DNA from: an uncultured Pelagibacteraceae bacterium
GTDB lineage: Bacteria > Pseudomonadota > Alphaproteobacteria > Pelagibacterales > Pelagibacteraceae
Direction of reading: 5' to 3'
Length of the DNA stretch: 54,588 bases
NCBI GenBank assembly: GCA_902588585.1
Contig: CACIPQ010000007.1
Location: 1 to 54,588 of the forward strand
Shown: one piece after another, positions 1 to 54,588 of the stretch
Position numbering within the stretch: position 1 is the stretch's first letter
How the letters are laid out: each line of letters opens with the position of its first letter
Translations under genes and position numbers: made by a program
Notes under the pieces: generated by a model
The model's input: only the letters and a program-made list of their open reading frames with translations
Database searches by the model: none
Told to the model about the DNA's origin: nothing

Positions 1-785
1 AAATGAGATCATTACCATCTGGAATAGACCAAAGATCACCGGCAAGACACCCAGACTGGTTAGGCCCAGACGATCTTGCATTGAAAGTCCAAGAACTAAG
101 AGAATTAACAGACAATCAAGTTCCAATACAATTAAAATTAGGAGCTGCCAAAGTTTATGATGATGTACGTATGGCCGCGAAATGTGATCCTGATTCAATT
201 TATTTAGATGGAATGGAAGGATCTACCGGAGCTGGCCCACATATCGCTGCGGCAAATACTGGAATTCCTGGGATCGCAGCTATCAGAGAAGCAAGAAGAG
301 CTTTAGATGATATAGGTCAAACTGGTAAAGTCACATTAATTTATGCAGGCGGTGTTCGAGATGGAGCTGATTTAGCAAAAGCTTTAGCTTTGGGTGCTGA
401 TGCAGTTGCTATTGGAACTGGATCAATGATTGCATTAAATTGTAATAAAGAAATTCCAGGAGTAGATTTTGAAAAAGAAATGGGAGTTAAAGCCGGACAT
501 TGTTACCATTGTCATACCGGACGTTGTCCTGTTGGAGTTGCAACACAAGATCCAAAATTGAGAAAAAGATTAAACCCAGATGACGCAGCTCTTAGAGTTT
601 ATAACTATCTTCACTCAATGGCTCTTGAATTACAATTATTAGCACGAGCATGCGGAAAAACAAATGTTCACTCTTTAGAACCAGAAGATTTAGCGGCATT
701 AACAATGGAAGCTTCTGCTCTTGCAAAAGTGCCTTTAAGCGGAACAAATCATACAGTTGGAGTTGATGATTTCCACAAAATTTAG
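1..785 (+). CDS. glxD: GlxD/MgsC-type glutamate synthase-like FMN protein, C-terminal part (5' end cut by window)
   Basis: The open frame runs to the window edge, so the ATG at position 3 is probably internal and only the last ~260 residues are visible. They form the C-terminal half of a glutamate-synthase FMN barrel: a GGVRDGADLAKALALGADAV phosphate-binding segment around residues 116-135, followed by a cysteine motif C167-x2-C170-x4-C175 then PVGVATQ, which in the GOGAT family ligates a 3Fe-4S cluster. Stand-alone proteins of this kind are called GlxD or, in the methylamine pathway, MgsC (large catalytic subunit of N-methylglutamate synthase, which joins methylamine-derived nitrogen to a glutamate backbone). 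The neighbouring Amt channel and soxBDAG/mgdABCD-type operon support the MgsC reading by inference. Partner subunits (GlxB/MgsA, GlxC/MgsB) and a GmaS-type ligase would be expected just left of the window. Ordinary GOGAT activity cannot be excluded. Confidence 0.85.
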   Translation, partial: MRSLPSGIDQRSPARHPDWLGPDDLALKVQELRELTDNQVPIQLKLGAAKVYDDVRMAAKCDPDSIYLDGMEGSTGAGPHIAAANTGIPGIAAIREARRALDDIGQTGKVTLIYAGGVRDGADLAKALALGADAVAIGTGSMIALNCNKEIPGVDFEKEMGVKAGHCYHCHTGRCPVGVATQDPKLRKRLNPDDAALRVYNYLHSMALELQLLARACGKTNVHSLEPEDLAALTMEASALAKVPLSGTNHTVGVDDFHKI

Positions 786-792
786 ATAATTT

Positions 793-1182
793 ATGGCAAA
801 GAAAAAAAAGATAAAAACAAAAAAAATCTCTAAAGCAAAAGAAACTGCTAGAGAAAAAATGATCGGACAGCATATCGGATACCGGTATGATGTAAATTTA
901 GTTCCAGATTATAAAAAAATTACACCTTTCTTAAAAAAATATGTACAGCATATGGGATGGGACGATCTAAACTGGTTAGAAGATGTTCATATGGGCTATG
1001 AAGAAGGACGACCAGCTGTTTTTTGTAGAAATGCAAATGGATGGGTTACTATTCCAAAAAAAATTAAATTGCCAGACAATCAGCAAGATAGAGATATGAT
1101 CGCAAGAGAACTACTAGTTAAGTTTCAAATGTCTCCAAGACACCCGCTTGTTGATTTAAAAAAAGCATATAAAAAAAGTTAA
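793..1182 (+). CDS. uncharacterised 129-aa basic protein between glxD and amt
   Basis: It starts 7 bases after the glxD stop and is very likely in the same transcript. The first ~22 residues are extremely lysine-rich (MAKKKKIKTKKISKAK), followed by a globular-looking part with aromatic residues (HMGWDDLNWLEDVHMGYEEG) and a basic C-terminus. There is no signal peptide or membrane segment and no cysteine pair. I recognise no family. The lysine-rich tail could bind nucleic acid or an acidic partner, but this is only a composition argument. Its position between a GOGAT-like subunit and the ammonium channel suggests a role in methylamine or ammonium assimilation. Codon use and AT content look like its neighbours, so it is probably a resident gene. 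Confidence 0.7.
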   Translation: MAKKKKIKTKKISKAKETAREKMIGQHIGYRYDVNLVPDYKKITPFLKKYVQHMGWDDLNWLEDVHMGYEEGRPAVFCRNANGWVTIPKKIKLPDNQQDRDMIARELLVKFQMSPRHPLVDLKKAYKKS

Positions 1183-1224
1183 AAACACACACTTTCAAGT
1201 TGTTATAAAATTTAAAAGCCTCTC

Positions 1225-1256
1225 CAAACAACAATTCTGCGTCATTGTACTGTTTG
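1225..1256 (+). promoter_or_regulatory. hairpin in the amt leader
   Basis: An imperfect inverted repeat: left arm CAAACAACAAT at 1225-1235, loop of 8 bases, right arm ATTGT (1244-1248), a 2-base bulge AC, then TGTTTG (1251-1256). That gives 11 base pairs interrupted by one bulge. It lies 39 bases before the amt start codon. No T-tract follows, so it does not look like an intrinsic terminator. It could be a leader structure or an operator for a nitrogen-responsive regulator; the function is not shown by the sequence. Confidence 0.35.
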
Positions 1257-1295
1257 TCGCACCCAATACAATATTCCTTAACAAGAGGAGGGAAT

Positions 1296-2675
1296 ATGAC
1301 TGACGGATTAGATGCCTTAACTGTCATATTTACGGAATTTTACTACTGGATAACAGTAGTACTCATGTTTTTAATTCACGTGGGATTCTGTATGTATGAA
1401 GTAGGGGCTTCACGTTATAAACACCACCAACATACCTTAATGAAAAATACCATGCTGATACCTCTGGTAACAGTCACATGGTTTTTCTTTGGTTGGTGGA
1501 TATATTGGGCTTTCCCAACCGGACCAGGTATTGCACCGTCAATAATGACGGAAAGTTCTGGTTTGATTTTAGGCGGAGGATTTGGAGCAAATGATCTTGC
1601 AAATCCAACAAGCTCAATAATGGCGGTAAACTTAAATGATCATATCAATGGAGTGTTCTGGGCTGCGTTCTTATTATTTTCTTGGACAGCAGCTTCGATC
1701 GTTTCAGGAGCATTAATTGAAAGAATTACAACTTTTGCATTCGGAATTTTAGCGATTGCAATTGGTTCTGTATTTTGGACAATTGATGCAGCTTGGGGCT
1801 GGCACTTCGATGGATGGATGGTCAAACTTTTAGGTTATCATGATGCATATGCATCAGGTGTAATTCACGCTTGTGCCGGAGGATTTGCCTTAGGTGTGCT
1901 TGCAGTTTTAGGCGCACGTATTGGAAAATTTTCATCTAGCGGTGAACCAAGAAACATAGGACCAAGAAACCCTTGGTTAGTTTGTGTAGGACTGTTTTGT
2001 ATTTACACAGGTTTCTGGGGATTCTATGCAGCGTGTAATATACCAATATTTGATCTTGGACCTGAGTACGGAATGGAAGGAGTAACATTCTATACTGCAA
2101 CCAACATCTATATAACACCAACGACGCTTAGTGGTATTACTTTGAACTTCTTAATGTCTTTAGCTGGCGGTTTGTTAGCGGGATATTGGGTTTCAAAAGG
2201 CGATCCATTCTGGACTTATTCAGGTGGACTAGCCGGTATCATCACAGCTTCTGCTGGTAACGATTTATATCACCCAATACAATCACTGCTTATAGCAGGA
2301 GTTGGAGTATGGGTTGCGTACAAAATGCATTACTGGGTTGAACGTAAGTTCAAAATCGATGATGCAGTTGGCGCAGTTGCTGTTCACGGATACGCAGGAG
2401 TTGTCGGACTTATAATATGTGGTTTTGTTCTATGGGGATATCCTTCATCAGGATATGGAGACGCTTACGCAGCGATCAACCCAATGGGAATGATTATCGG
2501 AGCTATTATAATGTTCGGAGTTCTTGGTTTCTTACCAGGCTATATCATAGCTAAAATACTTCATGCAGCAGGTAAACTACGTATACCGCGCGAAGTAGAA
2601 TTAGCTGGGTTAGACTATAATATTATGGAGGCTGCTAAAAAAGATGAAAAAGCAGTTTCTTCAGCTAGTAGATAG
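1296..2675 (+). CDS. amtB: ammonium / methylammonium transporter (Amt family)
   Basis: A 459-aa polytopic inner-membrane protein with about 11 hydrophobic helices, typical of Amt channels that pass NH3/NH4+ (and methylammonium) into the cell. The twin pore histidines are visible: His191 in VIHACAGG and His364 in VAVHGYAG. An in-frame ATG exists at 1245, but the start at 1296 (MTDGLDALTV) is preferred because GAGGAGGG lies just upstream and because the hydrophobic protein begins there. A one-helix protein follows 16 bases downstream, and the pair ends at a strong terminator. No glnK (PII), the usual amtB partner, is adjacent. The location between a GlxD/MgsC-type gene and a sox/mgd operon suggests methylated-amine as well as ammonium uptake; that substrate assignment is inference. 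Confidence 0.95.
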   Translation: MTDGLDALTVIFTEFYYWITVVLMFLIHVGFCMYEVGASRYKHHQHTLMKNTMLIPLVTVTWFFFGWWIYWAFPTGPGIAPSIMTESSGLILGGGFGANDLANPTSSIMAVNLNDHINGVFWAAFLLFSWTAASIVSGALIERITTFAFGILAIAIGSVFWTIDAAWGWHFDGWMVKLLGYHDAYASGVIHACAGGFALGVLAVLGARIGKFSSSGEPRNIGPRNPWLVCVGLFCIYTGFWGFYAACNIPIFDLGPEYGMEGVTFYTATNIYITPTTLSGITLNFLMSLAGGLLAGYWVSKGDPFWTYSGGLAGIITASAGNDLYHPIQSLLIAGVGVWVAYKMHYWVERKFKIDDAVGAVAVHGYAGVVGLIICGFVLWGYPSSGYGDAYAAINPMGMIIGAIIMFGVLGFLPGYIIAKILHAAGKLRIPREVELAGLDYNIMEAAKKDEKAVSSASR

Positions 2676-2691
2676 AAAGGAGAAATAACTT

Positions 2692-2937
2692 ATGGCTACA
2701 GTAACTAATTGGGTACAGCATCTAACGACCGATACTGACTCATCGACTGACGGAATACAGGTTGCCGGGGAAATTTATCCTATGGTTGGAACCGAAGGAT
2801 GGCTACTTTTATTAGGTGTTATTTTTTGGTTAGCATGGCATTTTGCAACTGCTTCTGGAGAATCGGAAGAGCAAAGAAAGTTGGCTAAGAAGTCACCTGG
2901 ACCAAATGCTCATAAAAATAATATACCTGAGTGGTAA
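2692..2937 (+). CDS. small one-helix membrane protein linked to Amt (81 aa)
   Basis: It starts 16 bases after the amt stop with its own Shine-Dalgarno (AAAGGAG at 2676-2682) and shares the terminator that follows. The protein has a polar N-terminus of ~30 residues, one hydrophobic helix around residues 36-52 (WLLLLGVIFWLAWHF), and a charged Lys/Glu-rich tail ending in PEW. No family is recognised. The arrangement (channel gene followed by a one-helix protein) is like known small subunits or regulators of membrane transporters, so an accessory role for Amt is a reasonable hypothesis. It might instead be a general membrane microprotein. Coding status is well supported by the RBS, operon position and terminator. 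Confidence 0.75.
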   Translation: MATVTNWVQHLTTDTDSSTDGIQVAGEIYPMVGTEGWLLLLGVIFWLAWHFATASGESEEQRKLAKKSPGPNAHKNNIPEW

Positions 2938-2956
2938 TCTGAAATATTAAAAAATT

Positions 2957-2985
2957 GGGCGCTAATTTATTTAGCGCCCTTTTTT
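2957..2985 (+). terminator. intrinsic terminator of the amt operon
   Basis: A perfect 9-bp stem GGGCGCTAA (2957-2965) / TTAGCGCCC (2971-2979) with loop TTTAT, followed by six T (2980-2985). It lies 19 bases after the stop of the 81-aa gene. This is one of the clearest terminators in the window. Confidence 0.92.
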
Positions 2986-2997
2986 ATTTTAGAAATT

Positions 2998-3141
2998 ATG
3001 GAAAACGAAGATAAAGATAAAAATCAAAGACCATCTAGAATGATTAATATAGCTTTTCCAAAAGCCAGATACGGTTTTTTCTTAGCTATATTTATTATTA
3101 TTATAGTTTTATTAGTTCTTTACAAAGATTTGTTATTATAA
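2998..3141 (+). CDS. 47-aa single-helix membrane microprotein
   Basis: A short open frame with ATG at 2998 and TAA at 3139-3141. The product begins with a polar, charged stretch (MENEDKDKNQRPSR), then residues 26-43 form a strongly hydrophobic helix (GFFLAIFIIIIVLLVLY), and it ends KDLLL. It begins 13 bases after the terminator T-tract and stops 3 bases before the converging soxG stop, so it fills an otherwise empty slot exactly. No good Shine-Dalgarno or separate promoter is obvious, so expression depends on terminator read-through or an unseen promoter. I do not recognise a family. The basic patch before the helix predicts the N-terminus inside the cell. Confidence 0.5.
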   Translation: MENEDKDKNQRPSRMINIAFPKARYGFFLAIFIIIIVLLVLYKDLLL

Positions 3142-3144
3142 ACT

Positions 3145-3735
3145 TTAAACTCCAGCATACCCAAACTCTAATGCAGAGTCAGTGATATGATGATAAAATG
3201 TTTCACCAAAACTTCTTAAGGCTAACAAATTGAACGTATCCGGATCGTTATTAACAAAATCAATCACAACAGTAATTCCATTAAAAACTGTTCCAGCACA
3301 ATTATCTACTTGAATTTCATTAATATTAATTGGACATCCTTTTTTCAAAACTTCTTTTGCTTGAGGTCCTTTTATTTGTATTACAGCTCTTGAATGAGAA
3401 ATATCTGTAATAGCAAAATTTTCCCGATCACACTTGTTTTTAATATTACTAATTATATTTTTTTTACTAGATATGATTAACCAAGTTCTTGGTGCGCTCC
3501 AAAGAATTCTTGTTTCTTTATTTGCCGTTACTTTTGGATTATCTAAAGGCAATTCTAAATTTTCTAATTTGATAGTGTTGGGTTGAATTTTTGATTTTTT
3601 ATATTGAACCAAATGAATTATTGCTAAGTTTTTTACTTCTGAAATTTCAAGTAATTTTTTTCCACTTTGTTTTTGGTAATTTCCAAAGCGACCTTTTTTA
3701 TGAATATGTTCTAAAGAAGTCACAGCTAATTTCAT
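3145..3735 (-). CDS. soxG: heterotetrameric sarcosine oxidase gamma subunit / N-methylglutamate dehydrogenase subunit D
   Basis: Last gene of the soxB-soxD-soxA-soxG operon; its ATG overlaps the soxA stop by 4 bases (ATGA type). At 196 aa it matches the small gamma subunits. Segments such as RILWSAPRTWLI and HSRAVIQIKGPQAKEVL resemble the folate-domain-like fold of SoxG. In the complex, gamma packs against alpha and has a mainly structural role. The homologous subunit of N-methylglutamate dehydrogenase is MgdD; sequence alone does not separate the two here. Its stop lies 3 bases from the stop of a converging 47-aa ORF. Confidence 0.85.
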   Translation of the reverse strand: MKLAVTSLEHIHKKGRFGNYQKQSGKKLLEISEVKNLAIIHLVQYKKSKIQPNTIKLENLELPLDNPKVTANKETRILWSAPRTWLIISSKKNIISNIKNKCDRENFAITDISHSRAVIQIKGPQAKEVLKKGCPININEIQVDNCAGTVFNGITVVIDFVNNDPDTFNLLALRSFGETFYHHITDSALEFGYAGV

Positions 3736-6728
3736 GATCTTACCCTTTCACCTTTAGGATCTACATAATGTGAGGAAACAATCTCTACTTCAATACTTTT
3801 ATTTTTTAATGGTGACATGGCATAAAGTTTTTCTCCTATTCTTTTTTTTCCTTCTTTAAGAATAGCTAAAGAAAAAGGATTGTTATATTCAACACTCCAA
3901 CAAGAAGCTGATATATGCCCGAGTTTTGGATTAGGTAATGCTGCATTTTTGTCTTTAACTAAATGAGATCCTTCAGGAATCATGGTTTTTTTATCTACAG
4001 GTATTACGCCAACAATTTTTTCTCTATTAATATTTAAAAACGCCTCTCTATTTAAAGATCTTTTTCCAATAAAATCTTTTTTCTTGCTTAACATACCTTC
4101 AAGAGAAAGGTCAGAAGGGATTGTTCTTCCATCAATTTCCGATCCTGCTACGTGTCCCATCTCTATTCTTAATGTTGAAAGAGCTTCAGTACCATACGGT
4201 TGTATATTCATGTTTTTTCCTAATTCTATTATTTTTTTCCACATAAAAATTCCATGATCAGATTCAACGTTGATTTCATAAGCCAATTCTCCAGAAAATG
4301 AAATTCTGAAAACTCTTGCTGGAATTCCAAATAAATTTTCTTCTTTGAATCCCATAAATGGAAAACCTTCGTTTGAAACATCGGTTTCAGGAAAAAGTTT
4401 TTTTAACAAATTTCTTGATTTAGGACCAGCTACAGCCGCTCCTGCCCACTGTTCAGTTGTTGATAAGACATTTACATCTAATTCAGGCCAAACCACTTGT
4501 AAATAATATTCTAAATGTGCCAAAACATTTACTGCCTGTGCTGTTGTTGTTGTCATATGAAAATGATTTTCTGAAATTCTAGTTGTTGTTCCATCATCAA
4601 AAACAATTCCATCTTCTCGCAACATCACACCATATCTTGCTTTTCCAACCGGAAGTTTCATCCAAGCATTTGTATAAACTCTATTTAAAAACTCCGCTGA
4701 ATCAGGACCTTTAATATCTATTTTACCTAAGGAAGTTACATCACAAACTCCAACATTTTTTCTTACGTTTGCGCCTTCTCGTTTAGCAGCTTGTTGTAAG
4801 GTTTCATTTCCTTGTTTGTAATAACGAGGTCTTAACCAAAGACCAGCATCAACAAATACTGCATTATTTTTTTCATGCCATAAATGCATTGGAGATTTTC
4901 TTGTGGGTCGGTAATGTTTTCCTACTTCTCTTCCTACAATTGTTCCAATTGTAACCGCTGTATATGGAGGTCTAAAAGTAGTATGCCCAACCTCTGGGAC
5001 AATTTTATTTTCTATATTTGAAACTAATTGTAGTCCATTTAAGTTACTTGTTTTTCCTTGATCTGTAGCCATACCAAGAGTTGTGTATCTCTTAACATGT
5101 TCAATGGATCTAAACCCTTCTCTTATAGCTAGTTCAATGTCCGAAACATAAACATCATTTTGAAAATCCACACATCTTTTGTATTCTTTATTTTTTGGCA
5201 ACGGCATACACCAAAACTTCTCATAATTACCATAACTTTTTTCGTTAGATATCGGAGGATCAATTTTTATATTTTTTTTAGTTAGTTTATTTGATACTTC
5301 AAAACCTTTATCAAAACCATCTTTCAATGATTTTTTTAAAGTAAAAGAACCATTCGCTGACCCTATTGTAGTTTCATTTTGACGAGATTTATTGGGTATA
5401 AATGCACTTATCATTTCATCAAATTTTAATTTGTTTCCAGACTGTGACGATAGATGAACAGTAGGAGTCCAATTTCCAGAAATACATAAACAATCACAAG
5501 GAATACTCTCTAAATTTTCATAACCAGACTTATCATTATTTAATTTTCCAACTAAAGCTGAGCTTATTCTTAATTGACCCTCTGTGTTGGCTACCGCATG
5601 AGAAAATTTAATAGTAATACCCAAATCTTTTGCTTCTTTGACCACTGTACTTTCTGAAACGTTTCTAACATCAACAATTAATGGATCAATTCCATTTTTT
5701 TTAAATTCTATTGCTGTATCATATGCACTATCATTATTAGTAAAAATAATTGGTTTCTTTCCAACCAAAACACCATACTTTTTTATATATTCTTTTGCTG
5801 CCGCGGCTAATAATATTCCTGGCCTATCATTGTTTCCAAATATCAAAGGTCGTTCTATTGATCCCGTAGAGATCACAACTTCTTTTGCTCTTATGTACCA
5901 AAGCTTTTGTCTTGGTGTATATTTACTTGGAGATTGAATATGGTCCTTTGTTCTTTCAAACATTACCATCATGTTATGATCATAATATCCAAAAACTTGA
6001 GATCTGTTTTTAACAATTACATTGGGCATTGATTTTAGCTGCTCTACGGTCTCATCTGCCCATTCCTTTCCTGTTTTATTTCCAATAGTGACCTGATCAG
6101 CAAGCAAGCTTCCTCCAAACTTAGATTTATCTTCAGCCAAAATAACTCGAGCTCCATTTTTTGCTGCAGACAGAGCACTTGCCAATCCAGAAGGACCCGA
6201 ACCTACAATCAAAATATCACAATGTTCAAATTTGTGCTCATATCTGTCTGGATCTGGTTTTAAAGGAGCCACACCTAACCCAGCAGCTTTTCTGATAATA
6301 GGTTCATAAATTTTAGACCAAAAGCTTTTTGGCCACATAAAAGTTTTGTAATAGAATCCAGCTGGAAAAAATTTACTTAAAAAATTGTTTATTGCCCCAA
6401 AATCAAAAGATACAGATGGCCAACAATTTTGACTTTTTGCGACTAATCCTTCAACCAACTCAACTTCTGTTGCAACAGCATTAGGCTCAGTTTTTGCTCC
6501 GTTATACAGTTGAACTTTAGCGTTAGGCTCATCCTCCTTAGACCCTATAAAACCTCTTGGCCTATGATATTTAAAACTACGACCAACTAAATGAACTCCA
6601 TTTGCTAGCAAAGCCGATGCTAGCGTATCACCTTCATAGCCAAAGTATTTTTTTCCATTAAATTTAAATGAAATACTTTTTTTTCTATTAATGAAACCTT
6701 CTTTATCTAATCTATATTCTTGTGTCAT
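3732..6728 (-). CDS. soxA: heterotetrameric sarcosine oxidase alpha subunit / N-methylglutamate dehydrogenase subunit C
   Basis: 998 aa, the usual length for SoxA. Domains in order: an N-terminal ferredoxin-like fold (FGYEGDTLASALLANG, then GRSFKYHRPRG) without cluster cysteines; an NAD-binding Rossmann domain beginning near residue 170 (CDILIVGSGPSGLASALSAA); a middle pyridine-nucleotide oxidoreductase part; and from about residue 610 a GcvT-like folate-binding domain (DVTSLGKIDIKGPDSAEFLN). In this family the N-methyl group removed by the beta subunit is trapped on tetrahydrofolate by the GcvT domain, giving 5,10-methylene-THF. Substrate may be sarcosine or N-methylglutamate (the MgdC homologue). 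The gene overlaps soxG by 4 bases and follows soxD by 8 bases. The downstream C1 acceptor enzyme Fhs is encoded about 2.5 kb away. Confidence 0.93.
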   Translation of the reverse strand: MTQEYRLDKEGFINRKKSISFKFNGKKYFGYEGDTLASALLANGVHLVGRSFKYHRPRGFIGSKEDEPNAKVQLYNGAKTEPNAVATEVELVEGLVAKSQNCWPSVSFDFGAINNFLSKFFPAGFYYKTFMWPKSFWSKIYEPIIRKAAGLGVAPLKPDPDRYEHKFEHCDILIVGSGPSGLASALSAAKNGARVILAEDKSKFGGSLLADQVTIGNKTGKEWADETVEQLKSMPNVIVKNRSQVFGYYDHNMMVMFERTKDHIQSPSKYTPRQKLWYIRAKEVVISTGSIERPLIFGNNDRPGILLAAAAKEYIKKYGVLVGKKPIIFTNNDSAYDTAIEFKKNGIDPLIVDVRNVSESTVVKEAKDLGITIKFSHAVANTEGQLRISSALVGKLNNDKSGYENLESIPCDCLCISGNWTPTVHLSSQSGNKLKFDEMISAFIPNKSRQNETTIGSANGSFTLKKSLKDGFDKGFEVSNKLTKKNIKIDPPISNEKSYGNYEKFWCMPLPKNKEYKRCVDFQNDVYVSDIELAIREGFRSIEHVKRYTTLGMATDQGKTSNLNGLQLVSNIENKIVPEVGHTTFRPPYTAVTIGTIVGREVGKHYRPTRKSPMHLWHEKNNAVFVDAGLWLRPRYYKQGNETLQQAAKREGANVRKNVGVCDVTSLGKIDIKGPDSAEFLNRVYTNAWMKLPVGKARYGVMLREDGIVFDDGTTTRISENHFHMTTTTAQAVNVLAHLEYYLQVVWPELDVNVLSTTEQWAGAAVAGPKSRNLLKKLFPETDVSNEGFPFMGFKEENLFGIPARVFRISFSGELAYEINVESDHGIFMWKKIIELGKNMNIQPYGTEALSTLRIEMGHVAGSEIDGRTIPSDLSLEGMLSKKKDFIGKRSLNREAFLNINREKIVGVIPVDKKTMIPEGSHLVKDKNAALPNPKLGHISASCWSVEYNNPFSLAILKEGKKRIGEKLYAMSPLKNKSIEVEIVSSHYVDPKGERVRS

Positions 6729-6736
6729 GAATAAGC

Positions 6737-7003
6737 TTATAATTCCTCAGTTAATTTAGCTGTTTTAAAAATTTCGTGGGTTGATGTGTCTCTTAAGACT
6801 TTGAACCATTGCCTACATCCAGCTACATGATGCCATAATTCTGAGTGTTTACCCCTTGGATTATCTCTTAAATAAATAAAATTATCCCAATCTTTATCCG
6901 AAACTTCTTTTCCCAGTTCTGGTCTTTTTGTATTTGAATCTCCTCCGTATGAAAATTCATTTTGAGATCTTAAACCACAATGAGGGCATTTAATTTCTAA
7001 CAT
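6737..7003 (-). CDS. soxD: sarcosine oxidase delta subunit / N-methylglutamate dehydrogenase subunit B
   Basis: 88-aa zinc-binding small subunit. The four expected ligands are visible: Cys6 and Cys9 in CPHCG, then His59 and Cys63 in HHVAGCRQWF. In heterotetrameric sarcosine oxidase this subunit anchors the complex; MgdB is the homologue in N-methylglutamate dehydrogenase. It sits 3 bases downstream of soxB and 8 bases upstream of soxA, in the canonical B-D-A-G order. Length and motif spacing are normal. Confidence 0.9.
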   Translation of the reverse strand: MLEIKCPHCGLRSQNEFSYGGDSNTKRPELGKEVSDKDWDNFIYLRDNPRGKHSELWHHVAGCRQWFKVLRDTSTHEIFKTAKLTEEL

Positions 7004-7006
7004 TTA

Positions 7007-8263
7007 TTATCCTATCCAAGTTTTTGTTCCCAGGCCTTTTTCATCAATAAGATGGCCTGTATTAAATCTATTAAGCCGATATTTTGAACTTAGTTCATGA
7101 ACCTCATCTTTTGCAATTGTGTAGGCAAAAGTCCATCCAGAAATTGGTGTTGCTTTAAATCCTCCGTAGCACCATCCACAATTTAAATAAACACCATCAA
7201 TATGAGTTTTGTCGATGATAGGGGAACCATCCATAGACATATCCATGATACCACCCCATGTCCTTAACATTTTTAATCTACTTAAATTAGGAAACATAGC
7301 CACACCTTCTGTTAAAACATGTTGAAGAGTAGGGAGATTTCCTCTTTGCGCATAACTATTATAACCGTCTAAATCTCCACCCATAACCATTTCACCTTTA
7401 TCAGATTGGCTACAGTAAAAATGACCAGCACCGAAAGTTACTACATGGTCAAGAAAAGGTTTTACTGGTTCCGAAACACAAGCTTGAAGAACATGAGACT
7501 CTATAGGCAATTTCATATTTAATTTTTCAGCAAGCAAAGATGTATTTCCCGCAACACACAACCCAACTTTTTTTGTTTTAATATTTCCCTTAGAAGTTCG
7601 AACACCTTCAATTTTTCCATTTTGCACATCAAAACCTGTAACTTCACAATGTTGAATAATATCTACACCCATAGAATTTGCCTGTCTTGCATAACCCCAT
7701 GCTACAGCATCATGTCTTGCTGTTCCTCCTCTTGGCTGCATCAATCCTCCAAAAATTGGAAAACGTGCTGATTCAGAAAAATCTGCAAATGGAATCATTT
7801 TTTTTAATTCATCTCTTCCTAACATAACAGCATCAATACCATTCAATCTCATTGAATTACCTCTACGATAAAATATATTCATTTGTGCATCTGAATGTGC
7901 AAGATTGATAATTCCTCTGGGCGAGTACATTACGTTATAATTTAATTCCTGAGATAAATTTTCCCACATCTTCATCCCTTGTTCGTAAAAAAGACCATTA
8001 GGATCAAACATATAGTTGGATCTAAGAATTGTTGTATTTCTTCCAACATTTCCTCCTCCTAACCATCCTTTTTCTATGACAGCAATATTAGTAATTTTAT
8101 GTTCTTTAGCTAAATAATATGCGGTAGCGAGACCGTGTCCTCCAGCTCCTATAATTATTATGTCGTATTCTTTTTTAGGCTCAGAGTCTTTCCAAGCCAC
8201 TTCCCAGTCTTTATGGTTGCTAAATGCATTTTTAATCAAACTGAATATAGAATACTTTTGCAT
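7007..8263 (-). CDS. soxB: sarcosine oxidase beta subunit / N-methylglutamate dehydrogenase subunit A
   Basis: 418-aa FAD-dependent amine oxidoreductase of the DAO/MSOX family, the catalytic subunit that oxidises the N-methyl group. A dinucleotide-binding motif IIIIGAGGHGLATAYYLA lies at residues ~35-52. The motif RGGTARHDAVAWG has His184 at the place where tetrameric sarcosine oxidases bind FMN covalently. First gene of the operon; the promoter must lie in the 96-bp divergent gap shared with the EamA permease. The homologue in the methylamine pathway is MgdA. Given GlxD/MgsC and Amt nearby, N-methylglutamate is a serious candidate substrate; sarcosine from glycine-betaine breakdown is the alternative. 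Confidence 0.93.
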   Translation of the reverse strand: MQKYSIFSLIKNAFSNHKDWEVAWKDSEPKKEYDIIIIGAGGHGLATAYYLAKEHKITNIAVIEKGWLGGGNVGRNTTILRSNYMFDPNGLFYEQGMKMWENLSQELNYNVMYSPRGIINLAHSDAQMNIFYRRGNSMRLNGIDAVMLGRDELKKMIPFADFSESARFPIFGGLMQPRGGTARHDAVAWGYARQANSMGVDIIQHCEVTGFDVQNGKIEGVRTSKGNIKTKKVGLCVAGNTSLLAEKLNMKLPIESHVLQACVSEPVKPFLDHVVTFGAGHFYCSQSDKGEMVMGGDLDGYNSYAQRGNLPTLQHVLTEGVAMFPNLSRLKMLRTWGGIMDMSMDGSPIIDKTHIDGVYLNCGWCYGGFKATPISGWTFAYTIAKDEVHELSSKYRLNRFNTGHLIDEKGLGTKTWIG

Positions 8264-8359
8264 ACAATAATCTTATATAACCATAGTAAATTGTAAAAGG
8301 CCTTAATTAAGAGCGTCTTTTTTGGCTAAACAAAGAGGATAAAAAGTCTACAATCAAGA

Positions 8360-9220
8360 ATGGATATAAAAGTATTTTTAGCTGTTATCTTTGCTGCTTT
8401 TCTACATGCATTGTGGAACAGCATGGTTAAATCTCACAAAGATAAGCATGTGGCAGTTGCAGCAATTGTCTTAGGGCACGTTCCTGCGTCCGTCTTTATT
8501 ATTTTTTTGGTGCCAATGCCTGCCATAGAAAGTGTACCTTACATTATAGCAAGCGCAGTCATCCACCAAGGTTATCAATGGTTTTTACTTACAGCCTACA
8601 GATATGGAGATTATACAAGAGTTTATCCTATTGCGCGCGGAACAGGACCTGTGGTTGTTACAATTATTTTATTATTATTTTTTGGAGTAAAATTAAGCGT
8701 TTATGAATTAATAGGTATAATTATAATTTCTATTGGAATTTTAAGCATAAGCACCCAAGATCGGCATTCATTCTTTCCATGGATAGCACGTAGGAATGCT
8801 AGAGCAATTAGTTTTGCTTTGCTAACAGGATTATTTATCGGAGGATATTCTATAATTGATGGTTATGGAGCAAGAGCTAGCTTTTCTCCATTAAGTTTTA
8901 TGGGTTGGTCGTTTGTTGTTAATGCTTTGATTTTTCCAATACTTTTAAAAGTTATGGATAAACCAGATGTTGTTAAAAGAGTTTTCAGTGAAGCTAAATT
9001 GTTATTTTGGTTTGGAGGGACTATTTCATATATAGTTTATGGAATTGTTGTATGGGGGTTTACTCAGGCACCTATACCTTTAGTTAGCGCTTTAAGAGAA
9101 ACAAGTGTAATCATAGCTCTTTTAATTGGTACGATCTTTCTTAAAGAACGTTTTACAGTTCTTAAAGCTTTATCTATTTTGATTATTTTCTCAGGAGTTA
9201 TTCTGCTTAAATTTTTTTAA
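8360..9220 (+). CDS. EamA/DMT-superfamily permease
   Basis: 286 aa with about ten hydrophobic helices arranged as two EamA repeats; the first repeat ends near ISIGILSIS and the second near [13 protein letters not shown]. The C-terminal motif [18 protein letters not shown] with a following KERF is typical of the family. Substrates of DMT permeases range widely over metabolites and amines and cannot be read from sequence. It diverges from soxB and converges on fhs, sharing a 4-base stop overlap (TTAA). Being framed by C1 genes suggests transport of a methylated amine, amino acid or pathway intermediate; this is inference. The nearest purine-rich stretch (AAGAGGA) is ~20 bases upstream of the ATG, so the start is a little uncertain. 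Confidence 0.88.
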
Positions 9221-10902
9221 AAAAGACCTTCTATATCACCTTTGTTGTTCAATTTAATAGAGTCCGCAGCAGGAACTCTTGGAAGTCCAGGCATAGTCAT
9301 AATTGATCCACAAACAACAACTAAAAATTCTGCACCACTCGACAATCTAATTTCTCTAATAGGTAAAATGTGGCCTGAAGGAGCCCCTTTTAACTTGGGA
9401 TCGGTTGAAAAACTATATTGAGTTTTTGCAATACAAACTGGAAATCTTCCAAACCCAGCTTGCTCTATTCTTTTAACCTGTTCTTTAATTTTTTCATCTA
9501 CCTCAATTCCTTTTGCTTTATAAATTTCTTTGGCAATTTTTTCTATTTTTTCAAGGATAGGAGTCTCATCAGAATATAGATATTTAAATTTATTTTTTTC
9601 ACTTTTATTACATAATTCAACTACATTATTTGCCAAATCTTTTGTTCCATTTCCTCCATCTGCCCAATGTTTGCAAAGACTTACTTTAACACCAGTTTTT
9701 GAGCAGTGTTCTTCAATAATTTTAACCTCTTTATCTGTATCTGTAACAAAATGATTTATTGCCACCACAACTTCTAAACCAAACTTTTTTATGTTTTCAA
9801 TATGTCTTTCAAGATTAGGCAGACCTTTTTTAAGCGCTTCTATATTTTCTTTTTTAAGATCGTCTTTTTCTACTCCACCATGCATCTTCAAAGCCCGTAT
9901 TGTTGCAACAAGAACAACGCAACTAGGTTGGATTCCTGCTTTGCGACATTTAATATCCAAAAATTTTTCAGCACCAAGATCAGCACCAAAACCAGCTTCT
10001 GTAACAACATATTCAGATAATTTTAAAGCAGTTTTTGTTGCAAGGATTGAATTACATCCATGCGCAATATTTGCAAATGGACCTCCATGGATAATAGCAA
10101 GATTATTTTCAAGAGTTTGAACCGCATTAGGCCTGATTGCTTCTTTTAACAATACCGTCATAGGCCCATGAGCTTTTAGATCTTTTGCATAAACAGGTTT
10201 TTTGTCTTTCGTGTAAGCAACCGTTATGTTTCCTATTTTTTCCTCTAAATCTTTTATGCTATTTGATAAGCAAAAAATTGCCATGACTTCCGAGGCAACA
10301 GTAATATCAAAACTATCATCTCTAGGGATGTTACTTTTTAATTTTTCAAGATTAATTTTTATTTTTCTAAGTCCTCGATCATTTAAATCAACTACGCGTT
10401 TCCAAACTATATTTTCAGGATCTATATTTAATTTATTTCCCCAGTAAATATGATTGTCTATTAAAGCGGATAAAAGATTATGAGCAGAAGTTATTGCATG
10501 AAAGTCGCCGGTAAAATGTAAATTGATTTGTTCCATAGGTATAACTTGAGCATAACCACCACCAGCTGCTCCACCTTTCATTCCGAATGAAGGTCCTAAA
10601 CTGGGCTCCCTTAAACAAACAATCGATTTTTTCCCAATTTTATTTAAACCATCACTTAAACCAACAGAGGTTGTCGTTTTTCCTTCTCCAGCAGGAGTAG
10701 GTGTTATAGCTGTTACTAGGATTAAATTACTTTTTTTTTCTTTTAACTTATCGATATATTCAAAATTTAATTTTGCTATGTGACGACCCATAGGGCTAAA
10801 AGAAAAAGGATCGTCAGGCACATTGAATTTTCCAAGTACATCTCCAATTGGTTTTATTTTAGCGGCTCTTGCAATTTCAATATCAGATTTAATTTTACTC
10901 AT
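9217..10902 (-). CDS. fhs: formate--tetrahydrofolate ligase
   Basis: 561 aa, close to the usual ~557. The ATP-binding P-loop [13 protein letters not shown] is at residues ~67-79, and [18 protein letters not shown] is characteristic of the enzyme, which makes 10-formyl-THF from formate, THF and ATP (reversible). I chose the ATG at 10902 because AGGAG lies 5 bases upstream; the alternative GTG at 10908 lies inside that Shine-Dalgarno. It follows ygfZ by ~27 bases and is probably co-transcribed with it. With the sox/mgd operon it completes a path from N-methyl groups via methylene-THF to formyl-THF and formate (methenyl-THF steps must be encoded elsewhere). Confidence 0.96.
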
Positions 10903-10929
10903 CGGCACTCCTATACATAAAAAATAAGG

Positions 10930-11817
10930 CTATGTATACAAATCATTAATTATCTTCAACTTTGTTTTGTTGCTCAAAAGATCGCTATCAATTAACTCTT
11001 TAATACTTGGATCACTGGTTTTAAATAATCCGAACGGATAAGGTTCAGGAATTAAGATCTTTCCTACAACTTTTTCTTTAAAAGTAATTTCACTTAAAGC
11101 AGGGATATTTCCTTGAAAGGAAATAGGAAGAAGTGTTTTTCTCATTTTATCTTTCAACTTCATTCTTGCAGTGTTTTCTTGGCCTACGTAGCATCCTTTT
11201 TTAAAATCAATACCATTTAATTTTTCAAAATTACATTCTAAACCAAATATTTTATCTTGAAGTTTATTAGTATTAATTTGGGGAACACCAAGTTTATGAC
11301 TTAATTCATAATATTCTTTTGAATCTCCAGAAATTAAACCAAGTTTTTTAAGAGAAAGATTTAACTTTTCTAAATTGGCAATTAATCTTCCGCCCAACTT
11401 TTTTTCTCTAGGATCCAAAGCAACTGTATCATCGTTATATTTTATAGTATTTCCTTCAACGTCTTTGGAATTTTTTAAAGTTAAGAATTTTTCCTTACTA
11501 ATAACCGCAATTTCAAATTCATTGCTCAGATTTAATATCTCAATTTTAGAATTAAGCTTATAAACGTTTAATCTTTCAATTAATTGATTTATCTGATTCT
11601 TTTCACAATCTAAAAAGTAACCCTGCTTGTGTTTGATAATAATAAAATCAAACAAATATTTACCTTGGGGAGTAAGCAAAGAAGCAAAACAACTAAAGGT
11701 ATCACTGACTTTGTTAATGTCGTTAGTTACAATATTTTGCAAAAAATCTTTAGCATCTTCTCCGTTGATGTAGATGATACCTCTATCCTTTAAAATAAAT
11801 ATTTGATCTTTTTCCAT
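10930..11817 (-). CDS. ygfZ: folate-binding protein YgfZ (GcvT-like)
   Basis: 295 aa. The signature KGCYVGQENTARMK around residue 205 is the YgfZ motif K-G-C-Y-x-G-Q-E. YgfZ binds tetrahydrofolate and supports assembly or repair of certain Fe-S enzymes. The GcvT-like N-terminus is recognisable (FLQNIVTNDINKV, LLTPQGKYLFDFI). It is the gene upstream of fhs on the same strand, placing a folate-binding Fe-S factor directly in front of a folate enzyme. It diverges from pyrC with only 37 bases between start codons. Confidence 0.9.
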   Translation of the reverse strand: MEKDQIFILKDRGIIYINGEDAKDFLQNIVTNDINKVSDTFSCFASLLTPQGKYLFDFIIIKHKQGYFLDCEKNQINQLIERLNVYKLNSKIEILNLSNEFEIAVISKEKFLTLKNSKDVEGNTIKYNDDTVALDPREKKLGGRLIANLEKLNLSLKKLGLISGDSKEYYELSHKLGVPQINTNKLQDKIFGLECNFEKLNGIDFKKGCYVGQENTARMKLKDKMRKTLLPISFQGNIPALSEITFKEKVVGKILIPEPYPFGLFKTSDPSIKELIDSDLLSNKTKLKIINDLYT

Positions 11818-11854
11818 ATTTGAAGTTTATATTGTATAATAGTTTTAACAAAAT

Positions 11855-13168
11855 ATGTCTGATAACTATAGCCTCATTATAAAGAACGGATCCTGTTATA
11901 TTGAGGGAAAATTTCAAAATATTGATATAGCTTTATCAGGAAGCAAAATCAAAAAAATAGGAAAAATTAGTTTAAATAATGCCAAGGTTATCGATGCATC
12001 AGGAAAAATTGTTTTGCCAGGAGCAATTGATACTCAGGTTCACTTTAGGGAACCAGGTGCAAATGATGCTGAAAATTTAGAGAGTGGTAGTAGAGCGGCT
12101 GTAGCAGGAGGTGTTACATCAGTGTTTGAAATGCCAAATACTAATCCTCCTACATCTACATTTAAAGAATTTAACAACAAACTTAGTGCAGCAAAAAATA
12201 GAATGTTTTGTAATTATGCTTTCTACTTTGGTGCAACACCAGATAACATGAAGGAACTTGCTTCGGTCAATACTCTTGAAGGATGTTGTGGAGTAAAACT
12301 TTTTGCAGGATCTTCAACAGGAAATCTTTTAGTAAGTAAGGAAAAAGATATAGAAAAAGTTATTTCCAATAGTAGTAAGATTATTTCTGTTCACTCAGAA
12401 GACGAAAATATTCTATTATCTAGAAAAAAATTTATTAAAGAAGGGGATGTTAATTCACATCCGGTTTGGAGAAATGAGGAATGTGCCCTTGAGTCTACAA
12501 AAAGAGTAGTAAGAATAGCTCAAAAACATAAAAAGAAAATTCATATTCTTCACATAACAACCAAACAAGAAATAGATTTTTTCTCAGAAAAAAGAGAAGG
12601 CGTAACTTTTGAAATCACTCCACAACATTTAACTTTATTTGCACCAGATTGTTACGAAAAACTTAAAACTTTTAGCCAAATGAATCCACCTATAAGAACA
12701 AAAGACCATCATGATAGACTTTGGGAAGCAGTTAAAAAATCTTTGGTTAGCACTATAGGATCAGATCATGCCCCCCATACAAAAGAAGAAAAAAATAAAA
12801 AATATCCTTTATCTCCTTCAGGAATGCCAGGTGTTCAAACCTTGCTTCCAGTAATGCTTGATCATGTGAATAAGGGTAAATTAAAAATAGAACAACTGAT
12901 TAAATTAGTTTGTGAAAATCCATGTGATTTATTTGGTATTAAAAATAAAGGTTACATCAAAGAAAATTATGATGCTGATTTAACCTTAGTGGATATGAAT
13001 AAAGAAGTTGTCATAAAAGATAGTTGGATTGAAAGTAAATGTGGCTGGACACCTTTTAACAATCACAAAGTTAAAGGATTTCCGATAGCAACGATTGTTA
13101 ATGGTGAAATTGTCATGGAAAATAGTAAAATTATATCGTCTGCAAAAGGTAAGCCTTTAACTTTTTAG
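11855..13168 (+). CDS. pyrC: dihydroorotase (class I)
   Basis: 437-aa amidohydrolase converting carbamoyl-aspartate to dihydroorotate in pyrimidine synthesis. Metal-binding His63-x-Arg65 in HFREPG follows the strand VLPGAIDTQV; the lysine of CCGVKLFAG is the expected carboxylated ligand; ITPQHLTLF and IGSDHAPHT supply the remaining ligands. The HFREPG form and length fit class I dihydroorotase rather than allantoinase. The ATG follows an AT-rich gap without a clear Shine-Dalgarno. Its 3' end overlaps the converging prpE by 12 bases. Confidence 0.92.
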   Translation: MSDNYSLIIKNGSCYIEGKFQNIDIALSGSKIKKIGKISLNNAKVIDASGKIVLPGAIDTQVHFREPGANDAENLESGSRAAVAGGVTSVFEMPNTNPPTSTFKEFNNKLSAAKNRMFCNYAFYFGATPDNMKELASVNTLEGCCGVKLFAGSSTGNLLVSKEKDIEKVISNSSKIISVHSEDENILLSRKKFIKEGDVNSHPVWRNEECALESTKRVVRIAQKHKKKIHILHITTKQEIDFFSEKREGVTFEITPQHLTLFAPDCYEKLKTFSQMNPPIRTKDHHDRLWEAVKKSLVSTIGSDHAPHTKEEKNKKYPLSPSGMPGVQTLLPVMLDHVNKGKLKIEQLIKLVCENPCDLFGIKNKGYIKENYDADLTLVDMNKEVVIKDSWIESKCGWTPFNNHKVKGFPIATIVNGEIVMENSKIISSAKGKPLTF

Positions 13169-15055
13169 GATATTATTTTCTTTAAGGTCTTTTTTAATTT
13201 CATCTAAAATTACAGGATCGTCAATTGTGGGAGGTACTTTATAGGTTTCTCCATCTGCAATTTTTCTAACTGTTCCCCGCAAAACTTTTCCTGATCTTGT
13301 TTTAGGAAGCCTTTTAACAACGATAGCTAATTTAAAAGCAGCAACTGGTCCTACTTTTTCACGAACTAAAGCTACACATTCTTTTGTAATTTCTTTATTG
13401 TCTCTATCAACTCCTGCTTTCAAAGCTATCAGTCCAATAGGGAGTTGTCCTTTTAATTTATCTGCAATTCCTATTACAGCACACTCTGCAACATTTTTAT
13501 GTTCTGCCAAAACTTCTTCAATAGCACCTGTTGACAATCTATGACCAGCTACGTTTATGATGTCATCCGTTCTAGACATAATCCAAACATAGCCATCCTC
13601 ATCGATATGCCCAGCATCATATGTTTGGTAATAACCTTCATAAGTTGACATATAAACTTTTTTATATCTTTCATCTGCATTCCATAAAGTTGGAAAAGTT
13701 CCTGGAGGCAAAGGTAATTTTACAACGATATCACCCATCTGACCTGGTTTATTTTCTTTACCTTCACTATTAAGAACTTTTAAATCATAACCAGGAACTG
13801 GTTTAAATGCAGAACCATATTTAATTGGAAACTTTTCTATTCCTGCACAATTCGCACTAATGGCCCAACTAGTTTCTGTTTGCCACCAGTGATCTATCAC
13901 AGGAGCATTTGAAAGTTTTTCAAACCACTTAATTGTATCTGGATCAGCACGTTCACCGGCTAAAAACAAAGTGTCAAATTTAGATAAATCATATTTTTTA
14001 AAGAATTTTCCATCAGGATCTTCTTTTTTAATTGCTCTTATTGCCGTAGGCGCAGTAAATAAAGACTTTACTTTGTGTTCTGATATTACTCTCCAGAAAA
14101 CTCCTGCATCAGGAGTACCTACGGGTTTTCCCTCAAACAAAACTGTTGTGCAGCCATAAAATAATGGAGCATAAACAATATATGAATGCCCAACTATCCA
14201 GCCTATATCACTCGCAGACCACCAAACATCATCTTGATCTATGTTGTAGATGTTTTTCATTGTCCATTTTAAAGCCACGATATGTCCGCCAATATCTCGC
14301 ACTATTCCTTTTGGTGTCCCAGTAGTTCCAGAAGTATAAAGGATATAAGCATAGTCATTTGCGTTCATCTTTTCACATTCAGTTGGTTTCGCTCCTTTTA
14401 AAGCTTCATCCCAAGCAATATCTATCTTTGGATTAAGTTCCGCTTTGTCTTTTTCTCTTTGAAAAATTATGCATTTATTTGGTTTGTGTTTTGCGATTTC
14501 AACAGCTTTATTTAATAACGGTTTATAGTGAACAGTTCTTCCAGGTTCATAACCGCAAGAAGCCGAAACAATAATTTTTGCTTTTGAATCATCAATTCTG
14601 CTTGCCAATTCGTTTGCAGCAAAACCTCCAAAAACAACAGAATGAATTGCTCCAATTCTTCCGCAAGCAAGCATAGCAACAACAGCTTGCGGTATCATCG
14701 GCATGTAAATTATAACTCTATCTCCCTTTGAAATACCTTGATTTTTAAGTGCGCCAGCAAAAACTGATACTTTGTCTCTGAGTTCTTTATAAGATAATTT
14801 ATACTTTGTTCCAGTTATTGGACTGTCATAGATTACAGCTGTTTTATCCCCACGACCTTTGTCGATATGAAAATCTAGGGCGTTGTAACATGTGTTTGTT
14901 TCACCATCTTCAAACCATTTATAAAAAGGACGCTTAGATGAGTTCAGTATTTTTGAAGGTTTTTTATACCAAAAAATATCATCAGATACTTTTTTCCAAA
15001 AAGCTTCCCTATTCTTTATGGATGAATCATAGGTTTTCTCGTATTTTCCTTGCAA
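13157..15055 (-). CDS. prpE: propionyl-CoA synthetase (acyl-CoA synthetase family)
   Basis: 632-aa AMP-forming acyl-CoA synthetase. The P-loop-like motif YTSGTTGTPKGIVRD, the core DHWWQTETSW and the C-terminal lysine region KTRSGKVLRGTVRKIAD are all present; the lysine drives adenylate formation. DHWWQTETSW and RGTVRKIADGE resemble PrpE (propionate) more than Acs (acetate), but both substrates are possible. The likely role is activation of short-chain fatty acids for the methylcitrate cycle or the glyoxylate route. It diverges from the proteorhodopsin gene across ~218 bases and overlaps pyrC by 12 bases tail to tail. Confidence 0.88.
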   Translation of the reverse strand: MQGKYEKTYDSSIKNREAFWKKVSDDIFWYKKPSKILNSSKRPFYKWFEDGETNTCYNALDFHIDKGRGDKTAVIYDSPITGTKYKLSYKELRDKVSVFAGALKNQGISKGDRVIIYMPMIPQAVVAMLACGRIGAIHSVVFGGFAANELASRIDDSKAKIIVSASCGYEPGRTVHYKPLLNKAVEIAKHKPNKCIIFQREKDKAELNPKIDIAWDEALKGAKPTECEKMNANDYAYILYTSGTTGTPKGIVRDIGGHIVALKWTMKNIYNIDQDDVWWSASDIGWIVGHSYIVYAPLFYGCTTVLFEGKPVGTPDAGVFWRVISEHKVKSLFTAPTAIRAIKKEDPDGKFFKKYDLSKFDTLFLAGERADPDTIKWFEKLSNAPVIDHWWQTETSWAISANCAGIEKFPIKYGSAFKPVPGYDLKVLNSEGKENKPGQMGDIVVKLPLPPGTFPTLWNADERYKKVYMSTYEGYYQTYDAGHIDEDGYVWIMSRTDDIINVAGHRLSTGAIEEVLAEHKNVAECAVIGIADKLKGQLPIGLIALKAGVDRDNKEITKECVALVREKVGPVAAFKLAIVVKRLPKTRSGKVLRGTVRKIADGETYKVPPTIDDPVILDEIKKDLKENNILKS

Positions 15056-15186
15056 ATGACATACCCCCTAAAACGTGTTTTTTCTTCATATTATCCCCAA
15101 AAAAAAATAAAAAAGCTAATAAAATCAACATTTTTTGATAAAAAAAAAGCTTCAAATTAACTTTCTTATTGGGTACCTTCCCGGAA

Positions 15187-15238
15187 CGTTTGAAGAGAGA
15201 GGGAGATAACTCGAACTTTGGACGGTTTAAATTTAAAC
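15187..15238 (+). promoter_or_regulatory. structured 5' leader of proteorhodopsin (stem plus 14-bp palindrome)
   Basis: Two abutting elements. First, CGTTTGAAG (15187-15195) can pair with CTTTGGACG (15216-15224) over 9 pairs, three of them G-U; G-U pairs favour an RNA rather than a DNA role. Second, GTTTAAATTTAAAC (15225-15238) is a perfect 14-base palindrome. They begin immediately next to each other and end 35 bases before the start codon. The rest of the 218-bp intergenic region holds A- and T-tracts and the weak promoter-like TTGATA (15135-15140). A cis-regulatory RNA or an operator is possible; nothing here matches a riboswitch I know. Confidence 0.4.
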
Positions 15239-15273
15239 TAACAATTAGAAAACTAAACGAAAGGGAGGTTTTC

Positions 15274-16044
15274 ATGAAAAAACTAAGCATGATTGCAATA
15301 GCTACTCTTGGATTCTTAGGAATCACGAGTTCAGCTAACGCTGCTACTGCCATGTTAGCTACTAACGACTTCGTAGGAATTACGTTTTGGTTAGTGTCAA
15401 TGGGTATGTTAGCAGGTGCTGTATTCTTCTTCTTAGAAAGAAATACAGTTGCTGCATCGTGGAGGACATCTGTAACAGTAGCTGGATTAATTCAGTTTAT
15501 TGCATTTGTTCACTACATCTACATGAGAGACATCTGGGTTCAAACAGGAGACACGCCAACAGTATACAGATATATTGATTGGTTAATCACTGTTCCTCTT
15601 CAGATTGTTGAATTCTATTTAATTTTAGCTGCTGTTAGAAAAGTTCCAGGATCTATGTTCTGGAGATTGCTAATAGCTTCATTAGTAATGTTGATCGGTG
15701 GTTACCTAGGTGAAGCCGGTTACATCCAAGAATTTGTTGGTTTCATAATTGGAATGGCAGGTTGGATATACATTCTATTTGAAATCTTTTCTGGAGAAGC
15801 TGGAAGAGCTGCTGCGAAGGGTGGAAACAAAGCTGTTGCCACTGCGTTCGGCGCTATGAGAATGATAGTTACAATTGGTTGGGCTATTTATCCTCTAGGT
15901 TACGTATTTGGTTACCTAGCTGGTGGAATTGACACTAACACGTTGAACATCATCTATAACTTAGCTGACTTCGTTAATAAATTAGCATTTGGTCTAGTTA
16001 TCTGGGCTGCTGCTATGCAGAACACTTCTCTATCTAAAAGATAG
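15274..16044 (+). CDS. proteorhodopsin, blue-absorbing type (light-driven proton pump)
   Basis: 256-aa seven-helix retinal protein with an N-terminal signal peptide (residues ~1-23). With an offset of 5 from the reference numbering all key residues align: His80 (H75), Asp102 proton acceptor (D97) in RYIDWL, Gln110 at the tuning site (L/Q105) in TVPLQIVEF, Glu113 proton donor (E108), and Lys236 Schiff-base lysine (K231) in ADFVNKLAFG. Asp and Glu at the carboxylate sites mean an outward proton pump; Gln means blue tuning. The start at 15274 is chosen over the in-frame ATG at 15169 because AAGGGAGG lies 5 bases upstream and a signal peptide follows. It is monocistronic or the major transcript, as a strong terminator follows. 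No retinal-synthesis genes are in the window. Confidence 0.97.
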   Translation: MKKLSMIAIATLGFLGITSSANAATAMLATNDFVGITFWLVSMGMLAGAVFFFLERNTVAASWRTSVTVAGLIQFIAFVHYIYMRDIWVQTGDTPTVYRYIDWLITVPLQIVEFYLILAAVRKVPGSMFWRLLIASLVMLIGGYLGEAGYIQEFVGFIIGMAGWIYILFEIFSGEAGRAAAKGGNKAVATAFGAMRMIVTIGWAIYPLGYVFGYLAGGIDTNTLNIIYNLADFVNKLAFGLVIWAAAMQNTSLSKR

Positions 16045-16061
16045 TAGATAATTAACTATTT

Positions 16062-16100
16062 AAAATAGGGCGAGTTTAACCACTTGCCCTATTTTTTTTT
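16062..16100 (+). terminator. terminator after proteorhodopsin
   Basis: A 13-bp stem with one G-U pair: AAAATAGGGCGAG (16062-16074) with CTTGCCCTATTTT (16083-16095), an 8-base loop, then a continuous T-tract to 16100. It lies 18 bases after the stop and should separate the highly expressed proteorhodopsin message from the ferredoxin gene, with partial read-through possible. Confidence 0.92.
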
Positions 16101-16117
16101 GCCCTTATATTAACCAC

Positions 16118-16438
16118 ATGCCAAAAGTTACATATATTGATTCTTCAGGAAATAAAAAAACAATAGATATTCCAAATGGTTTAACGGTAATGGAAGGTGC
16201 AATCCAAAATAAAATTCCAGGGATTGACGCGGATTGTGGTGGATCAATGGCATGTGCAACTTGCCATGTTTATGTCAAAGAAGAATGGTTTAATAAATTA
16301 CCAAAAATTGAAGATGGTGAACAAGATATGATTGATATGGCATTTGAGCCCAAAAAAAATAGTAGATTAAGTTGCCAGCTAGTGGTTTCTGATGAAATGG
16401 ACGGTTTGATAGTTACAACACCATCCAAACAAACTTAA
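16118..16438 (+). CDS. 2Fe-2S ferredoxin (adrenodoxin/FdxB type)
   Basis: 106-aa soluble electron carrier. Cluster ligands are Cys40, Cys46 and Cys49 in DADCGGSMACATC (C-x5-C-x2-C) and Cys86 in RLSCQLVV, the adrenodoxin-type pattern. It begins 17 bases after the proteorhodopsin terminator and is followed 2 bases later by a ferredoxin-NADP reductase, so donor and carrier form a transcription unit. Possible electron sinks are Fe-S assembly, P450 or desaturase enzymes elsewhere. The start is the ATG at 16118; no strong Shine-Dalgarno is seen. Confidence 0.93.
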   Translation: MPKVTYIDSSGNKKTIDIPNGLTVMEGAIQNKIPGIDADCGGSMACATCHVYVKEEWFNKLPKIEDGEQDMIDMAFEPKKNSRLSCQLVVSDEMDGLIVTTPSKQT

Positions 16439-16440
16439 GG

Positions 16441-17460
16441 ATGATAAAAATAGATGCGTTAATTGTTGGAGCTGGTCCGGTAGGACTGTTCGCTGTCCAT
16501 CAATTAGGAATAAAAGGACTAAAATCCGAAGTTGTAGATAACCTAGATAAAGCTGGCGGCCAATGTATTGAGCTTTATCCAGACAAGCCTATTTATGACA
16601 TTGCTGGAATTCCAGAATGCACTGGTGAAGAATTAACAAAAAATTTACTTGAACAAATCAAACCTTTTAAAACAAATTTTCATTTTAATGAAAGAGTTCA
16701 GGAAATAACTAACGAAGGTAATCAGTGGATAGTAAAAACAAGCAAAAATAAAGTTTTTAGCTCACCCAATATAATTATTGCTGGTGGCGTAGGGTCTTTT
16801 GAACCAAGAAAATTATCAGTAAAAGATGCTGAAAAATATGAGGGAAAAAACATCTTTTACTCAGTTACTGATAAAAATAAGTTTAGTGGTAAAAAAATTT
16901 CAATTTTTGGCGGAGGAGACTCAGCGTTGGATTGGGCTTTAGAATTATCAAAAATTTCTAAAGTTACCCTAGTACATAGAAGAGATCAATTTAGAGGTGC
17001 ACCTCATACTCTCAATGAAATAAAAAAATTAGAAAAAGAGGGAAAGGTGGATATTAAAACCAAATATCAACTTTCTTCAATAGAGGGTGACAAAAGTATT
17101 AAGTCAATAAACATTAAAAATGATGACGGGAAGGAAATAAAAATAGAAACAGATTATATATTAAGTTTTTTTGGTCTTATAATGAAACTTGGACCAATAA
17201 GTGAATGGGGTCTAAATATGGATAAAAAAACAATAAAAGTTAACACTGAGAATTTTGAGACAAATAAAAAAGGAATATTTGCTATAGGTGATATATGTGC
17301 TTATCCAGGTAAATTAAAACTAATTTTATCAGGATTTCATGAGGGAGCATTGGCATCAGTAGAGTGTTTTAAGAGAGCCAGGCCAAATGAAAATTATAGA
17401 TTTCAGTATACCACTACCTCAAAAGATATACAAAATATCTTAGGCGTTAAAACTAAGTGA
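16441..17460 (+). CDS. ferredoxin--NADP reductase (thioredoxin-reductase-like, YumC type)
   Basis: 339-aa FAD/NAD(P) flavoprotein. FAD-binding GAGPVGLFAVHQLG is at residues ~10-23, a second dinucleotide site SIFGGGDSALDWALEL near 156-171, and the FAD-closing motif GIFAIGDICAYPGK near 278-291. The CxxC active site of true thioredoxin reductases is absent, which marks the ferredoxin-reductase type. It reduces the neighbouring ferredoxin from NADPH or runs in reverse. It starts 2 bases after the ferredoxin stop and overlaps the next gene by 4 bases, so all three are coupled. Confidence 0.92.
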   Translation: MIKIDALIVGAGPVGLFAVHQLGIKGLKSEVVDNLDKAGGQCIELYPDKPIYDIAGIPECTGEELTKNLLEQIKPFKTNFHFNERVQEITNEGNQWIVKTSKNKVFSSPNIIIAGGVGSFEPRKLSVKDAEKYEGKNIFYSVTDKNKFSGKKISIFGGGDSALDWALELSKISKVTLVHRRDQFRGAPHTLNEIKKLEKEGKVDIKTKYQLSSIEGDKSIKSINIKNDDGKEIKIETDYILSFFGLIMKLGPISEWGLNMDKKTIKVNTENFETNKKGIFAIGDICAYPGKLKLILSGFHEGALASVECFKRARPNENYRFQYTTTSKDIQNILGVKTK

Positions 17461-18080
17461 TAGAATTACTTACAGCAAACACCCCAAACGGAAAAAAAAT
17501 TTCAATAATGTTAGAAGAGATACAATTTGAATATAAGGTTACAAAAGTAAACATCAATAAAGGCGAACAATTTAATCCCAAATTTAGAGCAATAAGTCCT
17601 TTTAGTAAAATTCCAGTGATTATCGATCATGAAGATAAAGTTTCTGTTTTCGAGTCTGGAGCAATATTAATGTATTTAGGAGAAAAGAGTGGAAAATTTT
17701 ATCCGGAAAAAAATAAAGGTTTAATAATTCAGTGGCTAATGGGACAAATGGCTTATGTTGGACCAATGTTAGGTCAACACCATCAATTTCATCATTACAA
17801 TCCTGGAAAAAGTAATTGGGGAGAAGAAAGATATTTGAAAATAGCAAAAACTATTTATAAAGATTTGGACGAAAGATTAGAAAAAAGTAAATTTTTAGCA
17901 GGAGACTATTCAATAGCTGATATTGCAACTTTTCCATGGATTGCCCGTCATGAATGGCACGATGTTGGTTTAAAAAATTTTAAAAACCTATCAAGATGGT
18001 ACGAAGAAATTTCAAGTAGGGAAGCGGTAATTAAAGGTTTTGATCTTTTAAAAAGAGACGAACAAATACCAAAAATTTAA
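17457..18080 (+). CDS. Nu-class glutathione S-transferase-like disulfide reductase
   Basis: 207 aa with GTG start at 17457 overlapping the FNR stop (GTGA). The N-terminus NTPNGKK puts Thr9 and Asn11 at the positions of the Thr and Asn that replace the catalytic Tyr/Ser/Cys in E. coli YfcG/YghU-type (Nu-class) proteins. It has an N-terminal thioredoxin fold with PFSKIPVI (cis-proline) and SGAILMYL, then a helical C-terminal domain. The family reduces glutathione disulfides or organic peroxides. Placement behind ferredoxin and FNR suggests a small thiol/redox module. It converges on dksA with a 4-base stop overlap (TTAA). Confidence 0.9.
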   Translation: MIELLTANTPNGKKISIMLEEIQFEYKVTKVNINKGEQFNPKFRAISPFSKIPVIIDHEDKVSVFESGAILMYLGEKSGKFYPEKNKGLIIQWLMGQMAYVGPMLGQHHQFHHYNPGKSNWGEERYLKIAKTIYKDLDERLEKSKFLAGDYSIADIATFPWIARHEWHDVGLKNFKNLSRWYEEISSREAVIKGFDLLKRDEQIPKI

Positions 18081-18499
18081 CTTTCAATGTAAATTTTTTC
18101 TTCTTGTTCATGTCTTTCTTGGGCTTGAATACTTAAAGTTGCTATAGGTCTAGCGATCAATCTTTTAAGTCCTATAGGTTCTCCAGTTTCTTCACAGTAT
18201 CCGTAAGTATCACTTTTAATTCTTCTTAAGGCTGCATCTATTTTATTTACCAATTTTCTTCTTCTATTAGACGCTCTCATCTCAACAGTTTTTTCTGTGT
18301 AAGAAGAAGCTTGATCAACAATGTCCGCAGATGAGCTATTGTCATCGAGAGTACTTAGAACAGCACTATTATTATTTGATTTAACAATTTCTTTTCTCCA
18401 GGCAATAAGTTTTTCAGTGAAAAACTTTCTGTGCTTTGCACACATATATTTTTCTTTATTACTTGGAATGTATTTTTTTTTAACAGGCTTTTTAACCAT
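18077..18499 (-). CDS. dksA: DksA/TraR-family RNA polymerase-binding regulator without a zinc site
   Basis: 140 aa. The coiled-coil tip carries Asp59-x2-Asp62-x-Ala64 (DIVDQA), the DxxDxA signature that reaches into the RNA-polymerase secondary channel. The globular part reads YGYCEETGEPIG then IARPIATLSIQAQ: relative to the four zinc cysteines of E. coli DksA only Cys102 remains, the others being Thr105, Ser123 and Ala126. So it should not bind zinc; this resembles other alphaproteobacterial DksA proteins. The lysine-rich N-terminus (MVKKPVKKK) is ordinary. It likely mediates stringent-type control with ppGpp. Confidence 0.93.
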   Translation of the reverse strand: MVKKPVKKKYIPSNKEKYMCAKHRKFFTEKLIAWRKEIVKSNNNSAVLSTLDDNSSSADIVDQASSYTEKTVEMRASNRRRKLVNKIDAALRRIKSDTYGYCEETGEPIGLKRLIARPIATLSIQAQERHEQEEKIYIES

Positions 18500-18574
18500 A
18501 TTTTGAACTTGGGGAGTATATAAACGTTTATATTGCTGTCAATATAATTTAAGTTAGCAATATATGTAAATTTT

Positions 18575-19939
18575 ATGACAAAAAATACTTCTAAAATATT
18601 TTTTTTGTTTCTAATTATTCACTTATTTGTCTGGACTCTGATTCCTTCTTTAACAAATGTTAATTTGCCGCTTGATACTATAGAGGCTTTAGCATGGGGA
18701 AGTAATCTGGATTGGGGGTTTAATAAACATCCTCCCATGAGTGCTTTCGCTGTTGAATTATTTTATCAAATATTTGGAAGCCAAGATTGGGCATATTATT
18801 TTTTAAGCCAAATATTTGTCATATTAGCTTTTTTTGTTGTTTGGATACTTTCTAAAGAGTTTTTTAAAAATGAAAATTACTGTTTAATTTCAGTATTACT
18901 TCTTGAAGGAATTTATTTTTATAATTTCACAAGCCCCGAGTTTAACGTAAATATAAGCCAATTACCTTTTTGGGCTTTATCAGTTTTGTTTGCCTGGAAA
19001 GGATTTAAAGATAATAAAACTTCTGATTGGTTGTTATTTGGTTTATTTGCAGGACTGGGTATTCTATCTAAATATTTGTTTATTTATCTGCTTATCGCAA
19101 TGGATGTATTTTTTATTTATATGATTATTAAAAAACAAATTAACTTCAAAAGTCTTATTTCCTTATTGCCTTTTTTCTTAATTTTATTTCCTCATTTGGT
19201 TTGGTTAATAGAAAACGATTATATTACAATTACTTATGGTCTTCACAGAACCGGAACAGGTGACCAAAATATCTTAGACCACTTTTTACACCCTATTATA
19301 TTTTTAGGAAAACAAATTGGAATACTTATACCTTTTTTTGCAATGTTTTTGTTCGCACTTTCAAAATTTAAAACCAAATTTAATTTTAAAGATAAAAAAC
19401 TGTTATTCTTATTAGCCATTAATATTATCCCAATTATTTTGATGTTTTTAACTTCATTGATAATGGGCGTTAAAATCAGAACAATGTGGATGACACCTTT
19501 TTATTTATTTTTTGGTTTGCTTCTTGTTTATTTATTTCAAAAAAGAATTGATTTAAAAAAGATCAATAAATTCGTTACAATATTTTTACTTTTATTTATT
19601 CTTTCTCCAATGACCTATTTATATGTATCCATAACAAAAACAGATAAAAGAACAGATTATCCTGGAAAAGAAATAGCAAGATTAGTCGAGAATAGATGGT
19701 ACAAGAATTTTTCAAATGAAATAGGGATAGTAGTTGGTGACGAATGGTTCGGAGGTAATTTATCTTACCATCTAAGTTCAAGACCAAAATGGTTTAATAA
19801 ACTTGATAAAAATTTTGAAAATCTTGGCAAACAAGGCGGTGTAATTTACACTGGGAATCCTAAAGTTTTGAAAGAAATATGTCCTGGGGTCTTTGGAACA
19901 ATTAGACCGATAGGTATATGTATGATTGGAAGTAAATGA
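18575..19939 (+). CDS. GT39-family membrane glycosyltransferase (ArnT/PMT-like)
   Basis: 454 aa with about 10-12 hydrophobic helices. The first outside loop carries Asp34 and Glu37 (LPLDTIEALAWG) followed by NKHPPMSA, the usual acidic and HPP pattern of lipid-linked-sugar transferases (PMT_2). These enzymes move a sugar from a polyprenyl-phosphate donor to lipid A, glycan or protein on the periplasmic side. The next gene, overlapping by 4 bases, is a GT2 synthase with membrane helices that could make that lipid-linked donor. Acceptor and sugar are not readable from sequence. Confidence 0.85.
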   Translation: MTKNTSKIFFLFLIIHLFVWTLIPSLTNVNLPLDTIEALAWGSNLDWGFNKHPPMSAFAVELFYQIFGSQDWAYYFLSQIFVILAFFVVWILSKEFFKNENYCLISVLLLEGIYFYNFTSPEFNVNISQLPFWALSVLFAWKGFKDNKTSDWLLFGLFAGLGILSKYLFIYLLIAMDVFFIYMIIKKQINFKSLISLLPFFLILFPHLVWLIENDYITITYGLHRTGTGDQNILDHFLHPIIFLGKQIGILIPFFAMFLFALSKFKTKFNFKDKKLLFLLAINIIPIILMFLTSLIMGVKIRTMWMTPFYLFFGLLLVYLFQKRIDLKKINKFVTIFLLLFILSPMTYLYVSITKTDKRTDYPGKEIARLVENRWYKNFSNEIGIVVGDEWFGGNLSYHLSSRPKWFNKLDKNFENLGKQGGVIYTGNPKVLKEICPGVFGTIRPIGICMIGSK

Positions 19940-20811
19940 AAAAATTTAAAATTTTAATACCAGTTTACAATGACTGGGAATCTTTAATTAAACTTCTGAA
20001 TGAAGTTAACAAAGAAGTTCAAGACATAGCAAAAGTAGAGTTTCACTGTATAGTAGTAAATGATGCTTCCACAGCCAAACCTCCAGAAATTAAAGTTCCA
20101 AAAAACATTAGAACCTTACAAATTATAAATATGAAACAGAACAAAGGACATGCCAGATGCAACGCATTTGCTATAAGATATTTTTCTAAAAATGATGATT
20201 TTGACCATTTAATAGTAATGGATGGCGATGGCGAGGATAGGCCAATAGAAATAAAAATGTTGGTGGAAAAAGCTTTATCAGATGAAAACACATCTGTTGT
20301 TGCTAAAAGAATTAAAAGATCAGAAGGTTTTCTCTTTCAAATGTTATATCAAATACACAAAATCATCACTTTAATTTTTACAGGAAAAAATATTAACTTT
20401 GGGAATTATACCTGCTTAACAAAAAGTGATATAAAAGTTTTATCGACAAAAGAGAGTTTGTGGAGCAGCTTTTCAGGTTCAGTAAAAAAACATATCTTAA
20501 AATTAAATACAATTAATTCTATCAGAGGAGAAAGATACTTTGGTCCTTCAAAAATGTCTTTATTTAATCTCGGAATTCATTCCTTATCAATTATTGCTGT
20601 TTTTAAATTTTTTGTTTTTATAAGATCAATTATTTTAGCATTAATCATTTACTACTTTAGAGATCATATTGGATTTTTACTTTTTGTAATTAGCATAACT
20701 TTACTTGTTGTTTTTAACTGCTTAATTTACCTTGTTTCATTTAGGGAAAATAAAAAAGATTTCTTAAATTCAGTAGAAAATATGGGAGACACAAAAAGCT
20801 ATACACACTAA
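19936..20811 (+). CDS. GT2 family glycosyltransferase (polyprenyl-phosphate sugar synthase-like)
   Basis: 291 aa. GT-A fold at the N-terminus with IPVYNDWESL and VVNDAS, and metal/nucleotide site VMDGDGEDRP near residue ~98; two hydrophobic helices close the C-terminus (about residues 210-265), as in ArnC/DPM1-type enzymes. The ATG overlaps the GT39 stop by 4 bases, so the two are translationally coupled. The likely role is transfer of a nucleotide sugar to a lipid carrier for use by the GT39 partner. Confidence 0.87.
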   Translation: MKKFKILIPVYNDWESLIKLLNEVNKEVQDIAKVEFHCIVVNDASTAKPPEIKVPKNIRTLQIINMKQNKGHARCNAFAIRYFSKNDDFDHLIVMDGDGEDRPIEIKMLVEKALSDENTSVVAKRIKRSEGFLFQMLYQIHKIITLIFTGKNINFGNYTCLTKSDIKVLSTKESLWSSFSGSVKKHILKLNTINSIRGERYFGPSKMSLFNLGIHSLSIIAVFKFFVFIRSIILALIIYYFRDHIGFLLFVISITLLVVFNCLIYLVSFRENKKDFLNSVENMGDTKSYTH

Positions 20812-20836
20812 AAGGTTGTATTTTGAGTCTGTATTG

Positions 20837-20859
20837 GAATCAAAAGTGAATCAAAACGT
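20837..20859 (+). repeat. imperfect tandem repeat upstream of the GFA gene
   Basis: Two adjoining copies, GAATCAAAAGT (20837-20847) and GAATCAAAACGT (20848-20859), in the 118-bp gap between the GT2 gene and the GFA gene. This gap holds no other gene that I can see. The repeat lies ~70 bases before the next start codon and could be a regulator site, but it is short. Confidence 0.3.
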
Positions 20860-20929
20860 GAACATTGAAAAAATACATGCATTTTATGTGGATATCTTTT
20901 AATAAGTTAGCTGGAAGGATGTTCAAGCC

Positions 20930-21295
20930 ATGAAAAAATTAACATGTCACTGTGGTGGTGTAGAAGCTGAAATAAAAGTTCCAGAAAGTGGTTTTAAAAA
21001 GGTTATGAGGTGTAATTGTTCTTTGTGCAAAAGAAAAGGATACATAATTGGTGTAATTGGCCCAGATGATTTTAAAATTGTTAAAGGAGAAAATCTTTTA
21101 AAGCTTTACCAATACTATACAAAAACAGCAAAACATTATTTTTGTTCTGTTTGTGGTATTCATACACACAATAGGCCAAGAATTGATCCAAAAATTTATG
21201 GAATAAACATAGCATGCGTTGAAGGTGTAAAACCATTTGATCTTAAAAATATTCCTGTTAACGATGGTGAAAACCATCCCCATGATAAAAAGTGA
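20930..21295 (+). CDS. GFA (CENP-V/GFA) domain zinc protein
   Basis: 121 aa. The paired cysteine pattern of the GFA fold is complete: Cys6-x-Cys8, Cys28-x-Cys30-x2-Cys33, and Cys72-x2-Cys75, which hold structural and glutathione-associated zinc ions. The family is named after a proposed formaldehyde-glutathione adduct enzyme, but most members have no proven activity. In a C1-oxidising organism a formaldehyde link is attractive but unproven. The last 14 bases overlap the start of the glycerate-kinase gene. Confidence 0.9.
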   Translation: MKKLTCHCGGVEAEIKVPESGFKKVMRCNCSLCKRKGYIIGVIGPDDFKIVKGENLLKLYQYYTKTAKHYFCSVCGIHTHNRPRIDPKIYGINIACVEGVKPFDLKNIPVNDGENHPHDKK

Positions 21296-22172
21296 TTATT
21301 TAAAATTCTTAAAAAAACAGGAAGTAGTCGGCAAGCCTATTGTCGATAAAATTGGAAAGTTAAATAATTTTTATTTACCGCTCTCAGAGTGGCTTTATTC
21401 AATATATAAAAAAGATAAAAAAATCAAAATTATAGGTTTGTCAGGAGGGCAAGGAGCTGGAAAAAGTACTATTACGGGAATTCTAAAATTTATTTTAAAA
21501 AGAAAATATGGATTAAATCTTTGTGTTTTTTCTATAGATGATTTTTACAAAACAAAAGCAGAGAGAAAAAAAATGTCAAAAAAAATCCATCCTTTATTTT
21601 TAACAAGGGGTGTACCAGGGACACATGACATCAATTTAATAAACAAAACATTTAAAAAATTGAAAAAACAAAAATTTAGAACCGTATCAATTCCAAAGTT
21701 TGATAAATCAATAGATGACAGGTTTAAAAAAAACAAATGGCAAAAAATAAAAAAACCTCCAAATCTAGTTATTTTTGAAGGCTGGTGTGTTGGAGCAAGG
21801 CATCAAAAAAATGGTGAGCTTAAAAAACCTCTTAATTCAATCGAAAGAAAACATGACGCAGACCTGATTTGGAGAAGAACGGTAAATAATTCATTAAAAA
21901 ACCAGTATAAAAAACTTTTCAATAAAATTGATAGACTGGTATATTTGAAAGCACCTGACTTTAGTAATATATTTAAATGGCGTATGCTTCAGGAACAAAA
22001 AATGAAATTGACATCAAAAAGTAAAAAGACTATGTCCAAACCTCAGATAAGAGAGTTTATTATGTATTATGAAAGAATAACTAAGCACATGATGAAAAAT
22101 TTTTCAAAAATATCAGACTTGACTGTTTTTTTAGATAAAAGTCATAGATCAAAAAAAATCAAATTTTATTAA
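21282..22172 (+). CDS. D-glycerate 3-kinase-like P-loop kinase
   Basis: 296 aa from the ATG at 21282 (MIKSDYLKFL); an earlier in-frame ATG at 21237 would deepen the overlap with the GFA gene and has no support. P-loop GGQGAGKS at residues 55-62, then FSIDDFYKTKAER and RGVPGTHDINL, and IFEGWCVGARHQ, all characteristic of the plant/YggC-type glycerate kinase group related to phosphoribulokinase-like enzymes. It would make 3-phosphoglycerate from glycerate, feeding glycolate/glyoxylate carbon into glycolysis. It is 1 base from the TolC-family gene. Confidence 0.82.
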   Translation: MIKSDYLKFLKKQEVVGKPIVDKIGKLNNFYLPLSEWLYSIYKKDKKIKIIGLSGGQGAGKSTITGILKFILKRKYGLNLCVFSIDDFYKTKAERKKMSKKIHPLFLTRGVPGTHDINLINKTFKKLKKQKFRTVSIPKFDKSIDDRFKKNKWQKIKKPPNLVIFEGWCVGARHQKNGELKKPLNSIERKHDADLIWRRTVNNSLKNQYKKLFNKIDRLVYLKAPDFSNIFKWRMLQEQKMKLTSKSKKTMSKPQIREFIMYYERITKHMMKNFSKISDLTVFLDKSHRSKKIKFY

Positions 22173-22173
22173 A

Positions 22174-23463
22174 ATGCTAAAAAAAATTTTACTATTGATA
22201 ATATTTTTTTTGTTTAGCAATAATCTTTTTGCTCAAGATTTACTCAAAATTTTATCTGAAGCTTTTCAAAATAATTCAAAACTTAATGCAGAAAGAGCAA
22301 GTCTTAATGCAGTAAAAGAAGAAGTCAGTATTTCTAGGGGAGATTTTTTACCATCTGTAACTTTATCTGGAAATATATCCAGCCAAGAAGATACAGGCAG
22401 AACTAACCAATCTGGAGAATCTCTTACAAACATTAATTCAACTCCTGAAACAAGGTCTGTATTAATAGAGCAAAAGATTTTTGATGGATTTGGTAATTAT
22501 AATAATTTAAAAAAATCGAAACTTGAATTCGAATATGCAAAATTTGAACTAAACAAGCTTGAACAAGAAGTTATATTGAGTGCTGCAAAGGCCTACTACA
22601 ACCTGGCTTATAGTTTTAAAAATTTAGAATTTAATCAGTCAAATTTCGAACTATTCGAAAGACAAGTTGAAAGTGACAGGTCTAGATTAGAAAGAGGTGA
22701 AATTAGTCTTACAGACTTTGCACAATCAGAATCTTCTTTGGCAGGGGCACAGGCTAAGCTAATTACAGCTGGGAATGAACTTATTTCAGGAAAAAAAAAT
22801 TTTCAAAAGATAATTGGTTCGAAGGTCCCAGAAGAAATAAACCTTGCTTTTTTACCTGATTTAAGAATACCAAGCAGCTTGCAGACCGCTACATCTATTT
22901 CAGAACAAATTAATCCGCGTTTAAATTTAGCAAAAATAGATCTAGAGATAGCTAAAAAGGATCTTTTTGTAGCCAGGGGAGATCTAGCTCCATCAGCATC
23001 AATATCTTACGAAAAAAAGAAAAACTATGATTTAAGTACTACCGTAGATCAAAGAGAACAAGAAGAAGTAAAAGCAACTGTTAAATGGCCTATCTTTAAA
23101 GGGGGTAAAAACATCTCTTCTGTAAAAAAAGCAAGATTTAAAGTTGAAGAAAAGCAGCTTATTTTTGACGATGTATTTTCTCAAGTACAAATAGATACAG
23201 CAAATGCTTGGACTACCTATAATTCTTCAAAAGGTGTTTTAGAGGCCACTACGGCCCAATTAAAAGCAGCAGAAATAGCTAATGAGGGAATTACTCTCGA
23301 ATATGATACGGGAAACAAAAGGACCATACTTGAAGTAATTCAATCTAGAACCTTGTTGTTAGACGCAAGAACAAGCTATGCAAAAGCGCAAAAAGACTTT
23401 GCAATAGCCCAGTTCAATTTACTAGCTTCTATTGGCGATCTTTACTTAGATAATATCAAATAA
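22174..23463 (+). CDS. TolC-family outer membrane channel protein
   Basis: 429 aa with a signal peptide (residues ~1-20, ending LFAQ). The body has two long heptad-like coiled-coil halves separated by barrel segments, e.g. SRGDFLPSVTLSGN and ARGDLAPSASISYEKK, the repeated TolC pattern. It should form a trimeric outer-membrane duct for type I secretion or RND efflux. No ABC or adaptor gene is next to it, so the inner-membrane partner lies elsewhere. It begins 1 base after the kinase gene. Confidence 0.92.
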   Translation: MLKKILLLIIFFLFSNNLFAQDLLKILSEAFQNNSKLNAERASLNAVKEEVSISRGDFLPSVTLSGNISSQEDTGRTNQSGESLTNINSTPETRSVLIEQKIFDGFGNYNNLKKSKLEFEYAKFELNKLEQEVILSAAKAYYNLAYSFKNLEFNQSNFELFERQVESDRSRLERGEISLTDFAQSESSLAGAQAKLITAGNELISGKKNFQKIIGSKVPEEINLAFLPDLRIPSSLQTATSISEQINPRLNLAKIDLEIAKKDLFVARGDLAPSASISYEKKKNYDLSTTVDQREQEEVKATVKWPIFKGGKNISSVKKARFKVEEKQLIFDDVFSQVQIDTANAWTTYNSSKGVLEATTAQLKAAEIANEGITLEYDTGNKRTILEVIQSRTLLLDARTSYAKAQKDFAIAQFNLLASIGDLYLDNIK

Positions 23464-23466
23464 ATC

Positions 23467-23494
23467 TTTACACTATTTTAAGATTGATTAAAAG
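23467..23494 (+). promoter_or_regulatory. candidate recA promoter
   Basis: TTTACA (23467-23472, 5/6 to the -35 consensus), 16 bases, then TAAAAG (23489-23494, 4/6 to the -10 consensus). It lies between the TolC-family stop and the recA start. This is a consensus match by eye only. Confidence 0.35.
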
Positions 23495-23512
23495 AACAAA
23501 ATGTGTACATTT

Positions 23513-23525
23513 GAATCATTGATTC
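23513..23525 (+). promoter_or_regulatory. perfect palindrome before recA
   Basis: GAATCATTGATTC is a perfect 6+1+6 inverted repeat 24 bases before the recA ATG, downstream of the candidate promoter. It could be an operator. A nearby GAAC-N7-GTAC (23494-23508) differs by one base from the alphaproteobacterial LexA box GAAC-N7-GAAC; I treat that as suggestive only. Confidence 0.3.
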
Positions 23526-23549
23526 GTAATTAAAAAAAAGGAAAAAAAT

Positions 23550-24641
23550 ATGACTAAGAACAATTTGAAAGTAGTTAAATCAGACTCTAAGAAGGAACAA
23601 GAAATCAAAGAGAAAAATAAAGCTCTAAACGCTGCCATTAGCCAAATAGACGATAACTTTGGTAAAGGCTCCGTGATGCGTCTAGGTCAACAAAAAGCCA
23701 TGGATGTCGAGTCTATATCCACTGGGTCTTTAAGTTTAGATCTGGCACTTGGAATTGGCGGATTACCCAAAGGAAGAGTTGTAGAAATTTATGGTCCAGA
23801 ATCATCTGGAAAAACAACATTAGCTTTACAGGTTGTTGCAGAAGCTCAAAAGACCGGTGGTATTTGTGGTTTTGTTGATGCCGAACACGCTTTAGATCCA
23901 GTATACGCAAAGAAATTAGGTGTCAAAACTGACGAGCTTTTAATTTCGCAACCAGATACTGGTGAACAAGCATTAGAAATCGCTGATACGCTGATTAAAT
24001 CAGGGTCATTATCAGTTATAGTAATCGACTCAGTTGCGGCACTAACTCCAAAAGCAGAATTAGAAGGCGAAATGGGAGACCATCATGTTGGCTTACAATC
24101 TAGATTGATGAGTCAAGCTCTTAGAAAACTAACTGGTTCGATAGCAAAATCAAACACAATGGTTATTTTTATTAACCAAATCAGAATGAAAATTGGTGTT
24201 ATGTTTGGTAATCCTGAAACTACATCAGGTGGAAACGCACTTAAGTTTTATTCATCAGTTCGAATGGATATAAGAAGAATAGGAGCCATTAAAGAAAAAG
24301 ACCAGATTATTGGTAACAGCACTAGAGTTAAAGTTGTTAAGAATAAAGTGGCCCCACCATTCAAAATGGTTGAATTTGATCTAATGTATGGAAAAGGGAT
24401 TAGCAAATCAGGTGAATTAATAGATCTCGGTTCCAAAGCAGAAATAGTTGAAAAATCTGGTGCTTGGTATGCCTACAAAGGTCAAAAAATAGGCCAAGGA
24501 AGAGAAAATGCTAAAATTTATTTAGAGCAAAATCCAAAAATTGCTCAAGAAATCGAAGCAGCTATAAGAACAAAAGCTGGCTTAATTTCAAAAAAGATTG
24601 AAGGGAATCCAACCCCTAAAGAAAAAGAAACAGAAAAATAA
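23550..24641 (+). CDS. recA: recombinase RecA
   Basis: 363 aa. Walker [10 protein letters not shown] near residue 87, Walker [13 protein letters not shown], loop L1/L2 segments including [20 protein letters not shown] and [19 protein letters not shown]. It catalyses strand exchange in recombination repair. The N-terminus has a ~20-residue charged extension. Transcribed alone: promoter-like and palindromic elements precede it, and a strong hairpin terminator follows 21 bases after the stop. Confidence 0.98.
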
Positions 24642-24662
24642 CCGTTTTTCATCATACTCTCT

Positions 24663-24696
24663 ACACGAAAGGTGCCCCCGCACCTTTCGTGTATTT
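24663..24696 (+). terminator. hairpin terminator after recA
   Basis: A perfect 13-bp stem ACACGAAAGGTGC (24663-24675) / GCACCTTTCGTGT (24680-24692) with a CCCC loop, followed by ATTTTC. The stem is very strong; the T-tract is short. It separates recA from alaS. Confidence 0.88.
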
Positions 24697-24741
24697 TCTA
24701 GCATATAGACAATAAATAAAATATCTGTATTTAATAGCTAT

Positions 24742-27417
24742 ATGAGCAATATTTTAATGAGTGAAATCAGGAGAAAATTTCTTGAGTATTTTTCAAGAAA
24801 CGGGCATGAGATAGTGGATTCTAGCAATATTGTTCCTAACAACGATCCAACCTTAATGTTTACTAATTCAGGCATGGTTCAGTTTAAAAATGTTTTTACA
24901 GGACTAGAAAAGAAATCCTTTAAAACAGCTGTCACATCACAAAAATGTATTAGAGCTGGTGGAAAACACAATGATCTCGAGAATGTTGGCTATACGCCAA
25001 GACACCACACTTTTTTTGAAATGTTGGGAAATTTTTCTTTTGGAGACTATTTTAAAGAGAAAGCTATTTATTATGCATGGGAATTATTAACCAAAGATTT
25101 TGGTATCCCAAAAGAAAAACTATCAGCAACTGTGTATTCCGAGGATGAAGAAGCTTTTAAATTGTGGAAAAAAGTAGCTGGTTTATCTGAAAGTAAAATT
25201 ATTAAAATTTCAACTACCGACAACTTTTGGTCAATGGGGGAAACAGGTCCATGCGGCCCATGTTCTGAGATATTTTACGATCATGGTGAAAAATTAAAAG
25301 GTGGACCTCCAGGAAGTCCAGAACAAGATGGTGATAGATTTATTGAAATATGGAACTTAGTATTCATGCAATTTGAGCAAATTTCAAAGAACAAAAGAGT
25401 AAATTTACCCAAACCATCCGTTGATACAGGAATGGGTCTAGAAAGAATAACTGCTGTTCTTCAAGGAACCCATGACAACTACAGTATTGACCATTTTAAA
25501 AAATTAATGTCCGCATCATCAGAAATTACAAAAACTAAAATAGATAATAAAACTATTGCAAGCCACAGAGTTATTGCTGACCATCTTAGAGCAAGCAGTT
25601 TTTTAATAGCAGAGGGAGTTCTGCCCTCAAACGAAGGACGTGGTTATGTTTTAAGAAGAATCATGAGAAGAGGAATGCGTCATGCACAAGCATTAGGTAG
25701 GAAAGATCCTATATTTTATAAATTATTTGACGTTCTTTTGAAAGAAATGTCACAGAGCTACCCAGAGCTGAAAAGAGGCAAAGATCTAATTGTAGAAACA
25801 TTAAAAAATGAAGAAGAAAAATTTTCTTCACTATTAGATAGAGGAATGAAAATTTTGAATGAAGATCTTGAAAAAGTTAAAAACAATATTTTTCCAGGAG
25901 AAATTGCTTTTAAACTTTATGACACTTATGGTTTTCCTTTAGATCTTACTGCGGATATCTTAAAGAATAAAAATATTAAAATTGATACCGATGCTTTTGA
26001 TAAATCAATGGAAAAAAGCAAAGAGCTTGCCCGAGCTAGTTGGAAAGGATCAGGAGATAAATCTTTAGAGGAAAAATGGTTTAAAGTCAGAGAAGAACTT
26101 AATCCTACTGAATTTTTAGGTTATGAATTTGATAAAGCCGAGGGAGTTGTTCTCAAAATATCAAAAGGCAAAGATTTTGTTAAAGAAGCAAAGACAGGTG
26201 ATGAAGTAGAAATAGTAACTAATCAAACTCCATTTTATGCAGAGTCAGGAGGCCAGATTGGTGATCAAGGAATAATTTATTCAAATGATTGTAAAGTTAT
26301 TATTAAAGACACTCAAAAGCAGATGGGCGATCTTCATGTTCATTTGGGTAAGGTTGACAGCGGTTCTTTAAAAACCAATCAAAGTGTTAATTTAGAAATT
26401 AATGTAGAGAGACGGAATAATGCAAGAGCTTATCACTCAGCAACACATTTACTTCATGAAGCTCTAAGAAGAACTTTAGGAAAACATGTTACCCAAAAAG
26501 GATCATTGGTAAGCCCAGAAAAGCTTAGGTTTGATTTTAGTCACAACAAACCAATTGAAAAAAAAGAAATTGAAAAAATTGAAAAATTCGTAAACGACAT
26601 GGTTAATACCGAAGCGGATGTTAAAACAAGAATTATGACACCCAAAGAAGCTGTTGAAAAAGGAGCTTTAGCTTTGTTTGGTGAAAAATACGGAGAAGAA
26701 GTTAGAGTTTTATCTATGGGTAAAGAAAATGGAGGTTTTTTTTCCACAGAACTGTGTGGAGGGACTCATGTTAAAAATACAAAAGATATTGGAAAATTTA
26801 AAATAGTTAGCCAATCATCTATAGCAGCAGGGGTTAGAAGAGTAGAAGCTTTAAGGGACAAACAGTTAGAAGATTATGAAAAATCTACAAAACAAGATAA
26901 ATCATCAAAAGAAAAAACTCTAAAAGATCAAATCGATACAATTAAAAAAGAATTATTCAAACATAAAGTCAAACCTGACTATAAGGAGGATTTGGAATTA
27001 TCTGAAAATTTTAAGAATCTTAACAAACAACTGGAAAAAATTAAAATTCAAAGTGTTATTAAGGACAAAAGCAAAAATGTTATTAAGGATACAAAAGTAG
27101 GTTTGTTTATTTTAAGACAACAAGTTCTTACTGATTTTCCACCCAAAGAATTAAGAAGTGTAATAGATCAGGCTAAAAAAGATATTAAGCAGGGGATTAT
27201 AGTTAGTATTTCAACTTTTGAAGGAAAGGTTGGTGTTGCAGTTGGTGTAACTAAGGAATTAACCAAAAAACACAATGCTGTAACGCTTGTGAAAATTGCT
27301 TCTAAAGTTCTTGGGGGTAAAGGTGGCGGTGGAAGAGAAGACTTCGCTCAGGCCGGAGGATCAAACAAAGAAAAGATCAAAGATGCCTTTAAAGCTTTAA
27401 GTGATAAAATTAATTAA
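24742..27417 (+). CDS. alaS: alanine--tRNA ligase
   Basis: 891 aa, normal length. Class II catalytic core at the N-terminus ([29 protein letters not shown]), the editing-domain zinc motifs [13 protein letters not shown] and CGGTH, then a coiled-coil C-Ala region and the glycine-rich ending [16 protein letters not shown]. It charges tRNA-Ala and edits mis-charged Ser/Gly. It follows the recA terminator; the 3' end overlaps converging icd by 8 bases. Confidence 0.98.
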
Positions 27418-28624
27418 GTTTTTTTTTTAGATTAGAATTAATTGCTTCTAAAAATTGATTTGTGGTTAAAAATTTTTGATTTTTATTAATTAATATAGCG
27501 AGATCTTTTGTCATAGATCCGCTTTCAACAGTTTCTACACAAACTTTTTCAAGAGTATTTGCAAATTTAATTAATTCATTATTGTCATCTAGTTGTCCCC
27601 TATGTGACAAACCTCTTGTCCAAGCAAAAATAGAGGCAATTGGATTTGTAGAAGTTTCCTTACCTTGTTGGTGTTGTCTAAAATGCCTAGTAACAGTACC
27701 ATGAGCTGCCTCAGCTTCAGCTATTTTTCCATCCGGAGTTCTAAGTACACTTGTCATTAATCCTAGAGAACCATAGCCTTGAGCTACAGTATCAGATTGT
27801 ACATCTCCGTCATAATTTTTACATGCCCAGATATATTTTCCACTCCATTTCATAGCACATGCAACCATATCATCTATTAACCTATGTTCGTAAGTAATAC
27901 CCACTTCATCGAATTTTTTTTTAAATTCTTTTTGAAAAATTTCCTCAAAAATATCTTTAAACCTTCCATCGTAAGCTTTTAAAATTGTGTTTTTTGTTGA
28001 AAAATAAACAGGCCATTTTCTCACCAAACCATAATTCATACATGCTCTTGCAAAGTCTTTTATCGAGTCATCTAGGTTGTACATAGAAAGTGCTATACCA
28101 GGTCCTTTAAAATCATAAACCTCATGTTCAATTTTATTTTTTCCATCTTCAGACTCCCATTTAATTGTCATCTTACCTTTTCCAGGGACTTTAAAATCTG
28201 TTGCTCTATACTGGTCTCCAAAAGCATGTCTTCCAACTATTACACTATTAGTCCAGTGAGGCACTAGTCTTGGAACGTTTTTACAAATTATAGGCTCTCT
28301 AAAAATTGTTCCACCAACAATATTTCTTATTGTACCGTTTGGAGATCTCCACATCTTTTTTAGTTTAAATTCTTTAACACGAGCCTCGTCTGGAGTAATC
28401 GTTGCACACTTAACACCGGCCCCATATTTTTGAATTGCTTTAGCACAATCGATTGTTACTTGATCATTAGTTTTATCTCTGTTCTTCATACCAAGATCAA
28501 AGTATTTAAGTTCAATATCCAGATAGGGTTTGATTAATTTGTCTTTTATAAATGACCAAATTATACGGGTCATTTCATCTCCATCTAGCTCTACTACTGG
28601 ATTTTTTACTTTGATTTTTGCCAT
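27410..28624 (-). CDS. icd: NADP-dependent isocitrate dehydrogenase
   Basis: 404 aa, the eukaryotic-type (IDH1-like) homodimeric form common in alphaproteobacteria. [14 protein letters not shown] opens the protein, [20 protein letters not shown] carries substrate-binding residues, [28 protein letters not shown] carries metal and NADP contacts, and [13 protein letters not shown] follows. It oxidises isocitrate to 2-oxoglutarate in the TCA cycle with NADPH production. It diverges from psd over a 68-bp gap containing an 11-bp inverted repeat. Confidence 0.97.
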
Positions 28625-28635
28625 AATATAAATTT

Positions 28636-28685
28636 AATTTGATAATTGGGAATTTTTATACATATTACCCTAAGATTATCAAATT
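28636..28685. promoter_or_regulatory. 11-bp inverted repeat between icd and psd
   Basis: AATTTGATAAT (28636-28646) and ATTATCAAATT (28675-28685) are exact reverse complements; inside them GGG (28648-28650) faces CCC (28668-28670). It occupies most of the 68-bp divergent region and ends 7 bases before the psd ATG, so in the psd transcript it could also fold over the ribosome-binding region. A shared operator or an RNA hairpin are both possible. Confidence 0.45.
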
Positions 28686-28692
28686 ATAAGTT

Positions 28693-29346
28693 ATGATGCT
28701 TGAAAAAATATTTCCGAAGTTACACCAAGAGGGGTATAAGTTTTTGGTTATATCCGTGGTATTAACCCTGATTCTATGGTCAATTTCTGATTTTTTTGGA
28801 TTCGTTTTAACGTTAATAACCATATGGGTTTATTACTTTTTTAGAGATCCTGAAAGGACAATCATAAATGACGATACCTACTTGGTTAGTCCTGCAGATG
28901 GAAGAATTTCTGCTATTCAGGAAATTAACGGACCAGTTGAGCTTGGTTTAGATAATAAAAAATTCACGAGAGTAAGTATTTTTATGAACGTGTTCGATTG
29001 TCACGTAAACAGAGCTCCTTCTAATGGTGAGATACAAGATATTTTTTATAAACCTGGAAAATTTTTAAATGCTTCTCTTAATAAAGCAAGCGAAGAAAAC
29101 GAGAGAAATTATTTTAAAATAGAGGATAGCAAAACAGATAGCCCAATCATTGTTGTTCAGATAGCAGGATTAATTGCACGACGAATTGTTACACAGGTAG
29201 AAAAAACACATACGGTTATTCAAGGACAAAGACTTGGTATGATTAGATTCGGAAGCAGAGTTGATATATACTATACCCAAAGAAAAACCATGGTTAAAGT
29301 CGGACAAAATGTTATAGCCGGAGAAAGTTTAATAGCGAGTTCATAG
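28693..29346 (+). CDS. psd: phosphatidylserine decarboxylase proenzyme
   Basis: 217 aa, the short alphaproteobacterial form with an N-terminal hydrophobic segment (residues ~17-50) and YYFFRDPER. The self-cleavage site that generates the pyruvoyl group is Gly187-Ser188 in IRFGSRVDIYY (variant of LGST). His residues in FMNVFDCHVNRAP contribute to the active site. It produces phosphatidylethanolamine in the inner membrane. The next gene, pssA, starts on the base after the stop, giving a two-step PE pathway in one unit. A second ATG three bases downstream is also possible as start. Confidence 0.95.
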   Translation: MMLEKIFPKLHQEGYKFLVISVVLTLILWSISDFFGFVLTLITIWVYYFFRDPERTIINDDTYLVSPADGRISAIQEINGPVELGLDNKKFTRVSIFMNVFDCHVNRAPSNGEIQDIFYKPGKFLNASLNKASEENERNYFKIEDSKTDSPIIVVQIAGLIARRIVTQVEKTHTVIQGQRLGMIRFGSRVDIYYTQRKTMVKVGQNVIAGESLIASS

Positions 29347-30138
29347 ATGGAAGAAAAGAAAAAATTCAAAGTTGTTTCAGTAAATAAAAGTAGATATATT
29401 TTACCAAGCGTATTAACCTTAATTGGAGTTTGTTTAGGAATTAGTTCAATCAAATTTGCAATGGATGGTAATTTTACGTTTGCAGTTTTATTTTTAATTG
29501 TTGCTGCGATATTAGACGGATTAGATGGAAGAGTAGCCAGATTAATTAAAGGAACCTCAGACTTTGGAAAAGAACTGGACTCACTAACAGATTTTGTAAG
29601 CTTTGGAATAGCACCTGCATTTATAGTTTATTTTTGGGAATTAAATAAATTTGGAAAAATAGGATGGTTAATAGTTTTATTTTTTTCTGTATGTTGTGTA
29701 TTAAGGCTCGCAAGGTTTAATTTAACTAAATTTGAAAAAAATGACGAGTGGAAAAATAATTTTTTTCAAGGTATACCGTCGCCTGCAGGTGGATGTTTAA
29801 TTCTTTTTCCTTTAATGTTTGAACTATCAAGTTTTTCAAATTTTATTAATTTAAGAGTAATTACACCGTACTTTATGGTTTTAGTGTCAATCTTATTGAT
29901 AAGTAAAGTTCCGACCTTTTCATTCAAAAAAATTGCCATTCGTAGAAATATGACAATCTTTCTTTTATTAGGCGTAGGTTTATTTTTTGTTTCGATTATT
30001 CAATTTACTTTTGAAACTTTGACGGTTTGTTCTTTGGGTTATTTAGTTTTGGTTCCTGTAGGTATTTATAATTACAAATTAAAAATAAAAACCGCAAATC
30101 AAATTGAGATAGAAGACGAACATCAAGACATACTTTAG
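29347..30138 (+). CDS. pssA: CDP-diacylglycerol--serine O-phosphatidyltransferase
   Basis: 263 aa with several membrane helices. The CDP-alcohol phosphotransferase signature D-G-x2-A-R-x8-G-x3-D-x3-D is complete in DGRVARLIKGTSDFG followed by KELDSLTD. It makes phosphatidylserine, the substrate of the Psd encoded immediately upstream with no spacer. The hydrophilic C-terminal tail is ordinary. Confidence 0.95.
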   Translation: MEEKKKFKVVSVNKSRYILPSVLTLIGVCLGISSIKFAMDGNFTFAVLFLIVAAILDGLDGRVARLIKGTSDFGKELDSLTDFVSFGIAPAFIVYFWELNKFGKIGWLIVLFFSVCCVLRLARFNLTKFEKNDEWKNNFFQGIPSPAGGCLILFPLMFELSSFSNFINLRVITPYFMVLVSILLISKVPTFSFKKIAIRRNMTIFLLLGVGLFFVSIIQFTFETLTVCSLGYLVLVPVGIYNYKLKIKTANQIEIEDEHQDIL

Positions 30139-30146
30139 TTTTCTTA

Positions 30147-30734
30147 ATGGATAGCAAAAGTTATCAAGATCATTTTTTTAAAAAAGCAAAAATAGCGGGT
30201 TATAGATCGCGATCAGCTTTTAAATTAATTCAACTAAATAATAAATATAAATTTTTAAAAAATAACATTAATATTTTAGATGTAGGTTCTTTTCCAGGAG
30301 GCTGGTGTCAGGTTGTTAAAGAAAAAATAAAAGGTGGAAAAATACTGGGAATTGATAAAAAAAAAATAGAAGAGATTAAAGGTGTAAAATTTCTTACAGG
30401 AGATTTTTTGGATGAAAAATCAAAGTCAAATATAATTAACTACTTTAACTCAAATATCGATGTAATTTTATCAGATATGGCCCCTAATACTACTGGCAAT
30501 AAGAGTTTGGACTGCATTAGAACCAATCAATTATGTTTAGATATATTGGAATTTTCAAAAGAAAAACTAAGTAAAAAAGGAGTTGTTGTATCCAAACTTT
30601 TTATGGGAGAAGAGTTTGAAGAAATTAAAATTAAAGCAAAAAAAAACTTCAAAAAAATTCATTTTTTTAAGCCCGATTCAAGCAGAGATGAATCCAGAGA
30701 AACATATATACATTGTTCAGAATTAAGTACATAA
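30147..30734 (+). CDS. rlmE: 23S rRNA (uridine-2'-O-)-methyltransferase RlmE
   Basis: 195 aa (E. coli form 209). SAM motif DVGSFPGGWCQ near residue 46; the K-D-K-E catalytic tetrad is present as Lys in SAFKL, Asp in LSDMAPN, Lys in VVSKLF and Glu in SRETYI. It methylates U2552 in the ribosomal A loop. It starts 8 bases after pssA and belongs to the same transcription unit. Confidence 0.94.
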   Translation: MDSKSYQDHFFKKAKIAGYRSRSAFKLIQLNNKYKFLKNNINILDVGSFPGGWCQVVKEKIKGGKILGIDKKKIEEIKGVKFLTGDFLDEKSKSNIINYFNSNIDVILSDMAPNTTGNKSLDCIRTNQLCLDILEFSKEKLSKKGVVVSKLFMGEEFEEIKIKAKKNFKKIHFFKPDSSRDESRETYIHCSELST

Positions 30735-30750
30735 TGGAAAATTAAAATTT

Positions 30751-31179
30751 ATGAATAAACTAAAATTTTATTTCTTTATTTCTTTATTTTTATTTTTTTT
30801 AGAAAATAAAGTGGTTGCTGCAGAGAATTATTTAGCAGAAGGAAAAAAACTTTTTAATCAAAAAGAATTTTTAAAATCGAAATTTAAATTTGAGCAAGAT
30901 ATTGTTTTTAATCCAAAAAGTGAGGAATCTTACCTGTATCTAGCCAAAATATTTAATAAAGAGGAAAACGACGATCTTGAAGAACAAAACTTAAATACTG
31001 TTATAATGTTAAATCCAAAAAATGAAGAAGCAGTTTATCTTCTTGCGTTATTAAGAATAAAAAAATCTGATTACGAAGAATCGGAAATGTTAATTACAAA
31101 TTTTAAAAAAATTTGTAAAACACTTTGTACAAAAAAGAAAGATTTAGAGTCGAAATTAGAAAATTTGCAGTCACAATAA
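30751..31179 (+). CDS. exported TPR-repeat protein
   Basis: 142 aa. A signal peptide (residues ~1-24, ending VVAAEN) is followed by helices with TPR-like spacing (YLAEGKKLFNQKEFLKSKFKFEQDI; SYLYLAKIFNKEENDDLEEQNLN; AVYLLALLRIKKSDYEESE). Probably a periplasmic protein-interaction module. It lies 16 bases after rlmE and 9 bases before panB. No more specific function can be read. Confidence 0.75.
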   Translation: MNKLKFYFFISLFLFFLENKVVAAENYLAEGKKLFNQKEFLKSKFKFEQDIVFNPKSEESYLYLAKIFNKEENDDLEEQNLNTVIMLNPKNEEAVYLLALLRIKKSDYEESEMLITNFKKICKTLCTKKKDLESKLENLQSQ

Positions 31180-31188
31180 AGAGTAGAC

Positions 31189-31968
31189 ATGAAATTATCT
31201 TACAAGATTTTTAAAGTTAAAAATTTAAAATCAAAAAGAAAATTAGTTTGTTTAACTGCTTACTCAAAGCCAATTGCAAAAATATTAGATAGATATTGCG
31301 ATATTATTTTAGTCGGAGATTCTGTTGCAACAGCTTTTTATGGAATGAAAAGCACTAAAGAAATTAAACTAGATACTATGATTGAACATTCCATTAGTGT
31401 AAAAAAATCTGTTAGAAAAAGCACACTGGTATTTGATATGCCTTATAACACTTATAGAAATACTAAAGAGGCAAAAAAAAATGCTATAAAAGTTTTTAAA
31501 AAAAGTCATTGTGACGCTGTTAAATTAGAAAGTAATGGAAAAAATTTTAACATATTAAAGAGTTTGGTAAAATCTGGAATACCTGTCATGGGACACATAG
31601 GTTATACTCCCCAATACAAAGGCAAGTTCAAACCTCAAGGTTTAAATAAAAAACAACAAAAAAAATTAATTAATGAAGCAATAAAAATAGAAAAAGCAGG
31701 AGCCTTCTCAATTGTTTTAGAATGTATTAATTCTGATACGGCAAAAAAAATTACGGAGTCAGTTAACATACCAACCATTGGAATTGGATCTTCCAGTGCT
31801 TGTGATGGACAAATTCTAGTTGTAGATGATTTAATAGGTCTTAGTGGATTTTATCCAAAATTTGTAAAGAAATATGTAAATTTAGAAAAGATACTAGATA
31901 ATGTTTTAAAAAGATTTAGAAGAGATGTTATAAGAAGTAAATTTCCGCTTAGATCGAATACATACTAA
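31189..31968 (+). CDS. panB: 3-methyl-2-oxobutanoate hydroxymethyltransferase
   Basis: 259 aa. LVGDSVATAFYGMKSTKEI holds the metal-binding Asp and substrate Ser; VMGHIGYTPQ and IVLECI (catalytic Glu) are in place; TIGIGSSSACDGQILVVDDL closes the barrel. It transfers a hydroxymethyl group from 5,10-methylene-THF to ketoisovalerate, the first pantothenate step, and so consumes C1 units. No panC is adjacent. It sits in the plus-strand run between a TPR protein and a YfgM-like protein. Confidence 0.94.
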   Translation: MKLSYKIFKVKNLKSKRKLVCLTAYSKPIAKILDRYCDIILVGDSVATAFYGMKSTKEIKLDTMIEHSISVKKSVRKSTLVFDMPYNTYRNTKEAKKNAIKVFKKSHCDAVKLESNGKNFNILKSLVKSGIPVMGHIGYTPQYKGKFKPQGLNKKQQKKLINEAIKIEKAGAFSIVLECINSDTAKKITESVNIPTIGIGSSSACDGQILVVDDLIGLSGFYPKFVKKYVNLEKILDNVLKRFRRDVIRSKFPLRSNTY

Positions 31969-31972
31969 TTTT

Positions 31973-32602
31973 ATGAATACAGAAAATACAGAATTTCCAG
32001 AAAAAAATTTTATAAATTTTATAAAATCAAATTCTAAAATGTTTTCATATTCAGCAGCCATATTGTTTTTAATAATTGCAGTTTCTTCTTGGTTTTTTTA
32101 TGATTCAGAAAAGAAAAAAATTAAAATTTCAGAAGATTTTATCAAGGCTAAAATTTTATTACAAAATCAGAAGGAAGACGAAGCAAAAAAAATTTTAAAA
32201 GAAATTATAGAGAAAAAAAATACAATCTACGCAAGTCTTTCCCTTTTTTTATTGATTGATAATAATTTAATTGAAAATAAAAAATTAATTTTAGATTACT
32301 TTGACAATATAATTTCTAATAATATTTACTCTGACGAAGATGTAAATTTATTAAAACTTAAAAAAGCAATTTATATTTCAGATATTAAGGAAGAAGAAGA
32401 GATGCTAAAATTATTGAATCCAATAATAAACTCAGACTCAGTTTGGAAAATACAATCCTTGATGTTTTTAGGAGACTTTTATTATTCATTAGCTCAGTTT
32501 GAAAAGGCAAAACAGTATTATTCAATATTGCTTAAAGAGGACAGCGATAATATCCCAAAAGCTGAAATAAATAGAAAGATCGAATTTATCAAGAATGAAT
32601 AA
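31973..32602 (+). CDS. YfgM-like membrane-anchored TPR protein
   Basis: 209 aa. One hydrophobic helix at residues ~27-45 (FSYSAAILFLIIAVSSWFF), then a periplasmic region with tetratricopeptide-like helices (KAKILLQNQKEDEAKKILKEI; FLGDFYYSLAQFEKAKQYY). In many proteobacteria such a protein precedes bamB and is linked to envelope protein quality control. It overlaps bamB by 8 bases. Confidence 0.75.
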   Translation: MNTENTEFPEKNFINFIKSNSKMFSYSAAILFLIIAVSSWFFYDSEKKKIKISEDFIKAKILLQNQKEDEAKKILKEIIEKKNTIYASLSLFLLIDNNLIENKKLILDYFDNIISNNIYSDEDVNLLKLKKAIYISDIKEEEEMLKLLNPIINSDSVWKIQSLMFLGDFYYSLAQFEKAKQYYSILLKEDSDNIPKAEINRKIEFIKNE

Positions 32603-33941
32603 GATTAATAATAACTTATTACTTATTATTTTTTGTATATTTTTAATTAATTGTTCTTTCGGACCAACCACAAGAATTTGGAATGACCTATCCAAAGATT
32701 TAGAGATAGCAAAAAATAGAGAGAACACAAAACTAATTTTTTCATCATCAAAAAAATTTGATAAAGAAACAAAAAGTAATGAGGTAATTAGAGTTTCCAG
32801 ACCCTATAAAAATCAAAACTGGAGTCAACAAAATTTTACTAATGGTAATTATGTGCCTCATTTAATCTATCAAAATAAAAAAAATTTAATTTTTAAAAGT
32901 AAAAAATTAGGAAAAAATAAATTTAATTTTATTGATGGAGATTTTCAGCCCATAATAGAAAACGATTTAGTGTTTTTTTATGATCCATCAGGAACAGTAT
33001 TTAGTTACTCACTTGATGAAGAAAGATTAATTTGGAAGTATAACTTTTATAGAAAAAGATACAAAAATATACAAAAAGAAATCAATCTACATATTTCTTC
33101 AGGAGGTCTAATAGCTTCTGATAATTTAGGTTTTATTTATAGTTTGAATAAAAGTTCAGGAAAAATTCAATGGGCAAAAAGCTACGGTGTTCCATTTAAA
33201 TCAAATATTAAGACAGACGAAAATAATGTGTTTTTAATTAACCAAGACAATAAACTTTATGTAATTGGAGAAGAAAAGGGAGATCAAAGGTTAGATTTAG
33301 AAACATTTCCATCTTTTCTTAAATCAAATAATAAATCAAACATTAGCCTAGATGACTCTAGAAAAGATGCTTACTTTATAACATCAGCTGCTGAAATTTA
33401 TTCTCTCAATTATAGAAATAGAAATATAAACTGGTTATTTAATTTAACAGGAACAAGTACCGACAAACAGGTAGATTTATTTTATTCTTCCCCAATCGTT
33501 CATTTAGATGATGAAATCTTTTTAAGCACTTCTTTATCTTCATTTTCAATGAACTCCAGAAACGGGGGTCTCAATTGGGAGTTCCCTTTTTCCACCAAGA
33601 TTAGACCGATTATTTTAAAAAATTATGTTTTTTTAATTTCTAAAAATGGATTCTTAATAACTTTGAATCGCAAAACAGGGAAGGTAGTTTGGTCACAAAA
33701 TATATTTAAAAATTTAAAAAAATTAAAAAACAATAAAGCAGGAGATATAACTTCTATTTTATTTGTATCTGACCAGATATTTGTCACAACACAGAATGGA
33801 TATTTTTTATTTTTAAACTATCAAAATGGAGAAATTATTAATTACGCAAAAGTTAGCAAAGGTTTTTTTTCAAAACCAGTAATTATAAACGAAACAATAA
33901 TTATAATTGATAATAAGATGAGAGTTTTACAATTTAATTAA
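32595..33941 (+). CDS. bamB: outer membrane assembly lipoprotein BamB-like (PQQ-like propeller)
   Basis: 448 aa. Lipoprotein signal with lipobox L17-I18-N19-C20. The body holds repeated propeller-blade signatures with Trp/Gly, such as LNKSSGKIQWAKSYG, SRNGGLNWEFPF and LNRKTGKVVWSQN. BamB supports BamA in inserting outer-membrane beta-barrels. The position after a YfgM-like gene is conserved; the GTPase gene der, which usually comes next, is absent. It is separated from the converging purF stop by a single base. Confidence 0.85.
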   Translation: MNKINNNLLLIIFCIFLINCSFGPTTRIWNDLSKDLEIAKNRENTKLIFSSSKKFDKETKSNEVIRVSRPYKNQNWSQQNFTNGNYVPHLIYQNKKNLIFKSKKLGKNKFNFIDGDFQPIIENDLVFFYDPSGTVFSYSLDEERLIWKYNFYRKRYKNIQKEINLHISSGGLIASDNLGFIYSLNKSSGKIQWAKSYGVPFKSNIKTDENNVFLINQDNKLYVIGEEKGDQRLDLETFPSFLKSNNKSNISLDDSRKDAYFITSAAEIYSLNYRNRNINWLFNLTGTSTDKQVDLFYSSPIVHLDDEIFLSTSLSSFSMNSRNGGLNWEFPFSTKIRPIILKNYVFLISKNGFLITLNRKTGKVVWSQNIFKNLKKLKNNKAGDITSILFVSDQIFVTTQNGYFLFLNYQNGEIINYAKVSKGFFSKPVIINETIIIIDNKMRVLQFN

Positions 33942-33942
33942 T

Positions 33943-35439
33943 TTAGTTGTTTGATTTGCTGCTGAGCAAAGATAATTGAGTGATGTTCTCATCTTTCATT
34001 TGATCGACTAATTCAACCGGATATTCTCCAGTAAAATAATGATCCGTAAATTGTGGATACATTTTATTTCTATTTTCACCACAAATTGCTCTATACAGTC
34101 CTTCCAAACTTAGAAATTTTAATGAATCTGCTTTTATATAATCACACATTTCATCTAAATTTTTATTGGCAGCAAGAAGTTCTTTTTTAGAAGGCATATC
34201 TATGCCATAAAAATCAGGAAATTTTATAGGAGGACATGCAATTCTTACGTGGACCTCTTTTGCTCCTCCGTCGTAAAGCATTTTTACTATTTTAGAACAC
34301 GTTGTTCCTCTTACTAAAGAATCGTCAATCAATATTATAGATTTATTTTTTATTGAAGACTTATTAGAACTTAGTTTTAATTTTACACCAAAACTTCTTA
34401 TACTTTGTTTAGGTTCAATAAATGTTCTCCCAACATAATGATTTCTGATAAGACCAAGTTCAAAATTCATTTTTTTATGTTGGCTATAACCAATAGCCGC
34501 GGGAACACCAGAGTCTGGAACAGGGACTACAATATCTCCTTTGTTGTCAGTTTCTTTTGCAAGTTCATAACCAAAGTTTTTTCTGTAATCATAGGCACAC
34601 TTTTCTTTTAAAATACTGTCTGGTCTTGAAAAATAAATATATTCAAATATACAAGGTCTAGGCTTTTTTTTAGTGAATGGTTTAATACTTTTTACTGTAT
34701 CATTTTCAATTATTACTACCTCACCATTTTCTACCTCTCTGATAAATTTAGCTCCGACAATATCAAAGGCACAAGTTTCAGAAGCAAGAAGATAAGAATT
34801 TTTGATTTTTCCTAAAACCAACGGTCTAATACCCAACGGATCTCTAGCGCCTATTAATTGTTTGTTACTCATCATGACCAGGGCGTAACCACCCTGAACT
34901 TGAAAAAGCGTATCAATTATCTTGTCTACAATCTTTTTTCTTTTTGATTTTGCGATTAACTGAACAATAGTTTCTGTATCAGAAGTCGTTCTAAAAATAG
35001 CCCCATCTTTAACTAATTTCTCTCTTAATTTAATAGCATTTGTAAAATTACCATTATGCGCAACACTAATTCCACCGCCATAGATATCTGCAAAGAAGGG
35101 CTGTATGTTTCTCAAAGAAGTTTCACCTGTAGTAGAATAGCGATTATGACCTATGGCAAAATTCCCAGGAAGTTTTTTCAAGGTTTCTTTATTAGTAAAA
35201 TTATCTCCAACTAAACCATGCCTTTTTTCTGAGTGAAAGCTTTTTCCATCGAACGACACAATTCCACATCCTTCTTGACCTCTATGTTGTAAGGCATGAA
35301 GTCCCAACGCAACTACTGTAGAAGCATCTGCAAAGTTATGAATGCCAAAAACACCACATTCTTCTCTGATTTCTTTCAATTTAAATTTTTTGGATTTCTT
35401 CTGTTGTTTTTTCAATGTCATTACTGTCTGGAAATTCAT
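33943..35439 (-). CDS. purF: amidophosphoribosyltransferase
   Basis: About 498 aa. The catalytic N-terminal cysteine is in EECGVFGIHNF after a short lysine-rich prefix; ALQHRGQEGCGI and NGNFTNA belong to the glutaminase domain, and IILIDDSLVRGTT is the PRPP-binding site. It makes phosphoribosylamine, the first step of purine synthesis. Start codons at 35439 (ATG), 35442 (TTG) and 35421 (ATG, MTLKKQQKK) are possible; all lie inside the end of cvpA. The prefix before the cysteine would be 21-27 residues, longer than in many homologues, and must be removed for activity. Confidence 0.95.
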   Translation of the reverse strand: MNFQTVMTLKKQQKKSKKFKLKEIREECGVFGIHNFADASTVVALGLHALQHRGQEGCGIVSFDGKSFHSEKRHGLVGDNFTNKETLKKLPGNFAIGHNRYSTTGETSLRNIQPFFADIYGGGISVAHNGNFTNAIKLREKLVKDGAIFRTTSDTETIVQLIAKSKRKKIVDKIIDTLFQVQGGYALVMMSNKQLIGARDPLGIRPLVLGKIKNSYLLASETCAFDIVGAKFIREVENGEVVIIENDTVKSIKPFTKKKPRPCIFEYIYFSRPDSILKEKCAYDYRKNFGYELAKETDNKGDIVVPVPDSGVPAAIGYSQHKKMNFELGLIRNHYVGRTFIEPKQSIRSFGVKLKLSSNKSSIKNKSIILIDDSLVRGTTCSKIVKMLYDGGAKEVHVRIACPPIKFPDFYGIDMPSKKELLAANKNLDEMCDYIKADSLKFLSLEGLYRAICGENRNKMYPQFTDHYFTGEYPVELVDQMKDENITQLSLLSSKSNN

Positions 35440-35926
35440 CAATTAATAATTCACTTCCGTTTTTTACTATTGGAAAAAAATAAGCCTTATCTAATGACAT
35501 ATCCCATTTTTCATATGAATAAAACCAATTTACCATTGAAAAAATGCAAACTATAAAAACATATCCTTTAAAAATACCGAAGAAAAAACCAAATATTTTG
35601 TCCACAGAACCAAGACCCGTATAAGAAAAAAGTTTACCCAGGGATTTTCCTAAGAGAATCAGCGTAAAAAGAGACAATATATAAATAAATATACCCAAAC
35701 CAATTCCAGTTACGTATTGATTGTCTATATATTCTGAAACGTATGGTTCAATTTTTGGAACTAGTATTATGGTAATGATTAATGCTAAAACCCATTTTAA
35801 AAAAGACATCAGGCTTAAAAAGAAACCTTTAGCAAAACATTGAATCGAAAAATAAATAATAAAAATTAAAAAAATTATGTCAAACAAAGCAATATTCTCT
35901 CTTATAAAAGATATAAAATTATCCAT
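35381..35926 (-). CDS. cvpA: CvpA family membrane protein
   Basis: 181 aa with four hydrophobic helices and the conserved GLGSVDKIFGFFFGIFKG segment. CvpA proteins are linked to colicin V export and cell-envelope stress; the molecular role is not settled. The cvpA-purF pair is an old conserved neighbourhood. Its first 8 bases overlap the RND gene and its last ~60 bases overlap purF. Confidence 0.88.
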   Translation of the reverse strand: MDNFISFIRENIALFDIIFLIFIIYFSIQCFAKGFFLSLMSFLKWVLALIITIILVPKIEPYVSEYIDNQYVTGIGLGIFIYILSLFTLILLGKSLGKLFSYTGLGSVDKIFGFFFGIFKGYVFIVCIFSMVNWFYSYEKWDMSLDKAYFFPIVKNGSELLIDEFPDSNDIEKTTEEIQKI

Positions 35927-38411
35927 TTTTGAATGGTTTAAAGGTCAAAATTAGCTTTGGCAGTAATGTTAGAACAGAAATCATTGCTAGAAGCATGGCT
36001 ATTCCTGTGAAAACGCCAAAATAAATTGTCGGTATAAAATTTGAAAGAACCAATATTGAAAAACCAAATACAATTGTTATTGAAGTATTTAGAATTGCAA
36101 CACCTACTGTATCATGACACTTTTCAAGAGTAAGATTGTAATCATTAGTTTTTTTAAATTCTTCTTTAAACCTATAGATGTAATGTATACTGTTATCTAC
36201 AGCTATACCGATTGTTATTGCAGCAATGGTTATTGTCATCATATCTAAGGGAATTCCTAACAAACCAATAATACCAAGAATTAAAAAAGCAGCCATAAAA
36301 TTAGGAACAACACCAATAAATGATAAGTTTATGTTTCTAAAAAGTATAAAGAACATAAGAGTTATTCCTGCCATAACAATACCTAAAGTTAATATTTGTG
36401 ATTTAAATAAGCTTTGTAAAAGATTGTTGAACAATATGAGAACTCCAGCTAATTTGAATTCTTCCCGATTTAAGCCCAGTTCTTTTTCTAAATCATAGTT
36501 AATTTTTTTAATAAGTTCGTTTCTTCTAAGATTTTCTTTAGAGTCTAAAACTCTTAAACCAATTCTTGCTTCGTTATTTTCAATGGAAATATAAGGATTA
36601 ATTATCTCTTTTTTTATCGAGTCCGGTATTTTAGTGTACAATACTCCCATTTCCAGACCCTGCAATTTTTTTCCGCCACTTAAATCTTCTGCAACTCTAA
36701 CCATTGATGCAAAAGATATAACCTTTCCTACAGAATCCAAACTATCCAAGTAATCATGTATTTTAGTAATTCTGTCTATTTTGTCTCTAGTAAACCAGTA
36801 TTTTGCATCATCATCATCTTCTTCTCCCCAGTCATCATCTGTCTCATTTTCTTTCTCTTTTTTTGGAAATTTTACTATTACATCAAGGGGAGTAGTTCCT
36901 CCAAGCTCTTTATCTATTAATTTCATCCCTTTATAAATTTCAGTTTCTTTATCAAAATAATTTATGAAACTATTCTCCACCTCAAGTTTTGTTATTCCAA
37001 CTATACTTATAATTATTACAAGTATTGCTGATCCAAAAATTGTTTTAGTATTTTTTTGAGCTACCCTGCTTAAGAAAGATGTAATTTTTGATTTTTTTTG
37101 ATCTCTATAATTTATATTTTGTTTACTTAAAATATTTAAAACTGAAGGTAATAAGGTAAAAGTTACAGTCATTGAAACCAATAAACCCACAGTCATCATC
37201 CAACCAAAGTCTATGATAGGTTTAATACCACTAAATATTAACGACAAAAAAGCACAAATTGTTGTGAGCACAGTATAAAGTATTGGCCAAAACATTTTTT
37301 CAGAAGTCCAAAGGATTGCATTACTGTTGGAGATGTCTGGATTTTCTTTTCTAAACTGTAAGTATCGTACGCTGATATGAATGTTCATGGCCATTGTTAA
37401 AATCAACATTAACGCAATAAAATTCGAAGATATAACTGTGACTTTCCAGCCAACTAAACCCAGGAAACCAATCATAATTAAAACTGAAAAGAAACAACTT
37501 AACAGAGGAATCAAGACCCAGAGCAAACTTCTAAAAACAAACCAAAGGGTAAATACGATAAAGAGAAATACCCCACCCCCGAAAACTACAATATCATTTT
37601 TTATAAAAGTCATCATATCATCTGCTATCATTGGAATTCCTCCAAGATGGATTACAGGATATATATCTGATGAATTTCTTTTGATTTTTCCAGGAGCAGG
37701 GTGTTCCTTAATGATTTGTCTAATTTCATTTATATTCTGATGATTTTTTTTATTATAGGATTTTCTATAAGAGTCATATTTTTTTAAAAAAGTTTTATAA
37801 GAATTTCTCTCTTTAGATGTAAGTTGACCACTTATTTTTCTTTCCAGATAATCATTTTTTGTTTTTATTAACTCAGCCAATTTTTTATCAGACTTGATAT
37901 AAACTAGAATCCCACTTGTTTTACCATCTTCGCTAATTACAAAGTTTTTATATATTGGACTATTGATAATTTCATCAAAACCCCTATCCAAATCGACATC
38001 TGGACCTGATAAAGTTTTAAAATTTTTTATTCTTTCTGCTAAAGGGTCATCATTATTTTTAAGTAAAGGAACATCTAAGATTGTAATTACATTATCTACC
38101 CAATCAAGATTCTCTAAAGAGTTTTTTAATAATTGGAGATTTTTAATGGTATTCTCTGATTTAAAATTATAATCCTCATTAGGAGAGTGAGTATAAGTTA
38201 AAACTAAAAAATCCTTAGAACCGTATTTATTGTTTACCTCTCTTAAATACTTTAAATCAGGGTCATTCTCTAAGAGCAAGGTATCCGAGGAGGCGTCTAA
38301 TTGAAAATTTTTTATAAAATACCCAAAACTTAAGAGTACAAGAACAAGAATAAATAAAGTAAATCTTGGTTTTTGAATTACACTGTTTTTATATAAATTA
38401 GAGAGGATCAC
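35919..38411 (-). CDS. RND/MMPL-family exporter (HpnN-like)
   Basis: 830 aa with the RND layout: TM1 (residues ~16-34), large periplasmic loop with EISDTLLLENDP-like start (ASSDTLLLENDPDLKYL), TM2-6 (~270-430), TM7 (~458-472), second loop, TM8-12 (~670-825). Sterol-sensing-type helices are present (FIALMLILTMAMNIHISVRY; TITIAAITIGIAVDNSIHYIYR). Members export hydrophobic lipids or hopanoids to the outer membrane. A very acidic tract at residues 521-535 (ENETDDDWGEEDDDD) interrupts the second loop. It stands between dnaB and cvpA where alr and radA are common in other alphaproteobacteria. Confidence 0.85.
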   Translation of the reverse strand: MILSNLYKNSVIQKPRFTLFILVLVLLSFGYFIKNFQLDASSDTLLLENDPDLKYLREVNNKYGSKDFLVLTYTHSPNEDYNFKSENTIKNLQLLKNSLENLDWVDNVITILDVPLLKNNDDPLAERIKNFKTLSGPDVDLDRGFDEIINSPIYKNFVISEDGKTSGILVYIKSDKKLAELIKTKNDYLERKISGQLTSKERNSYKTFLKKYDSYRKSYNKKNHQNINEIRQIIKEHPAPGKIKRNSSDIYPVIHLGGIPMIADDMMTFIKNDIVVFGGGVFLFIVFTLWFVFRSLLWVLIPLLSCFFSVLIMIGFLGLVGWKVTVISSNFIALMLILTMAMNIHISVRYLQFRKENPDISNSNAILWTSEKMFWPILYTVLTTICAFLSLIFSGIKPIIDFGWMMTVGLLVSMTVTFTLLPSVLNILSKQNINYRDQKKSKITSFLSRVAQKNTKTIFGSAILVIIISIVGITKLEVENSFINYFDKETEIYKGMKLIDKELGGTTPLDVIVKFPKKEKENETDDDWGEEDDDDAKYWFTRDKIDRITKIHDYLDSLDSVGKVISFASMVRVAEDLSGGKKLQGLEMGVLYTKIPDSIKKEIINPYISIENNEARIGLRVLDSKENLRRNELIKKINYDLEKELGLNREEFKLAGVLILFNNLLQSLFKSQILTLGIVMAGITLMFFILFRNINLSFIGVVPNFMAAFLILGIIGLLGIPLDMMTITIAAITIGIAVDNSIHYIYRFKEEFKKTNDYNLTLEKCHDTVGVAILNTSITIVFGFSILVLSNFIPTIYFGVFTGIAMLLAMISVLTLLPKLILTFKPFKNG

Positions 38412-38461
38412 TATAATTAGATATAACTTAAAAATAGAGAATTTAAAATTAGAAATTTTTT

Positions 38462-39886
38462 CTATGTTTTTGGTAAATCTTTGAACTTTGTGTAAATTTT
38501 CTCAAATTCTACTTTTACATTTCCAGTTGGACCATGTCTTTGTTTTCCAATCATTATATCGGCTTGCCCTAATACATCATTCATTTTGGATTGCCATTCC
38601 GCATGTTCTACAGTTCCTAACCTGGGCTCTTTTCTCTCTTCATAATATTCTTCTCGATATACGAACATAACAACATCGGCGTCCTGTTCGATAGAGCCTG
38701 ATTCTCTTAAATCTGATAACTGAGGTTTTTTATCATCTCTTTGCTCTGTGGCACGTGAGAGCTGTGAAAGCGCAAGAACAGGAACTCCTAACTCCTTGGC
38801 TAAGGCTTTTAGGCCTTGTGTAATTTCTGATATTTCTTGAACTCTTCCATCGTATCTTCTTCCTCCTGCCGACATTAACTGAATGTAATCTACAACAATC
38901 ATATCTAGACCAAACAATCTTTTTATTCTTCTTGCCCTATTGGACAAAGTAGAAATTGTAATTGCCGGTGTTTCATCAATTAATAAAGGTAACTCATGAA
39001 TATTTCTTGAAGTTTCAATTAGTCTATTCATTTCCTCTTCAGTAATTTTACCTCTTCTAATGTCGTTTGATTTTATTCTGGATTGTTCTGATATAATTCT
39101 TGTAGAAAGTTGTTCTGAAGACATTTCTAAAGAGAAAAAAGCAACAACTGATTTTTTATTATCGTCAGAATTTTTTTTTGCCGCATGAAAAGCAATATTG
39201 GTTGCCAAAGCAGTTTTACCCATAGATGGTCTACCTGCAATTATTACCAAATCAGATTTATGAAGACCTCCTAATCTTTCATCAAGATCTGTCAGTCCGG
39301 TAGGAACGCCAACTATACCTTGGTCATTCTTCATTGCGTTGGTGGCCATCTCTAATGTTTGATCTAGTGCTTGACTGAATAGTGAAAAAGATTGATTAAA
39401 TGTTCCTCTCTCAGCTAAATCAAATAATGATTTTTCAGTATTTTGTATTATGTCATCTCCAGTTTTTTCTAAAGAATCATCCATAGACTCCTCAGATAAA
39501 TTTTGAGAAATTTTAACGAGTTCTCTTTTTACAAATTTTTCATGAATAATTTTTGCATAATCTATGGACTGTTTAACAGACGATGAGAACCTTGTTAATT
39601 TTACTAGGTATTCAGTGCCACCGACTTCTGACAAGCTTTCTTCATTTTCAAAAGAGCTTTTTAAAGTTATAGGGTTTGCTATCATTCCTTTATTGTGTAG
39701 TTTTTCAATATAACTATAAATTTTAGAGTGTAATGGATCATAAAATTCTTTTTCATTAACTATACTTGCCACTTCATCAATTATATCATTATTTACTAAT
39801 ACAGAGCCTATAAGAGCTTGTTCGGCCTCTATATTTGAAGGAAGCTTCTTTTCTCCAGAAAAAGTTTTGATTTTTAGATTTTCCAT
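38462..39886 (-). CDS. dnaB: replicative DNA helicase DnaB
   Basis: 474 aa from the ATG at 39886 (MENLKIKTFSGEKK); an in-frame TTG at 39913 is less likely. N-terminal hairpin domain (PSNIEAEQALIGSVLVNND) and RecA-like C-terminal motor with Walker A AGRPSMGKTALA and Walker B MIVVDYIQLMS, followed by LRESGSIEQDADVVMF. It unwinds DNA at the replication fork as a hexamer. It follows rplI by 86 bases and is followed by the RND gene after 50 bases. Confidence 0.97.
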   Translation of the reverse strand: MENLKIKTFSGEKKLPSNIEAEQALIGSVLVNNDIIDEVASIVNEKEFYDPLHSKIYSYIEKLHNKGMIANPITLKSSFENEESLSEVGGTEYLVKLTRFSSSVKQSIDYAKIIHEKFVKRELVKISQNLSEESMDDSLEKTGDDIIQNTEKSLFDLAERGTFNQSFSLFSQALDQTLEMATNAMKNDQGIVGVPTGLTDLDERLGGLHKSDLVIIAGRPSMGKTALATNIAFHAAKKNSDDNKKSVVAFFSLEMSSEQLSTRIISEQSRIKSNDIRRGKITEEEMNRLIETSRNIHELPLLIDETPAITISTLSNRARRIKRLFGLDMIVVDYIQLMSAGGRRYDGRVQEISEITQGLKALAKELGVPVLALSQLSRATEQRDDKKPQLSDLRESGSIEQDADVVMFVYREEYYEERKEPRLGTVEHAEWQSKMNDVLGQADIMIGKQRHGPTGNVKVEFEKIYTKFKDLPKT

Positions 39887-39972
39887 AACGAACGTAACTT
39901 CTATCTCAAACAAACATCTGTTGTAAAAGTAAAAGTTATTAACCTTTTTTTTCTATCTGTGGAAAAATTTAA

Positions 39973-40431
39973 TTATTTACCAGGCTTCTTTTTTTCAACC
40001 AAGACACGTAATTCTGCAATTAGGTCGGAATGTAAATTAACGAATAAAGAGAATTCCCCAACTTTATTTATTTCTTTCTTGAGATCAATTTGGGAAGGAT
40101 GAATGGTTTCTTTAAAATTGTCTAAAAAGTACTTTGAAATCTCTTTTGGTTTAATACTTCCATACAACTCTCCATTTTCTTTTGTTTCTTTGCTAAAAAC
40201 TAAGTTTTTCTTTCTTATTTTTTCGAATATTTCTTTTGCAGCTTTTTTTTGTTCAATATTTTTCTTGTTAATTTCACTTCTCTTTCTATTAACATAATCA
40301 ACATTCTTTTTGTCAGCCCTAAGTGCTTTTCCAAATTTTAAAAGAAAATTTCTTCCATAACCGTCTTTAACGTTTACTACTTGTCCCACATCTCCTAAAT
40401 TTCTTATTTTTTCTAATAAAATAACTTCCAT
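39973..40431 (-). CDS. rplI: 50S ribosomal protein L9
   Basis: 152 aa. MEVILLEKIRNLGDVGQVVNVKDGYGRNFLL is the L9 N-terminal domain, followed by a long basic connecting helix and a C-terminal domain. It binds 23S rRNA domain V near L1. The start codon touches the rpsR stop with no spacer (rpsF-rpsR-rplI operon). GKALRADK replaces the more usual PxxKA ending of the N-domain loop, a minor variation. Confidence 0.96.
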   Translation of the reverse strand: MEVILLEKIRNLGDVGQVVNVKDGYGRNFLLKFGKALRADKKNVDYVNRKRSEINKKNIEQKKAAKEIFEKIRKKNLVFSKETKENGELYGSIKPKEISKYFLDNFKETIHPSQIDLKKEINKVGEFSLFVNLHSDLIAELRVLVEKKKPGK

Positions 40432-40707
40432 TTAAATTAAACCTAAAATTTTTGCTCTTTTAATTGCTAAAGATAACTGTCTTTGTTTATTTTGGCTTAC
40501 TGAGGTTATGCGAGATGGCAGAATTTTTCCGCTATCTGAAGTGTATCTTTTTAATAATTTGACATTTTTATAATCTACTATAGGTGCATTTTTTTGAGAC
40601 AAAGGACAGCTTCTGCCAAATCTCATCTCAGGTTTCTGGAAAAGGCTCAACTTGTTTTGATTGCCAAATTTTTTACCTTTTCCTTTTTTTCTCTTATCAC
40701 GTCTCAT
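40432..40707 (-). CDS. rpsR: 30S ribosomal protein S18
   Basis: 91 aa, with a longer than usual basic N-terminus ([12 protein letters not shown]). The core [26 protein letters not shown] and [16 protein letters not shown] is characteristic. It pairs with S6 on the platform of the small subunit; rpsF is 5 bases upstream. No zinc cysteine set remains. Confidence 0.96.
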
Positions 40708-40712
40708 AAATT

Positions 40713-41033
40713 TTATTTTTTCGAAGTAAAATATTCGTTTTTTAAATCAAGCTTATCGTATTTTACAGTTAGATATCTAATTACGTTATTGTCGATAGAT
40801 AGCTTTTTTTCAATTTCTTTAATTATCGTACCTTCGCCTTCTAATTTAAAGTGTACAAAGATTCCTTTTCTATTTTTCTTTATTTTGTTTGCAAGACCTA
40901 ATAGTCCCCATTTTTCTGTTTTTAATATTTTGCCAGATTTACTTAGAATTTCAGAATACCTAGCGATTAGGCCATCAACTTCTTTGTCTGATAAGTCCTG
41001 TTTTCCAACAAATGTATGTTCGTAAAAAGCCAT
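40713..41033 (-). CDS. rpsF: 30S ribosomal protein S6
   Basis: 106 aa, ferredoxin-like fold protein; [34 protein letters not shown] and [10 protein letters not shown]-like ([11 protein letters not shown]) segments identify it. First gene of the rpsF-rpsR-rplI operon, with dnaB downstream. A promoter-like element lies 37-65 bases upstream in the divergent gap shared with fabD. Confidence 0.96.
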
Positions 41034-41069
41034 TTTTTCAATTAAATTAATACTTTTTTTTAGAACGGA

Positions 41070-41098
41070 CTTATACTATTTAAATTTTGTTTGTACAA
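41070..41098 (-). promoter_or_regulatory. candidate rpsF operon promoter
   Basis: On the minus strand TTGTAC (41093-41098) is followed after exactly 17 bases by TATAAG (41070-41075, 5/6 to the -10 consensus). It lies 37 bases before the rpsF ATG. On the plus strand the same segment offers TTATAC (41071-41076) and TACAAT (41094-41099, 5/6), also 17 bases apart, facing fabD, so the two divergent promoters may overlap completely. Confidence 0.42.
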
Positions 41099-41105
41099 TA
41101 GTAAT

Positions 41106-41125
41106 AATAGTAGGATTCTACTATT
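41106..41125 (+). promoter_or_regulatory. hairpin just upstream of fabD
   Basis: AATAGTAG (41106-41113) and CTACTATT (41118-41125) form a perfect 8-bp stem with a GATT loop, ending 9 bases before the fabD ATG. No Shine-Dalgarno is visible between them. It would lie near the 5' end of the fabD message and may be an operator or translation control element. No T-tract follows. Confidence 0.4.
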
Positions 41126-41134
41126 TTAATTAAA

Positions 41135-42058
41135 ATGAAAACTCTTATGTTTCCAGGTCAAGGTTCACAGTCTGTTGGTATGGGCTCAGATTTGTATAAA
41201 AATTTTGCTTTAGTTAAAAATATTTTTAAGGAAGCTGATGAAAAATTAAATTATTCTATAAGCAAAATAATATTAGACGGACCTGAAAGTGAGCTTAAGC
41301 TTACAAAAAATACTCAGCCTGCCATAATGACTGTAAGCTATTCTATATTCAAAGTAATTACTCAAGAATTTAATATTCAATTAAAAGATATTAAATATTT
41401 TTCAGGACATTCTCTTGGTGAATATAGTGCTCTTGTATCTGTTGGATCTTTAAATTTTAAAGATGCAGTTTATCTTTTGCATGAAAGGGGAAAATCTATG
41501 CAGGAAGCTGTGCCTGAAGGAAAAGGATCTATGCTGGCTGTTATGGGATTAAAAATGGATGAGGTGGAAAAATATATAGATAAAATAAAAGACAAAGGTG
41601 TATGTGAGGTAGCAAATGACAATTCTGACAGTCAAATTATTTTGAGTGGAGAAAAAACAGCTTTAGAAGAGATTAATAAAATTTTAAAATCAAATAAAAA
41701 AAAATCAATATTTTTACCTGTTAGCGCTCCTTTTCATTGTTCCCTTATGAAGAACGCAGCTGGAAAAATGAGAGACAAAATTTTTAATACTAATTTAAAA
41801 AATCCCTCAACGGATATAGTAAGCAATGTAACTGCTAAGTCAGAAAAAGATGGTGAAAATATTAAAAAGTTGCTTGTTGAACAAATTTACTCAAAAGTTA
41901 GATGGAGGGAAAGTATTCAGTATATGATTAAAAATGGTGTTAATGATTTTATTGAAATTGGACCAGGCAAGGTATTATCTGGCCTTGTCAAAAGAATTAG
42001 TGGAAATGTTAGCGTTAAAAGTATAAATACAATTGAAGATATCAAAAATCTTAAATGA
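41135..42058 (+). CDS. fabD: malonyl-CoA:ACP transacylase
   Basis: 307 aa. MFPGQGSQSVGMG opens the protein, the nucleophile Ser is in FSGHSLGEYSAL, and the catalytic His in VSAPFHCSLM. It loads malonyl groups onto ACP for fatty-acid synthesis. First gene of the fabD-fabG-acpP-gmk unit; overlaps fabG by 4 bases (ATGA). It lacks a clear Shine-Dalgarno. Confidence 0.97.
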   Translation: MKTLMFPGQGSQSVGMGSDLYKNFALVKNIFKEADEKLNYSISKIILDGPESELKLTKNTQPAIMTVSYSIFKVITQEFNIQLKDIKYFSGHSLGEYSALVSVGSLNFKDAVYLLHERGKSMQEAVPEGKGSMLAVMGLKMDEVEKYIDKIKDKGVCEVANDNSDSQIILSGEKTALEEINKILKSNKKKSIFLPVSAPFHCSLMKNAAGKMRDKIFNTNLKNPSTDIVSNVTAKSEKDGENIKKLLVEQIYSKVRWRESIQYMIKNGVNDFIEIGPGKVLSGLVKRISGNVSVKSINTIEDIKNLK

Positions 42059-42789
42059 TTGATTTTAAAAACAAAAAAATTTTAATAACAGGTGCCACTG
42101 GAGGAATTGGCGGTGCACTTGTAAAAAAATTTGTTTCTCTTGGAGGAACCGTTCTTGGTACAGGAACAAAATCTGACAAGCTAGATTTAATAAAAAAAAA
42201 CCATCCAACCGTTAAAATTAAAAAGTTTAATATGTCAGAACATTTAGCAATTGAAGAATTTGTGGACTCTGCTGCATCAGAATTAGGAGGTCTAGATGTT
42301 TTGGTTAATAATGCTGGAATTAATGTAGACAATTTATCTTTAAGAATGAAAGATGAAGAGTGGAAAAAGGTTGTTGATATAAATTTAACATCTACTTTTT
42401 TATTATCCAAATATGCTATCAAAAGAATGTTAAAAAACAAATTTGGAAGAGTAGTAAATATTACATCGATAGTAGGTCACACAGGAAATATTGGTCAGGC
42501 AAATTATTCAGCCTCAAAAGCAGGTATAATTGGAATGTCAAAAAGTTTAGCTATTGAATATGCAAAAAAAAATATAACTGTAAATTGTGTATCTCCCGGT
42601 TTCATAGTGTCGGACATGACCATGAATATAGCAGAAAAGGTTAAGTTATTTTTGACTTCAAGAATTCCCATGGGAAAACTTGGCACAGGAGAGGACGTAT
42701 CAAATTGTGTGGCCTTTTTATCTTCGGAATCGGCTTCCTATGTCACAGGAGAAACAATACATGTTAATGGAGGCATGTATATGTCTTGA
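42055..42789 (+). CDS. fabG: 3-oxoacyl-ACP reductase
   Basis: 244-aa short-chain dehydrogenase: NADP site TGATGGIGGAL, NNAGI, catalytic Ser in NITSIVGHTG and Tyr-x3-Lys in NYSASKAG. Ends with the typical TGETIHVNGGMYM. Reduces beta-ketoacyl-ACP. Start overlaps the fabD stop by 4 bases. Confidence 0.97.
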   Translation: MIDFKNKKILITGATGGIGGALVKKFVSLGGTVLGTGTKSDKLDLIKKNHPTVKIKKFNMSEHLAIEEFVDSAASELGGLDVLVNNAGINVDNLSLRMKDEEWKKVVDINLTSTFLLSKYAIKRMLKNKFGRVVNITSIVGHTGNIGQANYSASKAGIIGMSKSLAIEYAKKNITVNCVSPGFIVSDMTMNIAEKVKLFLTSRIPMGKLGTGEDVSNCVAFLSSESASYVTGETIHVNGGMYMS

Positions 42790-42848
42790 CAAAAAAACAG
42801 AAAAATCTTAATAACGAATTAACAAAATACTCAAAAAGGAATTAAAAA

Positions 42849-43088
42849 ATGGCAAAAGATGTAGGCGCAACAGTTAAGAAGATCGTAGCAGATCATCTTG
42901 GTGTGGACGAAGCAAAAGTTACAGACGAAGCAAGCTTTATAGATGATTTAGGAGCCGACAGTTTAGACACAGTTGAACTGGTGATGGCTTTTGAAGAAGA
43001 GTTTGGATCTGAAATTTCTGATAGTGAAGCTGAGAAAATTTTAACAGTTGGAGATGCAATAAAATTTATTGAAAGTCATTCTAACTAA
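42849..43088 (+). CDS. acpP: acyl carrier protein
   Basis: 79 aa, acidic; the phosphopantetheine Ser38 is in [17 protein letters not shown] 59-bp gap with an AAAAAGGA-type ribosome-binding site precedes it, consistent with its own strong translation. The usual downstream fabF is missing; gmk follows after 18 bases. Confidence 0.97.
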
Positions 43089-43106
43089 GGTAACAACTTT
43101 CACTAA

Positions 43107-43676
43107 ATGAACAATCCAAATAAGCCTTTGATGCTTGTTTTATCATCGCCTTCTGGGGCTGGAAAAACGACACTTTCAAAAAAAATTCAACAATCAGATA
43201 GTTCTTTCGAAATTTCCGTTTCACATACAACAAGAAAACCAAGAGCAAACGAGGTTGATGGTTTAGACTATCACTTTGTGAACAAAAAAAAATTCGAGTC
43301 ATTATTGAAAGATAATGCGTTTTATGAACATGCGGAAATTTTTGGAAATTATTATGGAACATCTAAATCTTCAATAAACAAAATCACACAAAAAAAACAC
43401 AATGTTTTATTCGATATTGATTGGCAAGGAAGCGAACAGCTTAGTAAATTTAAAGAACTAAACTTAGTTAAAGTTTTTATACTTCCTCCTAGCAAGGAAG
43501 AACTGGAAAAAAGACTGATAGCAAGAAATCAAGATGATAAGGAAGCCATAAAACGTAGAATGTTAGCCTATTCCAAAGATGTTGTTCATCAAAAAGATTA
43601 TGACTATGTCCTGATAAACGATGATGTTGAAGACTGTTTTAAAAAGTTAAAGAAAATAATATCAAGCCATCTGTAA
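43107..43676 (+). CDS. gmk: guanylate kinase
   Basis: 189 aa. P-loop SSPSGAGKTTL, GMP-binding SVSHTTRKPRANEVDGLDY and YGTSKSS are all normal. Converts GMP to GDP. In many alphaproteobacteria fabF, mltG and yicC stand between acpP and gmk; here gmk follows acpP directly. It converges with rsmA across 15 bases. Confidence 0.96.
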   Translation: MNNPNKPLMLVLSSPSGAGKTTLSKKIQQSDSSFEISVSHTTRKPRANEVDGLDYHFVNKKKFESLLKDNAFYEHAEIFGNYYGTSKSSINKITQKKHNVLFDIDWQGSEQLSKFKELNLVKVFILPPSKEELEKRLIARNQDDKEAIKRRMLAYSKDVVHQKDYDYVLINDDVEDCFKKLKKIISSHL

Positions 43677-43696
43677 AAAAATAAAGTGGCTTTATA
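43664..43696. terminator. weak bidirectional hairpin between gmk and rsmA
   Basis: AAGCCA (43664-43669) can pair with TGGCTT (43687-43692); the loop is 17 bases and A-rich, and T-rich sequence follows on both strands. It spans the two converging stops. The stem is short, so this is a tentative call. Confidence 0.25.
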
Positions 43697-44486
43697 TTTT
43701 AAGTGTTTTTTCGTAGTGTTCGGTTATTTTGTAATACTCTTCACAGAGAAGTTCGGCTGGTCTTTTTTTTAGGTCTATATTTAAAAGTTTTGCTATTTCC
43801 TTATAATTTTTGAATATTTTGGAAAAAGCTTTATTTATCATCTTTCTTTTACCAGAAAATAAAAGTTGGGTGATTTTTTCTAAATTTTTAATATCTACAA
43901 TATTATAATTTACCTTAAATTTAGGTTTGAATATAATAATTTTTGAATCAACATCAGGAACTGGCAAAAAGCATTTTCTAGATATTTTGAAACTATCAAT
44001 TATATCAAGCCTAAAATTTGTTAATACAGTAATTCTTCCATATTCTTTAGTGTTAGGTTTGGCCAAAATTCTATCAGCAACTTCTTTTTGAAACATAAAT
44101 ATAATTTTTTTAAAAAAAGGCGGCCAGTTGCCTAATTTTATGAATTTCGCTAAAATTTGAGTTGAAATATTGTAAGGCAAATTACCAAATATTACCTCTG
44201 CATTTGTATTTGAATTAAAATTAAATTTAAGAATATCTTCATTAAATATATCTTGATTTTCTTTTAAATTAAATTTTTTAGACAATATTTCACAAAATCT
44301 TTTATCTTTTTCTACCAGTAAAATCTTTTTTGGATTTTTTTTTAAAATTATTTCTGTTAAATTTCCAGTTCCAGGCCCTATCTCAAAAATGATTTTGTCT
44401 CTTATACTATCTAAAGCTGATATTTTATTAAGAATATTTTCATCAACTAATAAATTTTGGCCCAGTGATTTTTTAAGTTCTAGCAT
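43692..44486 (-). CDS. rsmA: 16S rRNA dimethyladenosine transferase
   Basis: 264 aa from the ATG at 44486 (MLELKKSLGQNLLVDENIL); a longer start at 44516 would overlap pdxA more and lacks family support. SAM motif FEIGPGTGNLT, and NLPYNIST, the N6-adenine methyltransferase motif IV. Dimethylates two adenines in helix 45 of 16S rRNA. Last gene of the lpt-surA-pdxA-rsmA string; overlaps pdxA by 14 bases. Confidence 0.95.
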   Translation of the reverse strand: MLELKKSLGQNLLVDENILNKISALDSIRDKIIFEIGPGTGNLTEIILKKNPKKILLVEKDKRFCEILSKKFNLKENQDIFNEDILKFNFNSNTNAEVIFGNLPYNISTQILAKFIKLGNWPPFFKKIIFMFQKEVADRILAKPNTKEYGRITVLTNFRLDIIDSFKISRKCFLPVPDVDSKIIIFKPKFKVNYNIVDIKNLEKITQLLFSGKRKMINKAFSKIFKNYKEIAKLLNIDLKKRPAELLCEEYYKITEHYEKTLKI

Positions 44487-45447
44487 TAATATTTTTAAAA
44501 AATTTGATCGCTTCAAGTAAGCTTTTTGGATCTGCTACATTTTTTTTAATTATATTTCTTCCGGTTCCATGATCGGGAGAAATTCTGATATAAGGCAATC
44601 CTAGAGTAATATTAATTGCATCAAATTTATACAAGGCCTTAAATGGTGATAAAACTTGATCATGATACATTCCAACAAGTACATCAAATTTATCTTTTTT
44701 AAGGTTCATAAAAGCAGTGTCACCAGATAATGGGCCATGTATAGATATTTTTCTTTTTTTTAGCTTTTTTATAACAGGAATAATAATTTTTTTTTCTTCA
44801 GAATTTTTTCTTAATTCATCGTTGTGGGGATTTAAGCCTAGTAATCCAATTTTTGGTTTATATCTTAGTTTTTTTGAAAAAAATGCATTAATTGTAATCA
44901 ATTTATTGGCAATTAATTTTTTTGATATTTGATTAGATATTTTTTTTATTTTTATGTGTGTAGTAACCGGACATACAGATAAGTTCTTATTGTAAATGAT
45001 CATTGCTTCTTTTCCAATAACCCCTTCTTTTTTTGCTAAAAACTCTGTAATTCCTGTAAAGTTATTACCAAAAGTTTCTCTTTTATTTATAGGACAATTG
45101 ATAAAACCAGAAACCTTTTTCTTTTTGGCAAACTCAACAGCTATTTTAAAACATTTTAATATATATTTTGATTTAGCTTGATAACTAACTTTAAAGGGAT
45201 TTGTAAACTTTAATGGAACATCATAAATTAAAAGTTGTTTTTTAAAATTTTTTTCTTTTATTTTTGATATTTTATTTATATTTAATTTAATTTTTATAAG
45301 CTTTAATTGTTTTTTTATTAATAAATAATTTCCAATTACAAAAATATTCAAATTTTTAAAGTTCTTTCTTCTTTTCCAGATTTTTGCAATTAATTCGGAA
45401 TTAATACTATTTGGTTCCCCAGCAACTATACAAACTAAATTTTTCAT
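44473..45447 (-). CDS. pdxA: 4-hydroxythreonine-4-phosphate dehydrogenase
   Basis: 324 aa. Opens VCIVAGEPNSINSELIAKIW; MYHDQVLSPFKALYKFDAINITLGLPYIRISPDHGTG-type region carries the metal-binding His and substrate contacts. It belongs to pyridoxal-phosphate synthesis. Very lysine/isoleucine-rich compared with homologues from less AT-rich genomes. Overlaps surA (4 bases) and rsmA (14 bases). Confidence 0.94.
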   Translation of the reverse strand: MKNLVCIVAGEPNSINSELIAKIWKRRKNFKNLNIFVIGNYLLIKKQLKLIKIKLNINKISKIKEKNFKKQLLIYDVPLKFTNPFKVSYQAKSKYILKCFKIAVEFAKKKKVSGFINCPINKRETFGNNFTGITEFLAKKEGVIGKEAMIIYNKNLSVCPVTTHIKIKKISNQISKKLIANKLITINAFFSKKLRYKPKIGLLGLNPHNDELRKNSEEKKIIIPVIKKLKKRKISIHGPLSGDTAFMNLKKDKFDVLVGMYHDQVLSPFKALYKFDAINITLGLPYIRISPDHGTGRNIIKKNVADPKSLLEAIKFFKNINART

Positions 45448-46088
45448 AAAAATTTAATTTGTATAGATCTTTCTAAGTTTGAATAATGCAAATTTGAGAA
45501 CATTTTTAATTTTTTTTCTTTTTCACTGTTAACTATTTTTTCTTTAATTAACTCTATATCTTTTTTTTCATTGATATTCTTTGAGTTTTCTAAATAAACT
45601 TTAATCTTACTCTCAACTTCGACAGTATTTAAAGATATTTTGTTTTTGTATATTTGAAAAATCATATAGTTCCATTTCAAATCAACTTGAAATCTTTTTA
45701 AAAGATTTTCATAATTCAAGTCGTATATTCCAAGAAGATTCTTCAATCCATCTCTATTAGTTCCTAGCTTTTTACAGGTATCATCAACTAAAGCCTCAAG
45801 TTGATTTTTGTTGTATTTATTTACATTTCTTTTTTGAATTTCATTTGTTTTTATGTTTCGTTTGATTAATGATTTCACAGCAAGTGCTTTTATTTGTTCC
45901 TGGTTATCTTTATTAATTTGAGTATTAGATAATATTGCAATGAGTTTTATTTCTTTTAGTAAATCTAGACGTGTAATTGGATGATTTCCTACTGATATAA
46001 TTATCGAATTATTTGTTTGCGAAAAAACTTTTTCAGCTGGAAATAAAAAAAAAAAAACTACTAAAAAATATATTGGTATTGTTTTCAT
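45444..46088 (-). CDS. SurA N-terminal-domain periplasmic chaperone, without PPIase domain
   Basis: 214 aa. Signal peptide (~1-23, ending VFSQ), then IISVGNHPITRLDLLKEIKL, the opening of SurA/parvulin chaperone domains, and long helices. E. coli SurA has 428 residues including two parvulin domains; here the protein ends after the chaperone core plus a C-terminal helix, so no isomerase domain remains. Position between lptD and pdxA is the usual place of surA. It likely guides LptD and other barrels across the periplasm. Confidence 0.8.
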   Translation of the reverse strand: MKTIPIYFLVVFFFLFPAEKVFSQTNNSIIISVGNHPITRLDLLKEIKLIAILSNTQINKDNQEQIKALAVKSLIKRNIKTNEIQKRNVNKYNKNQLEALVDDTCKKLGTNRDGLKNLLGIYDLNYENLLKRFQVDLKWNYMIFQIYKNKISLNTVEVESKIKVYLENSKNINEKKDIELIKEKIVNSEKEKKLKMFSNLHYSNLERSIQIKFL

Positions 46089-48439
46089 CTGTCAATCAGG
46101 GGAGATTTTGCTTCACCAAATGGGAATAATGATATTCTAAACATCAATGAATCTGTTGATGCCACATCTCTATCAGTGTAAAACTCCCTTCTGAATACCA
46201 GGCCAGCTTTTAAACAGTCGTTTATATAGTCGTATGCCAAATCATAAAATTCTGTAGATTCTGTTTCTAAATTTTTCTTAATATTAAAATTCAATTCCCC
46301 GGAATTACTAAAATCAATCTTAATACCTGACTTGATATAGTTACTAGTACCAACGTGATTATTCTCTTCTAAATAATTAAGGTTAAAACTTGTATTACCT
46401 AGTATTAAATTTGCTTCCAAATCATTATAGTTAACATCATTAAAGTTATGATCTAAAGAAAATTTATTGCTCAATGTAAAATTATCACTTAATTTTAAAT
46501 AGGCTTCACCAACTAAATCGGACGCTTTTTGATCAAGGGAGCTTTTTGATGGAATAGAACTATTCTCATTAAAATTATATGTTTGTCCAATTGATAAAGA
46601 ATAATTTTTATCACCAGGTGTATTTTCTTCTAAATCATTGTTTGATATTTCAAATCCCATGGTAGCACTTGTTCCTTTTTCAACTACATCTGGATGAGAG
46701 TTTTTATTCAATGAAAAAAGATTAGAATAGCTTAATTTTAAATCGTCATCCTGTATATTCCTCATATGACCTGGCGCATGTCTAATTGAAAATTGAGGAG
46801 TTAAAAAATTAACTTTGCCTAAAGAATTACTTTTTTTGGACATAGGTAATTTAGCGTTGTATGCCAACACTCCAGAGAATTCACTGTTTAAGCCATCAGT
46901 TTTATATTTTTCAGCGTTATCGGCCTCATAATTAACTACTTTGAATAAACCTTTAAATTTATTCTGAATACCAGCTAAGCTAATAAATGGATTTGATTGC
47001 CAATTAATATCATTTACCCAAAATTTAGTTGTTTGATTTACTTTGTAGTTTCTTACAAATGCATTACTACGAACATCGAAAACACCGGTTTTATCACCAG
47101 TAAACAAATTTCTTTCAAACAATATGTTTGGAAGAGAGTATTCAAATCTAGTCTTGTCAGAGTCTGATGCTGTTAAATTTTCAAACATTGCTGCACTTAC
47201 ACTCAAATAGTTTGTATCATCTTGAAATTCATAGTTGAGATCTTTTTTGACAATATTCTTTTCTTTGTCCACTAGCGCCGTATCAATATCGTGTACTTTA
47301 AAATAAGTATCATTTGATACATGCTGCATGTTTATTTCTAAGTTACTTGAATAATTTTCTTCCGACAAATCATAGGTAAATCTTGAAAAAAAATGAGATC
47401 GAGAACCATCAGTTTTTGAAACCCTGTTTGTTTTTTTATATCCTTGTGTGTAACTTGAGTCCACAACAAGATACGAATTTTTAAATGCTTGTCGATATTC
47501 ATGCAACACTAAAAGATTTTCTTTGCTATATATTTTTGGAGTAAAAGTCATATCTCTATTTTCAGATAAAGCCCAAAAATATGGGACCTTCGCACTAAAG
47601 CCAACTGTAGTATTATCTTCTAAAGTTGGAAATAGAAAACCAGATCTCCTTTTTACTGTTGGTCCAGGATGAAAAAATTTAGGAAAATAAAAAATAGGAA
47701 AGTCATAAATTTTTAAAACAGCATTGTCGTAATACACAGTTTTTTTAGCTTTATTGTGTTGAATTTTTTTAGCCTGAATTTGCCATGGCGGGCACTTTTT
47801 TCCATCTCGATTTTTACATGTAGTAAAAACACCTTTTTCAAATGTTGTTCCTTTGTCATCAATATAGGCAGAGTTTGCAAAAAATCTTGGTTCATTTCTT
47901 TCATCGGTTTTGAAAGTTGGATCGTTAAAAAACGATCTAACATCACTACCCACAATTTTCCTTTTTTTTTCATCTATATAGATTTCTGAAAATAAATATT
48001 CATTATCCCTATTATCTACAACTTTAACTTCACCTTGAGAAAAAAACATATTCTTTTCAGTCAAATAATTGAACATGTCTGTGTAAATTTTATTACCGTT
48101 TATATCGGTAATTACACTTTTGGTATTTGAGTAGATTACTTGTTTTTTATTATCAAAAAAAATGTCCTCACCTTGTATTCTAAACTTTTCAGAGGTCACA
48201 ATATCTGTTGGACCAAAAGATCTTGCTAATTGGTTTATCTTATTATACTCAGCTTTTTCAGTAAAAATTATATTTTTTCTATCATCAGATATTTGAACAT
48301 TTCCTGTAGCATACACAACTTTAGACTCTTTATTTAACTGAACTTCATATGCGTTAATGGTTAATTCTTCTGCTATTACAGTTACAGAAGGAAGAAAAAA
48401 AGAGAATATTAGTATGAATTTATATAATTTATTTTTCAT
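46085..48439 (-). CDS. lptD: LPS-assembly protein LptD
   Basis: 784-aa outer-membrane barrel with a signal peptide (~1-23, ending VIAEE). N-terminal OstA-like beta-jellyroll repeats (VVYATGNVQISDD; FRIQGEDIFFDN) are followed by a barrel beginning near residue 215. Cys208, Cys216 (TTCKNRDGKKCPPW) and Cys742 (INDCLKAGL) are candidates for the disulfide that locks LptD. It inserts lipopolysaccharide in the outer leaflet. Overlaps lptG by 11 bases and surA by 4, showing that the operon serves LPS export. Confidence 0.93.
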   Translation of the reverse strand: MKNKLYKFILIFSFFLPSVTVIAEELTINAYEVQLNKESKVVYATGNVQISDDRKNIIFTEKAEYNKINQLARSFGPTDIVTSEKFRIQGEDIFFDNKKQVIYSNTKSVITDINGNKIYTDMFNYLTEKNMFFSQGEVKVVDNRDNEYLFSEIYIDEKKRKIVGSDVRSFFNDPTFKTDERNEPRFFANSAYIDDKGTTFEKGVFTTCKNRDGKKCPPWQIQAKKIQHNKAKKTVYYDNAVLKIYDFPIFYFPKFFHPGPTVKRRSGFLFPTLEDNTTVGFSAKVPYFWALSENRDMTFTPKIYSKENLLVLHEYRQAFKNSYLVVDSSYTQGYKKTNRVSKTDGSRSHFFSRFTYDLSEENYSSNLEINMQHVSNDTYFKVHDIDTALVDKEKNIVKKDLNYEFQDDTNYLSVSAAMFENLTASDSDKTRFEYSLPNILFERNLFTGDKTGVFDVRSNAFVRNYKVNQTTKFWVNDINWQSNPFISLAGIQNKFKGLFKVVNYEADNAEKYKTDGLNSEFSGVLAYNAKLPMSKKSNSLGKVNFLTPQFSIRHAPGHMRNIQDDDLKLSYSNLFSLNKNSHPDVVEKGTSATMGFEISNNDLEENTPGDKNYSLSIGQTYNFNENSSIPSKSSLDQKASDLVGEAYLKLSDNFTLSNKFSLDHNFNDVNYNDLEANLILGNTSFNLNYLEENNHVGTSNYIKSGIKIDFSNSGELNFNIKKNLETESTEFYDLAYDYINDCLKAGLVFRREFYTDRDVASTDSLMFRISLFPFGEAKSPLIDR

Positions 48440-49517
48440 TGATTTGCATAATCCCCACAGAACAAAATAAAGTTAAAACAATTATCGGTGACCAGACAGA
48501 AATAATCAAAGGAATTCTTTCTGTCGCACCCAAAGCCATTGAAAAGTTTTTAAAATAGAAAATAACCACACATGTAATTATGGAAAGCAATATATAGTAT
48601 ATGTTTTGCTTTTTATCATTTGAGTTTAATGAGAATATAGAAGCCAAAAATACCATTAAAACCAAGAAAAAGGGTAGAGACAGGTAATAATGTTTCTTCT
48701 CTTCCAAAAGCTTAATGTTATAACCTTTTTCAACTAAATCATCTGTTTCAGTAACAATTTTGTAAAAAGATAATGTATCCAAATTTGAATAAATTGAATT
48801 TAACTTTGCTTTATTAAAGGTTGAATTGAATATTAAAGTTTCAAATTTTTCACTAGATCCATTTTCCCCTAATACTACTTTAAAACCATCTTCCACAACC
48901 CATGGAGTGTTTAGTATGTTAGCTTTTTTTGCTTCAATTCTTTCTATTAATACATTTTCTTCATTAAGCTTGTAAATGCTTACATCTAATAAAAAATCAT
49001 CTTCTATTTTTTTTGATTTTATAAAGTTTGTTTCTGATCCGACTTTTTCTTTTAACCAAACTCCATTATTTGTAATTGAAGCTAAATGAGATTTATCTAG
49101 ATCGTAACCTCCTTTGACATCTTCATAATACTTGACCATAAGAGACGTGACTGGACTTACGGCTAGGAGAATTATAACCCCAGAAAAAAATGCAGTAGCG
49201 CCAAACAAAGTTACAAATCTAGCACTAGAAAATCCAAAAGTTTTTAAAGACAGAATTTCGTTACTATTTTTTAATTTTATTAAAACCCACATAGAAGATA
49301 AAAATATAATAAAAGGAAAAATATTTACCAAAATACTCGGGACAACCATGAAAGATAAAGCTATAGGAAGCATTATACCAACATCGTAGTCAGCAAAATA
49401 CGTAACTTCTTCACGTAGGTTCATTATTAATCCCCCTGCAGAAAAAACTAAAACTACATTTCCTATACCAATTAAAAATTCTTTAATTAAATATGTATTG
49501 ATTACCGAATTTTTCAT
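48429..49517 (-). CDS. lptG: LPS export ABC transporter permease LptG
   Basis: 362 aa of the LptF/LptG family: three N-terminal helices, a periplasmic jellyroll domain (~125-260) and three C-terminal helices. With LptF and the ATPase LptB (not in the window) it extracts LPS from the inner membrane. 1-base overlap with lptF; 11-base overlap with lptD. Assigned as LptG by its position after lptF. Confidence 0.9.
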   Translation of the reverse strand: MKNSVINTYLIKEFLIGIGNVVLVFSAGGLIMNLREEVTYFADYDVGIMLPIALSFMVVPSILVNIFPFIIFLSSMWVLIKLKNSNEILSLKTFGFSSARFVTLFGATAFFSGVIILLAVSPVTSLMVKYYEDVKGGYDLDKSHLASITNNGVWLKEKVGSETNFIKSKKIEDDFLLDVSIYKLNEENVLIERIEAKKANILNTPWVVEDGFKVVLGENGSSEKFETLIFNSTFNKAKLNSIYSNLDTLSFYKIVTETDDLVEKGYNIKLLEEKKHYYLSLPFFLVLMVFLASIFSLNSNDKKQNIYYILLSIITCVVIFYFKNFSMALGATERIPLIISVWSPIIVLTLFCSVGIMQINEK

Positions 49518-50686
49518 TATTTTTTCCTTAAATTTTCATATAAAAAATTCCTTATAATTTCAAAATAAATTAAAGGAAGTATAACTATTGGGGTTAAGTA
49601 ATAAATCAAAGTATTGGTAAAAGATTTTCCAGAATATTTAACTAAAATTTCAGCTAAAACTAAAATTAAAAATGCAAAAACAGGATAAAAATATTTATAA
49701 AAATTTTTAAATTTATTTTCTTCTCTTTGATTTAAAAGAAAACAAAGAATTAATGTTATAACAGGTATATATAACGGCATACCAAATCGTCTATTTATTT
49801 CAGAAAGAACATCATTCTTTTTATGATCTCTAGGACAGTTTAAAATTTCTTTATCTTCATCATTGAAATAACATTCAATAAGCATTTTTGAAGGAGTTTC
49901 TTGTATTTTAGTTTGTACTATAGATCGAGTTTGTATGTTATCTAACTTAAGTATTGTTTTTTGAAATTTTACTGTTTGTAAATTATTATTTTTATTATCC
50001 TTCTGTGTAGTAATTTTTTCTGACTGAATTATTCCGTCATTTAATACCAGGACAGGGTTATCTAGATTTGCTACTCTGCCTTTTTTTGCAATTATTGTAA
50101 TATTGTCTGTGCTGCCAGAATCTTCTAAACTTCTTAGCACTTTACCTTCATCTCTAATAAAAATATTTTCCATATCCCCATTTTTATTTTTTTTTTCAAC
50201 AAAAATAGTTAAGCCAGCAACAGTGTCGTTGAACTGATTAGTTTTAATCATGCTTGAAATAAAATCGAGACTTGAAGATTTAATTAATGATCTTGAATAA
50301 TTTAATACACTTGGGTTTATAGCTGTCGCAAGAAATAATTGAAGCAATGTTACAATTAGAGAAACTTTGATAAAAAAGTTAACAACTTTTAATTTATTTA
50401 AACCTGCCGTCCATAAAATTATTAATTCGTTTTCATTATCAAATTTTAAAATTGATAAGACCAAGGCAATCAAAAAAGACAGGGGTATAAATTTTGTTAA
50501 GATTTTTGGAACATTCAATAATGAATAACCAAGATACACGGTTAGCGCATGACCATCCTCGACTACCAAATCAAGGAAATTTACTGCCTGGACAGTCCAC
50601 ACAATCGCACTAAAAGTGAACAAAGTTATTAAAAAATACTTGCTTAATTCTAGAAAAAAGTGCTTATAAATTTTATTACTCAACAT
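49517..50686 (-). CDS. lptF: LPS export ABC transporter permease LptF
   Basis: 389 aa with the same layout as LptG: helices at ~17-33, 50-75 and 97-120, periplasmic jellyroll, then helices near 305-385. SLLNVPKILTKFIPLSFLIALVLS and NRRFGMPLYIPVITLILCFLL are the conserved permease segments. First gene of the operon; divergent to pepA across 62 bases. Confidence 0.9.
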   Translation of the reverse strand: MLSNKIYKHFFLELSKYFLITLFTFSAIVWTVQAVNFLDLVVEDGHALTVYLGYSLLNVPKILTKFIPLSFLIALVLSILKFDNENELIILWTAGLNKLKVVNFFIKVSLIVTLLQLFLATAINPSVLNYSRSLIKSSSLDFISSMIKTNQFNDTVAGLTIFVEKKNKNGDMENIFIRDEGKVLRSLEDSGSTDNITIIAKKGRVANLDNPVLVLNDGIIQSEKITTQKDNKNNNLQTVKFQKTILKLDNIQTRSIVQTKIQETPSKMLIECYFNDEDKEILNCPRDHKKNDVLSEINRRFGMPLYIPVITLILCFLLNQREENKFKNFYKYFYPVFAFLILVLAEILVKYSGKSFTNTLIYYLTPIVILPLIYFEIIRNFLYENLRKK

Positions 50687-50708
50687 TGTTATTGTTTTTG
50701 TATATAAT
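50680..50708 (+). promoter_or_regulatory. candidate pepA promoter
   Basis: TCAACA (50680-50685, 4/6 to the -35 consensus) and a perfect TATAAT (50703-50708) are separated by 17 bases, ending 40 bases before the pepA ATG. The -35 overlaps the start of lptF. Confidence 0.4.
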
Positions 50709-50748
50709 TAAAGGAACTTATTAGAAATTACAATCTTAGGTTGACCAA

Positions 50749-52218
50749 ATGATAAATTTTACGAACAAATTTGATGATAAATGTGAAAACTGGGGGGTTT
50801 TTGTATCAGCGGACAAGCTGCTCTTAAAAACGTCCAAGCTTGAAGTAGAAGACATGGTCAAAATTAACAAATTTTTAAAAAAAATTCAAAAAAGCAAAGA
50901 TGAAAAAAAGATCCATTCTTTTGATTTATCAGAGGATAAAAGATGCTTCATAATAATTTTAAAGGAAAAATTAATTAATTTTGAATTAAACAATTTGGGA
51001 GGTTCGTTTAGAAATCTAGTTGCATCTAATAAGGGTTTAAATAAGATTAACCTGCTTATTTCAGAAAACTTAAAAAACAAAAATCTTTCAGAAGAAGAAC
51101 TGGTTTCTGAATTTATGTATGGATATGTTTTAAAGAGCTATTCTTTTGACAAATATAAATTGAAAAAAGAATTAGACCCTGTAACAAAAATTGATTTTTG
51201 TGTTAATAAACCTGAAAAATTTAATAAAGAATTTGAAACTTTGTTATCTGTAAAAGAAGGTGTTTTTTTAGCACGAGATTTAGTATCTGAACCACCAAAC
51301 GTACTTAATCCTAAGCATTATACCCAGGAAATAATGAAATTAAAAAAATTAGGATTAAAAGTTGAAGTTTTTGGAGAAAAAGATCTAAAAAAAATGGGAA
51401 TGAATTCTCTTCTTGGGGTTGGACAGGGAAGCGCAAACGAAACTTTTTTAGTTACAATCAAATGGAATGGAAAAAAACAAAAAGTAAAACCATTATGTTT
51501 CGTTGGAAAAGGGGTTTGTTTTGATACGGGAGGTATTTCTTTGAAACCTGCTAGGTTCATGGAAGAAATGAAGTATGACATGGGTGGATCAGCAGTTGTG
51601 GTTGGTCTAATGAAAACTTTAGCATTAAGAAAAGCAAAAGTGAATGCCATAGGCGTAGTTGGATTAGTAGAAAATATGCCAGGTGGAAATGCCCAAAGAC
51701 CTGGTGACATAGTAAAATCTTATTCAGGAAAAACAATTGAAGTTTTAAATACAGATGCAGAAGGAAGATTAGTTTTGGCAGATGCACTTGCCTACGCAGA
51801 AAAAGAATTTAAACCAGAATTTATAATTGACCTAGCAACTTTAACCGGCGCGATAATAGTAGCTTTAGGAGAGGAATATGCTGGACTTTTTTCAAATGAT
51901 GACAAATTATCAGAACGATTATTTAAAATTGGAAATTCTATTAATGAAAAAGTTTGGAGATTACCATTGCACAAAAATTATGATAAATTGATGAATTCAA
52001 AATACGCAGATGTCCAGAACATTAATTACGCTGGAGGAGCAGGGTCTATAACAGCTGCTCAATTTTTACAAAGATTTGTTAGCAAAAATGTACCATGGGT
52101 TCACCTTGATATTGCAGGTATGGCATTTTCTAAAAAGGCAGCAAGTATAAATTCAGGTGGAGCCACAGGTTTTGGTGTAAGATTGTTGAATGATTTACTT
52201 AGAAAACATTACGAATAA
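50749..52218 (+). CDS. pepA: leucyl aminopeptidase (M17)
   Basis: 489 aa. The C-terminal catalytic domain has VGKGVCFDTGGISLKPA and the family signature NTDAEGRL followed by VLADALAYA; two-metal ligands and the catalytic Lys are in place. Cleaves N-terminal residues of peptides in the cytoplasm. Ndk follows after 5 bases; holC, which often lies between, is absent. Confidence 0.95.
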   Translation: MINFTNKFDDKCENWGVFVSADKLLLKTSKLEVEDMVKINKFLKKIQKSKDEKKIHSFDLSEDKRCFIIILKEKLINFELNNLGGSFRNLVASNKGLNKINLLISENLKNKNLSEEELVSEFMYGYVLKSYSFDKYKLKKELDPVTKIDFCVNKPEKFNKEFETLLSVKEGVFLARDLVSEPPNVLNPKHYTQEIMKLKKLGLKVEVFGEKDLKKMGMNSLLGVGQGSANETFLVTIKWNGKKQKVKPLCFVGKGVCFDTGGISLKPARFMEEMKYDMGGSAVVVGLMKTLALRKAKVNAIGVVGLVENMPGGNAQRPGDIVKSYSGKTIEVLNTDAEGRLVLADALAYAEKEFKPEFIIDLATLTGAIIVALGEEYAGLFSNDDKLSERLFKIGNSINEKVWRLPLHKNYDKLMNSKYADVQNINYAGGAGSITAAQFLQRFVSKNVPWVHLDIAGMAFSKKAASINSGGATGFGVRLLNDLLRKHYE

Positions 52219-52223
52219 AACAA

Positions 52224-52628
52224 ATGATTCAACAAACGTTATCTATTATAAAACCAGATGCCGTTGAAAGAAATTTAGTAGAAAATATCAAGGAAATATT
52301 TTCAAATAATAAATTAAAAATTCTAAAAACAAAAAAAATTCAAGTTACAAAAGAAGAAGCTTCAGATTTTTACAAGGTTCATCAAACAAAACCTTTTTAT
52401 GATAAATTATGCAGTTATTTATCATCTGGCCCGATTGTTGTAATGGTTCTTGAGGGAGAAAATGCTATTGAAGAAAATAGAAAACTTATGGGAGCTACAG
52501 ACCCAAAAAATGCTGATGAAGGCACAATAAGAAAAAAATATGGAATATCTATAGACAAAAATTCAGTTCACGGCTCAGATTCTCCCGATAATGCAAAGAA
52601 AGAAATTAATTTCTTTTTCAAAAATTAG
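52224..52628 (+). CDS. ndk: nucleoside-diphosphate kinase
   Basis: 134 aa. QQTLSIIKPDAVERN at the start and the active-site His in NSVHGSDSPDNAKKEI are as in the family. Equilibrates NTP pools. Shares a 4-base stop overlap (TTAG) with converging purN. Confidence 0.97.
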   Translation: MIQQTLSIIKPDAVERNLVENIKEIFSNNKLKILKTKKIQVTKEEASDFYKVHQTKPFYDKLCSYLSSGPIVVMVLEGENAIEENRKLMGATDPKNADEGTIRKKYGISIDKNSVHGSDSPDNAKKEINFFFKN

Positions 52629-53188
52629 CTTAGATTATATATTTTACGGATAGCTATAGAGTAAGCTTTATACTCTTCTAATTGGACTTTCTTTTTTAAA
52701 TTTTCAGGAGTTTCATTTTTATTTACCAAAACTCTTTTTTTTAAAATTATTTTTCCGTTGTCTAGCTTTTCATCAACAAAGTGTACAGTACAGCCTGTAA
52801 TTTTTTCACCAGCCTGCATGACACGTTTAAAAGTGTTCAGACCTTTGTATTTAGGCAGTAAAGAGGGATGAATATTAATGATTTTACCTTTAAAATTTCT
52901 AATGAAGTTTTTTGAAAGTACTTTCATAAAGCCAGCCAAGCATACTAAATTTATTTTTCTTTCTATTAATTCTTTTATAGCAATTTTTTCAAATTTTTCT
53001 TTTTTTACGTCTAAAATAATATGTGGTATTGAAAATTTTTTAGCAAAGGAAATTCCTTTAGCACTTTTTTTATTTGAAATTATTAGATTTATATTAACGG
53101 GAAAATTATAATCCCTAGAATTCTTTATAATTGATCTCAAGTTAGTTCCAGATCCTGATATAAAAATACATGCTTTTTTCTTTACCAT
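52625..53188 (-). CDS. purN: phosphoribosylglycinamide formyltransferase (PurN)
   Basis: 187 aa. GSGTNLRSII is the phosphate-binding loop; INIHPSLLPKYKG holds the catalytic Asn and His, and the catalytic Asp is in FVDEKLDNG. Uses 10-formyl-THF, the product of Fhs in this window, to formylate GAR in purine synthesis. Starts 7 bases inside the end of purM. Confidence 0.96.
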   Translation of the reverse strand: MVKKKACIFISGSGTNLRSIIKNSRDYNFPVNINLIISNKKSAKGISFAKKFSIPHIILDVKKEKFEKIAIKELIERKINLVCLAGFMKVLSKNFIRNFKGKIINIHPSLLPKYKGLNTFKRVMQAGEKITGCTVHFVDEKLDNGKIILKKRVLVNKNETPENLKKKVQLEEYKAYSIAIRKIYNLS

Positions 53189-54210
53189 CTAATTTTTTTT
53201 AATAAATTTAACTTTTTTGAAGATTTTGAAATAAAACCAATCTCGTAAGGTTGAAATTTTTTATTAAAACATTTTTTTAATTTAGAGATCTTGTGCTTTT
53301 CTGTTATTAAACAGAATCCAACACCACAGTTAAATGTTCTCATCATTTCCATATCAGTAATATTTTTACCTTTAAGCCACTTAAAGATTTTAAGAACTCT
53401 TATTTTTGATAAGTCTATGTTAACAGTTAAATTATCAGGAACAGATCTAGTTATATTTTCTATTATACCACCCCCAGTAATATTTGCTGAAGAATTAATC
53501 AAATTTTTTTTTACTAAATTTAAAACTTCTTTAGTATAAATTTTTGTCGGGACCAACAACTCTCTTTTTAAAAATTTATCAATTTTAGAATTTTTGATTA
53601 TTTTTCTCACTAAAGAAAATCCATTAGAATGTAAACCACTAGATGGCACTGCTAATATTATGTTTTTATTTTTTACTTTATCTTTACTTATAAGTTTTTT
53701 TCTAGAAACTAAACCAACTGAAAAACCAGCTAAGTCAAATTTATTTTTGTTATATGTTCCTGGCATCTCAGCTGTTTCACCACCAACCAATAAACAATCT
53801 GAAATTTTACATCCCTTTACTATCCCTCGAATAATTTTTTTCATTTTTGTAAGGTTTATTTTTCCGGTAGCTATATAATCTAAAAAGAATATTGGTTTAG
53901 CTCCCTGAACAATTAAATCATTAACACACATTGCTACTAAATCTATTCCAATGGTGTCAAATTTATTAAAACGATTTGCAATTTCAAGTTTTGTGCCAAC
54001 CCCATCTGTGCTTGCAACCAAAAGGGGATCTTTAATTTTTATTTCTTTAGTGTCAAATATCGAAGCAAATTTTCCTATATTACTTTTGCTAAATTTGTTT
54101 AATTTTTTTTTAAAAGCCTGTTTAGAGTATTTTCTAATATATTTTGTAAATTTTTCTGCAGTTTCAATATTTACGCCACTTTTTTTGTAACTATTTTTTG
54201 TTTTTTTCAT
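53182..54210 (-). CDS. purM: phosphoribosylformylglycinamidine cyclo-ligase
   Basis: 342 aa from the ATG at 54210 (MKKTKNSYKKSGV); the longer frame to 54282 would run into the divergent DUF2066 gene and is rejected. GVNIETAEKFTKYI, VASTDGVGTKLEIA, GGETAEMPGTY and NITGGGIIENITR are the AIR-synthetase motifs. Makes AIR in purine synthesis. Co-transcribed with purN (7-base overlap). Only 25 bases separate it from the divergent start. Confidence 0.96.
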   Translation of the reverse strand: MKKTKNSYKKSGVNIETAEKFTKYIRKYSKQAFKKKLNKFSKSNIGKFASIFDTKEIKIKDPLLVASTDGVGTKLEIANRFNKFDTIGIDLVAMCVNDLIVQGAKPIFFLDYIATGKINLTKMKKIIRGIVKGCKISDCLLVGGETAEMPGTYNKNKFDLAGFSVGLVSRKKLISKDKVKNKNIILAVPSSGLHSNGFSLVRKIIKNSKIDKFLKRELLVPTKIYTKEVLNLVKKNLINSSANITGGGIIENITRSVPDNLTVNIDLSKIRVLKIFKWLKGKNITDMEMMRTFNCGVGFCLITEKHKISKLKKCFNKKFQPYEIGFISKSSKKLNLLKKIRW

Positions 54211-54235
54211 TAATAAGATGATAATTAGATAATTT

Positions 54236-54588
54236 ATGAAAAAACTTATTTTCTTATCTTTAATAATATTATTTTCAAACAAAACACAAAATGTTTTTGC
54301 TGATCAGAATACTTTTATTGTTGATAATATAATTGTTACTGGTGAAATACGTGACAACAATTATAGGGAGAATTACATAGATGTTGCTTTTAGAAAGGGA
54401 TTCCAGAGATTGGTAGAAAATATACTTCGTATTAAAGATCAAAAAAAAATATTAAGCACAGATCTATCCACTATAAAATCACTTGCTGAAAGCTATAAAA
54501 TAAATGAAGAAAAAATTGTAGGCAGCAAATATAGTTCCGAAATAACAATAATTTTTAAAAGAAATTCGGTTACTAATTTTTTTTACAA
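54236..54588 (+). CDS. DUF2066-type exported protein, N-terminal part (cut by window)
   Basis: The open frame from ATG 54236 runs off the window (about 117 residues visible). A signal peptide (~1-22, ending VFAD) is followed by FIVDNIIVTGEIRDNNYRENYI, then AFRKGFQRLVENIL. This start and the position divergent from purM match the DUF2066 proteins that precede the DnaA-related regulator hda in alphaproteobacteria. Function unknown; hda would be expected to the right. Confidence 0.72.
   Translation, partial: MKKLIFLSLIILFSNKTQNVFADQNTFIVDNIIVTGEIRDNNYRENYIDVAFRKGFQRLVENILRIKDQKKILSTDLSTIKSLAESYKINEEKIVGSKYSSEITIIFKRNSVTNFFY

Follow-up and report, generated by a model that had tools for sequence, protein, structure and literature searches.

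The window, a stretch of 54,588 nucleotides that is the whole of one contig of a SAR11 genome (G000:C7:1-54588; G000 is the genome of the window), carries a soxBDAG operon that very probably encodes an N-methylglutamate dehydrogenase. The window begins within a different gene set with the order FADox-GS495-GlxB-GlxC-GlxD-hyp129 (set 1), in which GS495 is a glutamine-synthetase relative; the glxD of the window is the end of this set. The explanation as a whole, an operon of the N-methylglutamate dehydrogenase type together with set 1 as a dimethylamine branch, is favored with moderate confidence. SAR11 bacteria are described as the ocean's most abundant heterotrophs, and an N-methylglutamate pathway was already proposed for them in 2011, in an account that left open which of two sox operons encodes the N-methylglutamate dehydrogenase (PMC3160333).

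Open reading frames and profile searches place the 3′ part of glxD, amt, soxGADB, eamA and fhs in the window as follows.

3 to 785, + strand: glxD of set 1, 3′ part (FMN/Glu_synthase domain; PF01645, 1e-54); the start is off the contig
793 to 1182, + strand: hyp129, a small protein conserved in set 1 and assigned to no Pfam family
1296 to 2675, + strand: amt, Amt-family transporter (PF00909, 3.6e-47; under the curated TIGR00836 cut-off)
2692 to 2937, + strand: hyp81, small protein after amt (open reading frame call)
2938 to 3144, no strand: place of gmaS in relatives, the gene missing here and both flanks kept
3145 to 3735, − strand: gamma subunit, soxG/mgdD type (TIGR01375, 1e-23, below cut-off; PF04268, 5e-08)
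3732 to 6728, − strand: alpha subunit, soxA/mgdC type, 998 aa (TIGR01372, 1326 bits; PF13510, PF17806, PF01571)
6737 to 7003, − strand: delta subunit, soxD/mgdB type (TIGR01374, 6.5e-34, 0.5 bit below cut-off; PF04267)
7007 to 8263, − strand: beta subunit, soxB/mgdA type (TIGR01373, 677 bits)
8360 to 9220, + strand: EamA-family transporter (PF00892), between soxB and fhs
9217 to 10908, − strand: fhs, formate-THF ligase of C1 oxidation (NF010030, 892 bits)

The glxD-type gene, amt, sox operon and fhs that an earlier note had seen within 11 kb are thus all present, but glxD is there only as its 3′ part, and sox and fhs do not form one unbroken operon because eamA sits between them on the opposite strand. 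The same EamA gene adjoins sox at locus L052 of a relative. As the match of the window GlxD to PF01645 is limited to profile positions 167-368 of 369, its N-terminal part is missing; fuller relatives are 459 aa in L052 and a 471-aa frame in genome G018. The close spacing of glxD and sox is unusual: among 62 relatives whose right flank spans 7.2 kb or more, L052 alone has sox genes to the right of glxD. The Amt product is a possible channel for ammonium or methylated ammonium. The sox genes are transcribed in the order B-D-A-G (beta-delta-alpha-gamma), as are MgdABCD. SoxA displays Fer2_4, FAD, SO_alpha_A3 and GcvT domains; SoxA and SoxB are above the curated NCBIfam cut-offs and SoxG and SoxD below them.

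In the SoxB tree, the window sequence and all 10 rows linked to mgs/gmaS (L124, which also bears a glyA label, is counted here) fall into one 38-row clade with a support of 100, and two of the linked rows, L052 and L239, share the window's own branch. All 14 rows that are linked to glycine-betaine-type genes or to glyA, or are sarcosine oxidases from the PDB, lie outside this clade and are grouped at a support of 90, "glycine-betaine-type" being defined by the neighbors of the second sox operon of G000, on contig C2 (over 50% identity to a 174-aa fragment or a DAO-GcvT protein). The tree holds 75 of 140 rows, picked after the identity table, with all labeled rows in and 65 unlabeled rows out. 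Forcing the window clade onto the sarcosine oxidase side is rejected (AU test, p-AU 0.00076), a value that presumes a group named before the tree, the identity table having already been seen. A concordant SoxA tree of 43 of 141 rows (L267, labeled as set 1, and three of 13 glycine-betaine-type or glyA-linked rows were left out) puts the window on the Mgd side with a clade support of 100; neighborhoods were fetched for 129 of 146 places, omitting 15 same-genus repeats and two of G000. Near the SoxB C-terminus, the motif DEKG is found in the window and in 10 of 10 mgs/gmaS-linked rows, and in 0 of the 14 others, nine of which have DEHG.

The suggestion that the usual sox label hides the real substrate is therefore probably correct, since the operon groups with N-methylglutamate-dehydrogenase-type operons and not with sarcosine oxidase. 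MgdABCD of Methyloversatilis universalis (described via PMC3160333) and Ruegeria pomeroyi (as described in PMC13390433) likewise have four subunits in the same order, and the window operon belongs to a clade of sox operons that adjoin mgsABC and gmaS. It differs in that the SAR11 branch leaves early: in the SoxB tree it departs close to the base of the Mgd side, with unlabeled rows above it, the grouping of both trees being drawn among rows other than the proven Mgd proteins of these two species. Beside Mgd-type sox, gmaS is found in L052 and MgsCBA in genome G065 (L239); neither adjoins sox in the window. The Mgd side also holds operons with no adjoining mgs or gmaS (L285, L286), so that other N-methyl amino acids are possible substrates. 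One SoxB row labeled as set 1 (L267) falls outside the window clade.

As the window is a whole contig with no left flank of its own, gene order beyond its start was read in relatives, 80 in all. The core of set 1 recurs in the 15 alphaproteobacterial families sampled; in this class survey GS495 is followed by GlxB- and GlxC-like genes in 30 of 30 loci, with FADox at most 1.5 kb upstream of GS495 in 21 of them. hyp129 (mean pLDDT of the structure model, 62.5) is present at all 62 SAR11 loci whose right flank spans 7.2 kb or more; in genomes G232 and G100 it is found close to GlxBC or FADox, along with Mgd-type sox. In a further genome, G202, of 98% completeness, FADox-GS495-GlxBCD adjoins Mgd-type sox, and GmaS has no match. 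FADox (448 aa) folds like N-methyl amino acid oxidases, the top structural match by Z being an L-proline dehydrogenase. Its fold resembles dimethylglycine oxidase/dehydrogenase and monomeric sarcosine oxidase, from which it differs in an identity of about 20% and in having no GcvT half.

In the GlxD tree, the set-1 clade (12 rows) and the MgsC clade (14 rows) stand apart with a support of 100 each. The window GlxD, which the earlier note had called GlxD/MgsC-type, thus falls outside the MgsC clade, with its own glutamine-synthetase-like partner GS495, a flavoprotein and hyp129. The GlxB- and GlxC-like genes expected to the left do occur in relatives, as members of set 1 and not as MgsAB, next to GS495 and not GmaS. 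Of the proposed single methylamine set, the sox part holds by its Mgd-type trees and the GlxD part does not; the set would thus mix two pathways, and the GlxD part, we think, serves dimethylamine rather than methylamine. The G000 gene for the TMAO demethylase Tdm stops at base 732 of contig C1. With Tdm at the end of C1 and the window starting inside glxD, FADox, GS495, GlxB and GlxC, the remainder of set 1, probably lie in an assembly gap between these two separate contigs.

GS495 scores 287.8 bits against TIGR03105, the GmaS model, whose cut-off is 469.6. The 495-aa glutamine synthetase of L052 was considered as a GmaS and ruled out by this score and by PDB matches; the 441-aa gene there is GmaS. 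A glutamine synthetase tree, with very long branches for E. coli GlnA and PuuA and used solely for this question, also separates GS495 from GmaS. All 29 aligned GS495 rows keep Lys30, Asp177, Glu186 and Trp300 of RhGmaS, and the two acidic residues with which E. coli GlnA binds ammonium, an Asp and a Glu, have no counterpart in them. Set 1 therefore resembles the GmaS-MgsABC system (RhGmaS, PDB 7cql, as described in PMC7948447) in its amine-site residues and in pairing one ligase of this type with GlxB/C/D-like subunits, and differs in the sub-threshold score, the separate GlxD clade and the extra flavoprotein and hyp129.

At the gmaS site, the window matches L052 over 461 bp at 87% up to the gmaS start, and again over 42 bp at 81% at the soxG end. 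No glutamine-synthetase domain was found in G000, at its completeness of 86.6%. For gmaS, an assembly gap as the cause is countered by the intact flanks, which point to local loss of the gene; an assembly error may also explain it.

Among 197 Pelagibacterales genomes, window-type SoxB is accompanied by GS495 in 90 and stands alone in 14; 5 have GS495 only (of the 95 GS495 matches, three or more are short fragments lying where a contig ends) and 88 have neither. Where both occur they share a contig in 75 genomes, within 30 kb (median 19 kb). Set 1 lies behind genes for a TMAO transporter and Tdm in most relatives whose flank reaches there. Tdm is encoded in 34 of 385 genomes: 26 of these (13 families) have GS495 with no strong match to PF11927, the haem subunit of the dimethylamine monooxygenase DmmDABC (Dmm), five (four families) a strong PF11927 match with no GS495, three neither and none both (Fisher p 2e-4; by family 0.0016), the value of PF11927 as a marker of Dmm having been checked in a single genome. 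Over all 385 genomes the exclusion is not significant (p = 0.066). Genome G263 combines PF11927 with a divergent GS495 (61%); weak matches (1e-14 to 1e-16) occur in G065, G256 and G380. Of the 26 genomes with Tdm and GS495, two have a weak match. None was found at E ≤ 1e-10 in G000, again at 86.6% completeness. Tdm and GS495 share a contig in 15 of the 26, within 20 kb in 14.

From the computed gene identities, operon conservation, clades, residues and distribution, we infer substrates for set 1 and the window operon. The chances are somewhat in favor of set 1 as a dimethylamine branch feeding the operon. Dimethylamine made by Tdm would be joined by GS495 to glutamate, with ATP, as gamma-glutamyl-dimethylamide; GlxBCD would move it onto 2-oxoglutarate and reduce the product to N,N-dimethylglutamate; and FADox would remove one methyl to give N-methylglutamate. 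The window operon would take off the last methyl to leave glutamate, the SoxB-type flavin beta subunit oxidizing the N-methyl group and the GcvT-like half of the alpha subunit handing the C1 unit to THF, with energy recovered by fhs-linked THF oxidation. Set 1 would, by this prediction, take over after Tdm at the step that DmmDABC performs (as described in PMC5520151), with other protein families. In open-licence PubMed Central, no description of gamma-glutamyl-dimethylamide or N,N-dimethylglutamate in bacteria was found; three papers retrieved concern mammalian tissue, going by their titles.

A plain monomethylamine pathway, in which set 1 supplies one more N-methylglutamate synthase (its GlxBCD) and a divergent GmaS (GS495), appears rather unlikely. 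It would account for the shared amine-site residues, and dimethylamine would then be handled by another monooxygenase, such as the DmmDABC "isoenzyme" with which PMC8918994 answers the missing step in SAR11. gmaS is present at each of the 62 SAR11 loci whose right flank covers 7.2 kb or more, and true MgsABC beside it in 16 (MgsABC was sought at the locus only), so that GmaS, too, may depend on the GlxBCD of set 1. Against this, those 16 loci have a true MgsABC-GmaS pair alongside set 1, FADox is left with no role, and GS495 and the strong Dmm marker never coincide in genomes with Tdm.

A reading in which set 1 and the window operon use a different secondary amine or N-methyl amino acid, and in which the link to TMAO genes is only partial, is improbable. 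Tdm is missing from 13 of 39 genomes with GS495, and more distant GS495-like genes are found in other gene sets, as on plasmids of Paracoccus sp. TOH and Ruegeria sp. SCSIO 43209. Set against these are Tdm in 54 and TmoX in 51 of the 67 SAR11 loci whose left flank spans 4.5 kb or more, the flank stopping short of these genes in some of them, and the complementary distribution of GS495 and the Dmm marker.

An ordinary heterotetrameric sarcosine oxidase as the product of the window operon is very improbable: the NCBIfam names of its four subunits, the SoxA and SoxB scores above cut-off and a higher soxA-model score than the C2 copy (1326 versus 1119 bits) speak for it, and the SoxB and SoxA trees, the AU test, the C-terminal DEKG and the closer sarcosine oxidase relative on C2 against it. 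Sarcosine oxidase of Corynebacterium sp. U-96 (PDB 1vrq) shares family, domains and subunits with the window operon and falls in another clade; it is the C2 SoxB that groups with the proven enzyme, matching 1vrq_B at 587 bits versus 465 for the window SoxB. Next to the C2 operon are genes for ETF-QO, ETF and a DAO-GcvT protein; the 174-aa fragment at the start of C2, tentatively labeled BHMT-like, matched no family. Sarcosine would then be handled by the C2 operon rather than the window operon. The trees favor an answer to the 2011 question of the paralogues in which the window operon would be the N-methylglutamate dehydrogenase and C2 the sarcosine oxidase.

Strain HTCC1062 grows with TMAO as sole nitrogen source, yet is described as having no dmmDABC (PMC8918994). 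In this strain, gene order suggests that GS495 is SAR11_1305 (annotated glnT in PMC5069961), with FADox as SAR11_1304; the window-type operon would, from its position beside fhs, be SAR11_1281-1284, and the other operon SAR11_1064-1067. SAR11 bacteria are thought to make dimethylamine from TMAO, and their lack of dmmDABC has been called a metabolic bottleneck (PMC5520151). The proposed dimethylamine branch, if true, would fill this gap, and the claim can be tested with five genes. There is a slightly better than even chance that SAR11, together with a dozen or more further alphaproteobacterial families, has a new glutamate-conjugation route for dimethylamine that bypasses DmmDABC and free methylamine. 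Should set 1 prove to supply the absent step, the idea that dimethylamine piles up for lack of consumers would need revision.

The window makes up the entire contig C7 of the source genome (992 kb, 86.6% complete), with a G+C content of 30.6%. All genes named in the earlier note were found in their places. The first, glxD, is present as its 3′ part only; its 80 kept relatives, from single-cell genomes or MAGs, are nearly all labelled Pelagibacteraceae (SAR11). It belongs to a group termed set 1: FADox (a 448-amino-acid flavoprotein), GS495 (a 495-amino-acid glutamine-synthetase relative), GlxB, GlxC, GlxD and hyp129. An EamA transporter gene lies on the opposite strand between soxB and fhs. 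Other features are:

793-1182, hyp129, a small, strongly conserved set 1 protein with no Pfam family and a low-confidence structure model
2957-2990, hairpin and T-run directly past hyp81 (the small protein after amt), common to fetched locus L052; it looks like a terminator, as judged by eye
2998-3141, 47-residue frame with a single hydrophobic stretch, the L052 DNA being very similar; a possible small membrane peptide
3145-8263, minus strand, soxBDAG operon
15169-16044, rhodopsin gene (PF01036, 1.6e-50)

The N-methylglutamate role that the earlier note gave the sox operon is already in print (Sun et al.); the part beyond print is the choice between paralogues. The source genome has two long soxA genes, one in the window and one on contig C2. 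The C2 operon adjoins genes for a Cys/Met-metabolism enzyme, ETF-QO, both ETF subunits and a DAO-GcvT protein of dimethylglycine/sarcosine-dehydrogenase make-up, neighbours that match glycine-betaine use. A C2 fragment taken for BHMT gave no match in a family search.

Neighbourhoods were fetched for 129 of 146 alphaproteobacterial soxA places, together with named plasmid loci. A SoxB tree built from 75 of 140 rows places the window near the base of a 38-row clade (support 100) that holds all 10 rows adjoining genes for N-methylglutamate synthase (mgs) or the gamma-glutamylmethylamide route (gmaS), two of them on the window's own branch. Named mgs-gmaS-sox clusters are those of Aminobacter sp. 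SR38, Rhizobium leguminosarum BIHB 1148, Falsirhodobacter algicola, Methylobacterium bullatum and Sinorhizobium sp. RAC02. All 14 rows that lie beside glycine-betaine-type or glyA genes, or are a PDB sarcosine oxidase, form a separate group (support 90), and constraining the window clade to that side is 94 log units worse (p-AU 0.00076). The SoxA tree (43 of 141 rows) has the identical split. The beta- and alpha-subunit trees place the window subunits with mgs/gmaS-linked rows, apart from sarcosine oxidase, the N-methylglutamate dehydrogenase (Mgd) side being defined by these neighbours and not by biochemically proven Mgd proteins. Loci of Ruegeria conchae and Phaeobacter inhibens are inside the window's SoxB clade with neither mgs nor gmaS within 10 kb; one locus labelled as set 1 (L267) falls outside it. 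From sequence, we infer that the window operon very probably acts on N-methylglutamate.

Left of glxD, SAR11 relatives carry genes for a TmoX-like binding protein, Tdm (NF053776, 1152 bits), FADox, GS495, GlxB and GlxC. Counts in SAR11 loci are:

Left flank of 4.5 kb or more (67 loci): GS495 66, FADox 66, Tdm 54, TmoX 51, the last two in a sample whose shorter loci cannot extend to them
Right flank of 7.2 kb or more (62 loci): hyp129 62, Amt 62, true GmaS 62, second MgsABC 16

The GlxB and GlxC expected in the left flank were thus found in relatives; the glutamine-synthetase-family gene there is GS495, with true GmaS on the right. The suggestion that the window GlxD is MgsC did not hold: in the tree, the 12 window-type GlxD rows separate from the 14 true MgsC rows, each set being a clade with support 100. 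MgsC of the second MgsABC is ∼84% identical to that of Aminobacter. Published HTCC1062 locus tags are consistent with this order. The passages concerned give 1302 as opuAC, 1303 as GcvT-like, 1304 as 'monomeric sarcosine oxidase' and 1313-1316 as glxBCD-glnT (PMC3160333), 1305 as glnT (PMC5069961), 1309 as hypothetical and 1310 as amt (PMC2704228). By tags and gene order, 1305-1308 would be GS495-GlxBCD and the 2011 set, 1313-1316, would be true MgsABC-GmaS. A very compact combined system occurs in a different family, in a genome of 1.4 Mb, with GS495, FADox, MgsCBA, soxGADB and a partial Tdm within 20 kb (L239).

GS495 is found in 39 of 385 alphaproteobacterial genomes from 21 families (E <= 1e-80; some few matches are partial or just 53-62% identical). 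GlxB and GlxC are downstream in 30/30 cut-out loci (15 families), and FADox is at most 1.5 kb upstream in 21; L312 has a GntR/FCD regulator in its place, with a similar frame in six further loci. Lys30, Asp177, Glu186 and Trp300 of RhGmaS, linked by a structure paper with the amine site and the gate to it, are kept in all 29 aligned GS495 rows, which, like GmaS, are without the ammonium-binding Asp and Glu of glutamine synthetase (PMC7948447). The same source gives dimethylamine as a poor yet accepted RhGmaS substrate, so it can be accommodated by the fold. Two GS495 copies (G576:C10:63564-65027 and G296:C274:3058-4527) have in-frame stops (TAA, TGA), by pseudogene formation or sequencing error. 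On plasmids of Paracoccus sp. TOH (L122, 10523-13470) and Ruegeria sp. SCSIO 43209 (L123, 10650-13470), a divergent GS495-like gene is paired with another GS-like gene, with a type 1 glutamine amidotransferase encoded nearby; this may be a gamma-glutamyl pathway acting on a different amine.

Among 197 Pelagibacterales genomes, 104 have window-type SoxB (at least 79% identity), 95 GS495 and 90 both; the two share a contig in 75 of the 90, always within 30 kb. GmaS exceeds the TIGR03105 cut-off in 34 of 47 genomes having Tdm or GS495, and 10 of 39 GS495 genomes give no GmaS match at E <= 1e-120. One of these ten, G202 (98% complete), has FADox-GS495-GlxBCD adjoining Mgd-type sox; therefore set 1 may feed the dehydrogenase with the methylamine branch dispensable. 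The window fits this: between hyp81 and soxG (2938-3144) gmaS is absent with both flanks intact, at a site where 62/62 SAR11 relatives with enough sequence have it. The gap reflects either a strain without methylamine entry that keeps the rest or an assembly error.

Tdm converts TMAO to dimethylamine. Of 34 Tdm-positive genomes, 26 have GS495 without a strong match to PF11927, the haem-subunit marker of dimethylamine monooxygenase (Dmm), five the reverse, none both and three neither (Fisher p = 2e-4; 5e-4 with weak matches, E 1e-14 to 1e-16, included; by family 13 vs 4 with one neither, p = 0.0016). The three are the source genome (gap), G378 and G256, the last 94% complete, with a weak PF11927 match and congeneric with two GS495 genomes. 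The marker was verified in one genome, G252, where it is downstream of dmmD-, dmmA- and dmmB-like genes. Across all 385 genomes, Tdm ignored, GS495 and PF11927 do not exclude each other significantly (p = 0.066); both occur in G263. The FADox model (pLDDT 87) matches L-proline dehydrogenase, sarcosine-oxidase beta, monomeric sarcosine oxidase, and dimethylglycine dehydrogenase and oxidase (Z 30-38), a fold compatible with an N,N-dimethyl amino acid substrate without proving it. We infer, with a slight leaning in its favour, that set 1 serves dimethylamine. What the analysis establishes directly is which genes are present, how they group in trees, which residues they keep and how they are distributed; the substrates named for set 1 and the window operon are all deduced.

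For HTCC1062, published passages report that TMAO suffices as sole nitrogen source, with growth far weaker than on ammonium, and that dmmDABC is lacking, an unidentified isoenzyme being proposed (PMC8918994). In sulfur-limited stationary cells versus control, opuAC (1302) is listed at 0.22/0.62 and glnT (1305) at 0.19/0.78, the two values being for mRNA and protein in either order (PMC5069961). The overall picture, in part built on a published proposal, would add a variant to the N-methylglutamate pathway.
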